Of a stretch of 64,000 nucleotides of DNA, positions 1 to 64,000 are shown in pieces. The stretch covers positions 62,001-126,000 of the forward strand of contig REDO01000051.1 of NCBI GenBank assembly GCA_007693435.1. The letters are read 5' to 3'. The notes under the pieces were generated by a model. That model did not search any database. It was not told the origin of the DNA and was given only the letters and a program-made list of their open reading frames with translations. The position numbers and the translations under genes are program-made. This DNA is from Salinarimonadaceae bacterium. Its GTDB lineage: Bacteria; Pseudomonadota; Alphaproteobacteria; Rhizobiales; Beijerinckiaceae. Position 1 is the first letter of the stretch. Each line of letters begins with the position of its first letter.

Positions 1-1
1 T

Positions 2-241
2 CCCGGTCTCGGCGTCGCCGAGGATCCGGCGACGGGGTCGGCGGCGGCGGCCTTCGCCGGAATGCTGATGCAGAGCGAACCGCTCGGAGACGGCGTCCAT
101 GATTTCGTGATCGAGCAGGGCTTCGACATGGGCCGGCCTAGCCTGATCGACCTGCAATTATCGATCGACGGGGGCGCGCTCTCGTCGGTAGAGATCGGCG
201 GCGGCGCCGTCGTCGTAGCCAGGGGTGAACTGCTTCTCTGA
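2..241 (+). CDS. PhzF family protein, C-terminal fragment
   Basis: The open frame enters from the left edge and ends at TGA 239-241, giving the last 79 residues. They contain the stretch EDPATGSAAAAFAG followed by QGFDMGRPS, which are the two conserved C-terminal motifs of PhzF-like proteins (diaminopimelate epimerase fold; isomerases acting on small acids, mostly of unknown substrate). The Glu-Asp-Pro-x-Thr-Gly-Ser loop lines the active site in this family. The start and N-terminal half lie outside the window, so the substrate cannot be guessed. It converges on the small lipoprotein gene that begins at 576 on the other strand. Confidence 0.8.
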   Translation, partial: PGLGVAEDPATGSAAAAFAGMLMQSEPLGDGVHDFVIEQGFDMGRPSLIDLQLSIDGGALSSVEIGGGAVVVARGELLL

Positions 242-249
242 GCGTTGGG

Positions 250-576
250 TCAGGAAGGGTAGCCGTAGCGGTTCTTCGTGGCGCGCAAGGCCGAAAACGC
301 CTGCGCCTCGGCGCCGGCGGCGCAGGCGCGGTTGACGGCCGTGAGATCCTCCATCGCCGCGTCATGGACGCGCTGCGCAACCATGCCGTTCGCGAGATCG
401 CGGCGCAGGAGCTGAGCGAAGGCCTCGATTTGGACGCCACAGGCGGATTGCGTGCCGAAGATCGGCCCCGACGTGGCTGCGGCGCTCGCGGGAGCCTCCC
501 GCGCGGGCGCAATGCAGCCCGCCAGTATGAGCGCCGCCGTGGCTGCGCCGATCATTCCCCAGGATAGTCTCGCCAT
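250..576 (-). CDS. small predicted lipoprotein of unknown function
   Basis: A 108-residue product. The N-terminus is a classic lipoprotein signal: Arg after MA, a hydrophobic stretch to about residue 20, then the lipobox LAGC with Cys at 21, so the mature protein should be lipid-anchored. The rest is Ala-rich with a helical segment (about residues 45-95) containing LRRDLANGMVAQRVHDAAME. I do not recognise a family. The gene lies 30 bp downstream of the 276-residue gene on the same strand and may be co-transcribed with it. The reading frame and lipobox make it likely real. Confidence 0.6.
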   Translation of the reverse strand: MARLSWGMIGAATAALILAGCIAPAREAPASAAATSGPIFGTQSACGVQIEAFAQLLRRDLANGMVAQRVHDAAMEDLTAVNRACAAGAEAQAFSALRATKNRYGYPS

Positions 577-606
577 GATCTCCCCCCTCGGCTTGAAGCG
601 CCGCCT

Positions 607-1437
607 TCAGTCGATGTCGAAAGTCGGCGGCCCCTCGGGGCATTGGAACATATGGAAGACGATGAAGTCGTCCGTAAATTCGCCGAAGACAAGATAGATT
701 TCGCCCGTCGTCGCGATTTTGACGCGCGCGCCAACCGGTCCCGCCGGCAATGCGCGGGCGAAATGGCGCCACAGCCGCTCGTCCGAGAAGACGGGACCGG
801 AGCGCAGCATCAGATCGTCATGGGCGTGATCGTAGACCCCGGTGATCACCGCGGCCGGCTCGTTCTGGCCGATGATCCAAGCATTTTCGATCTGCCTGGA
901 GGCGTCGCGGACCGGCGAAGCGACGACGACCGGATTGCGCGATTCCTCGTAGACCTTGCGAAAGATCGAGACCTTGTCCTCGATCTTGTGACAGACCGAC
1001 AGAAGAAGAATGCGTGGATCGTCCACGTGCATCCGAAGCGGCAGGCAAAGCCGCCCCCAGAGCACGGAATCCTGCGCGAAATCAGCGAATGACTGAATAT
1101 AGCCGATGTCGAACTCGCTCGTGCAGCGGTCGTAGGCCGCCGTCAGCTCCGCCCGGACGCGGGTGCGCAATTCGCTGAGACGCTGCCCCTGCATGGAGAA
1201 GCCCACGCGTTCGCTCAGATATCGCCCGTGATGAAGATACGTATAGTCCGCCTCGCCTTTGAGGAACAGCACCGAGTAATCGGCCAGCTGCGTGTCGGCG
1301 CCCTGCCAGAAATCCGCCAGAACCGGGTCGCGCTCCGCGCGGATCTGCATCCACTTCATCAGCAGCGCGCCAAGAGCGGGGTGGACGACGACATTGGCGA
1401 CGGCCGGCCCAAACCAGCTCCTCACTTCAGCTCCCAT
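607..1437 (-). CDS. hypothetical protein with a possible N-terminal PAS-like region
   Basis: A 276-residue soluble protein with no signal peptide or membrane segment. Residues about 25-115 (LADYSVLFLKGEADYTYLHHG, then LSERVGFSMQGQRLSEL and later YDRC) resemble the layout of alphaproteobacterial PAS_5-type domains, in which a residue-rich core is followed by a G-x-x-L-x-E-L step and a tyrosine-containing helix. The C-terminal half is unfamiliar. The PAS suggestion is an impression from pattern only. ATG 1437 is the first start in a frame with good coding character. Its divergent neighbour is leuA, 360 bp away. Confidence 0.6.
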   Translation of the reverse strand: MGAEVRSWFGPAVANVVVHPALGALLMKWMQIRAERDPVLADFWQGADTQLADYSVLFLKGEADYTYLHHGRYLSERVGFSMQGQRLSELRTRVRAELTAAYDRCTSEFDIGYIQSFADFAQDSVLWGRLCLPLRMHVDDPRILLLSVCHKIEDKVSIFRKVYEESRNPVVVASPVRDASRQIENAWIIGQNEPAAVITGVYDHAHDDLMLRSGPVFSDERLWRHFARALPAGPVGARVKIATTGEIYLVFGEFTDDFIVFHMFQCPEGPPTFDID

Positions 1438-1600
1438 GTCGACCTCTCGATTGAACGCACCGGATCGTAAATCTGTAGCGTGACCCGCACCCGTTTCAAC
1501 CTGTCTCGCTCCCGTTTCGGTCTTGTGCGCTGTTCGTGAAGCGTTTACATGTTGATCGCACTATACCGGTCAAGACCGGTGGAATTATGGGAGACGAGCC
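1438..1600. other. intergenic region upstream of the leuA leader
   Basis: This stretch separates the 276-residue gene (minus strand) from the leuA leader (plus strand) and must carry promoters in both directions. I could not pick a convincing -35/-10 pair. The only strong sequence feature is the perfect inverted repeat at 1565-1580, listed separately. Confidence 0.4.
1565..1580. repeat. perfect 7-2-7 inverted repeat, possible operator
   Basis: ACCGGTC, AA, GACCGGT form a perfect dyad 21 bp before the proposed leader start. It sits where a repressor or activator of the leuA transcript could bind. The loop is too short for a good RNA hairpin, which favours a protein site. The binding factor is unknown. 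Confidence 0.4.
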
Positions 1601-1705
1601 TTGGCGATCGCCGGCTCACAGCGTGAATTGACGAAGGGCCCCGCTGCGGCGGCGGCGCCTGCACGCGCGCTCCTTCCCGGCCTTCTTCTTCTTATCAGCC
1701 CCTGA
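1601..1705 (+). CDS. leucine-rich leader peptide upstream of leuA
   Basis: An open frame ends at TGA 1703-1705 with the C-terminus ALLPGLLLLISP. Four consecutive CTT leucine codons lie at 1682-1693, with two more Leu codons at 1670-1675. CTT is not the favoured Leu codon in this GC-rich DNA, so the run is striking. The frame opens at 1556 and has no ATG. TTG 1601 follows a GGGAG ribosome site by 7 nt and would give 34 residues; TTG 1628 (25 residues) is an alternative. The stop codon lies inside the left arm of a hairpin. This arrangement is that of a leucine attenuator; families of leu leaders in front of leuA are known in alphaproteobacteria. The start codon is uncertain. Confidence 0.55.
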   Translation: MAIAGSQRELTKGPAAAAAPARALLPGLLLLISP

Positions 1706-1790
1706 GGGCCGTCCGGGCGCGCGCGCCTTGGCCGTCAGGGGATCGACAAGAGCCGGGGCGCAATGCGCCCGTTCACGCCGTATTTCGTTT
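1699..1790 (+). promoter_or_regulatory. putative leuA transcription attenuator (two hairpins)
   Basis: Arm CCCCTGAGGGCC (1699-1710) pairs with GGCCGTCAGGGG (1730-1741) with one mismatch; the left arm contains the leader stop codon. A second hairpin, GGGCGC / AAT / GCGCCC (1756-1770), is followed by a moderately T-rich stretch (1779-1790) just before the leuA ribosome site. A ribosome stalled on the CTT run (1682-1693) would change the pairing of the first hairpin. Which structure is terminator and which antiterminator cannot be settled by eye, and the T-run is weak. Confidence 0.45.
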
Positions 1791-1803
1791 CGAGGAAACG
1801 CCA

Positions 1804-3369
<1,566 letters not shown>

Positions 3370-3415
3370 GTCGCCCGGCGGGAGGGTCCGCGCCGTCGCG
3401 CGCGGACCCGAACCC

Positions 3416-3446
3416 CAAAGCCGTTCTTCGGCTTTGCGCCTTTCTT
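3416..3446 (+). terminator. intrinsic terminator of leuA
   Basis: The hairpin CAAAGCCG / TTCTT / CGGCTTTG (3416-3436) is followed by GCGCC and a short T-rich stretch. It lies 47 bp after the leuA stop and before the next gene on the same strand. Confidence 0.65.
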
Positions 3447-3506
3447 CCCGGGCGTTCGGCCTGATAGACTCTTGAATGAATAATGCAAAAATTGGGGAGA
3501 TACATG

Positions 3507-4859
3507 ATGGACGGAGCGAGCCCGGGCAGGGCGGCCATCGACGCGATGCAGCCCAACGATCTCAATTCATGGTGGATGCCCTTCACCGCCAACCGGTCCT
3601 TCAAGTCGAGCCCGCGCATCATCGCCCGTGCGAAGGACATGCACTACTACACCCGCGACGGACGCGCCGTGATCGACGGGTCCGCCGGTCTCTGGTGCTG
3701 CAACGCCGGTCATAACCGCGACCATATCGTCTCCGCCATCCAGGCGCAGGCGCAGGAGCTCGACTACGCTCCCCCGTTCCAGTTCGGCCACCCGGCCGGG
3801 TTCGCGGCCGCTGCGCGCATCGCCCAGTTGGCGCCGGGCGATCTCGATCATGTCTTCTTTTGCAATTCCGGCTCCGAGGCCGCCGACACGGCGCTCAAGA
3901 TCGCGCTGGCCTACTGGAACATCACGGGGCAGGGCCAGCGCACGCGTCTGATCGGGCGCGAACGCGGCTATCACGGCGTCGGCTTCGGCGGGATTTCCGT
4001 CGGTGGAATCGTCAACAATCGCAAATACTTCGGCACGCTTCTCGCTGGCGTCGATCATCTGCCGCACACCTATAACCGTCAGGAACAGGCCTTCTCGAAG
4101 GGCGAACCGGAATGGGGCGCGCATCTCGCCGACGAGCTTGAACGCATCGTGGCCCTGCACGATCCCTCGACGGTCGCCGCCGTCATAGTCGAGCCGATGG
4201 CCGGGTCGACGGGCGTCCTGCCGCCCCCGAAGGGCTATCTGAAGCGGCTTCGCGAGATTTGCGACAAGTATGGCCTGCTGCTGATCTTCGACGAGGTTAT
4301 CACGGGATTCGGCCGCCTCGGCTGCGCCTTCGCGGCGGAGCGCTACGGCGTCGTGCCGGACATGATCACCTTCGCCAAGGGCGTGAATTCCGGAACGGTT
4401 CCGATGGGCGGCGTTATCGTGCGCAAGCCGATCTACGACGCCTTCATGAAGGGGCCGCCGCACGCGGTCGAGCTGTTCCACGGCTACACCTATTCCGGGC
4501 ATCCGCTCGCCTGCGCGGCGGCGATCGCCGCGCTCGACGTCTATCGCGACGAAAAACTCTTCGAGCGCGCCAAGGCGATCGAAAGCGTCTGGGCCGACGC
4601 GGTGATGACGCTGAAAGACCTGCCGAACGTGCTCGATATCCGGACGCTGGGCCTCGTCGCCGCCATCGACCTTGCGTCGAAGCCCGACGCGGTTGGCGCC
4701 CGAGGGTTCGAGGCGATGGACCACGGCTTCAACGAAGCCGATCTGTTGATGCGCGTCACCGCCGACACCATTGCGCTGTCGCCGCCGCTGATCATGACCG
4801 ACAATCAGGTCGACGAGATCATCGACAAGATCGGCCGCGTCATCCGCGCGGTAGCCTGA
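3507..4859 (+). CDS. class III aminotransferase, omega-amino acid:pyruvate type
   Basis: A fold-type I, PLP-dependent aminotransferase that most resembles beta-alanine (omega-amino acid):pyruvate transaminases. Near the N-terminus is the family-typical W-W-M-P-F-T, then FFCNSGSEAADTALK (PLP phosphate binding), a Tyr-His-Gly motif (RGYHGVGFGG), LIFDEVITGFGR with the PLP-ring aspartate, and the Schiff-base lysine in TFAKGVNSG (Lys 291). The 450-residue length is normal. I chose ATG 3507 (or 3504, three bases earlier) because GGGGAG at 3494-3499 is well spaced; the more upstream ATG 3483 lies before the ribosome site. The exact amine donor is not predictable. It converges on phoB, 7 bp away. Confidence 0.85.
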   Translation: MDGASPGRAAIDAMQPNDLNSWWMPFTANRSFKSSPRIIARAKDMHYYTRDGRAVIDGSAGLWCCNAGHNRDHIVSAIQAQAQELDYAPPFQFGHPAGFAAAARIAQLAPGDLDHVFFCNSGSEAADTALKIALAYWNITGQGQRTRLIGRERGYHGVGFGGISVGGIVNNRKYFGTLLAGVDHLPHTYNRQEQAFSKGEPEWGAHLADELERIVALHDPSTVAAVIVEPMAGSTGVLPPPKGYLKRLREICDKYGLLLIFDEVITGFGRLGCAFAAERYGVVPDMITFAKGVNSGTVPMGGVIVRKPIYDAFMKGPPHAVELFHGYTYSGHPLACAAAIAALDVYRDEKLFERAKAIESVWADAVMTLKDLPNVLDIRTLGLVAAIDLASKPDAVGARGFEAMDHGFNEADLLMRVTADTIALSPPLIMTDNQVDEIIDKIGRVIRAVA

Positions 4860-4866
4860 CCGCGCC

Positions 4867-5568
4867 TCACGCGCGCGCCGGCTCCTGTTCTTCGAAGGAG
4901 TAGCCGGCGCCGCGCACGGTGCGAATTGGATCGTGCCCGTCCTGCACGTTGAGCGCCTTGCGCAGCCGGCCGACATGGACGTCGACGGTCCGTTCGTCGA
5001 TATAGACGTTGCGGCCCCAGACGTTGTCGAGCAGCTGTTCGCGTGTGAAGACGCGCCCGGGGCTCTGCATGAGGAATTCGAGAAGGCGGAATTCGGTTGG
5101 GCCGAGGTGGAGCTCCTGGCCCGCGCGTCGCACGCGGCGGCTTTCCCGGTCGAGCTCGATATCGCCGGCGGCGAGCGTCGTCGCGAGGAGCGAGGGCCTC
5201 GAGCGGCGCAGGAGCGCCTGCACGCGGGCGACGAATTCCGGCAGCGAGAACGGCTTGACGACATAGTCGTCGGCACCCGTCGCGAGGCCGCGCACGCGGT
5301 CTCCCTCTTCGCCGCGGGCTGTGAGCATGATGATCGGCAAGGCGCGCGTCGCCTCGCGCGCCCTGATGCGCCGACACAACTCGATGCCGGAAAGTCCGGG
5401 CAGCATCCAGTCGAGGATAGCAAGGTCGGGGGCCTGCTCCAGAATGCGCAGCTCCGCCTCGTCGCCGCGGGCCACGCAATCGACCTCGTAACCCTCGGCT
5501 TCGAGATTGTAGCGCAGCAGAAGCGTCAGCGCTTCCTCATCTTCTACGACCAGAACCCGTGCGGACAT
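4867..5568 (-). CDS. phoB: phosphate regulon response regulator PhoB
   Basis: A 233-residue OmpR/PhoB-class regulator. The receiver domain (1-120) carries the acidic pair at 10-11, phosphoacceptor Asp 53 (AILDWMLPG), Thr 83 and Lys 105. The C-terminal winged helix (about 130-228) has RTVDVHVGRLRKAL and ends with RTVRGAGYSF, close to canonical PhoB. It activates phosphate-starvation genes by binding Pho boxes. It is transcribed after phoU (83 bp gap), probably from the Pho-box promoter at 6459-6502, which makes it autoregulatory. The cognate kinase gene phoR is not in the window. Confidence 0.92.
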   Translation of the reverse strand: MSARVLVVEDEEALTLLLRYNLEAEGYEVDCVARGDEAELRILEQAPDLAILDWMLPGLSGIELCRRIRAREATRALPIIMLTARGEEGDRVRGLATGADDYVVKPFSLPEFVARVQALLRRSRPSLLATTLAAGDIELDRESRRVRRAGQELHLGPTEFRLLEFLMQSPGRVFTREQLLDNVWGRNVYIDERTVDVHVGRLRKALNVQDGHDPIRTVRGAGYSFEEQEPARA

Positions 5569-5651
5569 GGCTCGAAGACCTCGCTGAACCCGTTAAAGTA
5601 CTGCAACGACGGGCGGATCAATCGCCGTGCTATTTGCGCCCGTCGCTCCGT

Positions 5652-6368
5652 TCAGGCATCCGCCCCCCGAACGCTCTCGGTGCTCGTGCGGTCCTTCTTC
5701 GGACGCTCGCCCGCGATGGTCTGTCCGGTGACGAGGTAGTGCACCGTCTCGGCGATGTTCGTCGTATGGTCGCCGATGCGCTCCACATTTTTCGCGGTGA
5801 AGAGGAGGTGGGTGCAGAAGGTAATGTTTCGCGGATCCTCCATCATATAGGTGAGGAGCTCGCGAAACAGGGAGGTGTAGAGGGCGTCCGTCGCGCCGTC
5901 GCGCTCCCAGACGTCGAGGGCGACGGCGACGTTGTTCTGGCTGTAGGCGTCGAGCACGTCTTTCAGCTGGGCGAGAACCATGTCGCTCATGCGGTTGACG
6001 CCGAGAACCACCTTCTGCGGCTCGAACTGGCCGCTCACCGCCAGCGTGCGCTTGCCGATATTCTTGGCCATGTCGCCGATACGCTCGATGTCGCTGGCGA
6101 TGCGGATGGCCGAAATCACTTCGCGCAGGTCCACTGCCATCGGTTGACGCTTGGCGATGATGAGCACCGCGCGCTCCTCGATCTCGCGCTGAATCTGGTC
6201 GAGCCTGGAGTCCATCTCGACGACCACGCGGGCGAGTTCGACGTCGCGCCGCACGAGCGCGGAGGTGGCTTCCGACAGCATCTTCTCCGCCACACCGCCC
6301 ATCTCCATGATGGCCGAGCGCAGGCCTTGCAGTTCGACGTCAAAGGAAGCGACGGTATGTTCGGGCAT
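5652..6368 (-). CDS. phoU: phosphate signalling protein PhoU
   Basis: A 238-residue, all-helical peripheral protein made of two PhoU repeats (about 15-105 and 115-220). Each repeat carries the metal-ligand pattern seen here as D-I-E-R-I-G-D and V-E-R-I-G-D-H-T-T-N-I-A. PhoU links the Pst transporter to PhoR and keeps the Pho regulon off when phosphate is ample. ATG 6368 is preceded by AGGAG at good spacing; a longer frame from 6446 adds 26 residues unlike any PhoU. No pst genes are adjacent, which is unusual because phoU normally closes the pst operon. Confidence 0.92.
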   Translation of the reverse strand: MPEHTVASFDVELQGLRSAIMEMGGVAEKMLSEATSALVRRDVELARVVVEMDSRLDQIQREIEERAVLIIAKRQPMAVDLREVISAIRIASDIERIGDMAKNIGKRTLAVSGQFEPQKVVLGVNRMSDMVLAQLKDVLDAYSQNNVAVALDVWERDGATDALYTSLFRELLTYMMEDPRNITFCTHLLFTAKNVERIGDHTTNIAETVHYLVTGQTIAGERPKKDRTSTESVRGADA

Positions 6369-6458
6369 TGAAGGCGACTCCTGATTGACCCTGAACGGCC
6401 AAGAAAGATGTTGAAATATCGCCGCTGAGGCGAGCGCACGTCGCATGGCGGCGATTCC

Positions 6459-6502
6459 CTTATAACATTCGCTATGTCAGCCGAATGACAATTGGATGAC
6501 AA
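6459..6502 (-). promoter_or_regulatory. Pho box and promoter of phoU-phoB
   Basis: On the minus strand three 7-bp repeats are spaced exactly 11 bp apart: TTGTCAT (6502-6496), TTGTCAT (6491-6485) and CTGACAT (6480-6474), which match the PhoB-binding repeat CTGTCAT. A -10-like TATAAG follows at 6464-6459, 9 nt after the last repeat, so the box replaces the -35 element as in classical class II Pho promoters. The phoU start is 91 bp downstream of the -10. Confidence 0.8.
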
Positions 6503-6601
6503 TATTCAAATCGGTCGGGCCACTCGCGCGCCTCTCGCTGGCGCCCCTTGTCAATCGCCGCCTGCGCGACACGTCTTCAATGCGTTGAAGCGGAGGGCGG
6601 C

Positions 6602-7315
6602 GTGACGGGTCTGGAATCAATTCCCGAAGGCGGACTTGCTGTCGTCGTGGGCGCGAGCGGAGGGCTCGGCGGCGCCTTCGTCAAGGCCCTGCGCGACGGC
6701 GGACGCTTCGCCGAAATCCTGGCGGTCAGCCGGAGCGGTCCCGAGGCCCTGGACGTGACCGACGAAGCGCGCGTCGCGCGGTTCGCGCAGGAGGTGGCCG
6801 AACGCGACGCTCCCCTGCGTCTCGTCATCGACGCGACGGGGTTCCTCCATGACGAGAACCGCAAGCCCGAAAAGTCCTGGCGCGAGATCGACGCCGCCCA
6901 TATGGCCCATTCCTATGCGGTCAACGCCATCGGCCCGATGCTTCTAATGCGAGACCTGCTGCCGCTCCTGCCGCGGGAGGGCAAGGCGGTTTTCGCGACG
7001 CTTTCGGCCAAGGTCGGCTCGATCGGCGACAACCATCTGGGGGGCTGGTATTCCTATCGCGCCGCCAAGGCCGCGCTGAACCAGCTTGTGCGCACGGCCG
7101 GCGTCGAACTCGCCCGGCGGCGCGCCGAAGCCATCTGCATCGCTCTTCATCCGGGCACGGTGCGTACGGGGTTGACCGGCCCCTTCTCGAAATCCGGTCT
7201 CGACGTGCAGGAGCCGGGAGAGGCGGCTGCACGGCTCGTCGCCGTGATCGACGGGCTCGTTCCCGCCGACAGCGGCGGCTTCTTCGATTATCGCGGCGAG
7301 CGTCTGCCCTGGTGA
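6602..7315 (+). CDS. SDR family oxidoreductase (C-factor-like)
   Basis: A short-chain dehydrogenase/reductase of about 237 residues. The Rossmann motif is VVVGASGGLGGAF near the N-terminus, an LVIDATGF replaces the usual NNAG, and the catalytic Tyr-x-x-x-Lys is YSYRAAK preceded by a Ser in TLSAKVGSIG. The short length and the motif pattern resemble the CsgA/C-factor group; substrate unknown. GTG 6602 follows GGAGG (6592-6596) by 5 nt; the ATG 54 bp upstream (6548) has no ribosome site, so I prefer GTG. The DUF4864 gene follows 28 bp later and may be in the same transcript. Confidence 0.8.
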   Translation: MTGLESIPEGGLAVVVGASGGLGGAFVKALRDGGRFAEILAVSRSGPEALDVTDEARVARFAQEVAERDAPLRLVIDATGFLHDENRKPEKSWREIDAAHMAHSYAVNAIGPMLLMRDLLPLLPREGKAVFATLSAKVGSIGDNHLGGWYSYRAAKAALNQLVRTAGVELARRRAEAICIALHPGTVRTGLTGPFSKSGLDVQEPGEAAARLVAVIDGLVPADSGGFFDYRGERLPW

Positions 7316-7343
7316 GGCCGGCGCGGACAGGGAGGATACGGGC

Positions 7344-7772
7344 ATGAAAGCGTTTCGAACTATCTTCGCGGCGCTCGCCGCCTTCGCGCTTCTCGCGCTA
7401 CAGCCGGCGCAGGCGCAAGGCGCGGCCGACCGCGCGGAGATCGCGGCGGCGATTTCCGGCCAGCTCGACGCTTTTCGAGCCGACGACGCGTCGCGCGCCT
7501 ATGGTTTCGCCGCGCCGGTCATCCAGCGCATGTTCCCCGACGAGGGGAGCTTCATGGCGATGGTCCGGCAGGGCTATCCGCCCGTCTACCGCGCGCGTTC
7601 TCACAGTTTCGGAGAGCTTCGGCCGGAGGGTTCCGGCTTCGCGCAGGAGGTCTTTATCCGGGACGGGACGGGCGAGGAATGGATCGCGGTCTACTCGCTG
7701 GAGCGACAGGAGGACGGGCGCTGGCTGATATCCGGCTGCCGTCTGACGCGGCGCCCGGGCTTGTCCGTTTAG
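7344..7772 (+). CDS. exported DUF4864 protein
   Basis: A 142-residue protein with a Sec signal peptide (Lys, Arg, then a hydrophobic stretch, cleavage likely after AQAQG around residue 27). The mature part (IAAAISGQLDAFRADDASRAY, then FPDEGSFMAMVRQGYPPVY and a C-terminal strand region ending in GCRL) matches the layout of DUF4864, a small cystatin/NTF2-like periplasmic family of unknown function common in alphaproteobacteria. It sits 28 bp after the SDR gene on the same strand. Confidence 0.75.
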   Translation: MKAFRTIFAALAAFALLALQPAQAQGAADRAEIAAAISGQLDAFRADDASRAYGFAAPVIQRMFPDEGSFMAMVRQGYPPVYRARSHSFGELRPEGSGFAQEVFIRDGTGEEWIAVYSLERQEDGRWLISGCRLTRRPGLSV

Positions 7773-7823
7773 GACGCTCAACGCGCCTTGAGGCTGGCTC
7801 CGACGCCTGGAGCCGGCGCGGGC

Positions 7824-8012
7824 TCACGCATCGCGCCCCTGCGCCCGGCGGCGAGCGACATGCGAGACGGCGCAGGCGGGCGAGCAGATCAGCCCCTCGT
7901 CGGACCAGTAGGCCGGCCCGCTCCCGCGACGGCCCTTATGAAAGCCGAAATCCTCGGCGTCCGCGAGTTTCCCGCATTCGACGCAGGCGCGTCTCGTGTT
8001 CATCCGGAGCAT
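7824..8012 (-). CDS. small putative zinc-ribbon protein
   Basis: A 62-residue protein with a CVECGK motif at residues 10-15 and CSPAC at 43-47, four cysteines spaced as in treble-clef or zinc-ribbon proteins, followed by a basic tail. GAGGAG lies 8 nt before ATG 8012, which supports translation. It lies 38 bp downstream of manC on the same strand. Function unknown; it could bind nucleic acid or act as a small structural zinc protein. Confidence 0.55.
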   Translation of the reverse strand: MLRMNTRRACVECGKLADAEDFGFHKGRRGSGPAYWSDEGLICSPACAVSHVARRRAQGRDA

Positions 8013-8050
8013 TCGTTACACTCCTCGCGGTGCGCCTTTGCGCGCGCCTC

Positions 8051-9460
8051 TCAGGCGCGGTTGTAGATGTCCTCGAGCCTCACGATGTCGTCCTCGCCGA
8101 GATAGGACCCGGATTGCACCTCGATCAGTTCGAGGGGGATCTTCCCGGGATTTTCGAGGCAGTGGACGGCGCCGAGAGGAATATAGGTCGATTCGTTCTC
8201 GCGCAGGATGATCTCGGCTTCGTCCACCGTGACCCGCGCCGTCCCGCGCACGACGACCCAGTGCTCGGCGCGATGGAAGTGCTTTTGAAGCGAAAGCCGC
8301 CCGCCTGGCTTCACGACGATGCGTTTGACCTGAAACCGTTCTCCCTTGTCCACGCGGCGATAGGAGCCCCACGGACGGAACACCTCGAGATGCTCGACGA
8401 GCTCGCTGCGCTCACGCTGCGTGAGTTCGGCGACAAGGGCGCGCATCGCCTCCGCGTCGCCGCGATTGAAAACCAGCGCTGCGTCGTCGGTCACGATCAC
8501 CGCGAGATCGTCCACGCCCACGAGGCAGGTGAGGCGGTCGCTTGCCACGAGATTGCCGCGCGCATCGACGAAGACGGCGTCATCCGGTCCGGCGTTTCCG
8601 CTCTCGTCCTTCTCCGACAATTCCCACACGGCGTGCCAGGAGCCGACGTCGGACCAGCCCATATCGACGGGGATGACGGAAACCCTGTCGCTTTTCTCCA
8701 TCACGGCGAAGTCGATCGAGAGAGACGCGCAGGCCGAAAAACTCTCCGCGTCGAGGCGAAGCCAGCCGAGATCACGCTCGCCGCGCTCGACCGCGCCCGA
8801 CGCCGCTGCGACGGTCGCGGCGTCGAATCGGGCGTATTCGCCGAGCATCACGTCGGCGCGGAAAAGGAAGTTCCCCGCGTTCCAGAGATAGCCCTCGGCG
8901 AGATAGCGCGCGGCTTTCTCGGCATCCGGCTTCTCGACGAAGGCGGCGACGGGCGCGACGCCATGCGCTCGCGCGCCTGCGGCGCGGGCGATGTAGCCAT
9001 AAGCGGTCGACGGGTGGTCGGGTTTCACCCCGAAGGTGACGATCCTGCCCTCGCGCGCCGCCTCTGCGGCTTCGCGCACCGCCGCGAGGAAGGCGGCCTC
9101 GTGGCGCACGACGTGGTCGGCGGCCAGCACCAAGACGAGCGCGTCGGACGCGCCTTGAGCGATCAGATGCGCGCCGGCGGCGATTGCGGGTCCCGAGTCC
9201 CGCCGCGCCGGTTCGAGCAGGATCTCTCCCTCGACGCCGACTGCCTGAAGCTGGTCCGCGACCATGTGCCGGTATTCGTCGTTGGTGATGACGACAGGTC
9301 GCTCGAACAGGTCCGGATCGGCGACGCGCAGCACCGTGTCCTGAAACGTCGAGCGCGATCCGAGAAGATTGATGAACTGTTTGGGCGCGTTGCGGCGGGA
9401 GGCCGGCCAGAGCCGCGTCCCGGCCCCGCCGCACATGATCAGAGGCGTGATGCGCGCCAT
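8051..9460 (-). CDS. manC: mannose-1-phosphate guanylyltransferase / mannose-6-phosphate isomerase
   Basis: A 469-residue bifunctional enzyme. The nucleotidyltransferase domain (1-345) starts with CGGAGTRLWPASR at residues 10-22, has the sugar-binding FVEKPDAEKA, and makes GDP-mannose from GTP and mannose-1-phosphate. The C-terminal cupin (about 350-465; RPWGSY, then VKPGGRLSLQKHFHRAEHW) is the type II phosphomannose isomerase with metal-binding histidines. GDP-mannose feeds exopolysaccharide or LPS synthesis. No glycosyltransferases are adjacent. The gene is followed by the zinc-ribbon gene and preceded by the small membrane protein gene on the same strand. Confidence 0.93.
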   Translation of the reverse strand: MARITPLIMCGGAGTRLWPASRRNAPKQFINLLGSRSTFQDTVLRVADPDLFERPVVITNDEYRHMVADQLQAVGVEGEILLEPARRDSGPAIAAGAHLIAQGASDALVLVLAADHVVRHEAAFLAAVREAAEAAREGRIVTFGVKPDHPSTAYGYIARAAGARAHGVAPVAAFVEKPDAEKAARYLAEGYLWNAGNFLFRADVMLGEYARFDAATVAAASGAVERGERDLGWLRLDAESFSACASLSIDFAVMEKSDRVSVIPVDMGWSDVGSWHAVWELSEKDESGNAGPDDAVFVDARGNLVASDRLTCLVGVDDLAVIVTDDAALVFNRGDAEAMRALVAELTQRERSELVEHLEVFRPWGSYRRVDKGERFQVKRIVVKPGGRLSLQKHFHRAEHWVVVRGTARVTVDEAEIILRENESTYIPLGAVHCLENPGKIPLELIEVQSGSYLGEDDIVRLEDIYNRA

Positions 9461-9499
9461 ATCGAGCCTTTCATGTCCAACAATCGGCCCGATCTTCGC

Positions 9500-9937
9500 T
9501 CAGCCCTGCGAGCAGCGGATCCAGGCGATCTCGCGCTGGCCTTGCGACGTGACGCGGCGATCCGGGCCGTCGGGACGTATCGTGTATTCGCCGCTCACGC
9601 GCTGCGCGCCGTCGACGCTGTATTCGAAATAGATCAGCTCGCCCATCGAGACGAAGAACTGAACCGGCCGCCAATCCTGTCCGGGTACGGCGAGGGGGCC
9701 TTCCTGGATCGTCATGATCCGGTCTCCCTCGAAGGCGAAGCGCTCGCGCAAAGCCGTCGGATCGATCTCGGCGCACCACTCGCCCTCCATGAAGGCGATC
9801 TCCTCGTTCGGGACTGCGCAATGACGCATGGTCGAGTCGCATTCCGCGCCGTGTTCCTGGAGCATCGTCACGAGATAGGCGGAGAAGCCCCCGAGAAGCA
9901 CGAGCGCGAAGAGAACGATATAGAGTCTGCGCTTCAT
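9500..9937 (-). CDS. single-pass membrane or exported protein of unknown function
   Basis: A 145-residue protein starting MKRRLYIVLFALVLLGGF, an uncleaved anchor or signal sequence, followed by a soluble domain with four conserved-looking cysteines (ECDSTMRHC and later EWC and IRC) and a lipocalin-like strand pattern (FVSMGELIYFEYSVDG, YTIRPDG). Its ATG overlaps the stop of the carboxylase alpha gene by ATGA, so the two are translationally coupled. The open frame extends upstream inside the carboxylase gene, but the start at 9937 is clearly the better one. Function unknown. Confidence 0.65.
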   Translation of the reverse strand: MKRRLYIVLFALVLLGGFSAYLVTMLQEHGAECDSTMRHCAVPNEEIAFMEGEWCAEIDPTALRERFAFEGDRIMTIQEGPLAVPGQDWRPVQFFVSMGELIYFEYSVDGAQRVSGEYTIRPDGPDRRVTSQGQREIAWIRCSQG

Positions 9938-11910
9938 TCTGCTTCGCCTTCCTGCTTGACGACGACGAGGCGCGCGCCCTCCGCCACCTGGTCCCCGACG
10001 GCCGCCGCGATTTCGGAAACGACGCCGTCGGCGGGTGCGAGGAGCACGTGCTCCATCTTCATGGCCTCGACGACCGCGATCCGCGCGCCTTTCTCGACGC
10101 GCTCCTCCTGCTCGACGAACAACGCGACGAGCTTGCCGTGCATGGGCGCCTTGATCGCGCCGTCGTGATCGAGGTGCTCGACGTCGATCGCACTGGGATC
10201 GTAGATCGCCACGCGGGTCTGGCGGCCCTCGGCGATCACGAGCATCGCCTCGCCCGCCTCGACCACCAGCGCCTCCACCTCGCCGGGCTCGACGGTATGT
10301 CCGGGCAATTCGAATGAGGGGCCTTCGGCGTCCCACTCGAGCAGCCCTTCCACGCGCTCGCCGTCGACGACAAGAGGTAAGCCGTGCCGGCGCTTGCCGA
10401 CGAGCTGGAAGCCGTCATCGGCCCACCAGGGGCCGGGATCGCCTGCATAGGCCGCGCGCCCGCTCCGTTCGACGCGCGCATGGTCGCGCCGCACCAGCGC
10501 GAGCGCGCCCGCCGCCACGGAGAGCGGATCGAGCGGACGTTCCACGGCGCCGAGCCGCTCCAGATTGAGGTTGATGAAGCCCGTATCGAAATCGCCGGCG
10601 CGGAACTCGTGCGCGTCGACGAGGCGCTTGAGGAAGGCGGCGTTGGTGCGCGGGCCGGCCACGACGGTCTCGGAAAGCGCTTTCGATAGCCTGTCGAGCG
10701 CCTCTGCGCGATCGGCGCCGCGAGCGATTATCTTGGCGATCATCGGATCGTAGTACGGCGTCACCTCGTCCCCGGCCTCGACGCCGGAATCGACGCGGAT
10801 GCCGAAATCTTCCGGAAATTCGAGCGCCCAGAGGCGACCTGTCGAAGGCAGGAAGCCCTTTTCCGGATCCTCGGCGTAGAGCCGCGCCTCGACCGCGTGA
10901 CCTTCGAGTGGGACCTCCGCCTGCGTGAAGGGCAGGGGCTCTCCCGCCGCGACGCGGAACTGCAACTCGACGAGATCGAGGCCCGTAATCGCCTCGGTGA
11001 CGGGATGCTCCACCTGGAGGCGGGTGTTCATCTCCATGAAATAGAACCGGTCCGGCCGCAGGCCCTCGCGGCCATCGGCGATGAACTCGACGGTTCCCGC
11101 GCCGACGTAATCGACCGCCCGCGCAGCCTCGACGGCGGCGCGTCCCATGATCTCGCGCATCTCCGGCGTCATGCCGGGGGCCGGCGCCTCCTCGATCACC
11201 TTCTGGTGGCGGCGCTGGAGCGAGCAGTCGCGCTCGTGCAGATGGACCACCCCTCCGTGCCTGTCGGCGAAGATCTGGATCTCGACATGGCGCGGCGAGA
11301 GCACGTATTTCTCGACAAGGACGCGCGGGTCGCCGAAGGCGCTTTGGGCCTCGCGCTGGGCCGAGGCGAGCGCGGCCTCGAAATCAGTCACCTTGTCGAC
11401 CCGCTTCATGCCCTTGCCGCCGCCGCCCGCGACGGCCTTGATGAGCACGGGATACCCTATCTCGTAGGCCTTCTGGCGCAGGAATTCCGGGTCCTGCTTC
11501 GCGCCGTGATAGCCCGGCACGATCGGAACGCCGGCCTGGGCGGCAAGCGATTTCGCCGCGTCCTTCAGGCCCATCGCCTTGATGGCGGAGGCGGGCGGCC
11601 CGATGAAGACGATCCCGTTCTCGGCGCAGACTTCGGCGAATTCCGCCCGCTCCGACAGGAAGCCATAGCCCGGATGAATGCATTGAGCGCCGGAGCGCAG
11701 GGCCGCATGGATGATGCGGTCGATCCGAAGATAGGAATCCGCCGCCGGGGCCGGCCCGATGTCGTAGGCCTCGTCGGCCATCTGCACGAACAGGGCTTCG
11801 GCGTCGGCGTGCGAATGCACTGCGATGGCGCGCATGCCCAGCCGCTTCGCCGTCTTGATGATGCGGCAAGCAATTTCGCCGCGATTGGCGATCAGAACGG
11901 ATTCGAACAC
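9934..11910 (-). CDS. biotin-dependent acyl-CoA carboxylase alpha subunit
   Basis: A 658-residue fusion of biotin carboxylase (1-445) and biotin carboxyl carrier domain (about 580-655). Visible motifs are VLIANRGEIACRI at the N-terminus, the ATP-grasp loop GGGGKGMKRV, HLHERDCSLQRRHQK, FMEMNTRLQVEHPVTE, and EAMKMEH with the biotinylated lysine at 618. This is the alpha subunit layout of methylcrotonyl-, propionyl- or geranyl-CoA carboxylase. GTG 11910 follows GGAAGG; longer starts add non-homologous residues. The beta (carboxyltransferase) gene is absent nearby, so the substrate (leucine degradation or propionyl-CoA) is not decided. Confidence 0.9.
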   Translation of the reverse strand: MFESVLIANRGEIACRIIKTAKRLGMRAIAVHSHADAEALFVQMADEAYDIGPAPAADSYLRIDRIIHAALRSGAQCIHPGYGFLSERAEFAEVCAENGIVFIGPPASAIKAMGLKDAAKSLAAQAGVPIVPGYHGAKQDPEFLRQKAYEIGYPVLIKAVAGGGGKGMKRVDKVTDFEAALASAQREAQSAFGDPRVLVEKYVLSPRHVEIQIFADRHGGVVHLHERDCSLQRRHQKVIEEAPAPGMTPEMREIMGRAAVEAARAVDYVGAGTVEFIADGREGLRPDRFYFMEMNTRLQVEHPVTEAITGLDLVELQFRVAAGEPLPFTQAEVPLEGHAVEARLYAEDPEKGFLPSTGRLWALEFPEDFGIRVDSGVEAGDEVTPYYDPMIAKIIARGADRAEALDRLSKALSETVVAGPRTNAAFLKRLVDAHEFRAGDFDTGFINLNLERLGAVERPLDPLSVAAGALALVRRDHARVERSGRAAYAGDPGPWWADDGFQLVGKRRHGLPLVVDGERVEGLLEWDAEGPSFELPGHTVEPGEVEALVVEAGEAMLVIAEGRQTRVAIYDPSAIDVEHLDHDGAIKAPMHGKLVALFVEQEERVEKGARIAVVEAMKMEHVLLAPADGVVSEIAAAVGDQVAEGARLVVVKQEGEAE

Positions 11911-12092
11911 CAGAGACCTTCCCTTCGCAGGACGACGCTCGCCCTCTTTGGAGAACGACGCGCGCTGAAGGTCAAGAGCGCGCGCGCCGAATGGAAGCAC
12001 TCCCTATCGACGGATCGTCGTCGAGACACTATATTCAGGATAGTCATCCCGCTGGTCCGGGCCTTTAACCCGTGGGTGGAAGAGGAAACGTA

Positions 12093-12458
12093 ATGTTCGG
12101 CGGTCTCAAGGTCATCTCCTTGACGGACGCGGCGGCAAGCCGCGTCAAGGAAATCATTTCACAAACGGACAAGCCCATCGAAGGCGTGCGCGTGGGCGTT
12201 CGCAACGGCGGCTGCGCCGGCATGGCCTATACGATGGAATATGCGGAAGCTGCGGCTCCCGGCGACGAGGTCGTCGAGGAGAAGGGCGTGAAAATCTTCA
12301 TTGATCCGAAGGCCGTGCTGTTTCTGCTCGGCACGGAGATGGACTTCACGGTGTCGAAGCTCTCGGCGCAATTCGTCTTCAACAACCCCAACCAGACATC
12401 CGCCTGCGGCTGCGGCGAATCGGTGGCCATCCAGCCCGCTTCGGTGGCGCAGGCGTAA
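12093..12458 (+). CDS. A-type iron-sulfur cluster carrier (IscA/SufA family)
   Basis: A 121-residue HesB/IscA-like protein. The three cluster ligands are present: Cys 41 (NGGCAGMAY), Cys 105 and Cys 107 (SACGCGES). It accepts and delivers Fe-S clusters to apo-proteins. The ATG at 12093 is preceded by GAGGAAA; a longer start at 12072 lacks homology. No other suf or isc genes are adjacent, although in many alphaproteobacteria this gene ends the suf operon. A hairpin at 12490-12514 probably ends its transcript. Confidence 0.9.
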   Translation: MFGGLKVISLTDAAASRVKEIISQTDKPIEGVRVGVRNGGCAGMAYTMEYAEAAAPGDEVVEEKGVKIFIDPKAVLFLLGTEMDFTVSKLSAQFVFNNPNQTSACGCGESVAIQPASVAQA

Positions 12459-12489
12459 CTGCCCCAAGGTCTCGTTTGCGAAATAGCTC

Positions 12490-12514
12490 ACTCTCCGCCG
12501 GGGAGGGCGGGAGT
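12490..12514. terminator. hairpin between two convergent genes
   Basis: Left arm ACTCTCCGCC (12490-12499) pairs with GGCGGGAGT (12506-12514) with one bulged base. It lies between the convergent IscA-like gene and the exported protein gene. There is no T-run, so it is a weak or factor-assisted terminator at best. Confidence 0.35.
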
Positions 12515-12540
12515 GGGCCGATTGCGCCTACGTTTCCGGA

Positions 12541-13038
12541 TCAGAACCGGCGCGCCACCCAGTGCGCGTAGTCGCGCGAGATGAGCACCGCCCGGTCGCG
12601 CTCGATACCTTCGCGCCACATCGACCCGGCGGCGTCCGAGCGTGTCGTCGAATGCAGCGGATACTCGGCGACGACGGATCCGTCCCGCGCGACGAGGCGG
12701 TTGACGCCCGTCATCGAGTCGAAATTCGGAATCTGCGCGCGACTGAAGTCAAAATCGCTGTCGCCGAGGCTGCTGTTCAGAAAGAAGCTGTCTATCCGCA
12801 CGACGAGACGCGGTCCGCCGCTGCTGATCGTATAGACGGCGGCGAGCTCGCGGCGCAAAGCGCTTTGGACGATATCGGCGAAGACGCCGGCGCCCTGCCG
12901 GCGAAGGGGCGAGACATCGACCTCGATGGCGCTGACGGCAGTGCGCGACTGCGCGAAAGCCGCTCCGGCGAAGGCGGGAAGTGCGGCGAGCCCGGCTATG
13001 ACGCCAAGGGCGGCCCGACGTGAAAGTTCCGCGGTCAT
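12541..13038 (-). CDS. exported protein of unknown function
   Basis: A 165-residue protein with an N-terminal signal (LSRRAALGVIAGLAALPAFA, cleavage near AFAQ at residue 30). The Ser-Arg-Arg-x-x-Leu pattern resembles a Tat signal but lacks the full consensus. The mature part includes VDVSPLRRQGAGVFADIV and a strand-rich middle; I do not recognise the family, though small periplasmic proteins with a conserved N-terminal G-x-x-A-D pattern are common in Hyphomicrobiales. It ends facing the IscA-like gene. Confidence 0.65.
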   Translation of the reverse strand: MTAELSRRAALGVIAGLAALPAFAGAAFAQSRTAVSAIEVDVSPLRRQGAGVFADIVQSALRRELAAVYTISSGGPRLVVRIDSFFLNSSLGDSDFDFSRAQIPNFDSMTGVNRLVARDGSVVAEYPLHSTTRSDAAGSMWREGIERDRAVLISRDYAHWVARRF

Positions 13039-13145
13039 GACCCTGATCTCCTTGCCATGAAGAAGAGTTGGGACCTAAGCGCCGGATATCAAGCCTTCGG
13101 AAAGCTGCGGCCGCGCGGCGCTGACGCGCGCAGCCGCCCCAGGTT

Positions 13146-13619
13146 TCATCGGAAAGCGACTTCGACCACTTCGTAGGACTTGCCGCCGCCGGGCGTCGCG
13201 ACCTCGACGGTGTCGCCCACCGCCTTGCCGATCAGCGCGCGTCCGAGGGGAGAGCCGATCGAAAGGCGACCCGAATGGATATCCGCCTCCGGCTCGCCGA
13301 CGATCTGATAGACCTTCTCTTCTTCGGTGTCCTCGTCGATCAACGTGACTGTGGCGCCGAACTTGATGCTGTCGCCGGAAAGTTTCGACACGTCGATGAC
13401 TTCGGCGCGCGCGATGAGGCTCTCGAGCTCCATCACGCGGCCCTCGTTGTGAGACTGCGCCTCCTTGGCGGCGTGATACTCGGCGTTCTCCGAGAGGTCG
13501 CCGAGGGCGCGGGCTTCGGCGATGGCTGCGATGATGCGCTGGCGCTCCACCTGCTGGCGATGCCTCAACTCCTCTTCGAGCTGCTGGAACCCGCGGGCCG
13601 TAATCGGAACCTTTTCCAT
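13146..13619 (-). CDS. greA: transcription elongation factor GreA
   Basis: A 157-residue GreA. The N-terminal coiled-coil (about 1-75) has the signature [16 protein letters not shown], which carries the two acidic tip residues that stimulate RNA polymerase transcript cleavage. The C-terminal FKBP-like domain contains [14 protein letters not shown]. It rescues backtracked RNA polymerase. It lies 109 bp after carB on the same strand, an arrangement common in Hyphomicrobiales. Confidence 0.96.
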
Positions 13620-13728
13620 TCTTCAGTCTCTTTACGCCAAATTGAAACGCGGAGCGGCCTTGCGGACGCCCCGCGATCACGTGATTTCTGATGGACGCGC
13701 CGAGCGGCCCGTCCGGCCAGCGCCCGCC

Positions 13729-17199
<3,471 letters not shown>

Positions 17200-17232
17200 T
17201 GTCGATCCGTAATGATGCCGGGCGCGAGGCAT

Positions 17233-17267
17233 AAAAAAGAGGCCGCGCGTCTTTGAGACGCCGCCTC
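17233..17267 (-). terminator. terminator-like hairpin with T-run in the carB leader (possible attenuator)
   Basis: On the minus strand GAGGC (17267-17263) pairs with GCCTC (17243-17239) and GCGTCT (17261-17256) pairs with AGACGC (17252-17247) around a CAA loop. Six T residues follow immediately (17238-17233). This is a textbook intrinsic terminator, placed 34 bp upstream of the carB ATG with no minus-strand gene before it. It may be a transcription attenuator of carB or the end of a short RNA. Confidence 0.6.
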
Positions 17268-17315
17268 ATGCTCCCTCGCCCGTCGAGCGTAGCACGCGGG
17301 TCACGATTGCGCTGC

Positions 17316-17344
17316 GCTATAGACCGATTTGGCGCGCGTGGGAA
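17316..17344 (-). promoter_or_regulatory. candidate promoter of carB
   Basis: On the minus strand TTCCCA (17344-17339) and TATAGC (17321-17316) are separated by exactly 17 bp, each matching four of six consensus positions. Transcription would start near 17309 and read through the hairpin at 17233-17267 before carB. Only a moderate match. Confidence 0.35.
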
Positions 17345-17422
17345 GGCGGAACGGGCGCTTTTCCGTTGTATCTCGGCCCGTCGGGCGTCTGCGGCGAACG
17401 CCCGCCCGGCGCAACGGCTTTT

Positions 17423-17451
17423 TTGCGCTTGCGAACACGGGGCGCTATCGT
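17423..17451 (+). promoter_or_regulatory. candidate promoter of the SDR gene
   Basis: TTGCGC (17423-17428) and TATCGT (17446-17451) are separated by 17 bp, about 108 bp before the ATG at 17559. The 17200-17558 intergenic region also holds the carB leader on the other strand and a hairpin GGGCGT / ACGCCC at 17383-17403; otherwise I see nothing in it. Confidence 0.35.
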
Positions 17452-17558
17452 ACGCCCAAAGGGAGGAAGCTCGGCAGTCGCCGTCTCCTTCGTTCGGCCA
17501 TGGTGTTCCCGCCCTCTGGCGCAAAGTTCGCCGGAAGGGCGCAAACAGGAGGTTTCGC

Positions 17559-18338
17559 ATGAGCAAGATCCGCTGGACGGTGGTTACGGGGGCTTCGAGC
17601 GGAATAGGCGCGGAATTGGCCCGTGTCTTCGCCGGGATCGGGCATAATCTCGTCCTCGTCGCCCGTCGGCGGTCGAAGCTCGAGGCGCTGGCGGAGGAGC
17701 TGCGCGCCAGCCATGGCGGAGCGGTGGAGATTATCGTGGCTGATCTCAACAAGCAGAAGGGTCCGCAGGCCGTCTTCGACGCCGTCGCGGAGCTGCAGAT
17801 CGCGCCGCATACGCTCGTCAACAGCGCAGGCGTCGGGCTCGCGGGCGAGTTCGTGGAGCTGCCTCTCGACAAGCAGCTCGACATGATGAATCTCAACATG
17901 AACGCCCTGACGAAGCTCTGCCACCTGTTCCTTCCCGGCATGCTCGAGCGCGGGGAGGGGGGCGTCATCAACCTCTCCTCGCTGGCCGCCTTCCAGGCCG
18001 GCCCACACATGGCGGTGTATTACGCAAGCAAGGCCTTTGTGCTTTCGCTCACCGAGGCGCTGCACGAGGAGGCGCGGCCCTTCGGGGTCACCGTCACGGC
18101 GCTGTGCCCCGGCCCGACCGAATCCGAGTTTCCCGACACGGCGGGCATGGGAGCGTCGAAGCTCTTCCGCGGGCCGCTGATCAGCGCCGCTCGGGTCGCG
18201 CAGGTCGGCGTCGAGGGCTACCGCGCGGGCCACGCCATCGTCTCGCCGGGGATCGCCAACCGCTTCAGCGCGCAGATCGCGCGCCTCATGCCCCGCTTCA
18301 TCACCCGCCGCCTCGCCTCCACGGTCAATCGCGGCTGA
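17559..18338 (+). CDS. SDR family oxidoreductase
   Basis: A 259-residue short-chain dehydrogenase. Motifs: VVTGASSGIGAELA at the N-terminus (cofactor binding), LVNSAGVGLAG (NNAG equivalent), a Ser in INLSSLAAF, and the catalytic YYASKAF. The C-terminal tail is longer and basic (RLMPRFITRRLASTV). It resembles the DltE/YqjQ-like group of classical SDRs; substrate unknown. AGGAGG at 17547-17552, 6 nt before ATG 17559, decides the start over a much longer open frame. It converges on the GST gene, 6 bp away. Confidence 0.85.
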   Translation: MSKIRWTVVTGASSGIGAELARVFAGIGHNLVLVARRRSKLEALAEELRASHGGAVEIIVADLNKQKGPQAVFDAVAELQIAPHTLVNSAGVGLAGEFVELPLDKQLDMMNLNMNALTKLCHLFLPGMLERGEGGVINLSSLAAFQAGPHMAVYYASKAFVLSLTEALHEEARPFGVTVTALCPGPTESEFPDTAGMGASKLFRGPLISAARVAQVGVEGYRAGHAIVSPGIANRFSAQIARLMPRFITRRLASTVNRG

Positions 18339-18344
18339 GGCTCT

Positions 18345-18974
18345 TCAGCTGAGCGGCAGCGCGACATGGGCCGTGTAGCCGGGCCGCTTCAGCAGCCGCT
18401 CGTACCAGGCGCGCATATTGGGGAAATCCGGACGCTCGAAGCCCGGAATGTGCCGCCAGCGATGGGCCGAGCAACCGAGCACGATATCGGCCAGAGTAAA
18501 TGCATCGCCCTCGATGAAGTCGCGGCCCGCGAGATGCGCGTCGATGAGCGCCCAGCGCTCGCAGGTCTCGACGAAGGCTTTTGCGGCGATGGCCGGATCC
18601 CGCTCGGCTGGCGGCAGGCGCACCGTGTGAAAGAAAAGCGGAAATTCGACCGGGTGCATGGTTCCCATGGACCAGAACATCCAGCGATCGACGAGCGCGC
18701 GCGCGCCGATCTCCTCGGGATAGAGCGAAGCGGGGCCGAACTTCGCGGCCAGATAGCGAATGATCGCATGCGATTCCCAAAGGGCCAGATCGCCGTCGAC
18801 GAGGGTGGGAACGCGCCCGTTGGGATTGAGCTTGCGGTATTCCGGCGTGTCGACCACCCCGAACTCCATTCCCGCGTCCCGTCGCTCGAACGGCGCGCCG
18901 ACTTCGACGAGCGCCCACAAGACCTTCTGGACGTTGATGGAATTGGCGCGGCCCCACAGGATCAGATCGGTCAC
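18345..18974 (-). CDS. glutathione S-transferase family protein
   Basis: A 209-residue GST. The N-terminal thioredoxin-fold domain (1-80) contains LWGRANSINVQKVLWAL, NPNGRVPTLVDGD (cis-proline loop) and ALWESHAIIRYLA, with the glutathione-binding E-S pair. The helical C-terminal domain has DFIEGDAFTLADIVLG. It most resembles the bacterial beta/nu-like GSTs. GTG 18974 follows GGGGAG; a longer in-frame ATG upstream adds 64 residues without GST character. Substrate unknown; likely detoxification. Confidence 0.88.
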   Translation of the reverse strand: MTDLILWGRANSINVQKVLWALVEVGAPFERRDAGMEFGVVDTPEYRKLNPNGRVPTLVDGDLALWESHAIIRYLAAKFGPASLYPEEIGARALVDRWMFWSMGTMHPVEFPLFFHTVRLPPAERDPAIAAKAFVETCERWALIDAHLAGRDFIEGDAFTLADIVLGCSAHRWRHIPGFERPDFPNMRAWYERLLKRPGYTAHVALPLS

Positions 18975-19178
18975 GGCGTTCTCCCCTCGTTTCCTTCGCC
19001 GAATTTTAGTACGCCTTGGCCGGCCTGCGCCACACGAGCGGGATCGAACCCGCTTTCCGGGTTTGCGCGAGCCTCGCCCGGCTGCTTCGTCCGACGTTGA
19101 ATCTCCTCGAAATTCGCCTTGAAATTCCCATTGACGCCGCGTCCCCGCCTTCGTAAACACCCTCACGCCGCAAGGCGG

Positions 19179-19263
19179 GCCCAGGTGGCGGAATTGGTAG
19201 ACGCGCTGGTTTCAGGTACCAGTGGTGAAAGCCGTGGAGGTTCGAGTCCTCTCCTGGGCACCA
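19179..19263 (+). tRNA. tRNA-Leu (anticodon CAG)
   Basis: A complete class II tRNA of 85 nt. The acceptor arms GCCCAGG (19179-19185) and CCTGGGC (19253-19259) pair fully, the discriminator A and an encoded CCA end follow (19260-19263), and the D arm has GGCGGAATTGGTAGACGC. The anticodon stem CTGGT / ACCAG encloses TTCAGGT, giving CAG. The T arm contains GGTTCGAGTCC. Its 3' end forms the left boundary of the integrative element described below, which leaves the tRNA intact. Confidence 0.95.
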
Positions 19264-19292
19264 TCGCTTAAAGGAAGCGATGCGCCGCAAGA
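19247..19292 (+). repeat. left attachment-site repeat (attL-like)
   Basis: A 46-bp copy beginning TCCTCTCCTGGGCACCATCG, overlapping the last 17 nt of tRNA-Leu and continuing through the hairpin ATCGCTT / AAAGG / AAGCGAT (19263-19281) to GCGCCGCAAGA. The partner copy is at 20071-20115. Confidence 0.8.
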
Positions 19293-19328
19293 ACTTCAGG
19301 CAGAGCAACGGTTTGACAGCGCCCCACA

Positions 19329-19352
19329 GGTACACAGGGGCGGTACACATGG
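19329..19352 (+). repeat. tandem GGTACACA motifs (possible integrase arm sites)
   Basis: GGTACACAGGGGC at 19329-19341 and GGTACACATGG at 19342-19352 are directly adjacent, 13 bp apart, same orientation. A third copy lies near the right end at 20000-20012. Repeats near both ends of an element are typical of arm-type recombinase sites. Confidence 0.4.
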
Positions 19353-19438
19353 TTCTGTCGATGGCCCGGCCTTGGAAGCATCCCGACACCGGCGTCTTCT
19401 ACCTCAGGAGGCGCGTTCCCGCTGGGAGAACCGCATGA
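19349..19438 (+). pseudogene. N-terminal stub of a site-specific tyrosine integrase
   Basis: Twenty-nine codons starting ATG 19349 and reading MVLSMARPWKHPDTGVFYL then RRRVPAG. This is the well-known beginning of phage-type integrases with a DUF6538 N-terminal domain (typically M-x-R-P-x-K-x-x-x-T-G-V-F-Y-x-R-x-x-V-P). The frame stops at TGA 19436-19438, and no catalytic domain (R-H-x-x-R-Y) follows. The ATG of the next gene overlaps the stop. The stub is therefore a non-functional leftover, and the element cannot excise by itself. Confidence 0.7.
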
Positions 19439-19968
19439 ATGATGCATTGGCGCGGATTACCGTTATCGACCTCGCGCGCGAACTGGGCCGCCCGAAGCAA
19501 ACGCTCTTCAAGGTCATGCGGAAGTTGGGCATCGAACCGCGACGAGTAAAGTCGCCAGAGAGCAACGGGCAGGCAGTGTCGGTCTTGTCGGTCGAAGAAG
19601 CCATGCGTATCCGTGATCATCTCGATCGTAGTATGTCAGCGGCTGATCGATATGGAAATCTGAACGACATCGAGAATATGCCTCCGGGCTTCTTTTATCT
19701 CGCACAGCTTGAGCCGAACTTCGACCCTGGCCGCATCAAGGTCGGCTTCGCGGTCAATGTCGAAGAGCGTGTCAGGCAACATCGGTGCTCCGCGCCCTTG
19801 CTTCAGGTGGTGGCTGTGTGGCCGTGTCGTTTCCTTTGGGAACGTACCGCTATCGACTGCGTGACTGCGGGATGCGAGCGGCTGCATACGGAGGTGTTCC
19901 GAGCCGTAAGCGTGGATGACGTGCGGAAGCGGTGCGACGCCTTCTTCTCGCTCATGCCGCCGCCGTGA
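19435..19968 (+). CDS. HTH plus GIY-YIG nuclease-like protein
   Basis: A 177-residue protein. Residues 8-35 (ITVIDLARELGRPKQTLFK) look like a helix-turn-helix. Residues about 83-165 form a GIY-YIG-like domain: GFFYL (85-89) and KVGFA (102-106) are the two motif strands, Arg 112 or 114 follows in the helix, and Glu 153 (HTEVF) fits the metal-binding glutamate. It resembles T5orf172/MUG113-type domains of mobile elements. ATG 19435 overlaps the integrase stub stop (ATGA). It is the only intact gene of the tRNA-Leu element. It might be a DNA-cutting cargo or a degenerate regulator. Confidence 0.65.
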   Translation: MNDALARITVIDLARELGRPKQTLFKVMRKLGIEPRRVKSPESNGQAVSVLSVEEAMRIRDHLDRSMSAADRYGNLNDIENMPPGFFYLAQLEPNFDPGRIKVGFAVNVEERVRQHRCSAPLLQVVAVWPCRFLWERTAIDCVTAGCERLHTEVFRAVSVDDVRKRCDAFFSLMPPP

Positions 19969-19999
19969 CATAAAGCCTTGGCAATCGGACCACGGCAGT

Positions 20000-20012
20000 G
20001 GTACACAAGGGC
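20000..20012 (+). repeat. third GGTACACA motif near the right element end
   Basis: GGTACACAAGGGC, matching GGTACACAGGGGC at 19329-19341 in 12 of 13 positions and lying about 60 bp inside the right repeat. Likely an integrase arm site counterpart. Confidence 0.4.
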
Positions 20013-20070
20013 CTGAAATCAATCGACTAAGTCTCTGAAAAACATAGATTAATCGCGCTGATCCGGCCAA

Positions 20071-20115
20071 TCCTCTCCTGGCACCATCGCTTAAAGGAAG
20101 CGATGCGCCGCAAGA
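20071..20115 (+). repeat. right attachment-site repeat (attR-like)
   Basis: A 45-bp copy of 19247-19292, identical except for one missing G (TGGCACC versus TGGGCACC). It contains the same hairpin ATCGCTT / AAAGG / AAGCGAT. The bases before it are not tRNA sequence, so only the 3' part of the tRNA was duplicated. Partial similarity continues for about 25 bp beyond the repeat. Confidence 0.75.
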
Positions 20116-20165
20116 GTTTCAGCTAAATCATCGGTTCGAGGCCGCCCGAGTGGCGCACACGCGGC

Positions 20166-21305
20166 TCAGTAATTGGAAATACCGCACTCCATCCCGATTC
20201 TGATCGCGGCGAAGGGATTTGCTTGGACAATCGATGGCATTATCTCTCGCGAGTACTCGCGGTTCGCCAAATTGCCCATGACGCTTCTGGCCTCCCTCTG
20301 CAGACAGCTACATCGTTGGCGACCCAGATGTTCCTGACAGCTCGTGACGAAGAGGCTATGTTCGTCGCCGCCCGAACGTACGCTCGCGGCGACCTCCTGG
20401 AGCAGTTCCGTCGCGCGGGGCCCGCAGCCGACAGTCCGATGCGCCAGTTCGCCGGAGCCGCCCAGGAGAGCGGCCGCCGAAAGACTCTCGCCGACATCCA
20501 CATCCCGGTAATTGCCCCCGAAGGTCGTCTGCAGCGCCGCCGTCGTGGCGAAGCGGACGAGCACAGCGCCGTCGGCCGACGATAATCCGAGGCCGTCGCA
20601 ACTCGATGAGAGCCTGTCGACGAACCCGCCCATGATCAGCGTCGTCCGCGGTGTGACGGCGATACGGTTTCCGGCCTGGAGCAAGGCGATGATTTCGGCC
20701 GCGGAAGCATCGGCGCCGTCGGATGGCGGGGGTTTTGGGGCCTCCGCAACCGGCGCCGCGCCTGACCTACTCGACGGATTGAGCTTCACGATGGAGCGCG
20801 GGGGCGTCTCGGGGTCGAACGTCTCCGCGCCGTATTCGATCGCGAGGAGAAGGTCGGCGGTCGATGACAAAAGAACGTAGTCGTGCACGAATTCCAAGGT
20901 CGCGCCAGCAGCTTCGAGCCGCTCCCACATACGGTACGTACGCAGCCCGTGGAAGTGCATGGTGTCGTCGTCTTCGAGAAGGACGAAGCCATAGAAGACT
21001 CGACCACTCTGGATCTTCGCCTGGACGACGAGCAGATCATGGGGGAGATCGAGGTCGTACAGGGTGTATTCGACAACCCTGTTATCCGGGTCCGTGCCGC
21101 GATAGACATCGCCATCGCGTCTGACGACGTGTCTCGATGAAGGGCCTTTCGGAAACCATCGGTTGGGCTCCTCAGCCACGAAACGATCGGGTAGCGGAGT
21201 GACTGCCGGATAACCTTCGAGGAGCGGATCATCCGCTCCCGTGCACCCTGCAACGATGATCCCGATACTCAAAACGAGTGCTCTGAACACTGTGCTTTTC
21301 GGCAT
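20166..21305 (-). CDS. predicted lipoprotein of unknown function
   Basis: A 379-residue product. The N-terminus MPKSTVFRALVLSIGIIVAGC is a lipoprotein signal with the lipobox Cys at 21. The mature part has YRGTDPDNRVVEYTLYDLDL, several acidic stretches (EDDDTMHF), a Pro-rich linker around residue 200, and a cysteine-rich C-terminus (CQEHLGRQRCSCLQ). I do not recognise a family. GGAGG lies before ATG 21305, which I prefer to the ATG 42 bp upstream. It sits immediately right of the integrative element and may be genus-specific. Confidence 0.6.
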   Translation of the reverse strand: MPKSTVFRALVLSIGIIVAGCTGADDPLLEGYPAVTPLPDRFVAEEPNRWFPKGPSSRHVVRRDGDVYRGTDPDNRVVEYTLYDLDLPHDLLVVQAKIQSGRVFYGFVLLEDDDTMHFHGLRTYRMWERLEAAGATLEFVHDYVLLSSTADLLLAIEYGAETFDPETPPRSIVKLNPSSRSGAAPVAEAPKPPPSDGADASAAEIIALLQAGNRIAVTPRTTLIMGGFVDRLSSSCDGLGLSSADGAVLVRFATTAALQTTFGGNYRDVDVGESLSAAALLGGSGELAHRTVGCGPRATELLQEVAASVRSGGDEHSLFVTSCQEHLGRQRCSCLQREARSVMGNLANREYSREIMPSIVQANPFAAIRIGMECGISNY

Positions 21306-21447
21306 GGGAGCCCCCTCCCCAAAAACGATGCACTCGGAGACTGGCACGGATCGATTTTATGCAAAAGCTAGGATTAATCTTTACCGCCTTGGTGGAGGGG
21401 GACGTGCGGGGAACGGTCGCCGCCGGTGCGCGCTCCGTCGCCGGCGC

Positions 21448-22509
21448 TCAAGGCTCCTGCCGCCTCGTGGCGCTCCTGTCGGGCAGCTCGGCACGGACGC
21501 GTGGCAGGCTGTTCGGGTAGGTCTCCACCAGGAAGGCGATCAGTTTTTCGCGGACTTCGCATCGCAGGTCGAACGCCTGGCCGGCGTTTCCGGCGCTGAC
21601 GAGAATGCGAAGCTCCATCACGGTTTCCCTGAAGTCGGTGACCTGCACCCCGGCGACTTTCCCGTCCCACAGAGGCGAGGCCGCAGCGATTTCCTTGACC
21701 TTCTCGCGAATCGCGGAAACCGGGACCGCGTAGTCGAGGTAAATCATCACGGAGCCCAACAGCGACGCCTGCTCCCGCGTCCAGTTCTGAAAGGGCTGTT
21801 CGATGAAGTAGCTCAGCGGCAGAATGAGGCGTCTCAGATCCCAGATGCGAACGACGACATAGGTCGAGGTGATTTCCTCGACATTGCCCCATTCCCCTTC
21901 CACGATGACCGCATCATCGAGACGGATCGGCTGGGTGATCGCGAGCTGGATGCCGGCGAACAGGTTCTTCAGCAGGGGCTGAAGAGCGAGGCCGACGATG
22001 ATGCCGGCCGCGCCGGCCGAGGCCAGCAGGCTGATGCCGTATTGCCGCACGCCTTCGAACGTCATCAACGCCGCGCTCAGACCCACCAGGACGATCAGAA
22101 CGACGGCGACGCGCTCGAGGATGCGCGCCTGCGTGACGTGCTTGCGGGCAAGCAGGTTGTCCTTGGCGTCCAGCTTGAACCGCCGCAGATAGACGATGAT
22201 CCAGGCGTGCAGCGCGACTTGCGCGGCCCACGCCAGAAAGACGATGAAGCAGATCAGCAGCATGTGCCGCAGAAACCCTGCTCCCGCAGCCGTCAACGGC
22301 GCGACGCGAGAGGCGACGGCCAGAGAGAAAATCAGAAGGGCGAGGAGCAGCAGCCACCGGGTTCGCGTCACGAGGGCCCGCCAGAACAATCCTCGTTCGT
22401 CGGCCAGCCGCCGGAGGAGCCGGAACAGGAAATTGTGGGCCAGCACGCCAACTGCGGCTGCAAGGCTGAGGATGGCGAAAGAAGTCAGGAGGGCGGATGC
22501 GGTTGTCAA
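21448..22509 (-). CDS. MscS-family mechanosensitive channel
   Basis: A 353-residue membrane protein. Four hydrophobic segments lie at about 5-30, 48-70, 82-108 and 135-155, followed by the pore-lining TM3-like helix SLLASAGAAGIIVGLALQPL and KNLFAGIQLAITQPIRLDD, the hallmark of MscS. The beta domain (IVEGEWGNVEEITSTYVVVR) and the C-terminal alpha-beta domain follow. It opens under hypo-osmotic membrane tension. No regulatory extension is visible. It is divergent from the DUF3047 gene. Confidence 0.9.
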   Translation of the reverse strand: MTTASALLTSFAILSLAAAVGVLAHNFLFRLLRRLADERGLFWRALVTRTRWLLLLALLIFSLAVASRVAPLTAAGAGFLRHMLLICFIVFLAWAAQVALHAWIIVYLRRFKLDAKDNLLARKHVTQARILERVAVVLIVLVGLSAALMTFEGVRQYGISLLASAGAAGIIVGLALQPLLKNLFAGIQLAITQPIRLDDAVIVEGEWGNVEEITSTYVVVRIWDLRRLILPLSYFIEQPFQNWTREQASLLGSVMIYLDYAVPVSAIREKVKEIAAASPLWDGKVAGVQVTDFRETVMELRILVSAGNAGQAFDLRCEVREKLIAFLVETYPNSLPRVRAELPDRSATRRQEP

Positions 22510-22855
22510 TCGGTCCTCTTCCGGCTGTCCGGCGCTTGTTCGGTCGGGTCGAATCCCGGTTTCCAGCGCGTGATGCGAAGCGGGAGCTTAGATTGGCTTT
22601 GAGAGGCTTTCCAGCCGGTGAAATCTGCATCCCCTCGAGGAGGCGTTGCGACACGAACGCCTTATGAACGGGCCTCCAGATGAGAGTGCGTTCACAAGGC
22701 TGTGTGGCGGGCAGAGGCTGCTTACAATGCGGTGGCTGCTGCGAATAGAAATGGAGAGTGGGCCGCATTCCGCGCGCCCCTCGGATTACAGGCAGCGGCG
22801 CGCGTATCCGCTGGCGCTTCCAGCCGACCACCGACCGTCAGGAGCCCGGCGAAGA
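22510..22855. other. intergenic region between divergent mscS-like and DUF3047 genes
   Basis: About 346 bp with no convincing gene. Open frames here are short and lack ribosome sites. Promoters for both neighbours must lie in it, but I cannot single out a good -35/-10 pair, nor do I see strong repeats or hairpins. Confidence 0.5.
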
Positions 22856-23539
22856 ATGAAAATGGCATCGACGAAACTGGCATCGACGAAACTGGGCCTT
22901 GCGCCCGCATGGGCCATGATCATGAGCTGCGCGATGATCTTCGTCGCGACCGATGCTCGTGCGCAGACCGAATTCGATCCGGCCCAAATCGCCGAATGGC
23001 GCAATCACATCTTCAAGGGACAAACGACCTATCGGCTGGTTGAGAAAGATGGCAGGCGGGCGGTTCACGCCGCCTGCTCGGCAAGCGCGTCCGGCCTGTT
23101 CATGGAGCGCGTCATCGATCTCCGGGAAACACCAATCCTCGAATGGTCGTGGCGGATCGACGAATTGCCGCCGATGACAGCCGATGAGCGCTCGCGAGCC
23201 GGCGACGACTTCGTGGCGCGGATCTACGTCGTCAGGGACGGGGGCCTGCTGCGTTGGCGTACGCGCGCCATCAGCTATGTCTGGGCCAACACCTCGCCCG
23301 AGGGCAGCGACTGGCCGAATCCATACGCCGATCAGGCGCGCATGGTCGCGGTGCGCTCCGGGGCTTCCGGTCCGGGGCGATGGCATACCCAGCGCCGCAA
23401 TATTCGCGAGGATTTCCGGCGCTACCATGGGCTCGATCTGGAAAGCATCGACGCGGTCGCCGTCATGACCGACTGCGATGACAGCGGCGGCCGCGCCGAA
23501 GCCTGGTACGGCGCCCTGCGCTTCCTGCCGCTTGATTGA
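22856..23539 (+). CDS. exported DUF3047 protein
   Basis: A 227-residue product. A signal peptide (APAWAMIMSCAMIFVATDAR, cleavage near DARAQT) is followed by the domain with FKGQTTYRLVEKDGRRAVHA, VIDLRETPILEWSWRIDELP, DDFVARIYVV and ISYVWANTSPEGSDWPNPY, which is the pattern of DUF3047, a periplasmic family of unknown function. Two nearby ATGs (22856 and 22862) are possible; the only ribosome-site-like AGGAG is 11 nt upstream. A perfect 15-bp tandem repeat sits in the signal peptide. Confidence 0.75.
   Translation: MKMASTKLASTKLGLAPAWAMIMSCAMIFVATDARAQTEFDPAQIAEWRNHIFKGQTTYRLVEKDGRRAVHAACSASASGLFMERVIDLRETPILEWSWRIDELPPMTADERSRAGDDFVARIYVVRDGGLLRWRTRAISYVWANTSPEGSDWPNPYADQARMVAVRSGASGPGRWHTQRRNIREDFRRYHGLDLESIDAVAVMTDCDDSGGRAEAWYGALRFLPLD
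22864..22893 (+). repeat. 15-bp perfect tandem duplication in a signal-peptide coding region
   Basis: GGCATCGACGAAACT occurs twice head to tail at 22864-22878 and 22879-22893, in frame, duplicating A-S-T-K-L before the hydrophobic core. It looks like recent slippage and leaves the signal peptide intact. Confidence 0.75.
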
Positions 23540-23556
23540 AATGACGGAGCTCGGAT

Positions 23557-23629
23557 GCCGAGAGGCGGAATTGGTGGACGCGCTTAGACCTGGTGATCAA
23601 GGTCGTAGGACGACCTCCCTTCGGCTCAG
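23557..23629 (+). pseudogene. degenerate tRNA-Leu-like sequence
   Basis: The 5' half, GCCGAGAGGCGGAATTGGTG then GACGCGCTTAGA, closely follows the acceptor and D arm of alphaproteobacterial tRNA-Leu, and CTTCGGC near 23619-23625 could be an acceptor partner. The anticodon region (GACCT / AGGTC around an 8-nt loop) and the T arm are wrong: there is no GGTTCGA. It looks like a tRNA remnant, ending next to the DUF1993 gene. It is unlikely to be functional. Confidence 0.5.
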
Positions 23630-24150
23630 ATTGAACGCGTGCGTAGCTGACCCTCGTAGTCGCGTTTGCCCAGCGGCACGCCTCGCGTGCGCAGGATGTT
23701 GTATGCGGTGACGACGTGGAAATAGAAGTTTGGCAGAGAGAAAGAAAGAATGAAGGTCTCCGATGTTAAAGCAAGCCGTCGCGGGCCGATCTGGAGGTCT
23801 AGGTGCTTGCCCGCGCACTTGTTAATATCTTCGGGGACGAACGCCTCCAGCGCCGATTCTGCCTTGCCGATCATCGACTGCAGGTCAGTGAAGGGAACAG
23901 TTCCGACCAATGCGGGAGGGGTGAACGCGCCGGTCTTCAGAGCCTCAACCGCCCACACGGAATGATGCGACGCCGCTTCGATTTGAAAGTGAAATGGTGC
24001 CATGTCGTCGTAGAGTCGGGTGTTTACGATACAATCGGGATCGGCGCCGGTGTTTGAAAAGTGCGTGGCAGCACGGTCGAGAATGCCTCCGACGGATCTT
24101 ACGGTTTGCAGGAATGTCGGCACGCTGAGGTCGTAGAGTGATGTCCGCAT
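23626..24150 (-). CDS. DUF1993 family protein
   Basis: A 174-residue soluble protein beginning MRTSLYDLSVPTFLQTVRSV, the usual start of DUF1993 (a four-helix, DinB-like bundle of unknown function). Further matches are the H-F-Q-I-E-A-A-S-H-H-S segment and the C-terminal SLPNFYFHVVTAYNILR followed by G-V-P-L-G-K-R-D-Y. The length is typical. I chose ATG 24150; two earlier ATGs add residues before this conserved start. Base composition is visibly lower in GC than flanking genes, and the gene abuts a broken tRNA-Leu-like sequence, so horizontal acquisition is plausible. Confidence 0.85.
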   Translation of the reverse strand: MRTSLYDLSVPTFLQTVRSVGGILDRAATHFSNTGADPDCIVNTRLYDDMAPFHFQIEAASHHSVWAVEALKTGAFTPPALVGTVPFTDLQSMIGKAESALEAFVPEDINKCAGKHLDLQIGPRRLALTSETFILSFSLPNFYFHVVTAYNILRTRGVPLGKRDYEGQLRTRSI

Positions 24151-24311
24151 CGCCTTTCTCTCCCGAGCAATTTGAATCATAGCGGTTCGATTTTTTGCAT
24201 CGTCGTACTCCCCCCGCGCACCCACGCGTTCCCGCCCGTGCGCTTTTCCTCGGCTCCCGCGCGCCGCGCCTCTGATAGGCTCACGCTGACGTGCATCGGA
24301 GAACCGACACC

Positions 24312-25217
24312 ATGATCCCGCCGGCTGCCCGGCCGGACGACCTGAACAAGGCCGTCCTCTACATGTGTTTGTCTGCGTTGCTCCTTCCCATGCTCAACGC
24401 GGCTGCGAAGTATCTCACACCGGATTACAGCGTGCTCCAGATCACCTGGGCGCGCTATGCGGGCCATCTGTTCTACATGCTCGCCGTCTTCGCGCCGGTC
24501 TACGGCGTGGCGCTCCTGCGCACGGGGAGCCTCAAGCTCCAGCTGCTGCGCTCGAGCTTGCTGTGCGTCTCGACGCTCATCTACATCACCGCGCTTTTCT
24601 ACGTGCAGCTCACGACGGCGGCGGCGATCAGCTTCACGGCGCCTTTCATCGTCACCGCCCTGTCGCCGCTCGTCCTCGGCGAGCGGGTGAGCGTGGCCCG
24701 CTGGCTCGCGATTCTGGTGGGTTTCATCGGCGCGTTGATCGTGCTGCGGCCCGGGGATGGAATGAACCTCGCGGCGTTGATGGTCTTCGGCAGCGCCGCA
24801 TCGGCGGCGGCTTATCAGCTGCTCTCGCGCAAGCTCGCGGCCGGCGACGCGGCGGAGACTTCGATCACCTACATCGCGGTGACCGGCTTCGTAATGCTCT
24901 CGATTCCGCTGCCCTTCTTCTGGAAGACGCCTGTCTCGGTCCTCGACTGGGCGCTCTTCGCGAGTCTCGGCCTGTGGGGCGGGTTCGGGCATTATTTCAT
25001 GGTGCGCGCCTTCGAGGTCGCGCCCGCGCCCTTCGTCTCGCCCTTCACCTATCTCCAGCTGGCAGGCACGGTGCTGCTGGGCTGGGTGGTGTTCGGGCAA
25101 TTGCCGGATGCGTGGATCTGGAGCGGATCGCTGATCATCGTCGGCAGCGGCGTCTATATCCTGCTCTCCGAGCGCCGCAGCCGCGCGATGCTCCCTCCCG
25201 CCGCCGGGAAATCATAG
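24312..25217 (+). CDS. DMT superfamily (EamA) transporter
   Basis: A 301-residue inner-membrane protein with ten hydrophobic segments arranged as two EamA repeats of five (residues about 12-140 and 150-290). Family features include LLPMLNAAAKYL in helix 1, FTAPFIVTALSPLVLGERV at the end of the first repeat and VSPFTYLQLAGTVLLGWVVF in the second. Such proteins export or exchange small metabolites; substrate unknown. GGAGA precedes ATG 24312 by 9 nt. Its last 6 bp overlap the end of the convergent DUF2336 gene. Confidence 0.88.
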   Translation: MIPPAARPDDLNKAVLYMCLSALLLPMLNAAAKYLTPDYSVLQITWARYAGHLFYMLAVFAPVYGVALLRTGSLKLQLLRSSLLCVSTLIYITALFYVQLTTAAAISFTAPFIVTALSPLVLGERVSVARWLAILVGFIGALIVLRPGDGMNLAALMVFGSAASAAAYQLLSRKLAAGDAAETSITYIAVTGFVMLSIPLPFFWKTPVSVLDWALFASLGLWGGFGHYFMVRAFEVAPAPFVSPFTYLQLAGTVLLGWVVFGQLPDAWIWSGSLIIVGSGVYILLSERRSRAMLPPAAGKS

Positions 25218-26333
25218 CGAACGCGGCGGCGCTTCCGGGAAGGCGATGACCTTGTTGCGAAGGGCGACGTGGCGCATGAAACGACGCGCGGTCGTCACGC
25301 TGATGGTCCCGAACACCTTGTACACCTCCAGCGTCTCCTCCTGCGGCACGCTCAAGTCGATGCGAGCCTGCCAGAAGGGCTTGAGCGTCGCCCAGTCAAA
25401 GCCGATCGCCTTGATCAGCATCGCCGAGGGAAACAGGGAATCGGAAGCGAAGAGCCGTTCCACCAAATCCGGCGGCATGGCGCTGAGGAACGCGAGCCCC
25501 GCAATGGCGTCCTCGTTTTGATTGCGGTTGAGCCAGCGCACGATGTCGTCGCGCCTGATCGAGCGCCGGTTCGCCCGCGTCGCGACATAATCGAAGGAGG
25601 CGCGCATGATTGGGCCCGCGAAGGGGGACGGCGCGGTGTCGCGCATCGCGGCCGAGATCATCGCCAGGAGCGCTTCGCCGGAAAGTGACGGGGCGCGGTA
25701 TTCGCGGTCGAATTCGTCGCAGGCAAGCGCGCCGTCGAGCGCGAGAAGCATGGCGAACTGGCCGTCCGGGATATCTGGCCGGGCGCAAATAAAGCTGCGC
25801 AGCATCGCGTTCGCGCGTGCGCGTTCCGAGAGCAGATCGAAGCCCTGCGTGTCGAAGGTCGCCGTGACGTTGCTCGAGAGCGCCACAACGGTGTCGTCGT
25901 CACCCCGCCGCGCCAGCGGCGTGGTGATCCTCTCGCCGATTCCCGGCCGCTTCGCCAGCGCCCGCAAATGCTGCTGCCCGCCTTGTCGGGCGACGGTCGT
26001 GAGCAGGCGATGCTCGATCCGCAGGGCGCTCGAAAGCAGCGGGGCGGCGACCTCCGGGTCCTCGTCGAGGACGAGACGGGCGACGACGCCCTTCGGTCCT
26101 TTCGGGAATTTCGCGAATGTCTGTGCGAGCTGGCGCTTGGTCGCCTGATCGACGCCCTCGGTCAGGTTGAGGAACAGGTGATCGAACATCGCAGCGCGAT
26201 CATCGGGCAACCGGCGCGCCTTGCTCTCGTAGAGCCCGCGAAGGCGCTCGACGATCACCGCTTTCTCGATTGGACCCGGATCGCCGTGGCGCCGTTCGAT
26301 CTGTTGAACGAGATGTTGGATTTCCTGCAGCAT
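25212..26333 (-). CDS. DUF2336 domain protein
   Basis: A 373-residue, helix-repeat protein without membrane segments. Features fitting DUF2336 include VARLVLDEDPEVAAPLLSSA, then IGERITTPLARRGDDDTVVA and VALSSNVTATFDTQGFDLL, HEAT-like helical repeats found next to signalling genes in alphaproteobacteria. It begins 31 bp after the stop of the response regulator gene on the same strand, so the two form a unit. Its role is unknown; partner binding to the receiver protein is a reasonable guess. Confidence 0.82.
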   Translation of the reverse strand: MLQEIQHLVQQIERRHGDPGPIEKAVIVERLRGLYESKARRLPDDRAAMFDHLFLNLTEGVDQATKRQLAQTFAKFPKGPKGVVARLVLDEDPEVAAPLLSSALRIEHRLLTTVARQGGQQHLRALAKRPGIGERITTPLARRGDDDTVVALSSNVTATFDTQGFDLLSERARANAMLRSFICARPDIPDGQFAMLLALDGALACDEFDREYRAPSLSGEALLAMISAAMRDTAPSPFAGPIMRASFDYVATRANRRSIRRDDIVRWLNRNQNEDAIAGLAFLSAMPPDLVERLFASDSLFPSAMLIKAIGFDWATLKPFWQARIDLSVPQEETLEVYKVFGTISVTTARRFMRHVALRNKVIAFPEAPPRSL

Positions 26334-26364
26334 GGTTCGGGCGCCGCCTCGAAAGACTGGTCGG

Positions 26365-27189
26365 TCAGGCGGCTGCGGCGGGGCGTTCAGCTCCGTCGCC
26401 GCGCCGGGCTTTGCGCTCGGCGTCGAGCGCGTTGATGAGATAAGGTCGCCAGAGGCCGAGCGCGCCGTGAAGGCTGCGGTTCACGTCGATTGCGTCGAAC
26501 GGCTGCACGATGATGTCCCTGACCCCGAATATTTCGAGCGCGCGGTGCGTCTCGTCGCTGGCGCGGTTCATCAGGACGACGGAAATGCGCTCTTTCGTTC
26601 CGCTGAACATCTGGCACGCGGCCTCCAGCGCCGGCATGTCCGTCAAACCGTTGCTTACGAAAGCGATCTCGAATTCCTGCCGGCGCACCTGGCTGACGGC
26701 GCCGCGGCCGGTGTCGGCCTCCACCGGATTGACCCGGAACTGGCTCCTGCGGAGGGCGTTCCTCAGGATCTCGCGCGTGCGCTCGGAGGGATCGACGATC
26801 AGCGTCCGACGCGGACGACGTATCTCGCTGAAGGCGCCGAGGAGCTTCGCCACGGCATGCTTGCGGTATGGTTTTGTCAGGACTTCATAGGCATGAAGGT
26901 GAGTGGCGACGGACGTCCAGTTGGGCCGCAGCCATTCGCTGACGAGAACGAGACGCGTGCCGCCGCGCGCGCTCATGAATGCGAGGACATCCTTCAGCTT
27001 GGCGACATCCGTATAGGGAAGGATCATGTCGAGGAAGAGGACGTCGAAAGTCTCTTCCTGAATGAGCTTGAAGAGCTCGCGTCCAGTTTCGGCGGTAGTG
27101 ATTCTGATATTGCGTCCAAAGGTTGTGACAATCTCGCTGAGTTGCTCCTGCGCTTCGAGATCCGCATCGGCAATCAGTATCTTCAACAT
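26365..27189 (-). CDS. response regulator with two receiver domains, the second degenerate
   Basis: A 274-residue protein. The first receiver (1-118) is complete: acidic residues at 8 and 10, phosphoacceptor Asp 54 (VLFLDMIL), Lys 106 (LTKPY). The second (about 125-250) keeps the fold (RTLIVDPSERTREILRNAL) but the phosphoacceptor position reads AFVSNGLTD and the lysine position IVQPFD, so it should not be phosphorylated. There is no output domain. GGAGGAAG precedes ATG 27189. It is followed by the DUF2336 gene and probably signals through it. Confidence 0.82.
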   Translation of the reverse strand: MLKILIADADLEAQEQLSEIVTTFGRNIRITTAETGRELFKLIQEETFDVLFLDMILPYTDVAKLKDVLAFMSARGGTRLVLVSEWLRPNWTSVATHLHAYEVLTKPYRKHAVAKLLGAFSEIRRPRRTLIVDPSERTREILRNALRRSQFRVNPVEADTGRGAVSQVRRQEFEIAFVSNGLTDMPALEAACQMFSGTKERISVVLMNRASDETHRALEIFGVRDIIVQPFDAIDVNRSLHGALGLWRPYLINALDAERKARRGDGAERPAAAA

Positions 27190-27426
27190 TTGGAAACTTC
27201 CTCCGCCCGATGAAATTTGACGGAGATTCATTGAAAAAAGATTTTCAAAATGTTCCGAAATGCGTCCGATTGTCCGATTTTCACATCCCGGCGGCGCCTT
27301 GCGGGCATCTTGTGGCGCCCGCTTCAGCGGGGTGCGAATGGGTTGGTCCAGCCGCGTCGGCCCGAGCCTTCGTCCGATCGTTGAGCCGGGAAATGCTCGG
27401 CCAGGCAGTCGACGATCACCTCGCGT

Positions 27427-28188
27427 TCAGGGCGCGCTCGCCTGCCGCGATGCGATCAGATCGCGCAGCGTCGTGATTGTCGAGGCGTCGGCGACGCCGT
27501 CCACGCGCGTCGGCCGGAAATGACGCTGGAAGGCGCGGATCACGGCCTCGGTTGTCTCATCGAAAACGCCCGTGATGGCGACGCCGTAGCCGTACATGGC
27601 CAACATCGCCTGCAACGCCTCGATGGGCTGCCCCTCGTCGCCGCGAGCGAAATAGCGCCCGTCGGCGATCGGCGCGGGCGCAACCCAATGCCCGACGCCC
27701 TCCCGGTGCAGACGCTCCCATGGAAAGGCCTCGCCAGGGTCGTTCTTGCGCGCCGGCGCGATATCCGAATGGGCGAGAACGCGCGCGGGAGGGATGCGCC
27801 AGCGTTCGCAGATGTCGCGACAAAGCGCGATCACGGCCTCGATCTGCGCGTCCGGATAGGGCGGCATTCCGCCGACATGTCCGGGATTCGCGATCTCGAT
27901 CCCGATCGAGCGCGAGTTCACGTCATTCTCGCCCAGCCATGAGCCCACGCCGGCATGCCAGGCTCGCCGTCCTTCGGGAACGAGCTGGAGCACGCGGCCG
28001 TCCTCGAAGACGAAGTAGTGCGCCGAGACCTCCGAAACGGGGTTGCACAGCCATTGCAGCGCCTCGCCCGAATCCGGCATGCCCGTATAGTGCAGGATCA
28101 GCATGTCGGGCGCCCCCTTGCGCTCGCCATGGTTGGGCGAGGGAAAGACCTTCGCGGCGAGGGGGCTTTCCGGGCGGGGCTGGGCCAT
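27427..28188 (-). CDS. N-acetylmuramoyl-L-alanine amidase with peptidoglycan-binding domain
   Basis: A 253-residue protein. The Amidase_2 domain (about 10-165) shows the zinc-binding residues His 33 (ILHYTGM) and the histidine in LAHSDIAPARKNDPG, plus WHAGVGSWLGENDVNSRSIG. The C-terminal region (about 190-250) is a PG_binding_1 domain (EALQAMLAMYGYGVAITG, FQRHFRPTRVDG). This is the AmpD/AmiD-type amidase that cleaves anhydro-muropeptides during cell-wall recycling. There is no signal peptide, which suggests cytoplasmic AmpD-like action, although a PG-binding domain is more often seen in AmiD. Confidence 0.9.
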   Translation of the reverse strand: MAQPRPESPLAAKVFPSPNHGERKGAPDMLILHYTGMPDSGEALQWLCNPVSEVSAHYFVFEDGRVLQLVPEGRRAWHAGVGSWLGENDVNSRSIGIEIANPGHVGGMPPYPDAQIEAVIALCRDICERWRIPPARVLAHSDIAPARKNDPGEAFPWERLHREGVGHWVAPAPIADGRYFARGDEGQPIEALQAMLAMYGYGVAITGVFDETTEAVIRAFQRHFRPTRVDGVADASTITTLRDLIASRQASAP

Positions 28189-28392
28189 GACGTTTGTGTC
28201 CCTGTGGCCGGGATCACTGCGACCGGCGGCTAGCGATTAGCGCATCCCGCTTCCCGGGTACAACCCCGCGACGCTCGGTCGTTGTGCGTCGCCGCATTGG
28301 CGATCGTGCGATCAGGCATAGCCTTTTGTGTGGATGGACGGCGCGCGCCGGCGCGTCGAAGATCGGCGAGACAGGGACCAACGGAGCATCTC

Positions 28393-29136
28393 ATGCGTCT
28401 TCTCGACAAAACCGCCATCGTGACCGGCGCCGCCCAGGGTTTCGGGCTTGCGATCGCCGAAACCTTCGCCCGCGAAGGAGCGAGGGTGGCGGTGATCGAT
28501 ATCGACGAGGCGGCGGCGATTGCGGCGGCCAACCAGATCGGCGGCAACGCCTTCGCGCTTCGCTGCGACGTCGCCGACAACACCGACGTTTCGCGCGCCG
28601 TGGCTTCTGTCATGGAGAGTCTGGGAAATCTCGACATCGTCGTGAACAACGCCGGAATCAGCCACCGCAACAAGCCCATGCTGGACGTGTCTGAGGAGGA
28701 GTTCGACCGCGTCTTCGCCGTCAACGTCAAGTCGATCTACAACATGACGCTCGCCACCGTGCCGCACATGGAGGCGCGGGGCGGCGTCATGCTCAATATC
28801 GGCTCGACGGCCGGCCTGCGCCCGCGACCTGGGCTGACCTGGTACAACGCCAGCAAAGGCGCGGTGAACCTGCTCTCGAAGTCGATGGCGGTCGAGCTCG
28901 CGCCGTTGAAAATCCGGGTCAACGCGCTTGCTCCGGTCGCCGGCGAAACGCCGCTGCTCGCCACCTTCATGGGCGAGGATACGCCCGAGCGACGCGCGGC
29001 CTTCGTGGCGACCATTCCCTGGGGGCGGCTCTCCACGCCGCGCGACGTCGCGAACGCCGCCTTGTTCCTGTGCTCGGACGAAGCCGAAATGATCACGGGA
29101 GCAGTCCTCGAGGTGGATGGCGGGCGCTGCATCTGA
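28393..29136 (+). CDS. SDR family oxidoreductase (FabG-like)
   Basis: A 247-residue classical SDR: VTGAAQGFGLAIAETFARE (NAD(P) binding), NNAGISHRNKPM, the Ser in LNIGSTAGL, YNASKGA with catalytic Tyr and Lys, and a C-terminal GAVLEVDGGRCI as in 3-oxoacyl-ACP reductases and related sugar-alcohol dehydrogenases. GGAG lies 7 nt before ATG 28393. Substrate unknown. It converges on the MoxR operon membrane protein gene (6 bp between the stops). Confidence 0.87.
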   Translation: MRLLDKTAIVTGAAQGFGLAIAETFAREGARVAVIDIDEAAAIAAANQIGGNAFALRCDVADNTDVSRAVASVMESLGNLDIVVNNAGISHRNKPMLDVSEEEFDRVFAVNVKSIYNMTLATVPHMEARGGVMLNIGSTAGLRPRPGLTWYNASKGAVNLLSKSMAVELAPLKIRVNALAPVAGETPLLATFMGEDTPERRAAFVATIPWGRLSTPRDVANAALFLCSDEAEMITGAVLEVDGGRCI

Positions 29137-29142
29137 CGCGGG

Positions 29143-31224
29143 TCACGCCGCCCGGCGACGGTCCGGTCGGCCTTCCCAGAGCCATGCGGCCAGCACAGCG
29201 CCGAGCAGCAGGACGAGGCCGAGCAGTCCCAGCGACATCGGCGTGACCGAGACGCCGCGCACGATCGCTGATCCGCTGGGTCTGATCCCGATCCAATCCG
29301 AGCCGCTCGTGCGCGCTTCTCCCCGCACCGTCTGGATGCGTGGTATCACGAGCGCTCCGGACGCGGCGACCAGCCGCCTCGACGAACCGCCCGTCGCCTC
29401 GGCGATGGGGGCGAGATGTTCGGTGGACGAGAACACGTCGGCGAATTCGCGCGGATTGGCGGGACCGACGCTCGCGAAGGCGACGAGATCGCCCGAACGC
29501 AAGGTGTGCAGCCCCATCTCCTCGCCGGCGACGCGGGCCGCGAACAGCCCGGGCTCGATTTCCTCCAGGGTCGCCACGCGCTCGGCGCCTGACGGCGCGA
29601 TGACGCGCACGGGCTGCGGTTCGTCGGCCATGGTCTGGCGTTCGATCAAAATGTCGCCGCCGGCGGTCGTCGCGCGCAGCGCCTCCTCTTCGAGAGCAGG
29701 CTCCCTCATCAGCCAATGCGATGTACGGCGCAGGAGATCGACATGCGGGCCGCCGTCGCGATATCCGCGAGCCCAGAGCCAGGCGTGATCGGAAAGAAGC
29801 AGCGCGACGCGGCCTTCGCCATGCCTGTCCAGGACCAGCAGGGGGCGGTCGCGCGCGCCCGCCATCACCGTCGAGCCCGCGTTCACCTCGGCGTCGAGGT
29901 GGCGCAGCCACTCGCCCCATGCCGGGGGATCGGCTTCGGAACCCGGAAGGCCGCGCGTCACGGGATGGCGCTCGCCGGTTGCGGTGATCGTCGCCTTGTA
30001 GGGCTCCTCCAGGATCGTCCCCGTCGGCTCGCCAGGAATGATCGGCGCAAGCCTCGTGCGCGCAAGCGAAGCGCGCCCGGCGAATTCCGGCCCGGCTGCG
30101 AGCAGCACCGCCCCGCCTTCGTGCACATACCGCACGATGTTGTCATAGTAGATCGAGGGAAGGATGCTCTGATTGGCGTAGCGGTCGAAGATGATCAGGT
30201 CGAACTCGCCGATCTTCTCCTGAAACAGCTCGCGCGTCGGGAAGGCGATCAGCGACAGTTCGTCGATGGGCGTGCCGTCCTGCTTCTCCGGCGGGCGCAG
30301 AATCGTGAAATGCACCAGATCGACGTTGGCGTCCGAGCGCAGGAGGTTGCGCCAGGTTCGCTCGCCGGCGTGCGGTTCGCCCGATACGAGAAGCACGCGC
30401 AGGTTTTCGCGCACGCCTTCGATGGTTACGACGGCGAGGTTGTTGGCTGTCGTCAGCTCGCCTTCCAGCGGCTCTACCTCAATCTCCACGACGTTCGCGC
30501 CGGCGCGGTCGACGAGCACGGGGATGCGAAACAGCGTCTCGGTCGGTATCTCGCGCCGCGCGATCGGTTCGCCGTCGCGGCGGACCGTGACGATCGCCGA
30601 GCCCGTGCCGTTGCGCTCGCCGATCCGCGCCTCGATGACCTGCTCGCGCCCGACGATCCCGAACCGCGGGGCGCTGACGAGATCGACTTGCCGGTCGCGC
30701 TCGTCGGGCCCGCCGGTGACGAGGGCGTGGACGGGCGCGGAGAAGCCTAGCTGCGACGCGTCGGCGGGAATGTCATGAACGACCCCGTCGGTGATCAGGA
30801 TCGCGCCGGCGATGCGCTCGGGCGGAACGTCGGCGAGGCCCGAAGCCAGCGCGGAGAACAGACGCGTGCCGTCGTCGCCGGCGCCGTCGCCGACTTCGAT
30901 CACGCGTGTCTCGATCCCGTTGATCGCGGCGAGGCGGCGCTCCAGCTCCTCGCGCGCGTGCTCTGTCGTCTCTGTCCGGTCTCCCAGCCTCTGGGACCCG
31001 GAGCGATCAACGACGAGCGCGACGACGTCATCGACCGGATCGCGCTCCTCGGTGACGAGGGCGGGATTCGCCACGGCCAGCAGCAGGACCGCAAGCGCGG
31101 CCGCGCGCAGGAAGGCGGGCAGGCCGCGAACGACAAGGGCCATGATCGCGACGACGAGCGTCGCGGCTGCGAGCGCGTAGAGGATCGCGTCGGGAACAAG
31201 GGGTGAGAAGCTCAGGGTCGCCAT
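29143..31224 (-). CDS. membrane protein of the MoxR/DUF58/DUF4159 cluster
   Basis: A 693-residue protein. Two N-terminal hydrophobic segments (about 12-30 and 38-55) are followed by a vWA-like region (VVALVVDRSGSQRLGDRTE, then AGAILITDGVVHD) and a large extracytoplasmic part; a final hydrophobic segment lies near residues 665-685 and the protein ends in WEGRPDRRRAA. The cytoplasmic/periplasmic layout matches the fourth gene of the conserved Hyphomicrobiales moxR cluster, often annotated as a glutamine amidotransferase-like membrane protein. It starts 10 bp after the DUF4159 gene, on the same strand. Exact function unknown. Confidence 0.78.
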   Translation of the reverse strand: MATLSFSPLVPDAILYALAAATLVVAIMALVVRGLPAFLRAAALAVLLLAVANPALVTEERDPVDDVVALVVDRSGSQRLGDRTETTEHAREELERRLAAINGIETRVIEVGDGAGDDGTRLFSALASGLADVPPERIAGAILITDGVVHDIPADASQLGFSAPVHALVTGGPDERDRQVDLVSAPRFGIVGREQVIEARIGERNGTGSAIVTVRRDGEPIARREIPTETLFRIPVLVDRAGANVVEIEVEPLEGELTTANNLAVVTIEGVRENLRVLLVSGEPHAGERTWRNLLRSDANVDLVHFTILRPPEKQDGTPIDELSLIAFPTRELFQEKIGEFDLIIFDRYANQSILPSIYYDNIVRYVHEGGAVLLAAGPEFAGRASLARTRLAPIIPGEPTGTILEEPYKATITATGERHPVTRGLPGSEADPPAWGEWLRHLDAEVNAGSTVMAGARDRPLLVLDRHGEGRVALLLSDHAWLWARGYRDGGPHVDLLRRTSHWLMREPALEEEALRATTAGGDILIERQTMADEPQPVRVIAPSGAERVATLEEIEPGLFAARVAGEEMGLHTLRSGDLVAFASVGPANPREFADVFSSTEHLAPIAEATGGSSRRLVAASGALVIPRIQTVRGEARTSGSDWIGIRPSGSAIVRGVSVTPMSLGLLGLVLLLGAVLAAWLWEGRPDRRRAA

Positions 31225-31234
31225 CGCGCGCGCC

Positions 31235-34045
31235 TCAGTTTCCGAGCCGCTCGAGCAGCGCCGGCACGTGCACCTGATCGGCCTTGTAGTTGCCGGTGAG
31301 CGCGTACATCACGATGTTGACGCCGGCCCTGTAGGCCATCTCGCGCTGGCGCGGATCGGAGCCCGCTGTCGGAAACAACGCCTCGCCCGCCGGGCCGACC
31401 GCCCAGGCCGAGGCGAGATCGTTGCTGGTGATGATGAGGGGCGAAACCCCGTCGCCCGCCCGCGCCGGCCGGGCCGTCTCGCCCGGCGGAATCGGCGGAA
31501 TCGCCTCGACCCAGGTCTCGCCGGAGGCGTGACGCCCGGGCAGGGTGTCGAGAATGAAGAACGTGCGCTTCAGCACGTGGTCGGACGGCAGCGGCTCCAG
31601 CGGGGGAACGTCCACCGAGGCGAGCATGCGCCGAAGATAGTCGTTTTCGGGCGTCGCCGCTCCGCCTGGCCGCACGCTGCGCGAGGCGTCACGCGTGTCG
31701 AAGATCACGAGGCCGCCGTTCTTCATGAAAGTATCGATCCGTCGCATCGCTTCGGGCGAGGGCAGCGGATTGGCGGCCACGATGGGCCAGTAAAGGATGG
31801 GGTAGAAGGCGAGTTCGTCCGTCTCGATGTCGAGTCCGACCGGATTTCCGGGTTCGAGCGCCGTGCGCGCCGCCAGGACGCGCGTGAGCCCCATCAGCCC
31901 GGCGCGGCTCGCGGAATCGATGCGATCGTCGCGCGTGACGACATAGGCGAGGCGCGTCACGAGCGTGGCGTCGACATCCTCGCGCGTCGGCGCCGGTCCC
32001 GATTGGGCTGCGGCGGGGCCGGGATGCGCCAGTAGGCCCAAAGCGAGGAAAAGCGCGCCGGCGGCGGGAGCGCCGCGCCGCAGACGCGCGGCGAAGGCCG
32101 CGAGATGCCCGGAAAGCATGATTGAAATCACCGAATCGAGGAGCATGAGAGCGAGCGCCGCGAGAAGCAGCGGCGCCCTGAGATCAACCGTATCGGCCGG
32201 TGAGAGCGGCAATACGCGCGGCGCGAGCGGCGCCAGGTCCACGGGAGCCAGCCTGTCGCCGGACCCGAGGGCGTTGACTGCGAGGCTCGCTTCGGGCGGA
32301 CCGTAAAAGCCCGGCGGATGGTCGAGGCTCGCGCGCCCCTCGAAGCCGCGCAGGACCGGGCGCGCGTTCGCGGGCGGCGACGAGAAGACGCCGGAACCGT
32401 CGAGGACGAGGCGCGGCGCGACCGGCCGCGCGCGACCCTCCTCGCTGGCGCTCTCCGCGCCTTCCGGCGCGGCCGCGAATTGCAATGTCCGGCGCAGCAT
32501 ATCGAGAAAAAGCCCCGTCAGCGGCAGGTTCGACCAGCCCGCGTCGGCAGTGACGTGGAAGAGCACGATCATGCCCTCGCCGCGCCTGTCGGCGGTGACG
32601 ATCGGCGTGCCGTCGGCGAGCGCGGCCCATGTCCGCTCGGTCAACTCGCCGGAAGGCTCCGCGAGGATCTGGCGCGTCACGCCGAGATCGTCTGGCGGGG
32701 CGAGCCCGTAGAAGGGGCTCTCACGGGTGAAAGGCGCGAGCGTGCGCGGCGAATCCCATGAGAGCGCGCCGCCGAGATTGCGGCCGCCGAGCCGCAGCCG
32801 AACCGGCGTCAGTGTGTCCTCCTCCGCTGAAAGGCGGGGACCGGCGAAGCGCAGAAGAAGCCCGCCGCCCTCGACGAATTCGGTGACGCGTGTCTGAGTG
32901 CGCGGCGGCAGGAGGCCGATATCGGCCAGCACCAGAACCGAGACCTGCTCGTCGAGCAGCCGCTCCACCGCTTCCGTCGATCCGCCGCGCCCCTCGCGGA
33001 TCTCGGCATAGGGCGTCAGCGCGCGCTCGATATAGAAGGTCGGGGCGAGAAGCGGCTGCGCCAGATCAAGGCTGGTTCCCGCCACGACTCCGACGCGCCG
33101 GCGGCGCGAACTCTCGTCGAGGAGCGCAACGGCGGCCGCCGAACCCTCGGCCATGATCTCGATCCGCGCCACAGCGTTTCGCAGCTCGATCGGCAGATCG
33201 AACCGCGCCTGGGTCTCCAGCTCGCCGCTCTCGAAGGCGAAGGGCGCTTCCGCGAGCGAGAGCCCGCGAAGGTCGGCGGCGCGAACGACGCCCGCGTCGC
33301 GTCCGTTCGGCTCGGGGCGCAGGACGGTCACGACGAGACCGCCGGCGGCGTTTTGAGCATCTGCGAGCGCCAGCGTCGGCGCGGGCTCGGCCCGCATCAC
33401 GGTGACGCGGCGATCGGGCGCCTCCTGAGCGAGGAGCGCCGCGAGATCGTCTGCGCCCGCCAACGCGACGCCGTCCGCGATCCAGAGGATTTCAGCGGCG
33501 GGGTGGGAGGCGAGGAACGCGCGGATCGGTTCGCGCGCCGCTTCCGCATCCGGCAGGTGAGGGCGCGGAGCGATGGCGCGCAGCGTTTCGAGCGCGGCGC
33601 CGGCGGCGGTCAGCGTGATTTCCGCCGGCGGCTCGGCGGTCGCCAGCACGCCCATGGGGCGCCCGTCACGCATGATCGCCTCGCCCTGCTCAAGAAGGAT
33701 CGCCGAGCGCGCGCGCCAGTCATGTGCGGCGGTCGCGCCATTGTCGACGATGACGAGAACCGGCGCGTCGGCTTCGCCGTCCAGCGAGGGCGCGGGATTG
33801 AGCACCGGCCCTGCCGCTGCGAGGATTACAACGGCGGCGATGACGAGACGCAGAAGGAGCAGCCACCACGGCGTGCGCGCCGGCGTCTCGCGGCGGGCCA
33901 AGAGGTCGGCCATGATCTTCAGCGGCGGAAAGGCGATCCGCCTCGGTTGAGGCGGCGTCACCCGCAGGAGCAGCCAGATCGCCGGAAGCGCCACGAGGCC
34001 GGCGAGGACGAGCGGCGCTGCGAAGGTGAGGGGCAGCCCGAACAT
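31235..34045 (-). CDS. BatA/DUF4159 domain membrane protein
   Basis: A 936-residue protein. Residues about 1-90 form a BatA-type N-terminus with two hydrophobic segments (LPLTFAAPLVLAGLVALPAI, then PPRRIAFPPLK-like and a second helix around 63-85). The long middle part resembles the same family. The C-terminal region (about 690-930; LAYVVTRDDRIDSASRAGLM, FIDTRDASRSVRPGG, MKNGGLVIFDTR and FDTLPGRHASGETWVEA-like) fits DUF4159. A further helix pair lies near 625-675. It is the third gene after moxR and DUF58, spaced 3 bp from the latter. Confidence 0.82.
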   Translation of the reverse strand: MFGLPLTFAAPLVLAGLVALPAIWLLLRVTPPQPRRIAFPPLKIMADLLARRETPARTPWWLLLLRLVIAAVVILAAAGPVLNPAPSLDGEADAPVLVIVDNGATAAHDWRARSAILLEQGEAIMRDGRPMGVLATAEPPAEITLTAAGAALETLRAIAPRPHLPDAEAAREPIRAFLASHPAAEILWIADGVALAGADDLAALLAQEAPDRRVTVMRAEPAPTLALADAQNAAGGLVVTVLRPEPNGRDAGVVRAADLRGLSLAEAPFAFESGELETQARFDLPIELRNAVARIEIMAEGSAAAVALLDESSRRRRVGVVAGTSLDLAQPLLAPTFYIERALTPYAEIREGRGGSTEAVERLLDEQVSVLVLADIGLLPPRTQTRVTEFVEGGGLLLRFAGPRLSAEEDTLTPVRLRLGGRNLGGALSWDSPRTLAPFTRESPFYGLAPPDDLGVTRQILAEPSGELTERTWAALADGTPIVTADRRGEGMIVLFHVTADAGWSNLPLTGLFLDMLRRTLQFAAAPEGAESASEEGRARPVAPRLVLDGSGVFSSPPANARPVLRGFEGRASLDHPPGFYGPPEASLAVNALGSGDRLAPVDLAPLAPRVLPLSPADTVDLRAPLLLAALALMLLDSVISIMLSGHLAAFAARLRRGAPAAGALFLALGLLAHPGPAAAQSGPAPTREDVDATLVTRLAYVVTRDDRIDSASRAGLMGLTRVLAARTALEPGNPVGLDIETDELAFYPILYWPIVAANPLPSPEAMRRIDTFMKNGGLVIFDTRDASRSVRPGGAATPENDYLRRMLASVDVPPLEPLPSDHVLKRTFFILDTLPGRHASGETWVEAIPPIPPGETARPARAGDGVSPLIITSNDLASAWAVGPAGEALFPTAGSDPRQREMAYRAGVNIVMYALTGNYKADQVHVPALLERLGN

Positions 34046-34048
34046 CGC

Positions 34049-34984
34049 TCAGCCCTCCGCGCGCGCGAGGGCGCCGCCGGCGCGCGCGGCCTGCACCAGC
34101 GAGACGACGCGAAGCGCGGCCTCGCTCGCGGGGCGGTCGGTGCGATGTATCGTGAGCGTCCAGCCGCGACGGCGCGCGATTTCAGATACGCCCTCGCGAT
34201 GCGCGGCGATCCGCATGCGGTAATCCGCGCCCCATGACGCAGCGTCGCCGATGCGCAACCGAGCGCCGTCCTCGACATCCTCGAGCGTCGCTTGCCCGGA
34301 GAAGGGAAACGTCTCCTCGACCGGATCGACGATCATCACGAGATGCCCGCGCGCGCCGCGCTGCGAAAGGCCCTCGACGCTGGTGCGGAGCGAGGCGAGG
34401 GGGGTCAGAAAATCCGAGATGATCACCGCCTCGTCGAGCAGCGCGAGCGAAGCTTCGGGCGGCAGATCCGAAACCAGCCCCTTCGCGTCGGTGGCGAGCG
34501 CCTGCGCGAAAAGTTCGACGATGCGACGCGAGGCGCGCGGATGCAGCGCGCCGAGAAGCCCCACGCGCTCTCCGGCCTCGACGAAAGCGTCGGCGAGAGC
34601 GAAACCCAGAACCAGCGCGCGATCGACCTTCGGCGCGAGCGCCAACTCGGAGGCGAAGCCCATCGAGGGTGAGCGATCGATCCAGAAATGCACCGAATGC
34701 GCCGCCTCCCATTCGCGCTCGCGCACATAGAGGCGGTCGTCGCGGGCGGAGCGACGCCAATCGATGCGGGAGGCGGGCTCGCCGGTCACGAAGGGACGAA
34801 ACTGCCAGAAGCTCTCGCCCGGCCCAGCCCGGCGCCGGCCGTGGATGCCGTGAGCGAGCGACGCGGCGACGCGCCGCGACTCCAGTACGAGGCGCGGCAG
34901 GCGCGAGGCGAGTTCGTGCGCAGCGTCAGCGGCCGCCCGGCCCGGCTGACGCTCCCGAATGTCGAGGACACGCACGCGCGCCAT
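34049..34984 (-). CDS. DUF58 domain protein
   Basis: A 311-residue soluble protein. The DUF58 core motif is DWRRSARDDRLYVREREWE (about residues 76-94), followed by a vWA-like stretch (VHFWIDRSPSMGFASEL) with an Asp-x-Ser-x-Ser-like DRSPS, the metal-ion-dependent adhesion motif. It lies 9 bp downstream of moxR and 3 bp upstream of the DUF4159 gene. Together with MoxR AAA+ ATPases, such proteins are thought to assist folding, metal insertion or envelope complex assembly. Confidence 0.88.
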   Translation of the reverse strand: MARVRVLDIRERQPGRAAADAAHELASRLPRLVLESRRVAASLAHGIHGRRRAGPGESFWQFRPFVTGEPASRIDWRRSARDDRLYVREREWEAAHSVHFWIDRSPSMGFASELALAPKVDRALVLGFALADAFVEAGERVGLLGALHPRASRRIVELFAQALATDAKGLVSDLPPEASLALLDEAVIISDFLTPLASLRTSVEGLSQRGARGHLVMIVDPVEETFPFSGQATLEDVEDGARLRIGDAASWGADYRMRIAAHREGVSEIARRRGWTLTIHRTDRPASEAALRVVSLVQAARAGGALARAEG

Positions 34985-34993
34985 TGTCCCCCC

Positions 34994-36019
34994 TCAGCCC
35001 GACAGGCGCGCGGCGAGCCGGCGCACGAGATCGGGGATCGTCGCGCCGTCGGCGCGCGCGGCGAAGGTGAGCGCTATGCGATGTTTCAGGACAGGTTCGG
35101 CCAGCGCGGCGACGTCGTCGATGGAAGGCGACAGGCGGCCCGCGATCAGCGCGCGCGCACGCGCGGCGGAAATCAGCGCCTGCGAGGCGCGTGGCCCGGG
35201 TCCCCAGAGCAGCTTGTCAGTGATCGCCGGGTCGCCCTCGCCGGGCCGGGCCGAACGCACGAGATCGAGGATCGCCTCGACGACGCTGTCACCTACGGGC
35301 AGCCGACGCGTAAGGCGCTGGGCGTTCATCAGGCCCTCGCCCGTCATCACCGCGGCGGGCGTGTTGTCAGCATCCCCGGTCGTCTCCAGGAGGATGCGAC
35401 GCTCGGCGTCACGGCCGGGATAATCGACGTCGATCTGGAGCAGGAAGCGGTCGAGCTGGGCTTCCGGAAGCGGGTAGGTGCCTTCCTGTTCGATCGGGTT
35501 TTGCGTCGCGAGCACATGGAACGGCCGCGGCAGGTCGTAGCGCTCGCCGCTCACGGAAACGTGATGCTCCTGCATCGCCTGCAGCAACGCAGATTGGGTG
35601 CGCGGGCTGGCGCGGTTGATCTCGTCCGCCATCAGGAGCTGGGCGAAGATCGGTCCGCGCACGAATCGGAAATGCCGCCGCCGATCCGCCGTTTCCTCCA
35701 GGATCTCGGAGCCGATGATATCGGATGGCATGAGGTCCGGCGTGAACTGAACGCGCCGCGCGTCGAGCCCGAGCACGGTTCCGAGCGTCTCGACGAGCTT
35801 CGTCTTTGCGAGGCCGGGCACCCCGACGAGGAGACCGTGCCCGCCGGCCAGAATGGTGGTCAGGGCGAGATCGACGACCTTTTCCTGCCCGAAAATCACG
35901 TTCTGGACGGCCTCGCGCGCCCGGCCTAACGTCTCCAGCGTAGATTCCGCCGAACGGATGATCGCGTCGTCGAGGGATTGCGCCTTGGACTGCGCCTTGC
36001 CGGCAGTGGCTTCGGTCAT
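34994..36019 (-). CDS. MoxR-family AAA+ ATPase
   Basis: A 341-residue AAA+ ATPase. The Walker A region is VGVPGLAKTKLVETL with Lys 72, the Walker B MADEINRASPRTQSALLQAM (about 135-155), and the sensor regions follow, as in MoxR/RavA. First gene of an operon (spacing 9, 3 and 10 bp) with DUF58, DUF4159 and a membrane protein. MoxR proteins probably act as chaperones with vWA-domain partners. It is divergent from the DUF1285 gene, with 233 bp between starts. Confidence 0.93.
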   Translation of the reverse strand: MTEATAGKAQSKAQSLDDAIIRSAESTLETLGRAREAVQNVIFGQEKVVDLALTTILAGGHGLLVGVPGLAKTKLVETLGTVLGLDARRVQFTPDLMPSDIIGSEILEETADRRRHFRFVRGPIFAQLLMADEINRASPRTQSALLQAMQEHHVSVSGERYDLPRPFHVLATQNPIEQEGTYPLPEAQLDRFLLQIDVDYPGRDAERRILLETTGDADNTPAAVMTGEGLMNAQRLTRRLPVGDSVVEAILDLVRSARPGEGDPAITDKLLWGPGPRASQALISAARARALIAGRLSPSIDDVAALAEPVLKHRIALTFAARADGATIPDLVRRLAARLSG

Positions 36020-36252
36020 TCGTTCAACACCTTCTTCTGGGGCCGTCTTTCACGCCGGCGACATCATGGCCATATGTAAAGCGAGCGTCTTTTCGGCACG
36101 CGCCGGCGCCAGTCGAACCGGCGAAACCCCGCATCGTGAGTGTGGGCTGCAATGCGCGGCAGTGGCAAGCGGGACGATCGGACGCAGAGTGATCGCCTCG
36201 AAGAGCTATCGGTCACTTTCCCCATGACGGTGATTTTTGGCATGATTGAGCC

Positions 36253-36843
36253 ATGAGTGAGACAGAAACGGAAAAAGGCGGAGACGCCTTCGCGCGGTTG
36301 CTCGCCGCCGCCGGCGCCCAGAAGGGCAAGCCGCCGGTGGAGCGCTGGAATCCGCCCTATTGCGGCGAGATCGGCATGCGCATCGCCGCCGACGGGACCT
36401 GGCATTATCAGGGTTCGCCGATCGGCCGGAAGCCGCTGGTGAAGCTCTTCGCCTCGATCCTGCGCAAGGATCCGGAGCGGTACGTCCTGGTGACGCCGGT
36501 GGAGCGCATCGGAGTGGAGGTCGAGGACGCGCCGTTTCTCGCCGTCGAAATGGCGACGGAAGGCGAGGGCGATTCGCGCGCCATCACGTTCCGCACGAAT
36601 GTCGATGATGTCGTGAGCGTCGGTCCCGACAACCCGCTTCGGTTCGAGCGTGACGAAAAGGGCGGCGTGAAGCCCTACATTCGTGTTCGCGGCGACCTCT
36701 GGGCCCTCGTCACGCGTTCGCTCATGTTCGACCTAGTCGCCATGGGCGAAGAGCGGATCGTGGAGGGGCGGACGGTCTTCGGAGTCGCGGCGGGCGGCGC
36801 CTTTCACGTCGTCAACGGGACGGGCGGCGTCGACGATGCCTGA
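36253..36843 (+). CDS. DUF1285 family protein
   Basis: A 196-residue protein of a family found next to moxR clusters in Hyphomicrobiales. Typical features are P-Y-C-G-E-I-G-M-R-I-A-x-D-G-x-W-x-Y (around residues 35-54), GRKPLVKLFASILRKD, YVLVTPVERIGVEVEDAPF and RFERDEKGGVKPYIRVRGDL. Its stop overlaps the start of the CoA pyrophosphatase gene by 8 bp. It begins a chain of overlapping genes ending in cca and NYN. Function unknown. Confidence 0.9.
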   Translation: MSETETEKGGDAFARLLAAAGAQKGKPPVERWNPPYCGEIGMRIAADGTWHYQGSPIGRKPLVKLFASILRKDPERYVLVTPVERIGVEVEDAPFLAVEMATEGEGDSRAITFRTNVDDVVSVGPDNPLRFERDEKGGVKPYIRVRGDLWALVTRSLMFDLVAMGEERIVEGRTVFGVAAGGAFHVVNGTGGVDDA

Positions 36844-37459
36844 ACGGGCGGATTTTCTCGAACGCGCCGCCTTGCGCCTCCGGCGCGAGCCGCCCGGCCC
36901 CCAAGCCGCGCGCGGCGACCACGATCTCAATCCCGGCTGGAAGCGCGCCCCCGGTGCGCCGGCCTGGAAGCCTGCGGCGGTGCTCGTGCCCGTCGTCGCG
37001 CGCCCCGCCGGGCTGACGATCCTCCTCACCCATCGCGGAAATCGCCTGCGCGCGCATTCCGGTCAGATTTCCTTCCCCGGCGGCAAGGTCGATCCCGGCG
37101 ATCCCGGCGCGCTCGGGACCGCTTCGCGCGAGGCGCGTGAGGAGATCGGGCTCGATCCGACCTATATCGACCTCCTCGGCTACGGTGACGCTTACGGCTC
37201 GAACAGCGGCTATATCGTCACCCCGGTCGTCGCGCTCGTGCGCGAGGGCTTCGACCTGTCGCCCAATCCTTTCGAGGTGGCGGAGATTTTCGAGGTTCCG
37301 GCGGCGTTCCTGATGAATCCCGCCAATCACGAGGCGCAGGTGAGGCGCTGGAACGGCCTTTTGCGCCAATATTACGCAATGCCCTTTGAGCGGCACTATA
37401 TCTGGGGAGTGACCGCAGGCATTCTGCGCAATCTCTACGAGAGGCTATACGCGACATGA
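36836..37459 (+). CDS. CoA pyrophosphatase (Nudix hydrolase)
   Basis: A 207-residue Nudix enzyme. The Nudix box is within FPGGKVDPGDPGALGTASRE then AREEIGL, preceded by the CoA-pyrophosphatase motif LLTHRGNRLRAHSGQISFPG, which is characteristic of the NudL/YeaB group that cleaves coenzyme A and derivatives to phosphopantetheine and 3',5'-ADP. Overlaps DUF1285 by 8 bp and DUF6111 by 4 bp, so translation is coupled. Confidence 0.93.
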   Translation: MPERADFLERAALRLRREPPGPQAARGDHDLNPGWKRAPGAPAWKPAAVLVPVVARPAGLTILLTHRGNRLRAHSGQISFPGGKVDPGDPGALGTASREAREEIGLDPTYIDLLGYGDAYGSNSGYIVTPVVALVREGFDLSPNPFEVAEIFEVPAAFLMNPANHEAQVRRWNGLLRQYYAMPFERHYIWGVTAGILRNLYERLYAT

Positions 37460-37713
37460 CCCGCGCGCTGCTGACGGAACTCGTCTTTTTTCTGACCCCA
37501 TTCGTGGTCTTTTTCATCTATCTGGCGCTGCGCCGGCGCAATCCGCTCACCTTCTCCGCGTGGGAGAAGTCGATACCCGCGCTCGCGCTCGTCGGCGCGG
37601 TTCTCGTGGCCGGGTCGCTCCTTTGGGCCGGCATCACGGCTGAGCGAAGCACCGGAAGCTACGTGCCGCCGCAGGTGCAGAATGGGCAGGTCGAGCCCGG
37701 GCGCTTCGAGTGA
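37456..37713 (+). CDS. DUF6111 family small membrane protein
   Basis: An 85-residue protein with two hydrophobic helices (about 5-25 and 40-62) and a short tail. FFLTPFVVFFIYLALRRRNP and the second helix match DUF6111, a family almost restricted to this gene position in Hyphomicrobiales. Overlaps the preceding gene (ATGA) and the cca gene by 4 bp. Function unknown. Confidence 0.8.
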   Translation: MTRALLTELVFFLTPFVVFFIYLALRRRNPLTFSAWEKSIPALALVGAVLVAGSLLWAGITAERSTGSYVPPQVQNGQVEPGRFE

Positions 37714-38960
37714 TGACGCCTGCCCACGACGGCGTCGCACGCGTTCTCGCCGACGCCGCCCTGCGGCGTATTCTCACCGCGCTCGACGGCGACGGCGAGG
37801 AAACGCGGGTGGTGGGCGGCGCAGTGCGCAACGCGCTCATGGGGCTGCCCGTCCGCGATATCGATCTCACGACGACCGCCGCCCCGCAGGAGACGACGCG
37901 ACGCGCCCGCGCAGCGGGCCTGAAGGTCGTCCCCACGGGGATCGAGCACGGCACCGTCACCGTGATCGTCGACGGCCGTCCCTTCGAGGTGACGACGCTG
38001 CGCGAGGATGTCGAGACGGACGGGCGCTTCGCCGTCGTGCGTTTCGGGCGCGATTTCGCGATGGACGCGCGCCGCCGCGACTTCACCATCAATGCGCTCT
38101 CCGTCGGCGCAGACGGAGAGGTGCGCGACTATGTCGGCGGGCTGGAGGACGTCGCAGCGCGGCGCGTGCGCTTCATAGGCGCGGCCGACAATCGTATCCG
38201 CGAAGATTACCTGCGCATCCTGCGGTTCTTCCGGTTCTTCGCGGAATACGCCGTGGGGCCGATCGACCAGGACGGCCTGCGCGCCGCGATCGCGGGTCGC
38301 GAGGGGCTCGCGCGGCTCTCGCGGGAGCGTATCCGCGCGGAATTCGTGCGCCTTCTCGCCGCCCCGCGCGCGCTCGAAACGGCGAGGCTTCTCGCGCATT
38401 CGGGCCTCCTTGACCGGCTGACGGGCGGCGTTGGCGACATCGGCCGTCTAGGTCGCGTCGTCGCTAACGCCGGATCCGACGCGACCTTGCGGCTCGCCGC
38501 CTTCGACGTGATGAGCGAAGCCGATGTCAACAGGCTGACCGAGCGCCTGCGGCTCTCGAACGCTGAGGCCGCGCGGCTCTTAGGCTACGCGCGTGCGCTC
38601 GCCGCGATGCGAGGACGGCATGCGGTGGTCGACTCGCTGGCGCTGCGGCGGCTGTCGGCCGAATGGGGTGCACGCGCCGTCATGGACGCGGCGGCCGCCT
38701 TGCGCGGCGAGCCGTCGCCGGTCTTCGCGCCGGATGCGCTGGCGGCGCTCGAAGCCGGGCTCGACGACCCCGTCATGCCGCTCGCGGGCCGTGACCTCGT
38801 GGCGGCCGGACTGCGCCCCGGCCCCGATCTCGGACAGGCGCTGGAGCAGGCGCGCGCGGCATGGATCGAAGGCGGATGCCTCGAGGGGGAGGGCGAGCGC
38901 GAGCGGTTGCTGGCTCTCGCCCTTTCCGAAGTGACGCAATTTGGAGTAGCCAATGATTGA
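37710..38960 (+). CDS. cca: CCA tRNA nucleotidyltransferase
   Basis: A 416-residue class II CCA-adding/poly(A)-type enzyme that completes or repairs tRNA 3' ends. The head domain has RVVGGAVRNALMG (about 30-43) and DIDLTTTA (47-54) with the metal-binding Asp-x-Asp, then VRFGRDFAMDARRRDFTIN and a YLRILRFFRFFAEY motif. The helical body follows to the C-terminus. Overlaps DUF6111 by 4 bp and NYN by 8 bp. Since tRNA-Leu(CAG) here encodes CCA, the enzyme probably acts mainly in repair for such tRNAs. Confidence 0.92.
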   Translation: MMTPAHDGVARVLADAALRRILTALDGDGEETRVVGGAVRNALMGLPVRDIDLTTTAAPQETTRRARAAGLKVVPTGIEHGTVTVIVDGRPFEVTTLREDVETDGRFAVVRFGRDFAMDARRRDFTINALSVGADGEVRDYVGGLEDVAARRVRFIGAADNRIREDYLRILRFFRFFAEYAVGPIDQDGLRAAIAGREGLARLSRERIRAEFVRLLAAPRALETARLLAHSGLLDRLTGGVGDIGRLGRVVANAGSDATLRLAAFDVMSEADVNRLTERLRLSNAEAARLLGYARALAAMRGRHAVVDSLALRRLSAEWGARAVMDAAAALRGEPSPVFAPDALAALEAGLDDPVMPLAGRDLVAAGLRPGPDLGQALEQARAAWIEGGCLEGEGERERLLALALSEVTQFGVAND

Positions 38961-39708
38961 GAAAGCCAGCAAACGCCTTGTGGTGCTCATCGACGCCGAC
39001 AATGCATCGGCGAAGATCGCAGACGGTTTGTTCGACGAGATCGCCAAAATTGGCGAGGCGAGCGTCCGGCGGATCTATGGCGACTTCGCCCACACGCGCA
39101 TGAAGGGATGGACGGATACACTCGCGCGGCACGCCATCGTTCCTCAGCAGCAGTTCCCATATACGACCGGAAAGAACGCCGCAGACATCACGCTCGTTAT
39201 CGACGCGATGGACCTGCTTCATACAGGCCGCTTCGACGCCTTCTGCCTCGTATCATCCGATAGCGATTTCACGCGTCTGGCTTCTCGCATCCGGGAACAT
39301 GGCGTCGATGTCTATGGATTCGGAGAACAGAAGACCCCCGAGAGTTTCAAGCAGGCCTGCAAGCGTTTCATCTACACGGAAAACCTTTTGCCTGTGGAAG
39401 CGGTTGAGCCGACGAGCAATGCGGTCGCAGTGACGACCAGACCGTTGAAAGACCCAAAATCCGCAACAGCGATCCTCAAGAAGGTAATCGCACAGATGGA
39501 AAGCGAGGATGGCTGGGTCAATCTAGGGCCGGTCGGAAGCCAACTCGCCAACCTTGCGCCCGACTTTGACGCACGGACATACGGCTGCCCCAAGCTGAGC
39601 GACCTGGTTCGAAAAACAGGCGCCTTCGATCTGGAGCAGCCGAAAGGCAGCGGATGGCGCATCCGCGTTCGGCAAGCCGCAAAAAAGACGCAGAGCGCAG
39701 TCGCCTGA
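38953..39708 (+). CDS. NYN domain RNase-like protein with OST-HTH/LOTUS domain
   Basis: A 251-residue protein. The NYN (PIN-like) nuclease fold covers about 5-130 with acidic positions Asp 14 (LIDADN), Asp 78 (NAADITLVID) and Asp 103/105 (SSDSDF). A linker rich in Val and Thr leads to an OST-HTH/LOTUS RNA-binding module (about 168-243; ILKKVIAQMESEDGWVNLG). The gene overlaps cca by 8 bp, so its expression is tied to tRNA maturation. Base composition is lower in GC than cca, which may point to acquisition. Substrate unknown; RNA is likely. Confidence 0.85.
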   Translation: MIEKASKRLVVLIDADNASAKIADGLFDEIAKIGEASVRRIYGDFAHTRMKGWTDTLARHAIVPQQQFPYTTGKNAADITLVIDAMDLLHTGRFDAFCLVSSDSDFTRLASRIREHGVDVYGFGEQKTPESFKQACKRFIYTENLLPVEAVEPTSNAVAVTTRPLKDPKSATAILKKVIAQMESEDGWVNLGPVGSQLANLAPDFDARTYGCPKLSDLVRKTGAFDLEQPKGSGWRIRVRQAAKKTQSAVA

Positions 39709-39769
39709 CCAGATTCGCCTTTTTGCGGCCGCAGCGGCATAATCCTCCAGTTCACGGAGGGTCTCCGTC

Positions 39770-40045
39770 ATGACGCGCTTGCCTGCCGATATCGCCCGGC
39801 GCCTTTCCGTTCGCGGAGAGCCGCGAGACTCCGGCGGCGCGGCGATCTCCGAAGCGGCGGCGAGGCCTATCGGCGCCTTCGCCCGCGAAACCTTCCGCCT
39901 GCCGCGCGACAGGGCCCGCGAGACGGCGCGGGAATGGTTCGAGCGCTACCCCAAAGCCGCCTACATGACGCAGGTTGAAAGTTGGCGCGTGCTCGACGAT
40001 GGGCTGATCGAATTCACCATGCGCCGCCTGCCGACCGCCGACTGA
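39770..40045 (+). CDS. small hypothetical protein
   Basis: A 91-residue protein starting MTRLPADIARRLSVRGEPRD. The middle has REWFERYPKAAYMTQVESWR, and the C-terminal strand region ends in IEFTMRRLPTAD. The ATG follows GGAGG by 8 nt. It ends four bases before the stop of hemF on the other strand. I do not recognise the family; the good coding character and spacing support a real gene. Confidence 0.6.
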   Translation: MTRLPADIARRLSVRGEPRDSGGAAISEAAARPIGAFARETFRLPRDRARETAREWFERYPKAAYMTQVESWRVLDDGLIEFTMRRLPTAD

Positions 40046-40049
40046 ACCT

Positions 40050-40949
40050 TCACGGCCAGCGCACTGTCGGGGGCATGGAGGAGAGGATCGAGGCGACGTT
40101 GCCGCCGGTCTTCAGCCCGAAGATCGTGCCGCGATCGTAGAGCAGATTGTACTCCACGTAGCGCCCGCGCCGCACCTGCTGTTCGTAGCGCTGCGCCTCG
40201 GTCCAGGGCTTGCTCATATTGGCGCGCAGGATGGGCGGATAGGCCGCCAGAAACGCCTCGCCGACGTCCCGTGTGAAGGCGAAATCGGCGTCCGGGTCGC
40301 CGGTCCAGTGATAGTCGTAGAAAATGCCCCCGATCCCGCGCGGCTCGTTGCGGTGCTTCAGGAAGAAATAGTCGTCGCACCATTGCTTGTACCGGCCGTA
40401 CTCGACCGCCGGTTCATGCCTTTCGCAAACCGCGCGCATGGCGTCGTGAAAGGCCAAGGCGTCGACGTCGTCCTGTCGCCGCCTCGCGTCGAGCACCGGC
40501 GTCAGATCCGCGCCGCCGCCGAACCACGGCTTCGTCGTGACGACGAAGCGCGTATTCATGTGGACTGTCGGCGCGTTGGGGTTCCAGGGATGCGCGATCA
40601 GCGAGATCCCCGACGCCCAGAAGCGCGGGTCCTTATCGGAGCCGGGGATCTGCCCACGGAATTCGGGCGCGAATTCGCCGTGGACGCTGGAGATATGGAC
40701 GCCGACCTTCTCGAAGACGCGTCCGCGCATCATCGCCATGACGCCGCCGCCGCCTTTCTCGCCGGTATGGTCCGTGCGCTCCCACGGCGTGCGCTCGAAG
40801 CGTCCCGGATTCTGCGCCTCGGGGAAGAACGGGCCGGTCGCCTCGTCCTCGATCGCCTCGAATTCGGCGCAGATGCGGTCGCGCAGGGTCGCGCACCAGC
40901 GCGGCATTTCCGTCTGGAGGCGGGCGACCACGGTTTCGTTCCGGCTCAT
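40050..40949 (-). CDS. hemF: aerobic coproporphyrinogen III oxidase
   Basis: A 299-residue oxygen-dependent enzyme of heme synthesis; decarboxylates coproporphyrinogen III to protoporphyrinogen IX. Conserved regions: [19 protein letters not shown] with active-site-region residues, [39 protein letters not shown], and [20 protein letters not shown]. Length is normal. The gene is divergent from guaA, with about 190 bp between them. Confidence 0.96.
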
Positions 40950-41140
40950 GATGTCCTCGGTTTCCTCCGACGGGCGTCTCGGCGCCTGACCCTACGGGTA
41001 TAGATGGCGTGAGGGACCAGACAAGGGGGAGGGCGCTTCCGCGCGGGTCCCCGCGCGAAACGGCCGCATGGCGCGCCCTTCGCCATTGCCACCCCCGATC
41101 ATCTGGCGTAGGGCATCCCGGCGATACGGATGGACGGCGC

Positions 41141-42694
41141 ATGACCCAGCACGACAAGATTCTCATCATCGATTTCGGCTCCCAGGTGACGCAGCTGATC
41201 GCGCGTCGCGTGCGGGAGGAGGGCGTCTATTCGGAGATCGCGCCGTTCCAGTCCGCCGCCCAAACGTTTCGCGAGATGAAGCCGAAGGGCGTGATTCTGT
41301 CGGGCGGCCCGGCTTCGGTGACGGAAGCGGTCTCGCCCCGCGCGCCGCAGGAGATTTTCGATGCGGGCGTTCCGATCCTCGGCATCTGCTACGGCCAGCA
41401 GACCACCGCCGCGCAGCTCGGCGGAGTCGTCGAGAGCGGCCACCATCGCGAATTCGGCCGCGCCGAGGTTGAGGTCGTGGCGGAATCCCCGCTATTCGAC
41501 GGTGTTTGGCGCGTTGGCGAGCGCTACCCCGTGTGGATGAGTCACGGCGACCGCGTGACGAAGCTCCCCGAGGGCTTTTCGATCATCGGCACCTCGTCGA
41601 ACGCGCCCTTCGCCGCCGTGGCCGACGAGGCGCGCCGTTTCTACGGCGTACAGTTCCACCCCGAGGTGGTGCACACGCCGCACGGCGCCGGGCTCCTGCG
41701 CAACTTCGTGCGCAACATCGCCGGCTGCTCCGGCGACTGGACCATGAAGGCGTTCCGCGAGGAGGCCGTCGCACGCATCCGCGCCCAGGTCGGGAAGGGG
41801 CGCGTGATCTGCGGGCTTTCGGGCGGCGTCGATTCAGCCGTGGCCGCCGTGCTCATCCATGAAGCGATCGGCGAGCAGCTCACCTGCGTCTTCGTCGATC
41901 ACGGTCTGATGCGCGCGGGCGAGGCCGAGGAGGTCGTCAGCCTCTTCAGACACGCTTACAACATCCCGCTCGTACATGTTCAGGCGCAAGAGCTTTTCCT
42001 CGGCGCGCTTGAAGGCGTCTCCGACCCCGAGGTCAAGCGCAAGACCATCGGCAGGCTCTTCATCGACGTCTTCGACGCCGAGGCGAAAAAGGTCGGCGGC
42101 GCTGATTTCCTCGCGCAGGGCACGCTCTACCCCGACGTGATCGAGAGCGTCTCCTTCACCGGCGGCCCCTCTGTCACCATCAAGAGCCACCACAATGTCG
42201 GCGGCCTGCCCGAGCGCATGAACATGAAGCTCGTCGAGCCGCTGCGCGAATTGTTCAAGGACGAGGTGCGCGCTCTTGGCCGCGAGCTCGGCCTGCCCGA
42301 CGCCTTCGTCGGCCGCCATCCCTTCCCCGGCCCCGGCCTCGCCATTCGCTGCCCCGGCGAGATCACCCGCGAGAAGCTGGAGATCCTGCGCAAGGCCGAT
42401 CTGATCTATCTCGAGGAAATCCGCCGCGCCGGCCTCTACGACGACATCTGGCAGGCCTTCGCCGTGCTCCTGCCGGTGCGCACCGTCGGCGTGATGGGCG
42501 ACGCGCGCACCTACGAGTTCGTCTGCGGTCTGCGCGCCGTGACTTCCGTCGACGGCATGACGGCGGATTTTTACCCCTTCGACATGGCCTTCATCGGCCG
42601 TGTCGCGACCCGCATCATCAATGAGGTCCGCGGCGTCAACCGCGTGGTCTACGACATCACGAGCAAGCCGCCGGGGACGATTGAGTGGGAGTGA
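41141..42694 (+). CDS. guaA: GMP synthase (glutamine-hydrolysing)
   Basis: A 517-residue enzyme that converts XMP to GMP. The class I glutaminase domain has Cys 83 (LGICYGQQ), and the His 173 and Glu 175 of the triad in [13 protein letters not shown]. The ATP-pyrophosphatase P-loop is SGGVDSAVA near 227, and the C-terminal dimerisation domain ends in KPPGTIEWE, typical of GuaA. ATG 41141 is the family start; the open frame upstream has no homology. A bidirectional hairpin follows. Confidence 0.96.
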
Positions 42695-42714
42695 GCGCGG
42701 CGGGATTGTCTGAA

Positions 42715-42730
42715 GGCGCCATCAGGCGCC
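42715..42730. terminator. bidirectional hairpin between guaA and the MFS gene
   Basis: GGCGCC (42715-42720), loop ATCA, GGCGCC (42725-42730), flanked by TGAA and TTCA for partial extension. It lies between two convergent genes and reads the same on both strands. No long T-run. Confidence 0.45.
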
Positions 42731-42742
42731 GGCAGTTCAATT

Positions 42743-43951
42743 CTACGCCCCGCGATGCGCGATCCTGAATCGCGCCATCGTCAGCGCGCCGGTCGCGACG
42801 ACGCACCACGCCGCCATCCACCACATCTGATCGGGCAGCGAGAATCCGCGGTCGATCAAGGCGCCCGTCAGGCCGGGGCCCACGGCCGTCGACAGCACCA
42901 TCGCCGACACGACCAGCGAACGCACGGCGCCGAGATGGCCGACGCCGTAGATCTCGGGCCAGAGCGCGCCGATCATGGTCGAAGTCAGCCCGTAGCTGAC
43001 GCCGAACAGGAACATGAACAGATAGATGCCCCAGATGGCTTCGATCGCGGCCGCCGCCACGCTGGCGACGAGGATCGGCGCGAGCAGGAACGGCAGCAAC
43101 CGGACCGCTCCGAAGCGGTCGATCAAATGACCGCAAACGAGAGCGAAAGCGACCGTCGTCGCCGCCATCACGGGAAAGGCGGCCGCGAAAGCCAGCTGGT
43201 CATAGCCCCTGATGGCGACCAGATGGCCCTGATGGAAGAAGATAGTCGTGCCGATGAAGGGCGGAGCGAGGACGCCGGCGAGAAGCAGGTAGAAAACCGG
43301 ATCCCGAACGACCTCGCTGCGGGTCCAGTCCCGAACCCGGATTCGCTCGTCCATTGCGATATCCGCACGCTGGGGCGCGCGAGGTTTCGCCAGCAATTTG
43401 ACAATGATCGGCATTCCCACGAGCGCGATGAAAATCGCCGCCGCGACCCATGCGCCCTGCCATCCCAGCACGGCGCTGACGAGGACGAAGGTCACCGGCA
43501 AAATCGCCTCCCCCGCCTGATGCCCCGGCAGGATGAGCGAAATGGCGCGCCCCCGGTTGGCTGCGAAGGATCGAGCCGTCTCCGTCTGCGCGATATGGGT
43601 CATCATGCCCTGGCCGAACAACCGCAGCAGATAGATCGCCAGGGCCAGCATGATCACGTTGGGGGACCATGCCGCCAGAAGGCAGGCGCCGGCCAGTCCG
43701 GGCATCACGAATGCGGCGACCTTGCCCCCGCGCATGAAATCGAGCACACGGCCGAGCCACGGGAGCGTGAGCGCGCTGCCGATCGTCGCCAGCATGTAAA
43801 GCAGCCCGAACTCGCCGCCGGTCAGGCCCAGCCGCGCCTGAAACTCCAGCCCTGACAGACCGATAAAAAAGGTCTGTCCGAAGGACGAGAACATCGACAG
43901 AAGGAAGCCGGCCGCCAGCCAGCGACTGTTTCGGCGGATGAAATCAAGCAT
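42743..43951 (-). CDS. MFS transporter
   Basis: A 402-residue inner-membrane protein with twelve hydrophobic segments. The N-terminus MLDFIRRNSRWLAAGFLLSM leads into helix 1; the loop between helices 2 and 3 carries LGRVLDFMRGGKVAAF, and helix 4 has the G-x-x-x-A-x-x-x-R-x-x-x-G-like pattern. The C-terminal half contains GVSYGLTSTMIGALWPEI, as in OFA/monocarboxylate-type MFS proteins. Substrate unknown; anion or carboxylate transport is a possibility. It converges on guaA. Confidence 0.85.
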   Translation of the reverse strand: MLDFIRRNSRWLAAGFLLSMFSSFGQTFFIGLSGLEFQARLGLTGGEFGLLYMLATIGSALTLPWLGRVLDFMRGGKVAAFVMPGLAGACLLAAWSPNVIMLALAIYLLRLFGQGMMTHIAQTETARSFAANRGRAISLILPGHQAGEAILPVTFVLVSAVLGWQGAWVAAAIFIALVGMPIIVKLLAKPRAPQRADIAMDERIRVRDWTRSEVVRDPVFYLLLAGVLAPPFIGTTIFFHQGHLVAIRGYDQLAFAAAFPVMAATTVAFALVCGHLIDRFGAVRLLPFLLAPILVASVAAAAIEAIWGIYLFMFLFGVSYGLTSTMIGALWPEIYGVGHLGAVRSLVVSAMVLSTAVGPGLTGALIDRGFSLPDQMWWMAAWCVVATGALTMARFRIAHRGA

Positions 43952-44028
43952 CGAGCCGTATTATGCGAGGTGAACTTCGAGGGACACACGAAACTTCCTC
44001 GCCGGCGTCTGAAGGCGCAAGGCCTCGA

Positions 44029-44784
<756 letters not shown>

Positions 44785-44949
44785 TTACCCATTGACCGAG
44801 ATCATTGCCGGCGATCCGCGCGCGCTTCATCACTGCACCACGCATCCTTTCGACCGGATCAAGCCACTTGGGATCACGTCGTTCGGCGAGGGATGGCGTC
44901 CCGCCAACCATCCGCCGCATGCGCGGCCCAGCTACCTAAGGAGATGCAG

Positions 44950-47343
44950 ATGTCTGCGCGAAACCGCGAAGTGATCTGGTTCGAGGAGCTCGGGCGCGCC
45001 GACGTCGCGCTGGTCGGAGGCAAGAACGCCTCGCTCGGGGAAATGGTGCGTCATCTCGGTGAGCGGGGGGTCGCCGTTCCGCCGGGTTTCGCGACAGCCT
45101 CGCAGGCCTTCTGGCGATTCATCGACGCCAACCGCATCAGGGACGTCATCGCCGCCACGCTGGACGATCTGGGGGCAAACCGGATAGCACTGCCCGAGGC
45201 CGGGAAAACAATCCGCAGCGCCATCCTCCGCGGCGAATGGCCGGATGAGACGGCGGCCGCGATCAGCGCCGCCTATCGGGACCTTTGCCAGCGCGCCGGC
45301 AAACCGGACGCCGCCGTCGCCGTTCGCTCCAGCGCGACCGCCGAGGATCTTCCGGACGCCAGCTTCGCCGGCCAGCAGGAGACCTTTCTCAACATTCGCG
45401 GCGAGGCCGCGCTGCTCGACGCCTGCCGCCGCTGTTTCGCTTCGCTCTTCACCGATCGCGCCATCAGCTACCGGCAGGCCAAGGGCTTCGACCATCTCAA
45501 GGTCGCGCTGTCCGTCGGCGTCCAGATCATGGTGCGCTCGGACGTCGGCGGCTCGGGCGTGATGTTCACGATCGACACCGAGACGGGCTTCGACAAGATC
45601 GTGGTGATCGACGCCGCCTGGGGGCTGGGCGAGACCGTCGTGCAGGGCACGGTCGATCCCGACGAATACCTCGTCTTCAAGCCGCTGCTGTCGGATCGCT
45701 CCCTGGCCCCGATCGTCGAGAAGCGTTTGGGAGGGAAAGAGCAGAAGATGATCTATGCGCGCGAGGGCGACCGTCCGACGCGCGTCACGCCCACCTCGAA
45801 GGCCGAGCGCGCCGCCTATGTCCTCAGCGACGAAGACATCCTGACGCTCGCCCGCTGGGGCTGCGTGATCGAGGAGCATTACGGCTGTCCGATGGACATC
45901 GAATGGGCCAAGGACGGCGAGAACGGCGCGTTGTTCGTCGTTCAGGCGCGGCCCGAGACGGTGCAGTCGCGCCGCGAGGCCGGCGAATTCAGATCCTACA
46001 AGATCAAGTCGAAGGGCCGACGGCTCGTCACGGGGCTCAGCATCGGCGAGGCGATCGTGACGGGGCCGGTGTGCCTCATCGAAAGCGCCCGGGACATCGA
46101 CCGCTTCGTCGACGGAGCGGTTCTGGTGACGCAGAACACCGATCCCGACTGGGTGCCGATCATGAAGCGGGCGGCGGCGATCGTGACGGATCGCGGCGGG
46201 CGGACCTCGCATGCGGCCATCGTCAGCCGCGAACTCGGCCTGCCGGCGATCGTCGGAACCGGCGACGCGACGCAGATCCTGTCAGACGGTCAGGAGATCA
46301 CGGTTTCCTGCGCCGAGGGCGATCAGGGCTTCGTCTACGAGGGTTTCGCGGAATACGAGGTCGAGACGCTGGATTTCGCCAATCTGCCAACGACGCGCAC
46401 CCGGATCATGCTCAATCTCGGCAATCCGGCGGCGGCGTTCCGCTGGTGGCGCATCGCCGCCGACGGCGTCGGGCTCGCGCGCATGGAGTTCGTCGTCTCA
46501 AACCACATCAAGGTCCATCCGATGGCGCTCGCGCATTTCGACCGGCTGGAGGACCAAGCGGCCAAAGAGGCCATCGCCGAGCTCACGCGCGGCTATGCGG
46601 ACAAGACAGAGTATTTCGTCGATCGGCTGGCGAGGGGGCTTTCGCGCATCGCGGCGGCCCAGCACCCGAAGCCCGTCATCATCCGCATGAGCGACTTCAA
46701 GACCAACGAATACGCCAATCTCATCGGCGGCGCCGCCTTCGAGCCGAAGGAGGAGAACCCTATGATCGGGTTTCGCGGCGCCTCGCGCTATTACTCGCCG
46801 CGCTATCGCGACGGCTTCGCGCTCGAATGCCGCGCCATCCGCCGCCTGCGCGAGGAGATGGGCTTTCGCAACGTCGTCGTGATGATCCCGTTCTGCCGCT
46901 CGATCAAGGAGGCGGACCGCGTCCTCGAGGTCATGGCCGAGAACGGCTTGCGGCGCGGCGAGAACGGCCTCGAAATCTACGTGATGTGCGAGATACCCTC
47001 GAACGTGATCCTCGCGGGCGCCTTCGCCGAACGCTTCGACGGCTTCTCCATCGGCAGCAACGACCTGACCCAGCTCACGCTTGGCGTCGACCGCGATTCG
47101 GAAGAGCTTGCGGAGCTGTTCGACGAGCAGGACGAGGCGGTGAAGTGGATGATCGGAAACGTCATCCGCGAGGCCCACGCCGCCGGCGCCAAGATCGGGC
47201 TTTGCGGACAGGCGCCGAGCGACCATCCGGATTTCGCCGAATTCCTCGTCGCCTGCGGCATCGACTCGATCTCCGTGAGCCCCGACAGCTTCATCGCGGT
47301 CAAGCGCAAGGTGGCCGAAGCGGAAGCGGGCGGCGCGCCTTGA
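44950..47343 (+). CDS. ppsA: phosphoenolpyruvate synthase
   Basis: A 797-residue enzyme that makes PEP from pyruvate and ATP for gluconeogenesis. N-terminal ATP-binding domain: GGKNASLGEMVRHLGERGV, RSSATAEDLPDASFAGQQET. The swivelling phosphohistidine is His 421 (TDRGGRTSHAAIV), and the C-terminal barrel ends in LCGQAPSD with Cys 752. I chose ATG 44950, 6 nt after AAGGAG (44938-44943); the long open frame upstream lacks homology. Length is that of PPS, not PPDK. The SDR gene follows 67 bp later. Confidence 0.95.
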   Translation: MSARNREVIWFEELGRADVALVGGKNASLGEMVRHLGERGVAVPPGFATASQAFWRFIDANRIRDVIAATLDDLGANRIALPEAGKTIRSAILRGEWPDETAAAISAAYRDLCQRAGKPDAAVAVRSSATAEDLPDASFAGQQETFLNIRGEAALLDACRRCFASLFTDRAISYRQAKGFDHLKVALSVGVQIMVRSDVGGSGVMFTIDTETGFDKIVVIDAAWGLGETVVQGTVDPDEYLVFKPLLSDRSLAPIVEKRLGGKEQKMIYAREGDRPTRVTPTSKAERAAYVLSDEDILTLARWGCVIEEHYGCPMDIEWAKDGENGALFVVQARPETVQSRREAGEFRSYKIKSKGRRLVTGLSIGEAIVTGPVCLIESARDIDRFVDGAVLVTQNTDPDWVPIMKRAAAIVTDRGGRTSHAAIVSRELGLPAIVGTGDATQILSDGQEITVSCAEGDQGFVYEGFAEYEVETLDFANLPTTRTRIMLNLGNPAAAFRWWRIAADGVGLARMEFVVSNHIKVHPMALAHFDRLEDQAAKEAIAELTRGYADKTEYFVDRLARGLSRIAAAQHPKPVIIRMSDFKTNEYANLIGGAAFEPKEENPMIGFRGASRYYSPRYRDGFALECRAIRRLREEMGFRNVVVMIPFCRSIKEADRVLEVMAENGLRRGENGLEIYVMCEIPSNVILAGAFAERFDGFSIGSNDLTQLTLGVDRDSEELAELFDEQDEAVKWMIGNVIREAHAAGAKIGLCGQAPSDHPDFAEFLVACGIDSISVSPDSFIAVKRKVAEAEAGGAP

Positions 47344-47410
47344 CGCGCGTCAAGGCGGGGGCGTCGGAAACCTGTCATGACGATCCGGGGCCAACGGCAC
47401 AGGATATTCG

Positions 47411-48166
47411 ATGGACAGGGATTTCGACGGCAAGACGGCGATCGTCACGGGCGCGGCCTCGGGCATCGGCGCCGCGATCGCGCGGGAACTCGCGGAGCGC
47501 GGCGCGCTGGTGATCGTCTCCGATCTCTCGCAGGAACAATCCGACGCGGTTTGCGCGCAGATCGCCGGGAAGGGCGGGCGGGCGCACGCCTTCGTCGCGG
47601 ACGTCTCCGACGCCTCCGCGATGGAGCGGCTCGTCGCCTTCGCGGTTGAAAAGGGCGGGGCGCTGCAGCTCGCCGTCAACAACGCCGGCATCGGGGGCGC
47701 GAGCGACAAGACGGGCGACTATCCGCTCGACGGCTGGCGCAAGATCATCGACGTCAATCTCAACGGCGTGTTCTACGGGATGCGCCACCAGATCCCGGCG
47801 ATGCTTGAGGCCGGCGGCGGCGCCATCGTCAACATGGCTTCGATCCTCGGCTCCGTCGGCTTCATGAACGCCAGCGCCTATGTGGCGGCCAAGCACGGCG
47901 TTCTCGGTCTCACAAAGACCGCCGCGATGGAATATTCGGCGCAGGGAATCCGTGTGAATTCTGTCGGTCCGGCCTTCATCGACACGCCGCTCCTCACGGC
48001 CAATCTCGATGACGAGACGCTCGGCCAGCTCGCGGGCCTGCATCCGATCGGGCGCATCGGGAAACCCGAGGAGGTGTCAGCGCTGACTTGCTTCCTGCTT
48101 TCCGATCGTGCCAGCTTCATCACCGGCAGCTATCACCTCGTCGATGGCGGCTACACCGCACAATAA
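47411..48166 (+). CDS. SDR family oxidoreductase
   Basis: A 251-residue classical SDR: VTGAASGIGAAIAREL at the N-terminus, NNAGIGGASDKTG, Ser in VNMASILGSVGFM, AYVAAKHGVLGLTK with the catalytic Tyr-x-x-x-Lys, and a final GSYHLVDGGYTAQ. It groups with glucose/3-hydroxybutyrate-type dehydrogenases. It lies 9 bp before the P-type ATPase, on the same strand. Substrate unknown. Confidence 0.88.
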   Translation: MDRDFDGKTAIVTGAASGIGAAIARELAERGALVIVSDLSQEQSDAVCAQIAGKGGRAHAFVADVSDASAMERLVAFAVEKGGALQLAVNNAGIGGASDKTGDYPLDGWRKIIDVNLNGVFYGMRHQIPAMLEAGGGAIVNMASILGSVGFMNASAYVAAKHGVLGLTKTAAMEYSAQGIRVNSVGPAFIDTPLLTANLDDETLGQLAGLHPIGRIGKPEEVSALTCFLLSDRASFITGSYHLVDGGYTAQ

Positions 48167-48175
48167 CGGACCACG

Positions 48176-50872
48176 ATGAACGATCAGACCCAACAGCCGG
48201 ATCGGCCGATATGGGCCGAGACGGTCGACGAAGCGCTCGCGCTCACGGGCAGCGGCCGGCGCGGACTTGACGATGCCGAGGCCAAGCGCAGGCTCGCCGC
48301 GGACGGCCCCAACAAGCTGCCCGAGCCGCCGCGACGCACGGCGTTGCAGCGGCTCCTCGCCCAGTTCAACAATCTCCTGATCCTCGTTCTCATCGGAGCG
48401 GCGGGGATCACGGCGCTTCTGGGCCACTATATCGACACGGTCGTCATTCTGGCCGTCGTCGTCGTCAACACGCTGATCGGCTTCGTGCAGGAGGGCAAGG
48501 CGGAGGAGGCGCTGGAGGCGCTTCGGGGGATGCTCGCCCCGCGCGCGGTGGTCTCTCGCGGCGGAAAGAAACACGAGATCTCCGCCGAGAATCTGGTCAA
48601 GGGCGACCTTGTTCATCTGGAGGCCGGCGACAAGGTGCCCGCCGACCTGCGGCTGATCTCGGCCTCGAGCCTCTCCGCCGAGGAGGCGATCCTGACCGGC
48701 GAGTCGGTGCCCACCCGCAAGCAGACCGAGCCTGTCGAGGACGACGCGGTGCTGGGCGACCGCCGCTCGATGGTCTATTCGGGCACGATGATCGCGAGGG
48801 GCGCCGCGACGGGCGTCGTCGTCGCGACAGGCGCCGAAACCGAGATCGGGCGCATCAGCGGCATGCTGGCGAGCGTCGAGCAGCTGACGACGCCGCTCAT
48901 CGAGCAGATGGGCGTCTTCGCGCGCTATCTCACGGCCGTCATCATCGCCCTGTCCACGATCATCCTGTTCTGGGGCGTCGTCCTGCGCGGGGAGGATTTC
49001 GCCGAGACCTTCATGATCGTGGTCGGCCTGACGGTCGCGGCGATCCCCGAGGGCCTGCCGGCGGTGTTGACGGTGACGCTCGCCATCGGCGTTCAGATCA
49101 TGGCGCGGCGCAACGCCATCGTGCGCCGCCTGCCGACAATCGAGACGCTCGGCTCCGTCTCCGTCATCTGCTCGGACAAGACCGGGACGCTCACGCGCAA
49201 CGAGATGATGGTCACGACGCTCGTGACCGCCGATGGGGCTTTCGAGGTTTCGGGAACCGGCTACGCGCCCGAGGGCGCGATCGCCCGCGACGGCGAACCC
49301 GTCGATCCGGAATCGACGCCGGCGCTCTCGCAGCTCGCGCGGATCGCGGCCTTGTGCAACACCGCCGCCCTGCACGAGGGCGAGCACGGCTGGAGGGTCG
49401 AGGGCGATCCCATGGAGGGCGCGCTACTGGCGCTCGCCGCCAAGCTCGGCTTCGGGCACGAGAACCGCGAGGAGCCGACGGCGTCGATCCCGTTCGACGC
49501 CGAATACCGCTACATGGCGACCCTGCACGGGGATGACGGCGACACGACCGTCGCGCTCGTCAAGGGCGCGCCCGAGCGGATTCTGGACATGTGCTCGGAG
49601 GAGCTCGCATCCGACGGGCGCCGTCCGCTCGATCGCGCGCGCTGGGCGGGAGAAGCCGAGCGCGTCGCCGGCGACGGTCAGCGCGTTCTCGCTCTCGCCA
49701 TGAAGAGCCACGGGGGCGCTTCGATCGACCACGACGACATTGCGCAAGATCTCGTCCTCGTCGGCTTCGTCGGGCTGATCGACCCGCCGCGCGCCGAAGC
49801 CGTGGCAGCCGTGGCGGATTGCCGGAGCGCCGGCATCACCGTGAAGATGATCACCGGCGACCACGCCGGCACCGCCGCCGCGATCGGGCGCCAGATCGGG
49901 CTCGAGCGGACGGAGAAGGTGCTCACGGGCGCCGAAATCGAAGCGCTCGACGACGCGGCGCTGAGCCGCGCGGTGCTTGAGACCGACATCTTCGCCCGCA
50001 CCAGTCCCGAGCACAAATTGCGCCTCGTCACCGCGCTCCAGAGCCACGACCTCGTCGTCGCGATGACCGGCGACGGCGTGAACGACGCTCCCGCGCTCAA
50101 GCGCGCGGATGCGGGCATCGCCATGGGCCGCAAAGGCAGCGAGGCGACCCGAGAGGCGGCCGATCTCGTCCTGACCGACGACAACTTCGCTTCGATCGCC
50201 GAGGCGGTGCGCCGGGGCCGCACGGTCTACGCCAATCTCAAGAAGGTCATCACCTTCCTGCTGCCGGTGAATGGCGGCGAGTCGCTCAGCCTGATCATCG
50301 CGATCATGTTCGGGCTGCTTTTGCCGATCACGCCGGCGCAGATCCTTTGGGTCAACATGGTCAGTTCGGCCGCGCTGGCCATGTCGCTCGCGTTCGAGGC
50401 GCCGGAGCGCGACATCATGCGCCAGCCGCCGCGCGACCGTTCCGCGCCGATCCTGTCACGGTTCCTCGTCTGGCGCGTGGCGCTTGTCTCGGTCCTCTTT
50501 TCCATCGGCGTGTTCGGGCAGTTCAAGCTGGCGAGCGCGATGGGCGAGGATGTCGAGACCGCGCGGACCATGGCGCTCAACACGCTCGTGGCGATGGAGA
50601 TCTTCTATCTCTTCTCGGTGCGCTACCTGCGCGCCGCCTCGATCACCTGGGAGGGCGTGAAAGGCACGCAGCCCGTGCTGATCGCCGTCGGCCTCGTGGC
50701 GTTTCTCCAGGTTGTCTTCACCTACGCGCCCTTCATGCAATTTCTCTTCGAGACGAGGCCGCTCACGCTGCTCCAGCTCGCGCAATGCGCGGCGCCCGGA
50801 ATCCTGCTGCTCGTCATCCTCGAAATGGAGAAGAAAGTCGTCAACCACCTCGAAATCGCGAAGGCTCGCTGA
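48176..50872 (+). CDS. P-type cation-transporting ATPase
   Basis: An 898-residue P2-type ATPase. Residues 1-65 are the cation-ATPase N-terminal domain. The TGES motif (TGESVPTRKQT) sits in the actuator domain, PEGLPAVL in TM4, and the phosphorylated Asp 334 in CSDKTGTLT. KGAPERIL binds nucleotide, and MTGDGVNDAPAL closes the hinge. About ten transmembrane segments. The overall pattern resembles PMR1/Ca2+- or Mg2+-type pumps; the ion is not decided. Nine bp separate it from the SDR gene. Confidence 0.92.
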   Translation: MNDQTQQPDRPIWAETVDEALALTGSGRRGLDDAEAKRRLAADGPNKLPEPPRRTALQRLLAQFNNLLILVLIGAAGITALLGHYIDTVVILAVVVVNTLIGFVQEGKAEEALEALRGMLAPRAVVSRGGKKHEISAENLVKGDLVHLEAGDKVPADLRLISASSLSAEEAILTGESVPTRKQTEPVEDDAVLGDRRSMVYSGTMIARGAATGVVVATGAETEIGRISGMLASVEQLTTPLIEQMGVFARYLTAVIIALSTIILFWGVVLRGEDFAETFMIVVGLTVAAIPEGLPAVLTVTLAIGVQIMARRNAIVRRLPTIETLGSVSVICSDKTGTLTRNEMMVTTLVTADGAFEVSGTGYAPEGAIARDGEPVDPESTPALSQLARIAALCNTAALHEGEHGWRVEGDPMEGALLALAAKLGFGHENREEPTASIPFDAEYRYMATLHGDDGDTTVALVKGAPERILDMCSEELASDGRRPLDRARWAGEAERVAGDGQRVLALAMKSHGGASIDHDDIAQDLVLVGFVGLIDPPRAEAVAAVADCRSAGITVKMITGDHAGTAAAIGRQIGLERTEKVLTGAEIEALDDAALSRAVLETDIFARTSPEHKLRLVTALQSHDLVVAMTGDGVNDAPALKRADAGIAMGRKGSEATREAADLVLTDDNFASIAEAVRRGRTVYANLKKVITFLLPVNGGESLSLIIAIMFGLLLPITPAQILWVNMVSSAALAMSLAFEAPERDIMRQPPRDRSAPILSRFLVWRVALVSVLFSIGVFGQFKLASAMGEDVETARTMALNTLVAMEIFYLFSVRYLRAASITWEGVKGTQPVLIAVGLVAFLQVVFTYAPFMQFLFETRPLTLLQLAQCAAPGILLLVILEMEKKVVNHLEIAKAR

Positions 50873-50953
50873 CAGGCGCGGTTCGAGCGTCTCGCCTTGT
50901 GTCGGGCGTCCCCTCCGCGCAATCTCGTCGCGTTTCGCGAGTAGGGAGCGGAG

Positions 50954-51163
50954 ATGGCGGGGGCCTCCTCCTTGGCTGATCATGAGAAGTCCGGCGGAGG
51001 GCCGGGTGGGGGCGTTGTCTATCGCTCGCGCTTCATCCGCTTCTTCGAAGTCGCCTCGCTCGAAGACACCCGCAAAGTGCCCGGCGCGTCCCTCGAGCTC
51101 AAGGCGCGCGACAGTCGCCGCTTCCTGATCGCGCAGGAGGCGCGCGCGCAATCCGGCTCATGA
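50954..51163 (+). CDS. small hypothetical protein
   Basis: A 69-residue, charged protein (YRSRFIRFFEVASLEDTRKV then ELKARDSRRFLIAQEAR) without membrane segments. GGAGCGGAG immediately precedes the ATG. No recognised family. The reading frame is short and isolated after the P-type ATPase, so confidence is moderate. Confidence 0.4.
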   Translation: MAGASSLADHEKSGGGPGGGVVYRSRFIRFFEVASLEDTRKVPGASLELKARDSRRFLIAQEARAQSGS

Positions 51164-51188
51164 GTTCTGATTTCTGCTGAGTCTGCCG

Positions 51189-51275
51189 ATGGCTGGTGGC
51201 ACGCTCTGGTTCGTATTTGCGGGAGTGACGTCCGTCCTTGTCGCCTGCCGCCGTCTGCGTCCGGCGCGGGAGTGA
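51189..51275 (+). CDS. possible 28-residue single-helix membrane peptide
   Basis: ATG 51189 to TGA 51273-51275 encodes MAGGTLWFVFAGVTSVLVAC followed by a basic tail RRLRPARE, the shape of a one-span small membrane protein. There is no good ribosome site. Could be chance; listed because small hydrophobic peptides are easily missed. Confidence 0.2.
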   Translation: MAGGTLWFVFAGVTSVLVACRRLRPARE

Positions 51276-51437
51276 GCCTTGCTCGCTTCACGGGGTGACC
51301 GTGATTCGGGATATGCTATTCCGGCATTCGTGACATTCATGATCGGGGAGGCGGGGCCAAATGCCGCGTTTCGCAATAATGCAGCGGGCCGGCGCCCGGA
51401 TCGCCGCCGGCAGTCGCCGAGGGGTGTGAACGATCTG

Positions 51438-53258
51438 ATGTCCCAGTTCACCCTTGTTCTCATGCTTCTCGGCGCGGCGATCCTCATGTTCGCGCTCAAC
51501 CGCCCGCGCATGGACGTCGTTGCGATCATCATGATGGTCGCGCTCCCGATGACCGGCGCCGTCACGATGGGCGAGACCCTGATGGGCTTCGCGGACCCCA
51601 ACATCATTCTGATCGCCGCGTTGTTCGTGATTGGCGAGGGTTTGGTGCGGACCGGAGTGGCGCAGCGGCTCGGAGACTGGCTTACTGCGCGCGCGGGAGC
51701 GAGCGAAGCGCGGCTGATTTTCCTGCTGATGCTGATCGTCGCCGGTATGGGTTCGTTCATGTCCTCGACGGGGGTCGTGGCGATCTTCATTCCGATCGTC
51801 CTTCGCATCGCGTTCAAGATGCGCATCCCGGCCGGACGGCTCATGATGCCGCTCTCGATGGCGGCGCTGATCAGCGGCATGATGACGCTTGTGGCAACGG
51901 CTCCGAACCTCGTCGTCCACGCCGAACTGATCCGACAGGGCCACGAGGGCTTCGGCTTTTTCAGCTTCACGCCCTTCGGCGTTCCGATCCTGGCGCTCGC
52001 GATCCTCTACGTGCTCTTCGCGCGACGCTTCCTCGCGCCCGGCGCCGCCGCCGCTCCCCCGGCGCGCGCCTCACTCGCCCAGTGGGCGGAGGAATACGAC
52101 CTTGCGGGCCGGGAGAAGCGACTTCGCGTCGCGCCGGATTCGCCCTTCGTCGGCCGCAGGCTCGACTCTTTGGACCTACGCGCCAGCGCAGGCGTCAACA
52201 TCGTCGCGATCGAACGCTTCGGTCGGTTCGGGCGCAAGCTCCTGCAGCCGAAGGCGACGACGGCGCTCGAGGCGAACGACGCGCTGCTGCTCGACATTCT
52301 GTCCGACAGTCTCGACATTCAGGCATTCGCCCGCGCCAACGGGCTGATCGAAATTCCGGGTTCGAAGGGCTGGTTCGCTGACGCCTCGCAGGAAATCGGC
52401 ATGGCGCAGATCATTGTGCCGCCGACCTCGCGCCTGCTGGGCCAGACCCTGACGAGCGCGCGTTTCCGCACCGTCTATGATCTCGCCGTCATCGGCATGA
52501 AGCACGGCTCGAAAGCCGTGCCACAGGGTGTGATACACGAGCCGCTGCGCGCCGGAGACACGCTGCTCGCGGTCGGCCCCTGGCGCGCCATCCGGCGTCT
52601 CGCCGACGAGAGACGCGATCTCGTTCTGCTCGATCTGCCGGCTGAATCGGACGAAGCTGCGCCCGCCGGCAGACGCGCCCCGCTGGCGATCGCCGTTGTC
52701 GCGCTCGTCATCGGGCTGATGGTGACCGGCGCCGTTCCCAATGTGCAGGCTGCTCTGATCGGCTGCCTTCTGCTTGGCCTGTTCCGCTGCATCGACATGG
52801 CGGGCGCCTACCGGTCCATTCATTGGCAGAGCCTCGTCCTGATCGTCGGAATGCTGCCGTTCTCGCTCGCGCTCCAGCGCACGGGCGGAGTCGATCTGGC
52901 TGCGGGAGCGCTTCTCGACCTGGTCGGGGTCGCCGAGCCGCGCTTCGTGCTCGCGGCCATCTTCGCAGCGACGGCGTTGCTCGGCATGTTCATTTCGAAC
53001 ACCGCGACCGCCGTTCTCATGGCGCCGGTCGCTCTGGCCGTCGCGAGCGCATTGGGCGCCTCGCCCTATCCTTTTGCGTTGACCGTCGCGCTGGCGGCCT
53101 CGACGGCCTTCATGACGCCCGTGTCCTCGCCGGTGAACACGCTGGTCGTCGGCCCGGGAGACTATCGCTTCTTCGATTTCGTAAGAATCGGGACGCCCTT
53201 CGCGTTCGTCGCGATGCTCACGACGGTGATCCTCGTGCCGATCCTTCTGCCGTTCTGA
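51438..53258 (+). CDS. SLC13-family permease with two RCK_C (TrkA_C) domains
   Basis: A 606-residue inner-membrane protein. The first half has about six hydrophobic segments with GSFMSSTGVVAIFIPIVLRI; the central soluble region (about 205-410) holds two RCK_C/TrkA_C-type domains (GREKRLRVAPDSPFVGRRL; PPTSRLLGQTLTSARFRTVY), and a second membrane part carries FISNTATAVLMAPVALAVAS and FMTPVSSPVNTLVVGPGDYR, as in CitT/ArsB-like ion transporters. It probably moves dicarboxylates or sulfate. ATG 51438 is the best start; GTG 51426 is an alternative. Confidence 0.85.
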   Translation: MSQFTLVLMLLGAAILMFALNRPRMDVVAIIMMVALPMTGAVTMGETLMGFADPNIILIAALFVIGEGLVRTGVAQRLGDWLTARAGASEARLIFLLMLIVAGMGSFMSSTGVVAIFIPIVLRIAFKMRIPAGRLMMPLSMAALISGMMTLVATAPNLVVHAELIRQGHEGFGFFSFTPFGVPILALAILYVLFARRFLAPGAAAAPPARASLAQWAEEYDLAGREKRLRVAPDSPFVGRRLDSLDLRASAGVNIVAIERFGRFGRKLLQPKATTALEANDALLLDILSDSLDIQAFARANGLIEIPGSKGWFADASQEIGMAQIIVPPTSRLLGQTLTSARFRTVYDLAVIGMKHGSKAVPQGVIHEPLRAGDTLLAVGPWRAIRRLADERRDLVLLDLPAESDEAAPAGRRAPLAIAVVALVIGLMVTGAVPNVQAALIGCLLLGLFRCIDMAGAYRSIHWQSLVLIVGMLPFSLALQRTGGVDLAAGALLDLVGVAEPRFVLAAIFAATALLGMFISNTATAVLMAPVALAVASALGASPYPFALTVALAASTAFMTPVSSPVNTLVVGPGDYRFFDFVRIGTPFAFVAMLTTVILVPILLPF

Positions 53259-53481
53259 ACGAGGCCGGGATTGCAGGCTTCCAGTTCGCGCGATGTTAGG
53301 CTCCGCGCCTCATGCCGATCGCCGATCGGTGGATGCGCATGTCGTCCAGGAATGGCGCAACCGGTCGAATTCGTATTGACTGGCGTACCGAAACCAGATT
53401 GCGGCATATGAGAAGCTTGTTTGGTTCACGCTGCGCCGGTCGATCAAGCCGTCGGCGCTTCGCGACGTCAAAGGATACCTC

Positions 53482-53835
53482 ATGACATCGGAGACCCCCG
53501 CGCCGCCCGAAACCTGCCAGACGATGGCCGAACTCCGCGCACAGATCGACCGCGTGGACGCCGAGATCCTGAACCTGCTCGCACAGCGTGTCGGCTACAT
53601 CGATCAAGCCATCGTGCTCAAGACTCGCGAAAACCTCCCCGCACTCATCGAGGATCGTGTCGCTCAGGTGATCGCGAACGTTCGCAAGGGGGCGGGCGAG
53701 CGCGGGCTCGACCCGGGTCTCGCCGAGCGCGTCTGGACCGAGCTGGTCGCATGGGCGATCGCCCATGAGGATAAAGCGCTTAGTCGCCGACCGGAGACTG
53801 GCAAGCCTGCGACGCCTCGCGGCGAAGGGCGCTAG
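53482..53835 (+). CDS. chorismate mutase family protein
   Basis: A 117-residue AroQ-type protein. The helix motif LRAQIDRVDAEILNLLAQR (about 18-36) and the following helix with IVLKTR, then the third helix RVWTELVAWAIAHEDKA, resemble free-standing chorismate mutase or isochorismate-pyruvate lyase-like (PchB) proteins. It could act in aromatic amino acid or siderophore-precursor metabolism; no neighbour decides this. AAGGA precedes the ATG. Its stop overlaps the end of the ABC ATPase gene by 4 bp. Confidence 0.8.
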   Translation: MTSETPAPPETCQTMAELRAQIDRVDAEILNLLAQRVGYIDQAIVLKTRENLPALIEDRVAQVIANVRKGAGERGLDPGLAERVWTELVAWAIAHEDKALSRRPETGKPATPRGEGR

Positions 53836-54833
53836 ATGCGGCCTTCCTCGACGGCGTGACAGGCGACGCCCTCCACCAGCCGCGGGATCTCGCGCCTGCA
53901 TCGCTCGTTCATGAAGGGGCAGCGCGGATGGAAGGCGCAGCCCGGAGGCGGGTCAATGGGCGAGGGGATCTCGCCCTCGACGCGCTTGCGGGGGCGACCG
54001 GTCATCTCGATGTCGGGCACCGCGTCGAGGAGCATGCGCGTATAGGGATGGCGCGGCGTCTCGAAGAGAGCTTTCGCCTTGTTCACCTCGGCGAGACGGC
54101 CGAGATAGAGCACGCCGATCTCGTCCGCCATGTGCCGCACCACCTGCAGATTGTGCGAAATGAAGACGTAGGTGAGACCGAACTCGCGCTGCAGATCCTT
54201 CATCAGGTTGAGTATCTGCGCCTGCACCGAGACATCGAGCGCCGATGTCGGTTCGTCGCAGACGATGAAATCCGGACGCGCCGCGAGCGCGCGGGCGATC
54301 GCGACGCGCTGGCGTTGTCCGCCCGAGAACTGATGGGGAAACTTCACGCCGTCCTCGGCGGACAGGCCGACAAGCGCCAGAAGCTCGCCAACGCGCAGGA
54401 GAGGATCCCGTGCAGGCATGTCGCGCGCGAACACCCGCAGAGGCTCGGCGATGATGTCCGAGACGCGCCAGCGCGGGTTCAGGCTCGCGAGCGGGTCCTG
54501 GAAGATCATCTGGAAGCGCCGGCGCAGCTTGCGCGCTTCGGCGCCCTTCAGCCCCTGTCCGAGCCAGATTCCGTCGAAGACGATGTCGCCTCTGGTCGGT
54601 TCGAGCAGGCCGACGATCAGCCGCGCGATGGTCGATTTGCCCGAACCGCTCTCGCCGACGAGCGCGAAGGTCTTGCCGCGCGCGACGGTGAAGCTCACGT
54701 CGTCGACGGCGTTGACGTAGAGCTTGCCAGCGCCCGAGAGCTTGCGGTTGAGCCAGGGCTGGGAGACGTCGAAGCGACGCGAGAGGCCGCGCACGTCAAG
54801 GAGCGGGCTGCGTTCGGTCTCTGCGTCCGTCAT
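53832..54833 (-). CDS. dipeptide/oligopeptide ABC transporter ATP-binding protein (second)
   Basis: A 333-residue ATPase of the peptide/nickel importer family (DppF/OppF type). Walker A GESGSGKSTIARL, signature QFSGGQRQRVAIARALAARP, Walker B DFIVCDEPTSALD, and the C-terminal Cys-rich CAFHPRCPFMNERC, which is the [4Fe-4S]-like motif of oligopeptide ATPases. Overlaps the DppD-type gene by 4 bp. It couples ATP hydrolysis to peptide import. Confidence 0.92.
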   Translation of the reverse strand: MTDAETERSPLLDVRGLSRRFDVSQPWLNRKLSGAGKLYVNAVDDVSFTVARGKTFALVGESGSGKSTIARLIVGLLEPTRGDIVFDGIWLGQGLKGAEARKLRRRFQMIFQDPLASLNPRWRVSDIIAEPLRVFARDMPARDPLLRVGELLALVGLSAEDGVKFPHQFSGGQRQRVAIARALAARPDFIVCDEPTSALDVSVQAQILNLMKDLQREFGLTYVFISHNLQVVRHMADEIGVLYLGRLAEVNKAKALFETPRHPYTRMLLDAVPDIEMTGRPRKRVEGEIPSPIDPPPGCAFHPRCPFMNERCRREIPRLVEGVACHAVEEGRI

Positions 54834-55825
54834 GCGTGCGCCCTCCCGTCAGAGCGGGGCTCGTCGTAGAGCCAGCAGGCGACTTCGCGCTGGGGGGCGA
54901 CGGCGATGGGTTCGGGCCGCTCGACGCGGCAGCGGTCGAAGACGCGTTCGCAGCGAGGATTGAAGGCGCAGCCCTGCGGGATCGCCGAGAGGCGGGGCAT
55001 CGATCCGGGTATCTGCGTCAGACGTTCCGCGTCGCCGCCGAGCTTCGGGATCGCTCCCATCAGCCCGACCGAATAGGGGTGGCGGGCATCCTTGATGACG
55101 TCACGAACCGGACCGATCTCCACGACGCGACCGGCGTACAATACGGCGACCCGGTTCGCTGTTTCGGCGATGACGCCCATGTCGTGCGTGATCAGCATGA
55201 TGGCGGCCCCGCGATCGGCGCAGATCCGCTTCATCACGTCGATGATTTGCGCCTGAACCGACACGTCGAGCGCGGTCGTCGGCTCGTCGGCGATGACGAG
55301 ATCCGGCTCGGCGCAGAGCGCCAGCGCGATCACGACGCGCTGGCGCATGCCGCCGGAGAACTGGTGCGGGTAGTCGTCTATGCGCCGCTCGGCGTCGGGA
55401 ATGCCCACGTCGTCGAGCAGCCCGATCGCGCGCCGGCGCGCCTCCGCCAACGAGATCGGCAGATGCGTGCGGATCGTCTCCACGATCTGATCGGATATCC
55501 GGTAGAGCGGGTTCAGAGAGGTGAGGGGGTCCTGGAAAATCATGCCGATGCGCCGGCCGCGCACGGTGCGCATGGCGGAGGGCGAAATGCCGTCAATCCG
55601 TTCGCCCTGGAGCCGGATCTCGCCGGCCGCGATCCGCCCCGGCCGCTCTATCAGGCCGATGATGGCCGAGCCCGTCATCGATTTGCCCGCGCCCGATTCT
55701 CCCACCACGCCCAGCACCTCGCCCGGCATGATGTCGAAACTGACGTTGTTCACGGCGGTCAGCACACCCCGGCGCGTCGGAAACTCGACGGTGAGGCCGC
55801 GCACCGAAAGAAGCGGTTCGGTCAT
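54830..55825 (-). CDS. dipeptide/oligopeptide ABC transporter ATP-binding protein (first)
   Basis: A 331-residue DppD/OppD-type ATPase: Walker [15 protein letters not shown], signature [20 protein letters not shown], Walker [14 protein letters not shown], and the terminal Cys motif [15 protein letters not shown]. Begins 9 bp after the permease stop. With its partner it forms the heterodimeric ATPase of the peptide importer. Confidence 0.92.
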
Positions 55826-55834
55826 TGCTCGTCC

Positions 55835-56806
55835 TCAGCGCAGCTTGGGATTGAGGGCGTCGCGCAGCCAGTCGCCCAGCAGGTTCACGGATAGCGCGAG
55901 CAGGACGAGCGTCACCGCCGGGAAGAAGAGTATCCACCACTCGCCGGAGAACAGGTATTGCTGGCCGATGCGGATCAGCGTGCCCAGCGAAGGCTGCGTC
56001 GGCGGCACGCCGACCCCGAGGAAGGACAGCGTGGCCTCCTCGATGATCGCGAGCGCCAGACCGATCGTGCCGATGACGAGCACCGGCCCCAGCACGTTCG
56101 GCAGGATATGGCGCAGGAGGATGAGCGCCGGATGCACACCCATGATCCGCGCGGCCGCCACGTAGTCCTTCTGCCGCTCCACCATCGTCGCGCCGCGCAC
56201 CGTGCGCGCGAACTGCGCCCAGTTGGAGAGGCCGATGGCGAAGATGAGAACCCAGATCGCCATGCTCTCCTGCTGGCTCGGCGGAATCAGGCCGCGCGCC
56301 ACCCCGAAGATGAGCAGCGCGATCAGGATCGCGGGGAAGCTCAACTGGATATCGGCGATGCGCATGATCACGGCGTCGATCGTGCCGCCGTTATAGCCCG
56401 ACGCGAGCCCCAGCCCGACGCCGAGCGTCATCGCGAAGAGCGTCGCCATAGCGCCGACGAAAAGCGAGACGCGGCTGCCGTACATGATCGTCGAGAATAC
56501 GTCGCGCCCCTGATGGTCGGCGCCCATCAGGAACCAGTTGTCGGAGAACGCCCCCTCGCTCATCGGCGGCGTGAAGCCGTCCATGAGATTGAGCGTCGCC
56601 GGATTGAACGGGTTATAGGGCGCTATCCACGGCGCCAGAAGCGCGACCAGGATCAGCGCCGCCGCCGTGAAAGTCGCAACGATCGTCACCGGCGAGTTGC
56701 GCCAGGAATAGAACATGTCGCTGTCGAGCGCCTGGCGCAGGAGCCCCGGCGGGCGAGGCGGGATCACGGGTTCAATCTGTCTGGTGGTCATTGGATCGTT
56801 CGTCAT
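55835..56806 (-). CDS. dipeptide/oligopeptide ABC transporter permease (DppC type)
   Basis: A 323-residue permease. The OppC N-terminal region has a first helix near 40-65, then MGADHQGRDVFSTIMYGSR (the family's G-T-D-x-x-G-R-D motif), six membrane helices, and the EAA loop RIMGVHPALILLRHILPNV. ATG 56806 overlaps the DppB stop (ATGA). The much longer frame upstream is only the antisense of the neighbouring gene. Confidence 0.92.
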   Translation of the reverse strand: MTNDPMTTRQIEPVIPPRPPGLLRQALDSDMFYSWRNSPVTIVATFTAAALILVALLAPWIAPYNPFNPATLNLMDGFTPPMSEGAFSDNWFLMGADHQGRDVFSTIMYGSRVSLFVGAMATLFAMTLGVGLGLASGYNGGTIDAVIMRIADIQLSFPAILIALLIFGVARGLIPPSQQESMAIWVLIFAIGLSNWAQFARTVRGATMVERQKDYVAAARIMGVHPALILLRHILPNVLGPVLVIGTIGLALAIIEEATLSFLGVGVPPTQPSLGTLIRIGQQYLFSGEWWILFFPAVTLVLLALSVNLLGDWLRDALNPKLR

Positions 56807-57786
56807 TTGCCGGCCGCCCCGCCGTCCACGCGCAGGCGCGGATCGACCGCGAAATAGAGGATGTCGACGATCAGATTGATCACGACGAAGACGAAGGCGA
56901 TGAACATCAGGTAGGCCGCCATCACGGGAACGTCGACGACCTGCACCGAGGTGATGAAGAGCGACCCCACGCCCGGCCACTGGAACACCGTCTCGGTGAC
57001 GATCGCGAAGGCGATGACCGATCCGAGCTGGAGGCCGGTGATGGTGATCACGGGCACGAGCGTGTTGCGCAGCGCGTGGCCGAAATTGATCGCCTTGTCC
57101 GACAGACCGCGCGCCCGGGCGAAGCGGATATACTCCGTGCGCATCACTTCGAGCATCTCGGCGCGCACGAGGCGCATGATCAGCGTGAGCTGGAACAGCG
57201 AGAGCGTGATCGCGGGCAGGATGATGGAGCGCAGCCCGCTTTCGGTCAGAAGCCCTGTTCGCCACCAGCCGAGTTCGACGACCTGGCCACGTCCGAAGGA
57301 GGGAAGCCAGCCGAGCTCCACGGCGAAGATGTAGATCAGTGCGATGCCGATGAGGAAGGTCGGCAGGGACACGCCGACGAGCGAGGCCGCCATGATCGCG
57401 CCCGTGGCGAAACTCCCCTGCCGCAACGCCGTGAAAACGCCGAGCGCCACGCCGCCGATCAGCGCGATCGTCGCCGAGGCGAAAGCGAGCTCGATCGTGG
57501 CCGGAAGCCGGCTCATGATCAGCTCCGAAACCGGTTGCTGGAGCCGGTAGGAAATGCCGAACTGCCCCTGCACGGCGTTGCCGATGAAACGCAGGAACTG
57601 CATGAAGACCGGGTCGTTCAGGCCCAGCCGGTCCCGCATGATCTCCTGCTCTGCGATGCGCGTCTCGACGCCGACCATGCTCGCTATGGGATCGCCGACA
57701 TAGCGGAACATCACAAAGGCGATCAACGCCACGAACAGCATGACGAGCACGGATTGCGCCAGTCGCCGGATGATGAGGGCAAGCAT
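56803..57786 (-). CDS. dipeptide/oligopeptide ABC transporter permease (DppB type)
   Basis: A 327-residue permease with six membrane helices, starting MLALIIRRLAQSVLVMLFVA. Conserved motif RYVGDPIASMVG follows, and the EAA loop reads ARGLSDKAINFGHALRNTLV. It lies 73 bp after the binding-protein gene, separated by a strong hairpin. Confidence 0.92.
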   Translation of the reverse strand: MLALIIRRLAQSVLVMLFVALIAFVMFRYVGDPIASMVGVETRIAEQEIMRDRLGLNDPVFMQFLRFIGNAVQGQFGISYRLQQPVSELIMSRLPATIELAFASATIALIGGVALGVFTALRQGSFATGAIMAASLVGVSLPTFLIGIALIYIFAVELGWLPSFGRGQVVELGWWRTGLLTESGLRSIILPAITLSLFQLTLIMRLVRAEMLEVMRTEYIRFARARGLSDKAINFGHALRNTLVPVITITGLQLGSVIAFAIVTETVFQWPGVGSLFITSVQVVDVPVMAAYLMFIAFVFVVINLIVDILYFAVDPRLRVDGGAAGK

Positions 57787-57810
57787 GCGCCGCTCCGCTC
57801 TTCAAGGCGA

Positions 57811-57843
57811 ACCGCCGCGCCGGGAAGATCCGGGCGCGGCGGT
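57811..57843 (-). promoter_or_regulatory. intercistronic hairpin between binding-protein and permease genes
   Basis: ACCGCCGCGCC (57811-57821) and GGCGCGGCGGT (57833-57843) form a perfect 11-bp stem with an 11-nt loop, in the gap between the substrate-binding gene and the permease gene. In periplasmic-binding-protein operons such stems stabilise the upstream mRNA and reduce expression of downstream genes. No T-run, so not a full terminator. Confidence 0.6.
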
Positions 57844-57859
57844 CGCGGTATTTCGAGGG

Positions 57860-59443
57860 TCAGTCGGCGAACGTGACCGAGGTCATCCGCGGCTGGTTCT
57901 CGGGATGAACCGGCAGCGTGATCCGGTCCTTCATCGCATAGGCGAGAACCTGGTTGTGCAGCGGCAGCAGCACGCGGTCCGCCTTCACGACTTCCCAGAT
58001 CTCCGCGATCGTGGCGGCGCGTTTTTCCAGATCGACCTCGGTGCCCAGCGACTGGATCTTCACATCGAGCTCAGGGTTCGTATAGAGCCCGACATTGTAG
58101 GCGCCGAGACTGCCACTCTTGGTGTGCGCGAGGTCGTTGAAGATGTAGGCGCTGTCGAAGGTCGGAACGCCCCAGCCGAGCAGGTAGAAGTCGGTCTGGT
58201 TGTTGAGGATGATCGGCGAGTGCTGAGCGATCGGTCGCGAGGCGAGAGTCACGCGGATGCCGATGCGTCCGAGCATGCCGACGACCGCCTGGCTGATCGC
58301 CTCGTCGTTGACATAGCGGTTGTTGGGCGTGTCGAGCGTCACGGTGAAGCCGTCAGGGAAGCCCGCTTCCGCGAGCAGCGCCCTGGCGCGGTCGAGATCG
58401 ACGGCCGGGTAGGCGTCGAGCTCTTCGGTCCAGCCGTCCACGAAGGGCGGCGTCGCGACGCCCGTCGGAATGGCCTGGCCGCGCATCACGACCGCCTTGA
58501 TCGCGTCACGATCGATGGCGAGCTCCATGGCCTCGCGCACGCGCGGATCGTTGAAGGGATTGCGGTCGGTCACGTCGGAGGATTGCAGCGGCTCGTCTCC
58601 GAACTTGTAGCCGAGATAGATCACGCGGTTCTCGGGGCCGGTCTCAACCTTGATCCCCGGCGTGGCCGCAAGCCGCTCGATGTCCTGCACGGGCACGTCC
58701 TGCACGATGTCGACATTGCCCGAGAGCAGGGCCGCGACGCGGGTCAAGGCGTCGGAGATCGGCAGGTAGATGATTTCCGTGACTGCAGGCTTTGTCTCGG
58801 CCCAGTGGTTCTCGTTCACCGTCAGCTCCGAGCGGACGTCCACCTCGCGCGAACGCAGGATGTAGGGGCCAGTGCCGTTGGCGTTGCGGACGGCGTAGTT
58901 GTCCGCGCCGGCGGCGTAGTCCTGCACCTCGACCACGTCATTCGTTTCGGACCAGGTCTTGTCCATGATGAAGGTGTTCGTGAGGTTGTTCGGATAAAGC
59001 GGCGAGGGCCCCTTCATGGTCACCTCGACGGTGTAGTCGTCCACTGCGACCACCTCGGCGACGTCGACATGCAGCTGACGCATGTTCGACTTCTCGGAGC
59101 GGGCGCGGTCGAGCGAGAAGACCACGTCTTCGGCGGTGAAGGCGGAGCCGTCGTGGAAGGTCACGCCCTCACGCAGCTTGAACACCCAGGTGTTCGGATC
59201 GCCTTCCTTGATCATCCATTCGGTCGCAAGGCGCGGAGTGAGCGCGCCATCGATGTCGCGATCGACGAGGGTCTCGTAGATGTGATGCGCAAAGGTATGG
59301 GTGATGCCCTGGTTCTGCGAGTGCGGATCGAGGGTCAGCGCGTCGGATACGCGCGCCCAGCGCACGGTCTCGGCGGACGCGGCGGTCACCAGCGCCGTCG
59401 ATGCGAGGATCGCAAACAAAGCGCGCTTGAGATTGGATTTCAT
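57860..59443 (-). CDS. peptide/nickel-type ABC transporter substrate-binding protein
   Basis: A 527-residue solute-binding protein family 5 member. A Sec signal peptide (KRALFAILASTALVTAASA, cleavage near residue 24) is followed by TVRWARVSDALTLDPHSQN, then LATEWMIKEGDPNTWVFKLR and EGVTFHDGSAFTAEDVVFSL, the family pattern, with the ligand-binding NNRYVNDEAISQAVVGMLG late in the chain. First gene of the importer operon. Likely imports di- or oligopeptides; the substrate may also be another short molecule. Confidence 0.93.
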   Translation of the reverse strand: MKSNLKRALFAILASTALVTAASAETVRWARVSDALTLDPHSQNQGITHTFAHHIYETLVDRDIDGALTPRLATEWMIKEGDPNTWVFKLREGVTFHDGSAFTAEDVVFSLDRARSEKSNMRQLHVDVAEVVAVDDYTVEVTMKGPSPLYPNNLTNTFIMDKTWSETNDVVEVQDYAAGADNYAVRNANGTGPYILRSREVDVRSELTVNENHWAETKPAVTEIIYLPISDALTRVAALLSGNVDIVQDVPVQDIERLAATPGIKVETGPENRVIYLGYKFGDEPLQSSDVTDRNPFNDPRVREAMELAIDRDAIKAVVMRGQAIPTGVATPPFVDGWTEELDAYPAVDLDRARALLAEAGFPDGFTVTLDTPNNRYVNDEAISQAVVGMLGRIGIRVTLASRPIAQHSPIILNNQTDFYLLGWGVPTFDSAYIFNDLAHTKSGSLGAYNVGLYTNPELDVKIQSLGTEVDLEKRAATIAEIWEVVKADRVLLPLHNQVLAYAMKDRITLPVHPENQPRMTSVTFAD

Positions 59444-59573
59444 GATTACGCTCCCGGCTGTATTTCGGCAGGTCGATATCGTGGTCGCCTGTCTTCTGCC
59501 GGATAGGAGCGCTTTCCAAGATTGCGCGCAATCTCGAAATTGCGTCCTTATCCTTTCGTCGAATGGGCGACGA

Positions 59574-59705
59574 TCAGCCGTTCAAGACGCCAGAAAGCCA
59601 AAGCGCCAGCGCTGGAAAGGAGATCAGCGCCGCGACGCACACGATTACCGCGGCCGAAACAGCACGCGGGACGCGCGTTCTCCGTAAGAAACGCGCTCAA
59701 TGCTG
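59574..59705 (-). pseudogene. possible C-terminal remnant of a TRAP transporter large permease
   Basis: In one minus-strand frame the DNA reads RVPRAVSAAVIVCVAALI followed by FPALALWLSGVLNG and a stop at 59574-59576. The F-P-x-L-x-L-W-L-P/S-x-x-L ending is that of DctM-type TRAP permeases. No ATG precedes it and a stop interrupts just upstream, so only a fragment remains in the 263-bp gap between two minus-strand genes. Alternative: an unrelated hydrophobic stretch. Confidence 0.3.
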
Positions 59706-59706
59706 C

Positions 59707-60945
59707 TCATCGCCCGATCCGCGCCTTGATCGCATTCCGGAGATCGAAATCGGGGTCGGCGACCTCTTCCGGCGAAACCTGGACGCCCCGCTCCATGGCG
59801 GCCTTCGCGGCGACGTATTCTCCCGGCCGCGACACGGCCTCGACGACTTTCAGCACACCGCGCTCGTAGCCGAAGACAGAAAACGACTTCGTGGTCGGAT
59901 CGCCGCGCAGGACATGCCTGTCACAGCGCGGCCCCAGCCCGACGATCTGGAGTTTCAGACCAAGCTGGTCGCTCCAGAACCATGGCGGCCGCGCGTTGTC
60001 GTCAGGCCGGCCGACGAGAATGCGGGCGAGCCGGGCGGCCTGGTCGCTGGCGTTCTGCACGGATTCGAGCCGCAATCCGTCGGGCTCTCCGGGGAAGGGA
60101 AATCGCGCGCAGTCGCCGATGGCGTGGATCGCCGGATCGCTCGTCGTCAGCCTCGCATCGACGAGTATCCCGTCGAGGCAGGCCAACCCGGCGGATTGCG
60201 CGAGCGCGACGCGCGGCGAGACGCCGATGCCGAGCAACGATGCGTCGGTGGCGATACGCTCGCCGTCGGACAGCGTCACAGCCACGCCTCCCCGGGCGCA
60301 CCTCTCTATGGAAGCCACGCCGCGCCTGAGACGCACATCCGCCCCGGCTTCGCGATACGCGGCGAGAAAGAAGTCCGACACAGGCCGCGACACGACGCGC
60401 GCCATCAGGCGTTCGGCGGCGTCCACGACATGCGTTGTGATCCCCGCCTTCAACGCGAAGGACGCGAATTCGAGCCCGATGAAGCCGCCTCCCACGATCA
60501 CGACGGAGCGGATTTCCGGCAGAGCGGCCTTGATCGCCTCCGCGTCGGCGAGCGTCGCCAGGTTGAACACGCGCGCGCCCGATGCAACGGGGAAGGGCGG
60601 TCGGCGCGGTTCGGCGCCGGTCGCGAGCACGAGATGATCGTAAGCCATGCGCGCGCCCGACGCCGTGACGACCGATCGCGCGTCCCGCGCGATCGCGACA
60701 GCGCGATCCGCGACGAGATTGATCCCGCGCTTCGCGAAGAAATCCGGCGCACGCAGCGCAAGGCTTGCGGCGTCGGCCTCGCCGGACATGTAGGCTTTCG
60801 ACAGCGGCGGGCGCTGATAGGGAGGGCGGCCCTCGCCGTCGAGGAGGGTGATCGAGCCTGAAAATCCTTCGTCGCGCAGCGCCGAGGCCGCCTGCACGCC
60901 CGCGTGCCCCGCCCCGACGATAACGATTTCGCGCAATTCCGACAT
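59707..60945 (-). CDS. FAD-dependent oxidoreductase (ferredoxin/rubredoxin reductase-like)
   Basis: A 412-residue flavoprotein. FAD motif EIVIVGAGHAGVQAASALRD (6-25), PYQRPPLSKAYMSGE (family motif), NAD(P)H motif VVIVGGGFIGLEFASFALK (about 147-165), and a second FAD contact AIHAIGDCARFP. The C-terminal reductase domain follows. It resembles reductases serving P450 or dioxygenase ferredoxins, or putidaredoxin reductase. No ferredoxin or oxygenase lies next to it, so its electron acceptor is unknown. Confidence 0.9.
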   Translation of the reverse strand: MSELREIVIVGAGHAGVQAASALRDEGFSGSITLLDGEGRPPYQRPPLSKAYMSGEADAASLALRAPDFFAKRGINLVADRAVAIARDARSVVTASGARMAYDHLVLATGAEPRRPPFPVASGARVFNLATLADAEAIKAALPEIRSVVIVGGGFIGLEFASFALKAGITTHVVDAAERLMARVVSRPVSDFFLAAYREAGADVRLRRGVASIERCARGGVAVTLSDGERIATDASLLGIGVSPRVALAQSAGLACLDGILVDARLTTSDPAIHAIGDCARFPFPGEPDGLRLESVQNASDQAARLARILVGRPDDNARPPWFWSDQLGLKLQIVGLGPRCDRHVLRGDPTTKSFSVFGYERGVLKVVEAVSRPGEYVAAKAAMERGVQVSPEEVADPDFDLRNAIKARIGR

Positions 60946-61251
60946 CCGCTCGCCTCACGCCCCGCCCCGTTTTTCGGCCGGCGCCTTTGTGAACGAGCGC
61001 AGGCTCGTCATCAACGACGTTTGTCCGTTCCGGCGTCGGGCGTGCCGGATAAGGGCGCGTATCCGCTTCGGGGAATGCGGCGATGCCCCGGCGGCCGGAG
61101 TTGGAGGCGCGCAGCGTGGAGGCTACGATGCTTCCGCTTCGTCAAGATCGACTGTTACTCGATTGAAACCAACATCCAGATATTCGCGGTCTGCGCTTCC
61201 GTCGCGAGGCGCTGCGGCTACCCCAATCGTCCGGATCGGGGAGGCGGGCCG
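60946..61251. other. intergenic region between divergent flavoprotein and MFS genes
   Basis: About 306 bp. It holds a small hairpin ACGAGC / GCAG / GCTCGT at 60993-61008 and otherwise no open frame with coding character. Promoters for both neighbours must lie here but I cannot assign them. Confidence 0.5.
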
Positions 61252-62499
61252 ATGAATTTCAGCGCGCGCGGCTTGTCGGCGATGTTTTCGGTGCTGCGGC
61301 AGCGAAACTTCGCGATCTACACCTCGGGCAGCACGGTCTCGCTGATCGGGACGTGGATGCAGCGCGTGACCGTCGGCTGGCTCTGCTGGGAGTTGACCGG
61401 ATCAGGAGCCTGGCTCGGCCTGCTCGCCTTCGCTGACATGTTTCCGTCCGTCATCGTCGGTCCGCTTGCGGGTGCGGCCGCCGATCGCTGGGACCGGCTT
61501 CGCATCGCCCGTATCAGCCAGATGCTCGGGCTCCTCCAGGCGACGTTCCTTTTCGTGGCGCTGGTCGCCGGCTTTCTCACGATCGAACTGCTTTTCGCCG
61601 TCGTTCTTTTCCACGGCGTCGTCGAAGCCTTCAACCAGCCGTCGCGTCTCGCCCTGATCCATTCTCTTGTCGGGCGCGAGCGCTTGGGCGCCGCGGTGGC
61701 GATCAACTCGATTGCGTTCAACCTCGCACGCTTCGTGGGGCCGGCGATCGCCGGCGTGCTGATCGCGACGGTCGGCGTGGCCTGGGCCTTCGCACTCAAC
61801 GCGATGACCTTCGGGGCGTTCGCTCTGGCGCTCGCGGCCGTCAGCCTCGTGCGTGACGACGCCCTGGCGCCACGCAGCGGGTTCCTGCGCGAGATCGTCG
61901 ACGGCTTCGCTTATTCCGTTCGTCATCCAGGAATCGGGCCGATCCTCATGTTGATGATCGCAGCCGGGGTCGGCGGGCGCGCGGTCGTCGAACTGCTGCC
62001 CGGATTCGCGGCCGACGTTTTCGGCGCCGGACCCATCGGTCTCGCTGCGTTGACCTCCTCGGTCGCCGTCGGCGCAATCCTCGGCGGCTTCGTCGTCGGC
62101 GTGAGGCAGAGCTATACGGGACTGACGCGGACCGTGATCGTGAGCGTCTTTGGCATTGCTCTCGCCGTTGCGGCATTCACCGTGACCGATACCCTCTACC
62201 TTGGCGCGGCGGCGCTCGCGGTGGCGGGATTCTTCATGGTCACGACGGGCGTCGGATCGCAGACGCTGGTGCAGCTCGCCGTCGACGGCTCGATGCGCGG
62301 GCGCGTCCTGAGCCTTCACGGTCTCATCTTTCGCGGAGGGCCGGCGCTGGGCGCGCTCCTGATGGGCGTATCGTCGGAATTCGCGGGGCTGCGTCTTCCC
62401 GTCGCTGTCGGGGCCGCCATCCTCGCGATCTGCGCCTTCTTCGCCCTGACCCGCGTCAACGCCATCGCGGATGCGCTTGAGAACGAGCCGCGAAACTGA
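61252..62499 (+). CDS. MFS transporter (MFS_3 / EntS-like)
   Basis: A 415-residue inner-membrane carrier with twelve hydrophobic segments. RNFAIYTSGSTVSLIGTWMQ, then GPLAGAAADRWDRLRIARIS, and NQPSRLALIHSLVGRERLG are typical of the MFS_3 (enterobactin exporter EntS-like, DUF894) group. GGGGAGG precedes ATG 61252. It may export a small product. Substrate unknown. Confidence 0.87.
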   Translation: MNFSARGLSAMFSVLRQRNFAIYTSGSTVSLIGTWMQRVTVGWLCWELTGSGAWLGLLAFADMFPSVIVGPLAGAAADRWDRLRIARISQMLGLLQATFLFVALVAGFLTIELLFAVVLFHGVVEAFNQPSRLALIHSLVGRERLGAAVAINSIAFNLARFVGPAIAGVLIATVGVAWAFALNAMTFGAFALALAAVSLVRDDALAPRSGFLREIVDGFAYSVRHPGIGPILMLMIAAGVGGRAVVELLPGFAADVFGAGPIGLAALTSSVAVGAILGGFVVGVRQSYTGLTRTVIVSVFGIALAVAAFTVTDTLYLGAAALAVAGFFMVTTGVGSQTLVQLAVDGSMRGRVLSLHGLIFRGGPALGALLMGVSSEFAGLRLPVAVGAAILAICAFFALTRVNAIADALENEPRN

Positions 62500-62648
62500 G
62501 CAGCGGCTGGTGAAATACCGGATGGCGAACGGCTTTCGCGCACTTGCCCCGGTGGCGGCGAGGGTCGATCCTGCCGATATCCGCTATGGTATGGTCGCGA
62601 ACCGCGTCCCGAATCCTTCACCGGCGCCGTAAATCTGGTCCGCTCACC

Positions 62649-63704
62649 GTGTCTCCGTATCTGCGATACTTTCTGATCTATTCCGGCGCCATTGCGGCCG
62701 GGTATCTCGCCTCGATGGCCCGCGTGCCTCTGCCGTGGATGATCGGGCCGCTTCTGTTTTCTTCTGCGCTCGGCCTGGCTGGCTATACGGTTCGCGTGCC
62801 CCAGGTGACGCGTCCTATAGGGCAGACAATCGTTTCGGGTGTAGTCGGATTGTCGTTCACGCCGGCCGCGCTCGTAGTGGTGTCCGAGCAGATCGTCGCC
62901 ATGATCGTCGTTGCGATCCTCATCATCGTCGCGGGTTTCGCCGTAGCGGCGCTTCTTATGCGTCTCTCGCGCGTCGATGTCATTTCGGCCAGTCTCGCGA
63001 GCATTCCCGTCGGCCCCGTCGAGATCGCCCATCTGGCGATCCGTTATGGCGTCGATCCCGGTCCCGTAGTCTTTGCTCAGACTGTGAGGATCATGCTCGT
63101 CGTGCTCGTCATTCCGCCGGTCATCATTGCGTTGGACGGGAGCGTCGCGGACCCGACGCTGACGCTCGGGTCCGGGACGATGATCGATCCGGCGGGCGCC
63201 GTGCTCTTGCTGGCGCTTTCCACCGCCGGCGGAATCGCCTTCAAGCTGATTCGAGTTTCGAGCCCGTTCTTCCTCGGACCGCTGGCGTTCTCGGCGGCGG
63301 CGTCCGCGATGATGCTGCCCGTCGCTGCGCCTCCATTCATCTTCCTGGCCGCAGCTCAGATCCTGCTCGGCGTCTGGCTCGGCGCCGTAATCGACCGGAA
63401 GCTGATCAAGAACGCGCGCGGCTTCATCCCGGCGGCCATGCTCTCGACCGCAATCATGGTGTCGTTGTGCTGCGCCATCGCGCTCGGGATGAGCGCGATC
63501 ACCGGCATCCGGTGGACGACGGCCGTGCTCGCGACAGCGCCAGGCAGCATCACCGAGATGGCGCTGACCGCCAAGATCCTTCAGGACGGCGTGGCGATGG
63601 TGACGGCCTTCCACATCGTGCGAATCTTCATCATCATCCCGTCCGCCCCCCTGATCTTCGCGATCACGGCCCGCGTCGCCGGGGCGAAACCCGGGGGGCC
63701 GTAG
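62649..63704 (+). CDS. AbrB family membrane protein
   Basis: A 351-residue membrane protein with nine to ten hydrophobic segments in two duplicated halves: LASMARVPLPWMIGPLLFSS in the first and SSPFFLGPLAFSAAASAMML in the second, the duplicated pattern of the AbrB (AidB regulator-like) family (COG3180). GTG 62649 gives VSPYLRYFLIYSGA; upstream in-frame ATGs (62544, 62586) exist but precede residues without family likeness. No good ribosome site is visible. Function poorly known; transport is likely. Confidence 0.85.
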   Translation: MSPYLRYFLIYSGAIAAGYLASMARVPLPWMIGPLLFSSALGLAGYTVRVPQVTRPIGQTIVSGVVGLSFTPAALVVVSEQIVAMIVVAILIIVAGFAVAALLMRLSRVDVISASLASIPVGPVEIAHLAIRYGVDPGPVVFAQTVRIMLVVLVIPPVIIALDGSVADPTLTLGSGTMIDPAGAVLLLALSTAGGIAFKLIRVSSPFFLGPLAFSAAASAMMLPVAAPPFIFLAAAQILLGVWLGAVIDRKLIKNARGFIPAAMLSTAIMVSLCCAIALGMSAITGIRWTTAVLATAPGSITEMALTAKILQDGVAMVTAFHIVRIFIIIPSAPLIFAITARVAGAKPGGP

Positions 63705-63744
63705 CCGCACCCCGGTCATTGCGCCGCGAGATGGACGCCCTCCG

Positions 63745-64000
63745 TCAGCCCCGCTGGTCCACCGGCGGCGCCTTCATCACGTCGCCGTATTCCAGATTGC
63801 GGATGTAGGATTCGTGGCGGAAGAGGAAATCGCGGCCAACAAGCCTCTGGCGAACGCGGCCCAGGCGCTCGCCCTGGCCGAGCGAGAAGTCGATGAAGCC
63901 GACCTCGCGCAGGCCCCACATCTTCACGTCGGGCGGGAAGTTGATACTGCTCGTCGCCGGCGCCCAGATGTGCAGGAGCCCGTCCATGCCGAACGAGCGG
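63745..64000 (-). CDS. C-terminal end of an unrecognised protein
   Basis: The frame enters from the right edge and ends at 63745, giving about 84 residues (LHIWAPATSSINFPPDVKMW then FIDFSLGQGERLGRVRQRLV, then DFLFRHESYIRNLEYGDVMK). Well-formed coding sequence; no family recognised. An internal ATG at 63987 is not necessarily the start. A gap of 40 bp separates its end from the AbrB-like gene stop. Confidence 0.5.
   Translation of the reverse strand, partial: RSFGMDGLLHIWAPATSSINFPPDVKMWGLREVGFIDFSLGQGERLGRVRQRLVGRDFLFRHESYIRNLEYGDVMKAPPVDQRG

Follow-up and report, generated by a model that had tools for sequence, protein, structure and literature searches.

A leucine-codon leader conserved upstream of leuA in Alphaproteobacteria, with predicted pairing between its leucine codons and the leuA Shine-Dalgarno region

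The leuA gene of a Salinarimonadaceae bacterium (GenBank assembly GCA_007693435.1, contig REDO01000051.1) is preceded by a short open reading frame (ORF) that ends in a run of leucine codons, and this ORF is almost certainly a leucine leader of leuA. We analysed the locus in a stretch of 64,000 nucleotides (hereafter the window) and compared it with the leuA loci of relatives. The stop codon of the leader lies within a hairpin that covaries in the alignments (hairpin A), and the leucine codons show, across relatives, a statistical complementarity to the Shine-Dalgarno region of leuA. This comparative signal points to a control of translation in which the leucine codons would pair with the Shine-Dalgarno of leuA. 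In the reading that we favour, with a probability of about 0.55, the leader responds to leucine and controls leuA mainly at translation, its leucine codons masking the ribosome-binding site of leuA. The features of the locus are listed in Table 1.

Table 1. Features of the leuA leader locus, in window coordinates.
Feature	Position	Strand	Basis
Shine-Dalgarno-like GGGAGA of the leader ORF	1589..1594	+	Sequence; GGGAGA or GGAGAGA precedes TTG in 13 loci
Possible start-codon hairpin: inverted repeat GAGCC-TT-GGC-GATC-GCC-GGCTC spanning the start of the leader	1596..1617	+	Sequence, 13 TTG-block loci
Leader ORF, 34 codons, TTG start, TGA stop	1601..1705	+	Sequence and comparison with relatives
Four CTT leucine codons, regulatory; in the model also the anti-Shine-Dalgarno strand	1682..1693	+	Leader scans, codon usage
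Leader end CTT-ANC-NGC-CCC-TGA, near-invariant	1691..1705	+	Leader comparison
Hairpin A, stop codon in the 5' arm; 1699-1706 with 1734-1741, inner helices inside	1699..1741	+	Best-match search, covariation
Second hairpin GGGCGC-AAT-GCGCCC	1756..1770	+	Sequence; GCGCC enriched downstream of hairpin A
Local hairpin CGTTTC-GAG-GAAACG holding the leuA Shine-Dalgarno	1786..1800	+	Predicted fold
leuA Shine-Dalgarno GAGGAA, complementary to the leucine-codon TTCTTC with one G-U	1792..1797	+	Sequence, folding
leuA, 2-isopropylmalate synthase, 521 aa	1804..3369	+	Pfam HMGL-like and LeuA_dimer

The leader ORF reads MAIAGSQRELTKGPAAAAAPARALLPGLLLLISP from its TTG to the TGA at 1703-1705, and the C-terminal end of the peptide is ALLPGLLLLISP. 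The first-pass annotation had described an ORF ending in four CTT codons before leuA, which is what we observe, and had taken the TTG start as the possible mark of an unusual variant. The latter view is not borne out by the relatives. In each of the 13 loci holding GAGCCTTG, GAGCC-TTG follows GGGAGA or GGAGAGA and keeps the reading frame of the leucine run. These loci correspond to 11 distinct places (two are repeats of the same place) in Salinarimonas-like, Methylobacterium-like, and other related genomes, many of the fetched loci being too short upstream for the motif to be visible. The TTG lies 93 to 132 nt from the leucine run, at eight different distances, and a frame kept at eight distances, hard to explain otherwise, supports translation of the leader from the TTG at 1601. 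The inverted repeat around this start codon, where the UU of the UUG forms a bulge, is also found in Salinarimonas- and Methylobacterium-like genomes. Its GGC/GCC pairing is changed to a matched GAC/GTC in one of the loci (L093), and the repeat may control the initiation of the leader. Just 5' of the leader, the window has a repeat ACCGGT-CAAG-ACCGGT (1565-1580), a possible operator. The leader peptide has no match in Pfam and NCBIfam at E-values up to 1. No Rfam family reaches its gathering score in the leader region, where E-values up to 5 give only an unrelated microRNA model, and the only match in the window is a tRNA at 19179-19260.

Among 218 distinct leaders, codon -6 is a leucine in 215 and codon -5 in 199, whereas the CTT present at codon -4 in 207 is partly a consequence of the search, which demanded CTN at this position. 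At codons -7 to -5, CTT accounts for 44% of the leucine codons, whereas the leuA genes use it for 5% of theirs. Typical ends of the peptide are LLLL(S/T/I)(R/C/S/G)P and, in Rhodobacteraceae, LLLLSRL. The CTT-ANC-NGC that precedes the hairpin (1691-1699 in the window) is near-invariant, even in Rhodospirillales-like leaders with few leucine codons. Outside the Rhodobacteraceae-type sequences, the search for a pairing partner of the invariant CTTA gave no clear candidate. The CTT-ANC-NGC-CCC-TGA end, which pairing does not explain, may serve as a dedicated signal for stalling or for termination.

To delimit the range of the element, we took leuA loci without regard to their leaders, 80 named ones and 30 from relatives of the window's genome. 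When their upstream regions were scanned for runs of leucine codons ahead of a stop, 91 of these 110 loci had a leucine score of at least 5, and four (L012, L038, L039, L048) were added by eye, which resulted in a set of 95. Among the 15 loci left out of this set, L030 and L071 still have a leader, as does L045 by eye, and no leader could be identified in several AT-rich marine or Rickettsiales-like genomes (L060, L063, L065, L073, L079, L080). We then searched genomes with a covariance model (R1) of the leucine run and the hairpin (1682-1741), in which the window is included by construction; some of the scanned genomes supplied sequences to R1 and match for the same reason. The model matches 265 of 298 genomes and 37 of 43 genera in the family of the window's genome, and 125 of 385 genomes in the class at E-values of at most 0.01. 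In a draw across the phylum, for which the share of genomes from outside the class is not stated, it matches 48 of 299 genomes, all 48 inside the class. Family f190, which we guess to be the Rhizobiaceae, has no match, with 13 genomes among the listed misses.

Each of the 139 fetched R1 loci, a number that counts some of them twice, is located upstream of leuA, and in 136 the distance is within about 420 nt. In two of the others (L139, L149) leuA is 403-444 nt further on, and in L153 the coordinates place the match directly before leuA. The leader of L139, L149, and L071 is about 400-480 nt ahead of leuA, against about 100 usually. Nearly every positive genome of the class and family scans has a single match. 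We considered second copies per genome and rejected them: of the 17 extra matches (17 genomes), 14 are the same palindromic hairpin read on its antisense strand, which is what a repeated search showed the second match to be in 14 of the 15 family genomes that have two. The remaining three extra matches are weak (G068 C1:2723041 and C1:2944797; G820 C12:508564). The comparison with relatives that the first-pass annotation proposed as a check thus finds the CTT run and the hairpin conserved, the opposite of one of the two outcomes that it named as refuting. We found no published description of an alphaproteobacterial leuA leader; Vitreschak et al. (2004) and Lopatovskaya et al. (2010) may hold one. 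In passages citing the latter, a variant that acts on the ribosome-binding site is mentioned.

Hairpin A is formed in the window by CCCCTGAG and GTCAGGGG, with the stop codon of the leader within the 5' arm, as the first-pass annotation had placed it. Both this hairpin and the second one (Table 1) are present in the window; when the region is folded, as it suggested, the folding energy alone is not beyond chance for so GC-rich a stretch (z = -1.49, 16 of 200 shuffles equally stable). We dropped thermodynamics alone as proof, and the evidence for the hairpin is comparative. In a best-match search, an arm that scores 6 or more of 8 against the stop-codon segment is present in 93 of the 95 leuA loci, against 8.2 in shuffled downstream sequence and 5 or 7 when the left arm is shifted; at a stricter level, it is present in 86, with 1.1 expected. 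In the alignment of 92 of the 95 loci (A1), 94.4% of the cells of the hairpin are paired and 11 of 15 pairs have changes on both sides. The double changes amount to 83 cells, against 20.8 in shuffles, and none of the 500 shuffles reaches this value. Sliding the pairing by one to three columns leaves 22 to 58% of paired cells; at -1, it also gives 11 pairs with changes on both sides, with 52 cells. The outer arm was picked by complementarity, which biases its share of paired cells towards structure. The inner helix, to which this selection does not apply, is paired in 91.4% of its cells and shows double changes in three of its four pairs. Compensatory changes include CCCC/GGGG to CCTC/GAGG, and TGA stops are usually opposite TCA, TAG stops opposite TTA or CTA. 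Hence, by the alignment, hairpin A covaries across relatives.

We next turn to the pairing between the leucine codons and the region of the leuA Shine-Dalgarno. The 218 leaders were reduced to 176 representatives with dissimilar downstream regions: 28 of Rhodobacteraceae type, 98 of GGCC type (the kind found in the window), and 50 others. For each, we compared the best helix of the leucine run with its own last 40 nt before leuA to those obtained with swapped partners. The leucine runs pair better with their own downstream regions in the Rhodobacteraceae type (z = 4.95, 0 of 5,000 permutations; 0.69 for the control with the run reversed), in the GGCC type (z = 5.36, 0 of 5,000; reversed control 1.90), and in 110 of the 148 non-Rhodobacteraceae (z = 7.83, 0 of 5,000; reversed control 0.34). 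Other segments of the leader, used as controls, give z values from -1.8 to 2.9, the highest for -60 to -41 in the mixed non-Rhodobacteraceae set. At a finer scale, codons -8 to -5 against the last 25 nt before leuA give z = 4.56 in the 98 GGCC-type loci and 4.40 in the 50 others, and codons -6 to -3 give 4.34 in the Rhodobacteraceae type; some other choices of segment and region in this finer split reach z values of 2 to 4.65, and the reversed controls up to 2.4. When codons -8 to -5 are tested against shuffled downstream sequence, the excess is found in 94 GGCC-type loci (z = 5.8) and in the 50 others (z = 3.3), with none in the Rhodobacteraceae type (z = -0.5).

Strong helices occur in 69 of the 176 loci with their own partner, against 33.25 with swapped partners and 33 with the run reversed. 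Those overlapping positions -14 to -6 number 40, against 18.7 and 17, respectively. Because only 69 of 176 loci have a strong helix, the pairing is an excess and not a universal trait. The predicted pairing is above 0.3 in 65 of the 176 loci, and the Shine-Dalgarno, with a predicted unpaired fraction of 0.37 on average, reaches 0.54 when the leucine run is masked, as it would be by a stalled ribosome. Replacing the native codons by synonymous ones modestly lowers the predicted pairing with the Shine-Dalgarno, from 0.28 to 0.174 (p = 0.015). A group of 15 Bradyrhizobium-type loci shows no excess of pairing (13.71 vs. 13.53).

A further contact, between the loop of hairpin A and the sequence downstream, depends on the group. 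In the 28 Rhodobacteraceae-type loci the loop pairs downstream far beyond shuffles (z = 9.9, 0.1 for the reversed control). The loop has GGCGC in 22 of them, all with GCGCC downstream, and three loci (L057, L072, L076) have matched variants of the loop and its downstream partner. The same test gives z = 2.1 in the 50 others. In the GGCC type, GCGCC is found downstream of hairpin A in 63 of the 98 loci, when 20.7 are expected from mononucleotide shuffles; despite this enrichment, we rejected a pseudoknot in the window's own group, where it is not supported (z = -0.7).

These observations suggest the following mechanism. When leucine is plentiful, ribosomes would finish the leader and depart, and hairpin A would re-form. 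The freed leucine codons could then pair with the Shine-Dalgarno region of leuA, which would be kept quiet. Under a shortage of charged tRNA-Leu, a ribosome would stall on the leucine codons and cover them, leaving the ribosome-binding site of leuA free. The leucine codons and the Shine-Dalgarno region would be drawn together by hairpin A, whose arm includes the stop codon; in the Rhodobacteraceae type, the loop of this hairpin would pair downstream as a pseudoknot. Stalling, masking, and the direction and size of the leuA response are inferred. The application of this mechanism to the window's genome is an extrapolation, since the support comes from relatives and the window's own pairing is no better than chance. 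With 12.8, the ungapped pairing score of the window falls short of the 13.74 that its group reaches on average with swapped partners, and the predicted pairing between its Shine-Dalgarno and leucine run is 0.00. In the minimum-energy fold, the Shine-Dalgarno lies in the local hairpin of Table 1, which by eye is absent from the same-genus relatives L082 and L083. The base stem, GGC.UUCUUC with GAGGAA..GCC, is 1.7 kcal/mol worse than this fold, and masking the leucine run changes the unpaired fraction of the Shine-Dalgarno from 0.45 to 0.51 only. The leuA of the window's genome shares 85% identity with its counterpart in Salinarimonas rosea and 90% with those of two same-genus genomes. In the same neighbourhood, a 276-aa ORF on the minus strand (607-1437), divergent from leuA, has no Pfam match and NCBIfam matches far below the cut-off, and a gene similar to the omega-aminotransferase AptA lies downstream of leuA (3483-4859), above the NCBIfam cut-off.

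The leader ORF with four cognate codons, the stable hairpins, and leuA as the target would also fit a classical ribosome-mediated transcription attenuation, the mode of the enterobacterial leu operon, where stalling of the ribosome shifts the RNA from an intrinsic terminator to an antiterminator. We searched for terminators, defined as a T-run preceded by a stem of 7 or more pairs, with the same script upstream of leuA and of ilvI. They are found in 16 of the ilvI upstream regions of 21 relatives (1.9 in shuffles) and in 0 of the 95 leuA leaders, below the 2.0 found in shuffles. With stems of 5 pairs, the counts are 19 of 21 for ilvI (6.1 by chance) and 7 of 95 for leuA (8.0 by chance). Loops of up to 45 nt give a terminator in 4 of the 95 leuA leaders, and in 4 of 95 the 8 nt that follow hairpin A contain 5 or more T. 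The window has no terminator-like site between 1400 and 1900, and its genome has a terminator at ilvI and none at leuA. We thus rejected a terminator after hairpin A or before leuA, with ilvI as the positive control. The first-pass annotation had reported a weak T-run, which these searches do not recover, and a second hairpin near leuA, which exists in the window but is not generally conserved: local hairpins downstream have a strength of 12.2, against 11.9 in mononucleotide shuffles. A non-exhaustive search found no conserved alternative helix of the antiterminator kind. Relatives, including the window's genome, do have leaders with terminators at ilvI. In the window's genome (L114), the ilvI leader ends in MRTLIVVIRTPSTERA, and a hairpin AGGCCCCCGACGGGGCCT is followed by TTTTTATT; by their sequence, these resemble a classical attenuator of the branched-chain type. 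Since a terminator was sought without success at leuA, the leuA leader is not a classical leu attenuator in our assessment, and this mode of control is rather improbable. Of the leucine attenuation initially proposed, the conserved leucine leader before leuA is well supported and the transcription attenuator is not.

The lack of an intrinsic terminator and the gap of 71-157 nt between the leader stop and leuA (218 leaders) leave room for an attenuation dependent on Rho or coupled to pausing. Release of the leader ribosome would expose the RNA to Rho, hairpin A would be a pause or roadblock, and no U-tract would be needed. Rho was raised, as a weak prediction, for the terminator-less cys leaders of mycobacteria by Seliverstov et al. 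(2005; PMC1262725). We regard this as unlikely, since it does not predict that the leucine codons are complementary to the Shine-Dalgarno region. The near-invariant CTT-ANC-NGC-CCC-TGA-G, the covarying stem, and the persistence of these nucleotides in the Rhodospirillales-like L038, L039, and L048 despite few leucine codons are what one would expect of a structured RNA binding a protein or a ligand, as preferred for the actinobacterial leuA, with the leader ORF not being the sensor. Such an RNA would not account for the leucines at codons -6 and -5 or for a start codon, frame, and leucine run kept in phase over eight leader lengths, and we find it improbable. A chance ORF followed by GC-rich hairpins with no regulatory role agrees with the unremarkable folding energy of the window, but it is refuted by the conservation and covariation in the family and the class and can be practically discarded. 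Translational control by masking of the leuA ribosome-binding site is the reading that we hold to be somewhat more likely than not.

The closest published parallel is the LEU element of actinobacterial leuA. As described by Seliverstov et al. (2005; PMC1262725), this element comprises a leucine leader, a base stem between leucine codons and the Shine-Dalgarno, and a pseudoknot, the other parts of an attenuator being missing. The same source reports that mutations in the leader of Streptomyces leuA misfit classical attenuation and prefers a protein regulator. The conservation of leucine codons is therefore no proof of sensing by the ribosome. Both elements have a leader ORF with a leucine run upstream of leuA. 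The base stem of the LEU type has statistical support across the relatives studied here, with the strong helices in a minority of loci; in the window, it comes down to TTCTTC:GAGGAA, which does no better than swapped partners and is not part of the minimum-energy fold. The present element differs in belonging to Alphaproteobacteria, in having the stop codon inside a conserved hairpin, and in a pseudoknot that is supported in the Rhodobacteraceae type and not in the window's group. The leader peptides can also be set side by side: that of Corynebacterium diphtheriae, as given in PMC5784534, is MNRANLLLLRRGGSQA, and that of the window ends in LLLLISP. By analogy, the alphaproteobacterial leader would work like the LEU element. 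We do not file it as a member because the pseudoknot is lacking in the window's group and because the likeness observed is one of plan. Tentatively, and at somewhat less than even odds, we propose a widespread alphaproteobacterial leuA element in which one stretch has three jobs: it codes for leucine, provides the anti-Shine-Dalgarno strand, and ends in the stop of a covarying hairpin. Its plan would be that of the actinobacterial element, by descent or independently.

Other systems share fewer traits. The attenuator of the enterobacterial leu operon corresponds to the Rfam family Leu_leader. The leader described here likewise has leucine codons in a leader peptide before leu genes, but it has no intrinsic terminator or U-tract and no Rfam match at the gathering score. 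Attenuation of ilvIH in Alphaproteobacteria has reportedly been treated by Vitreschak and colleagues in 2004; that system also has a leader for branched-chain amino acids, in the same genome, but it ends in the terminator with T-run found at ilvI, which the leuA leaders do not have. In Caulobacter, a leader coding sequence before ilvIH is named in PMC4117421. The element can also be compared with translational attenuators of the erm type, where a ribosome stalled on the leader frees a masked downstream Shine-Dalgarno. In contrast to these, the signal here would be a shortage of leucine, and the masking strand would be the run of leucine codons itself.

If this reading is correct, the synthesis of leucine in many members of the class, including Bradyrhizobium, Methylobacterium, Rhodopseudomonas, and Rhodobacteraceae, would be under the control of an RNA leader that, in the window, is matched by no Rfam family. 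The parallel with the LEU element, whose mechanism was left open by its authors in 2005 (PMC1262725), would provide a second set of sequences to test that mechanism. The leader is predicted to act beside a classical ilvI attenuator in the same cell, such that translational and transcriptional control by leaders could be compared within one pathway.
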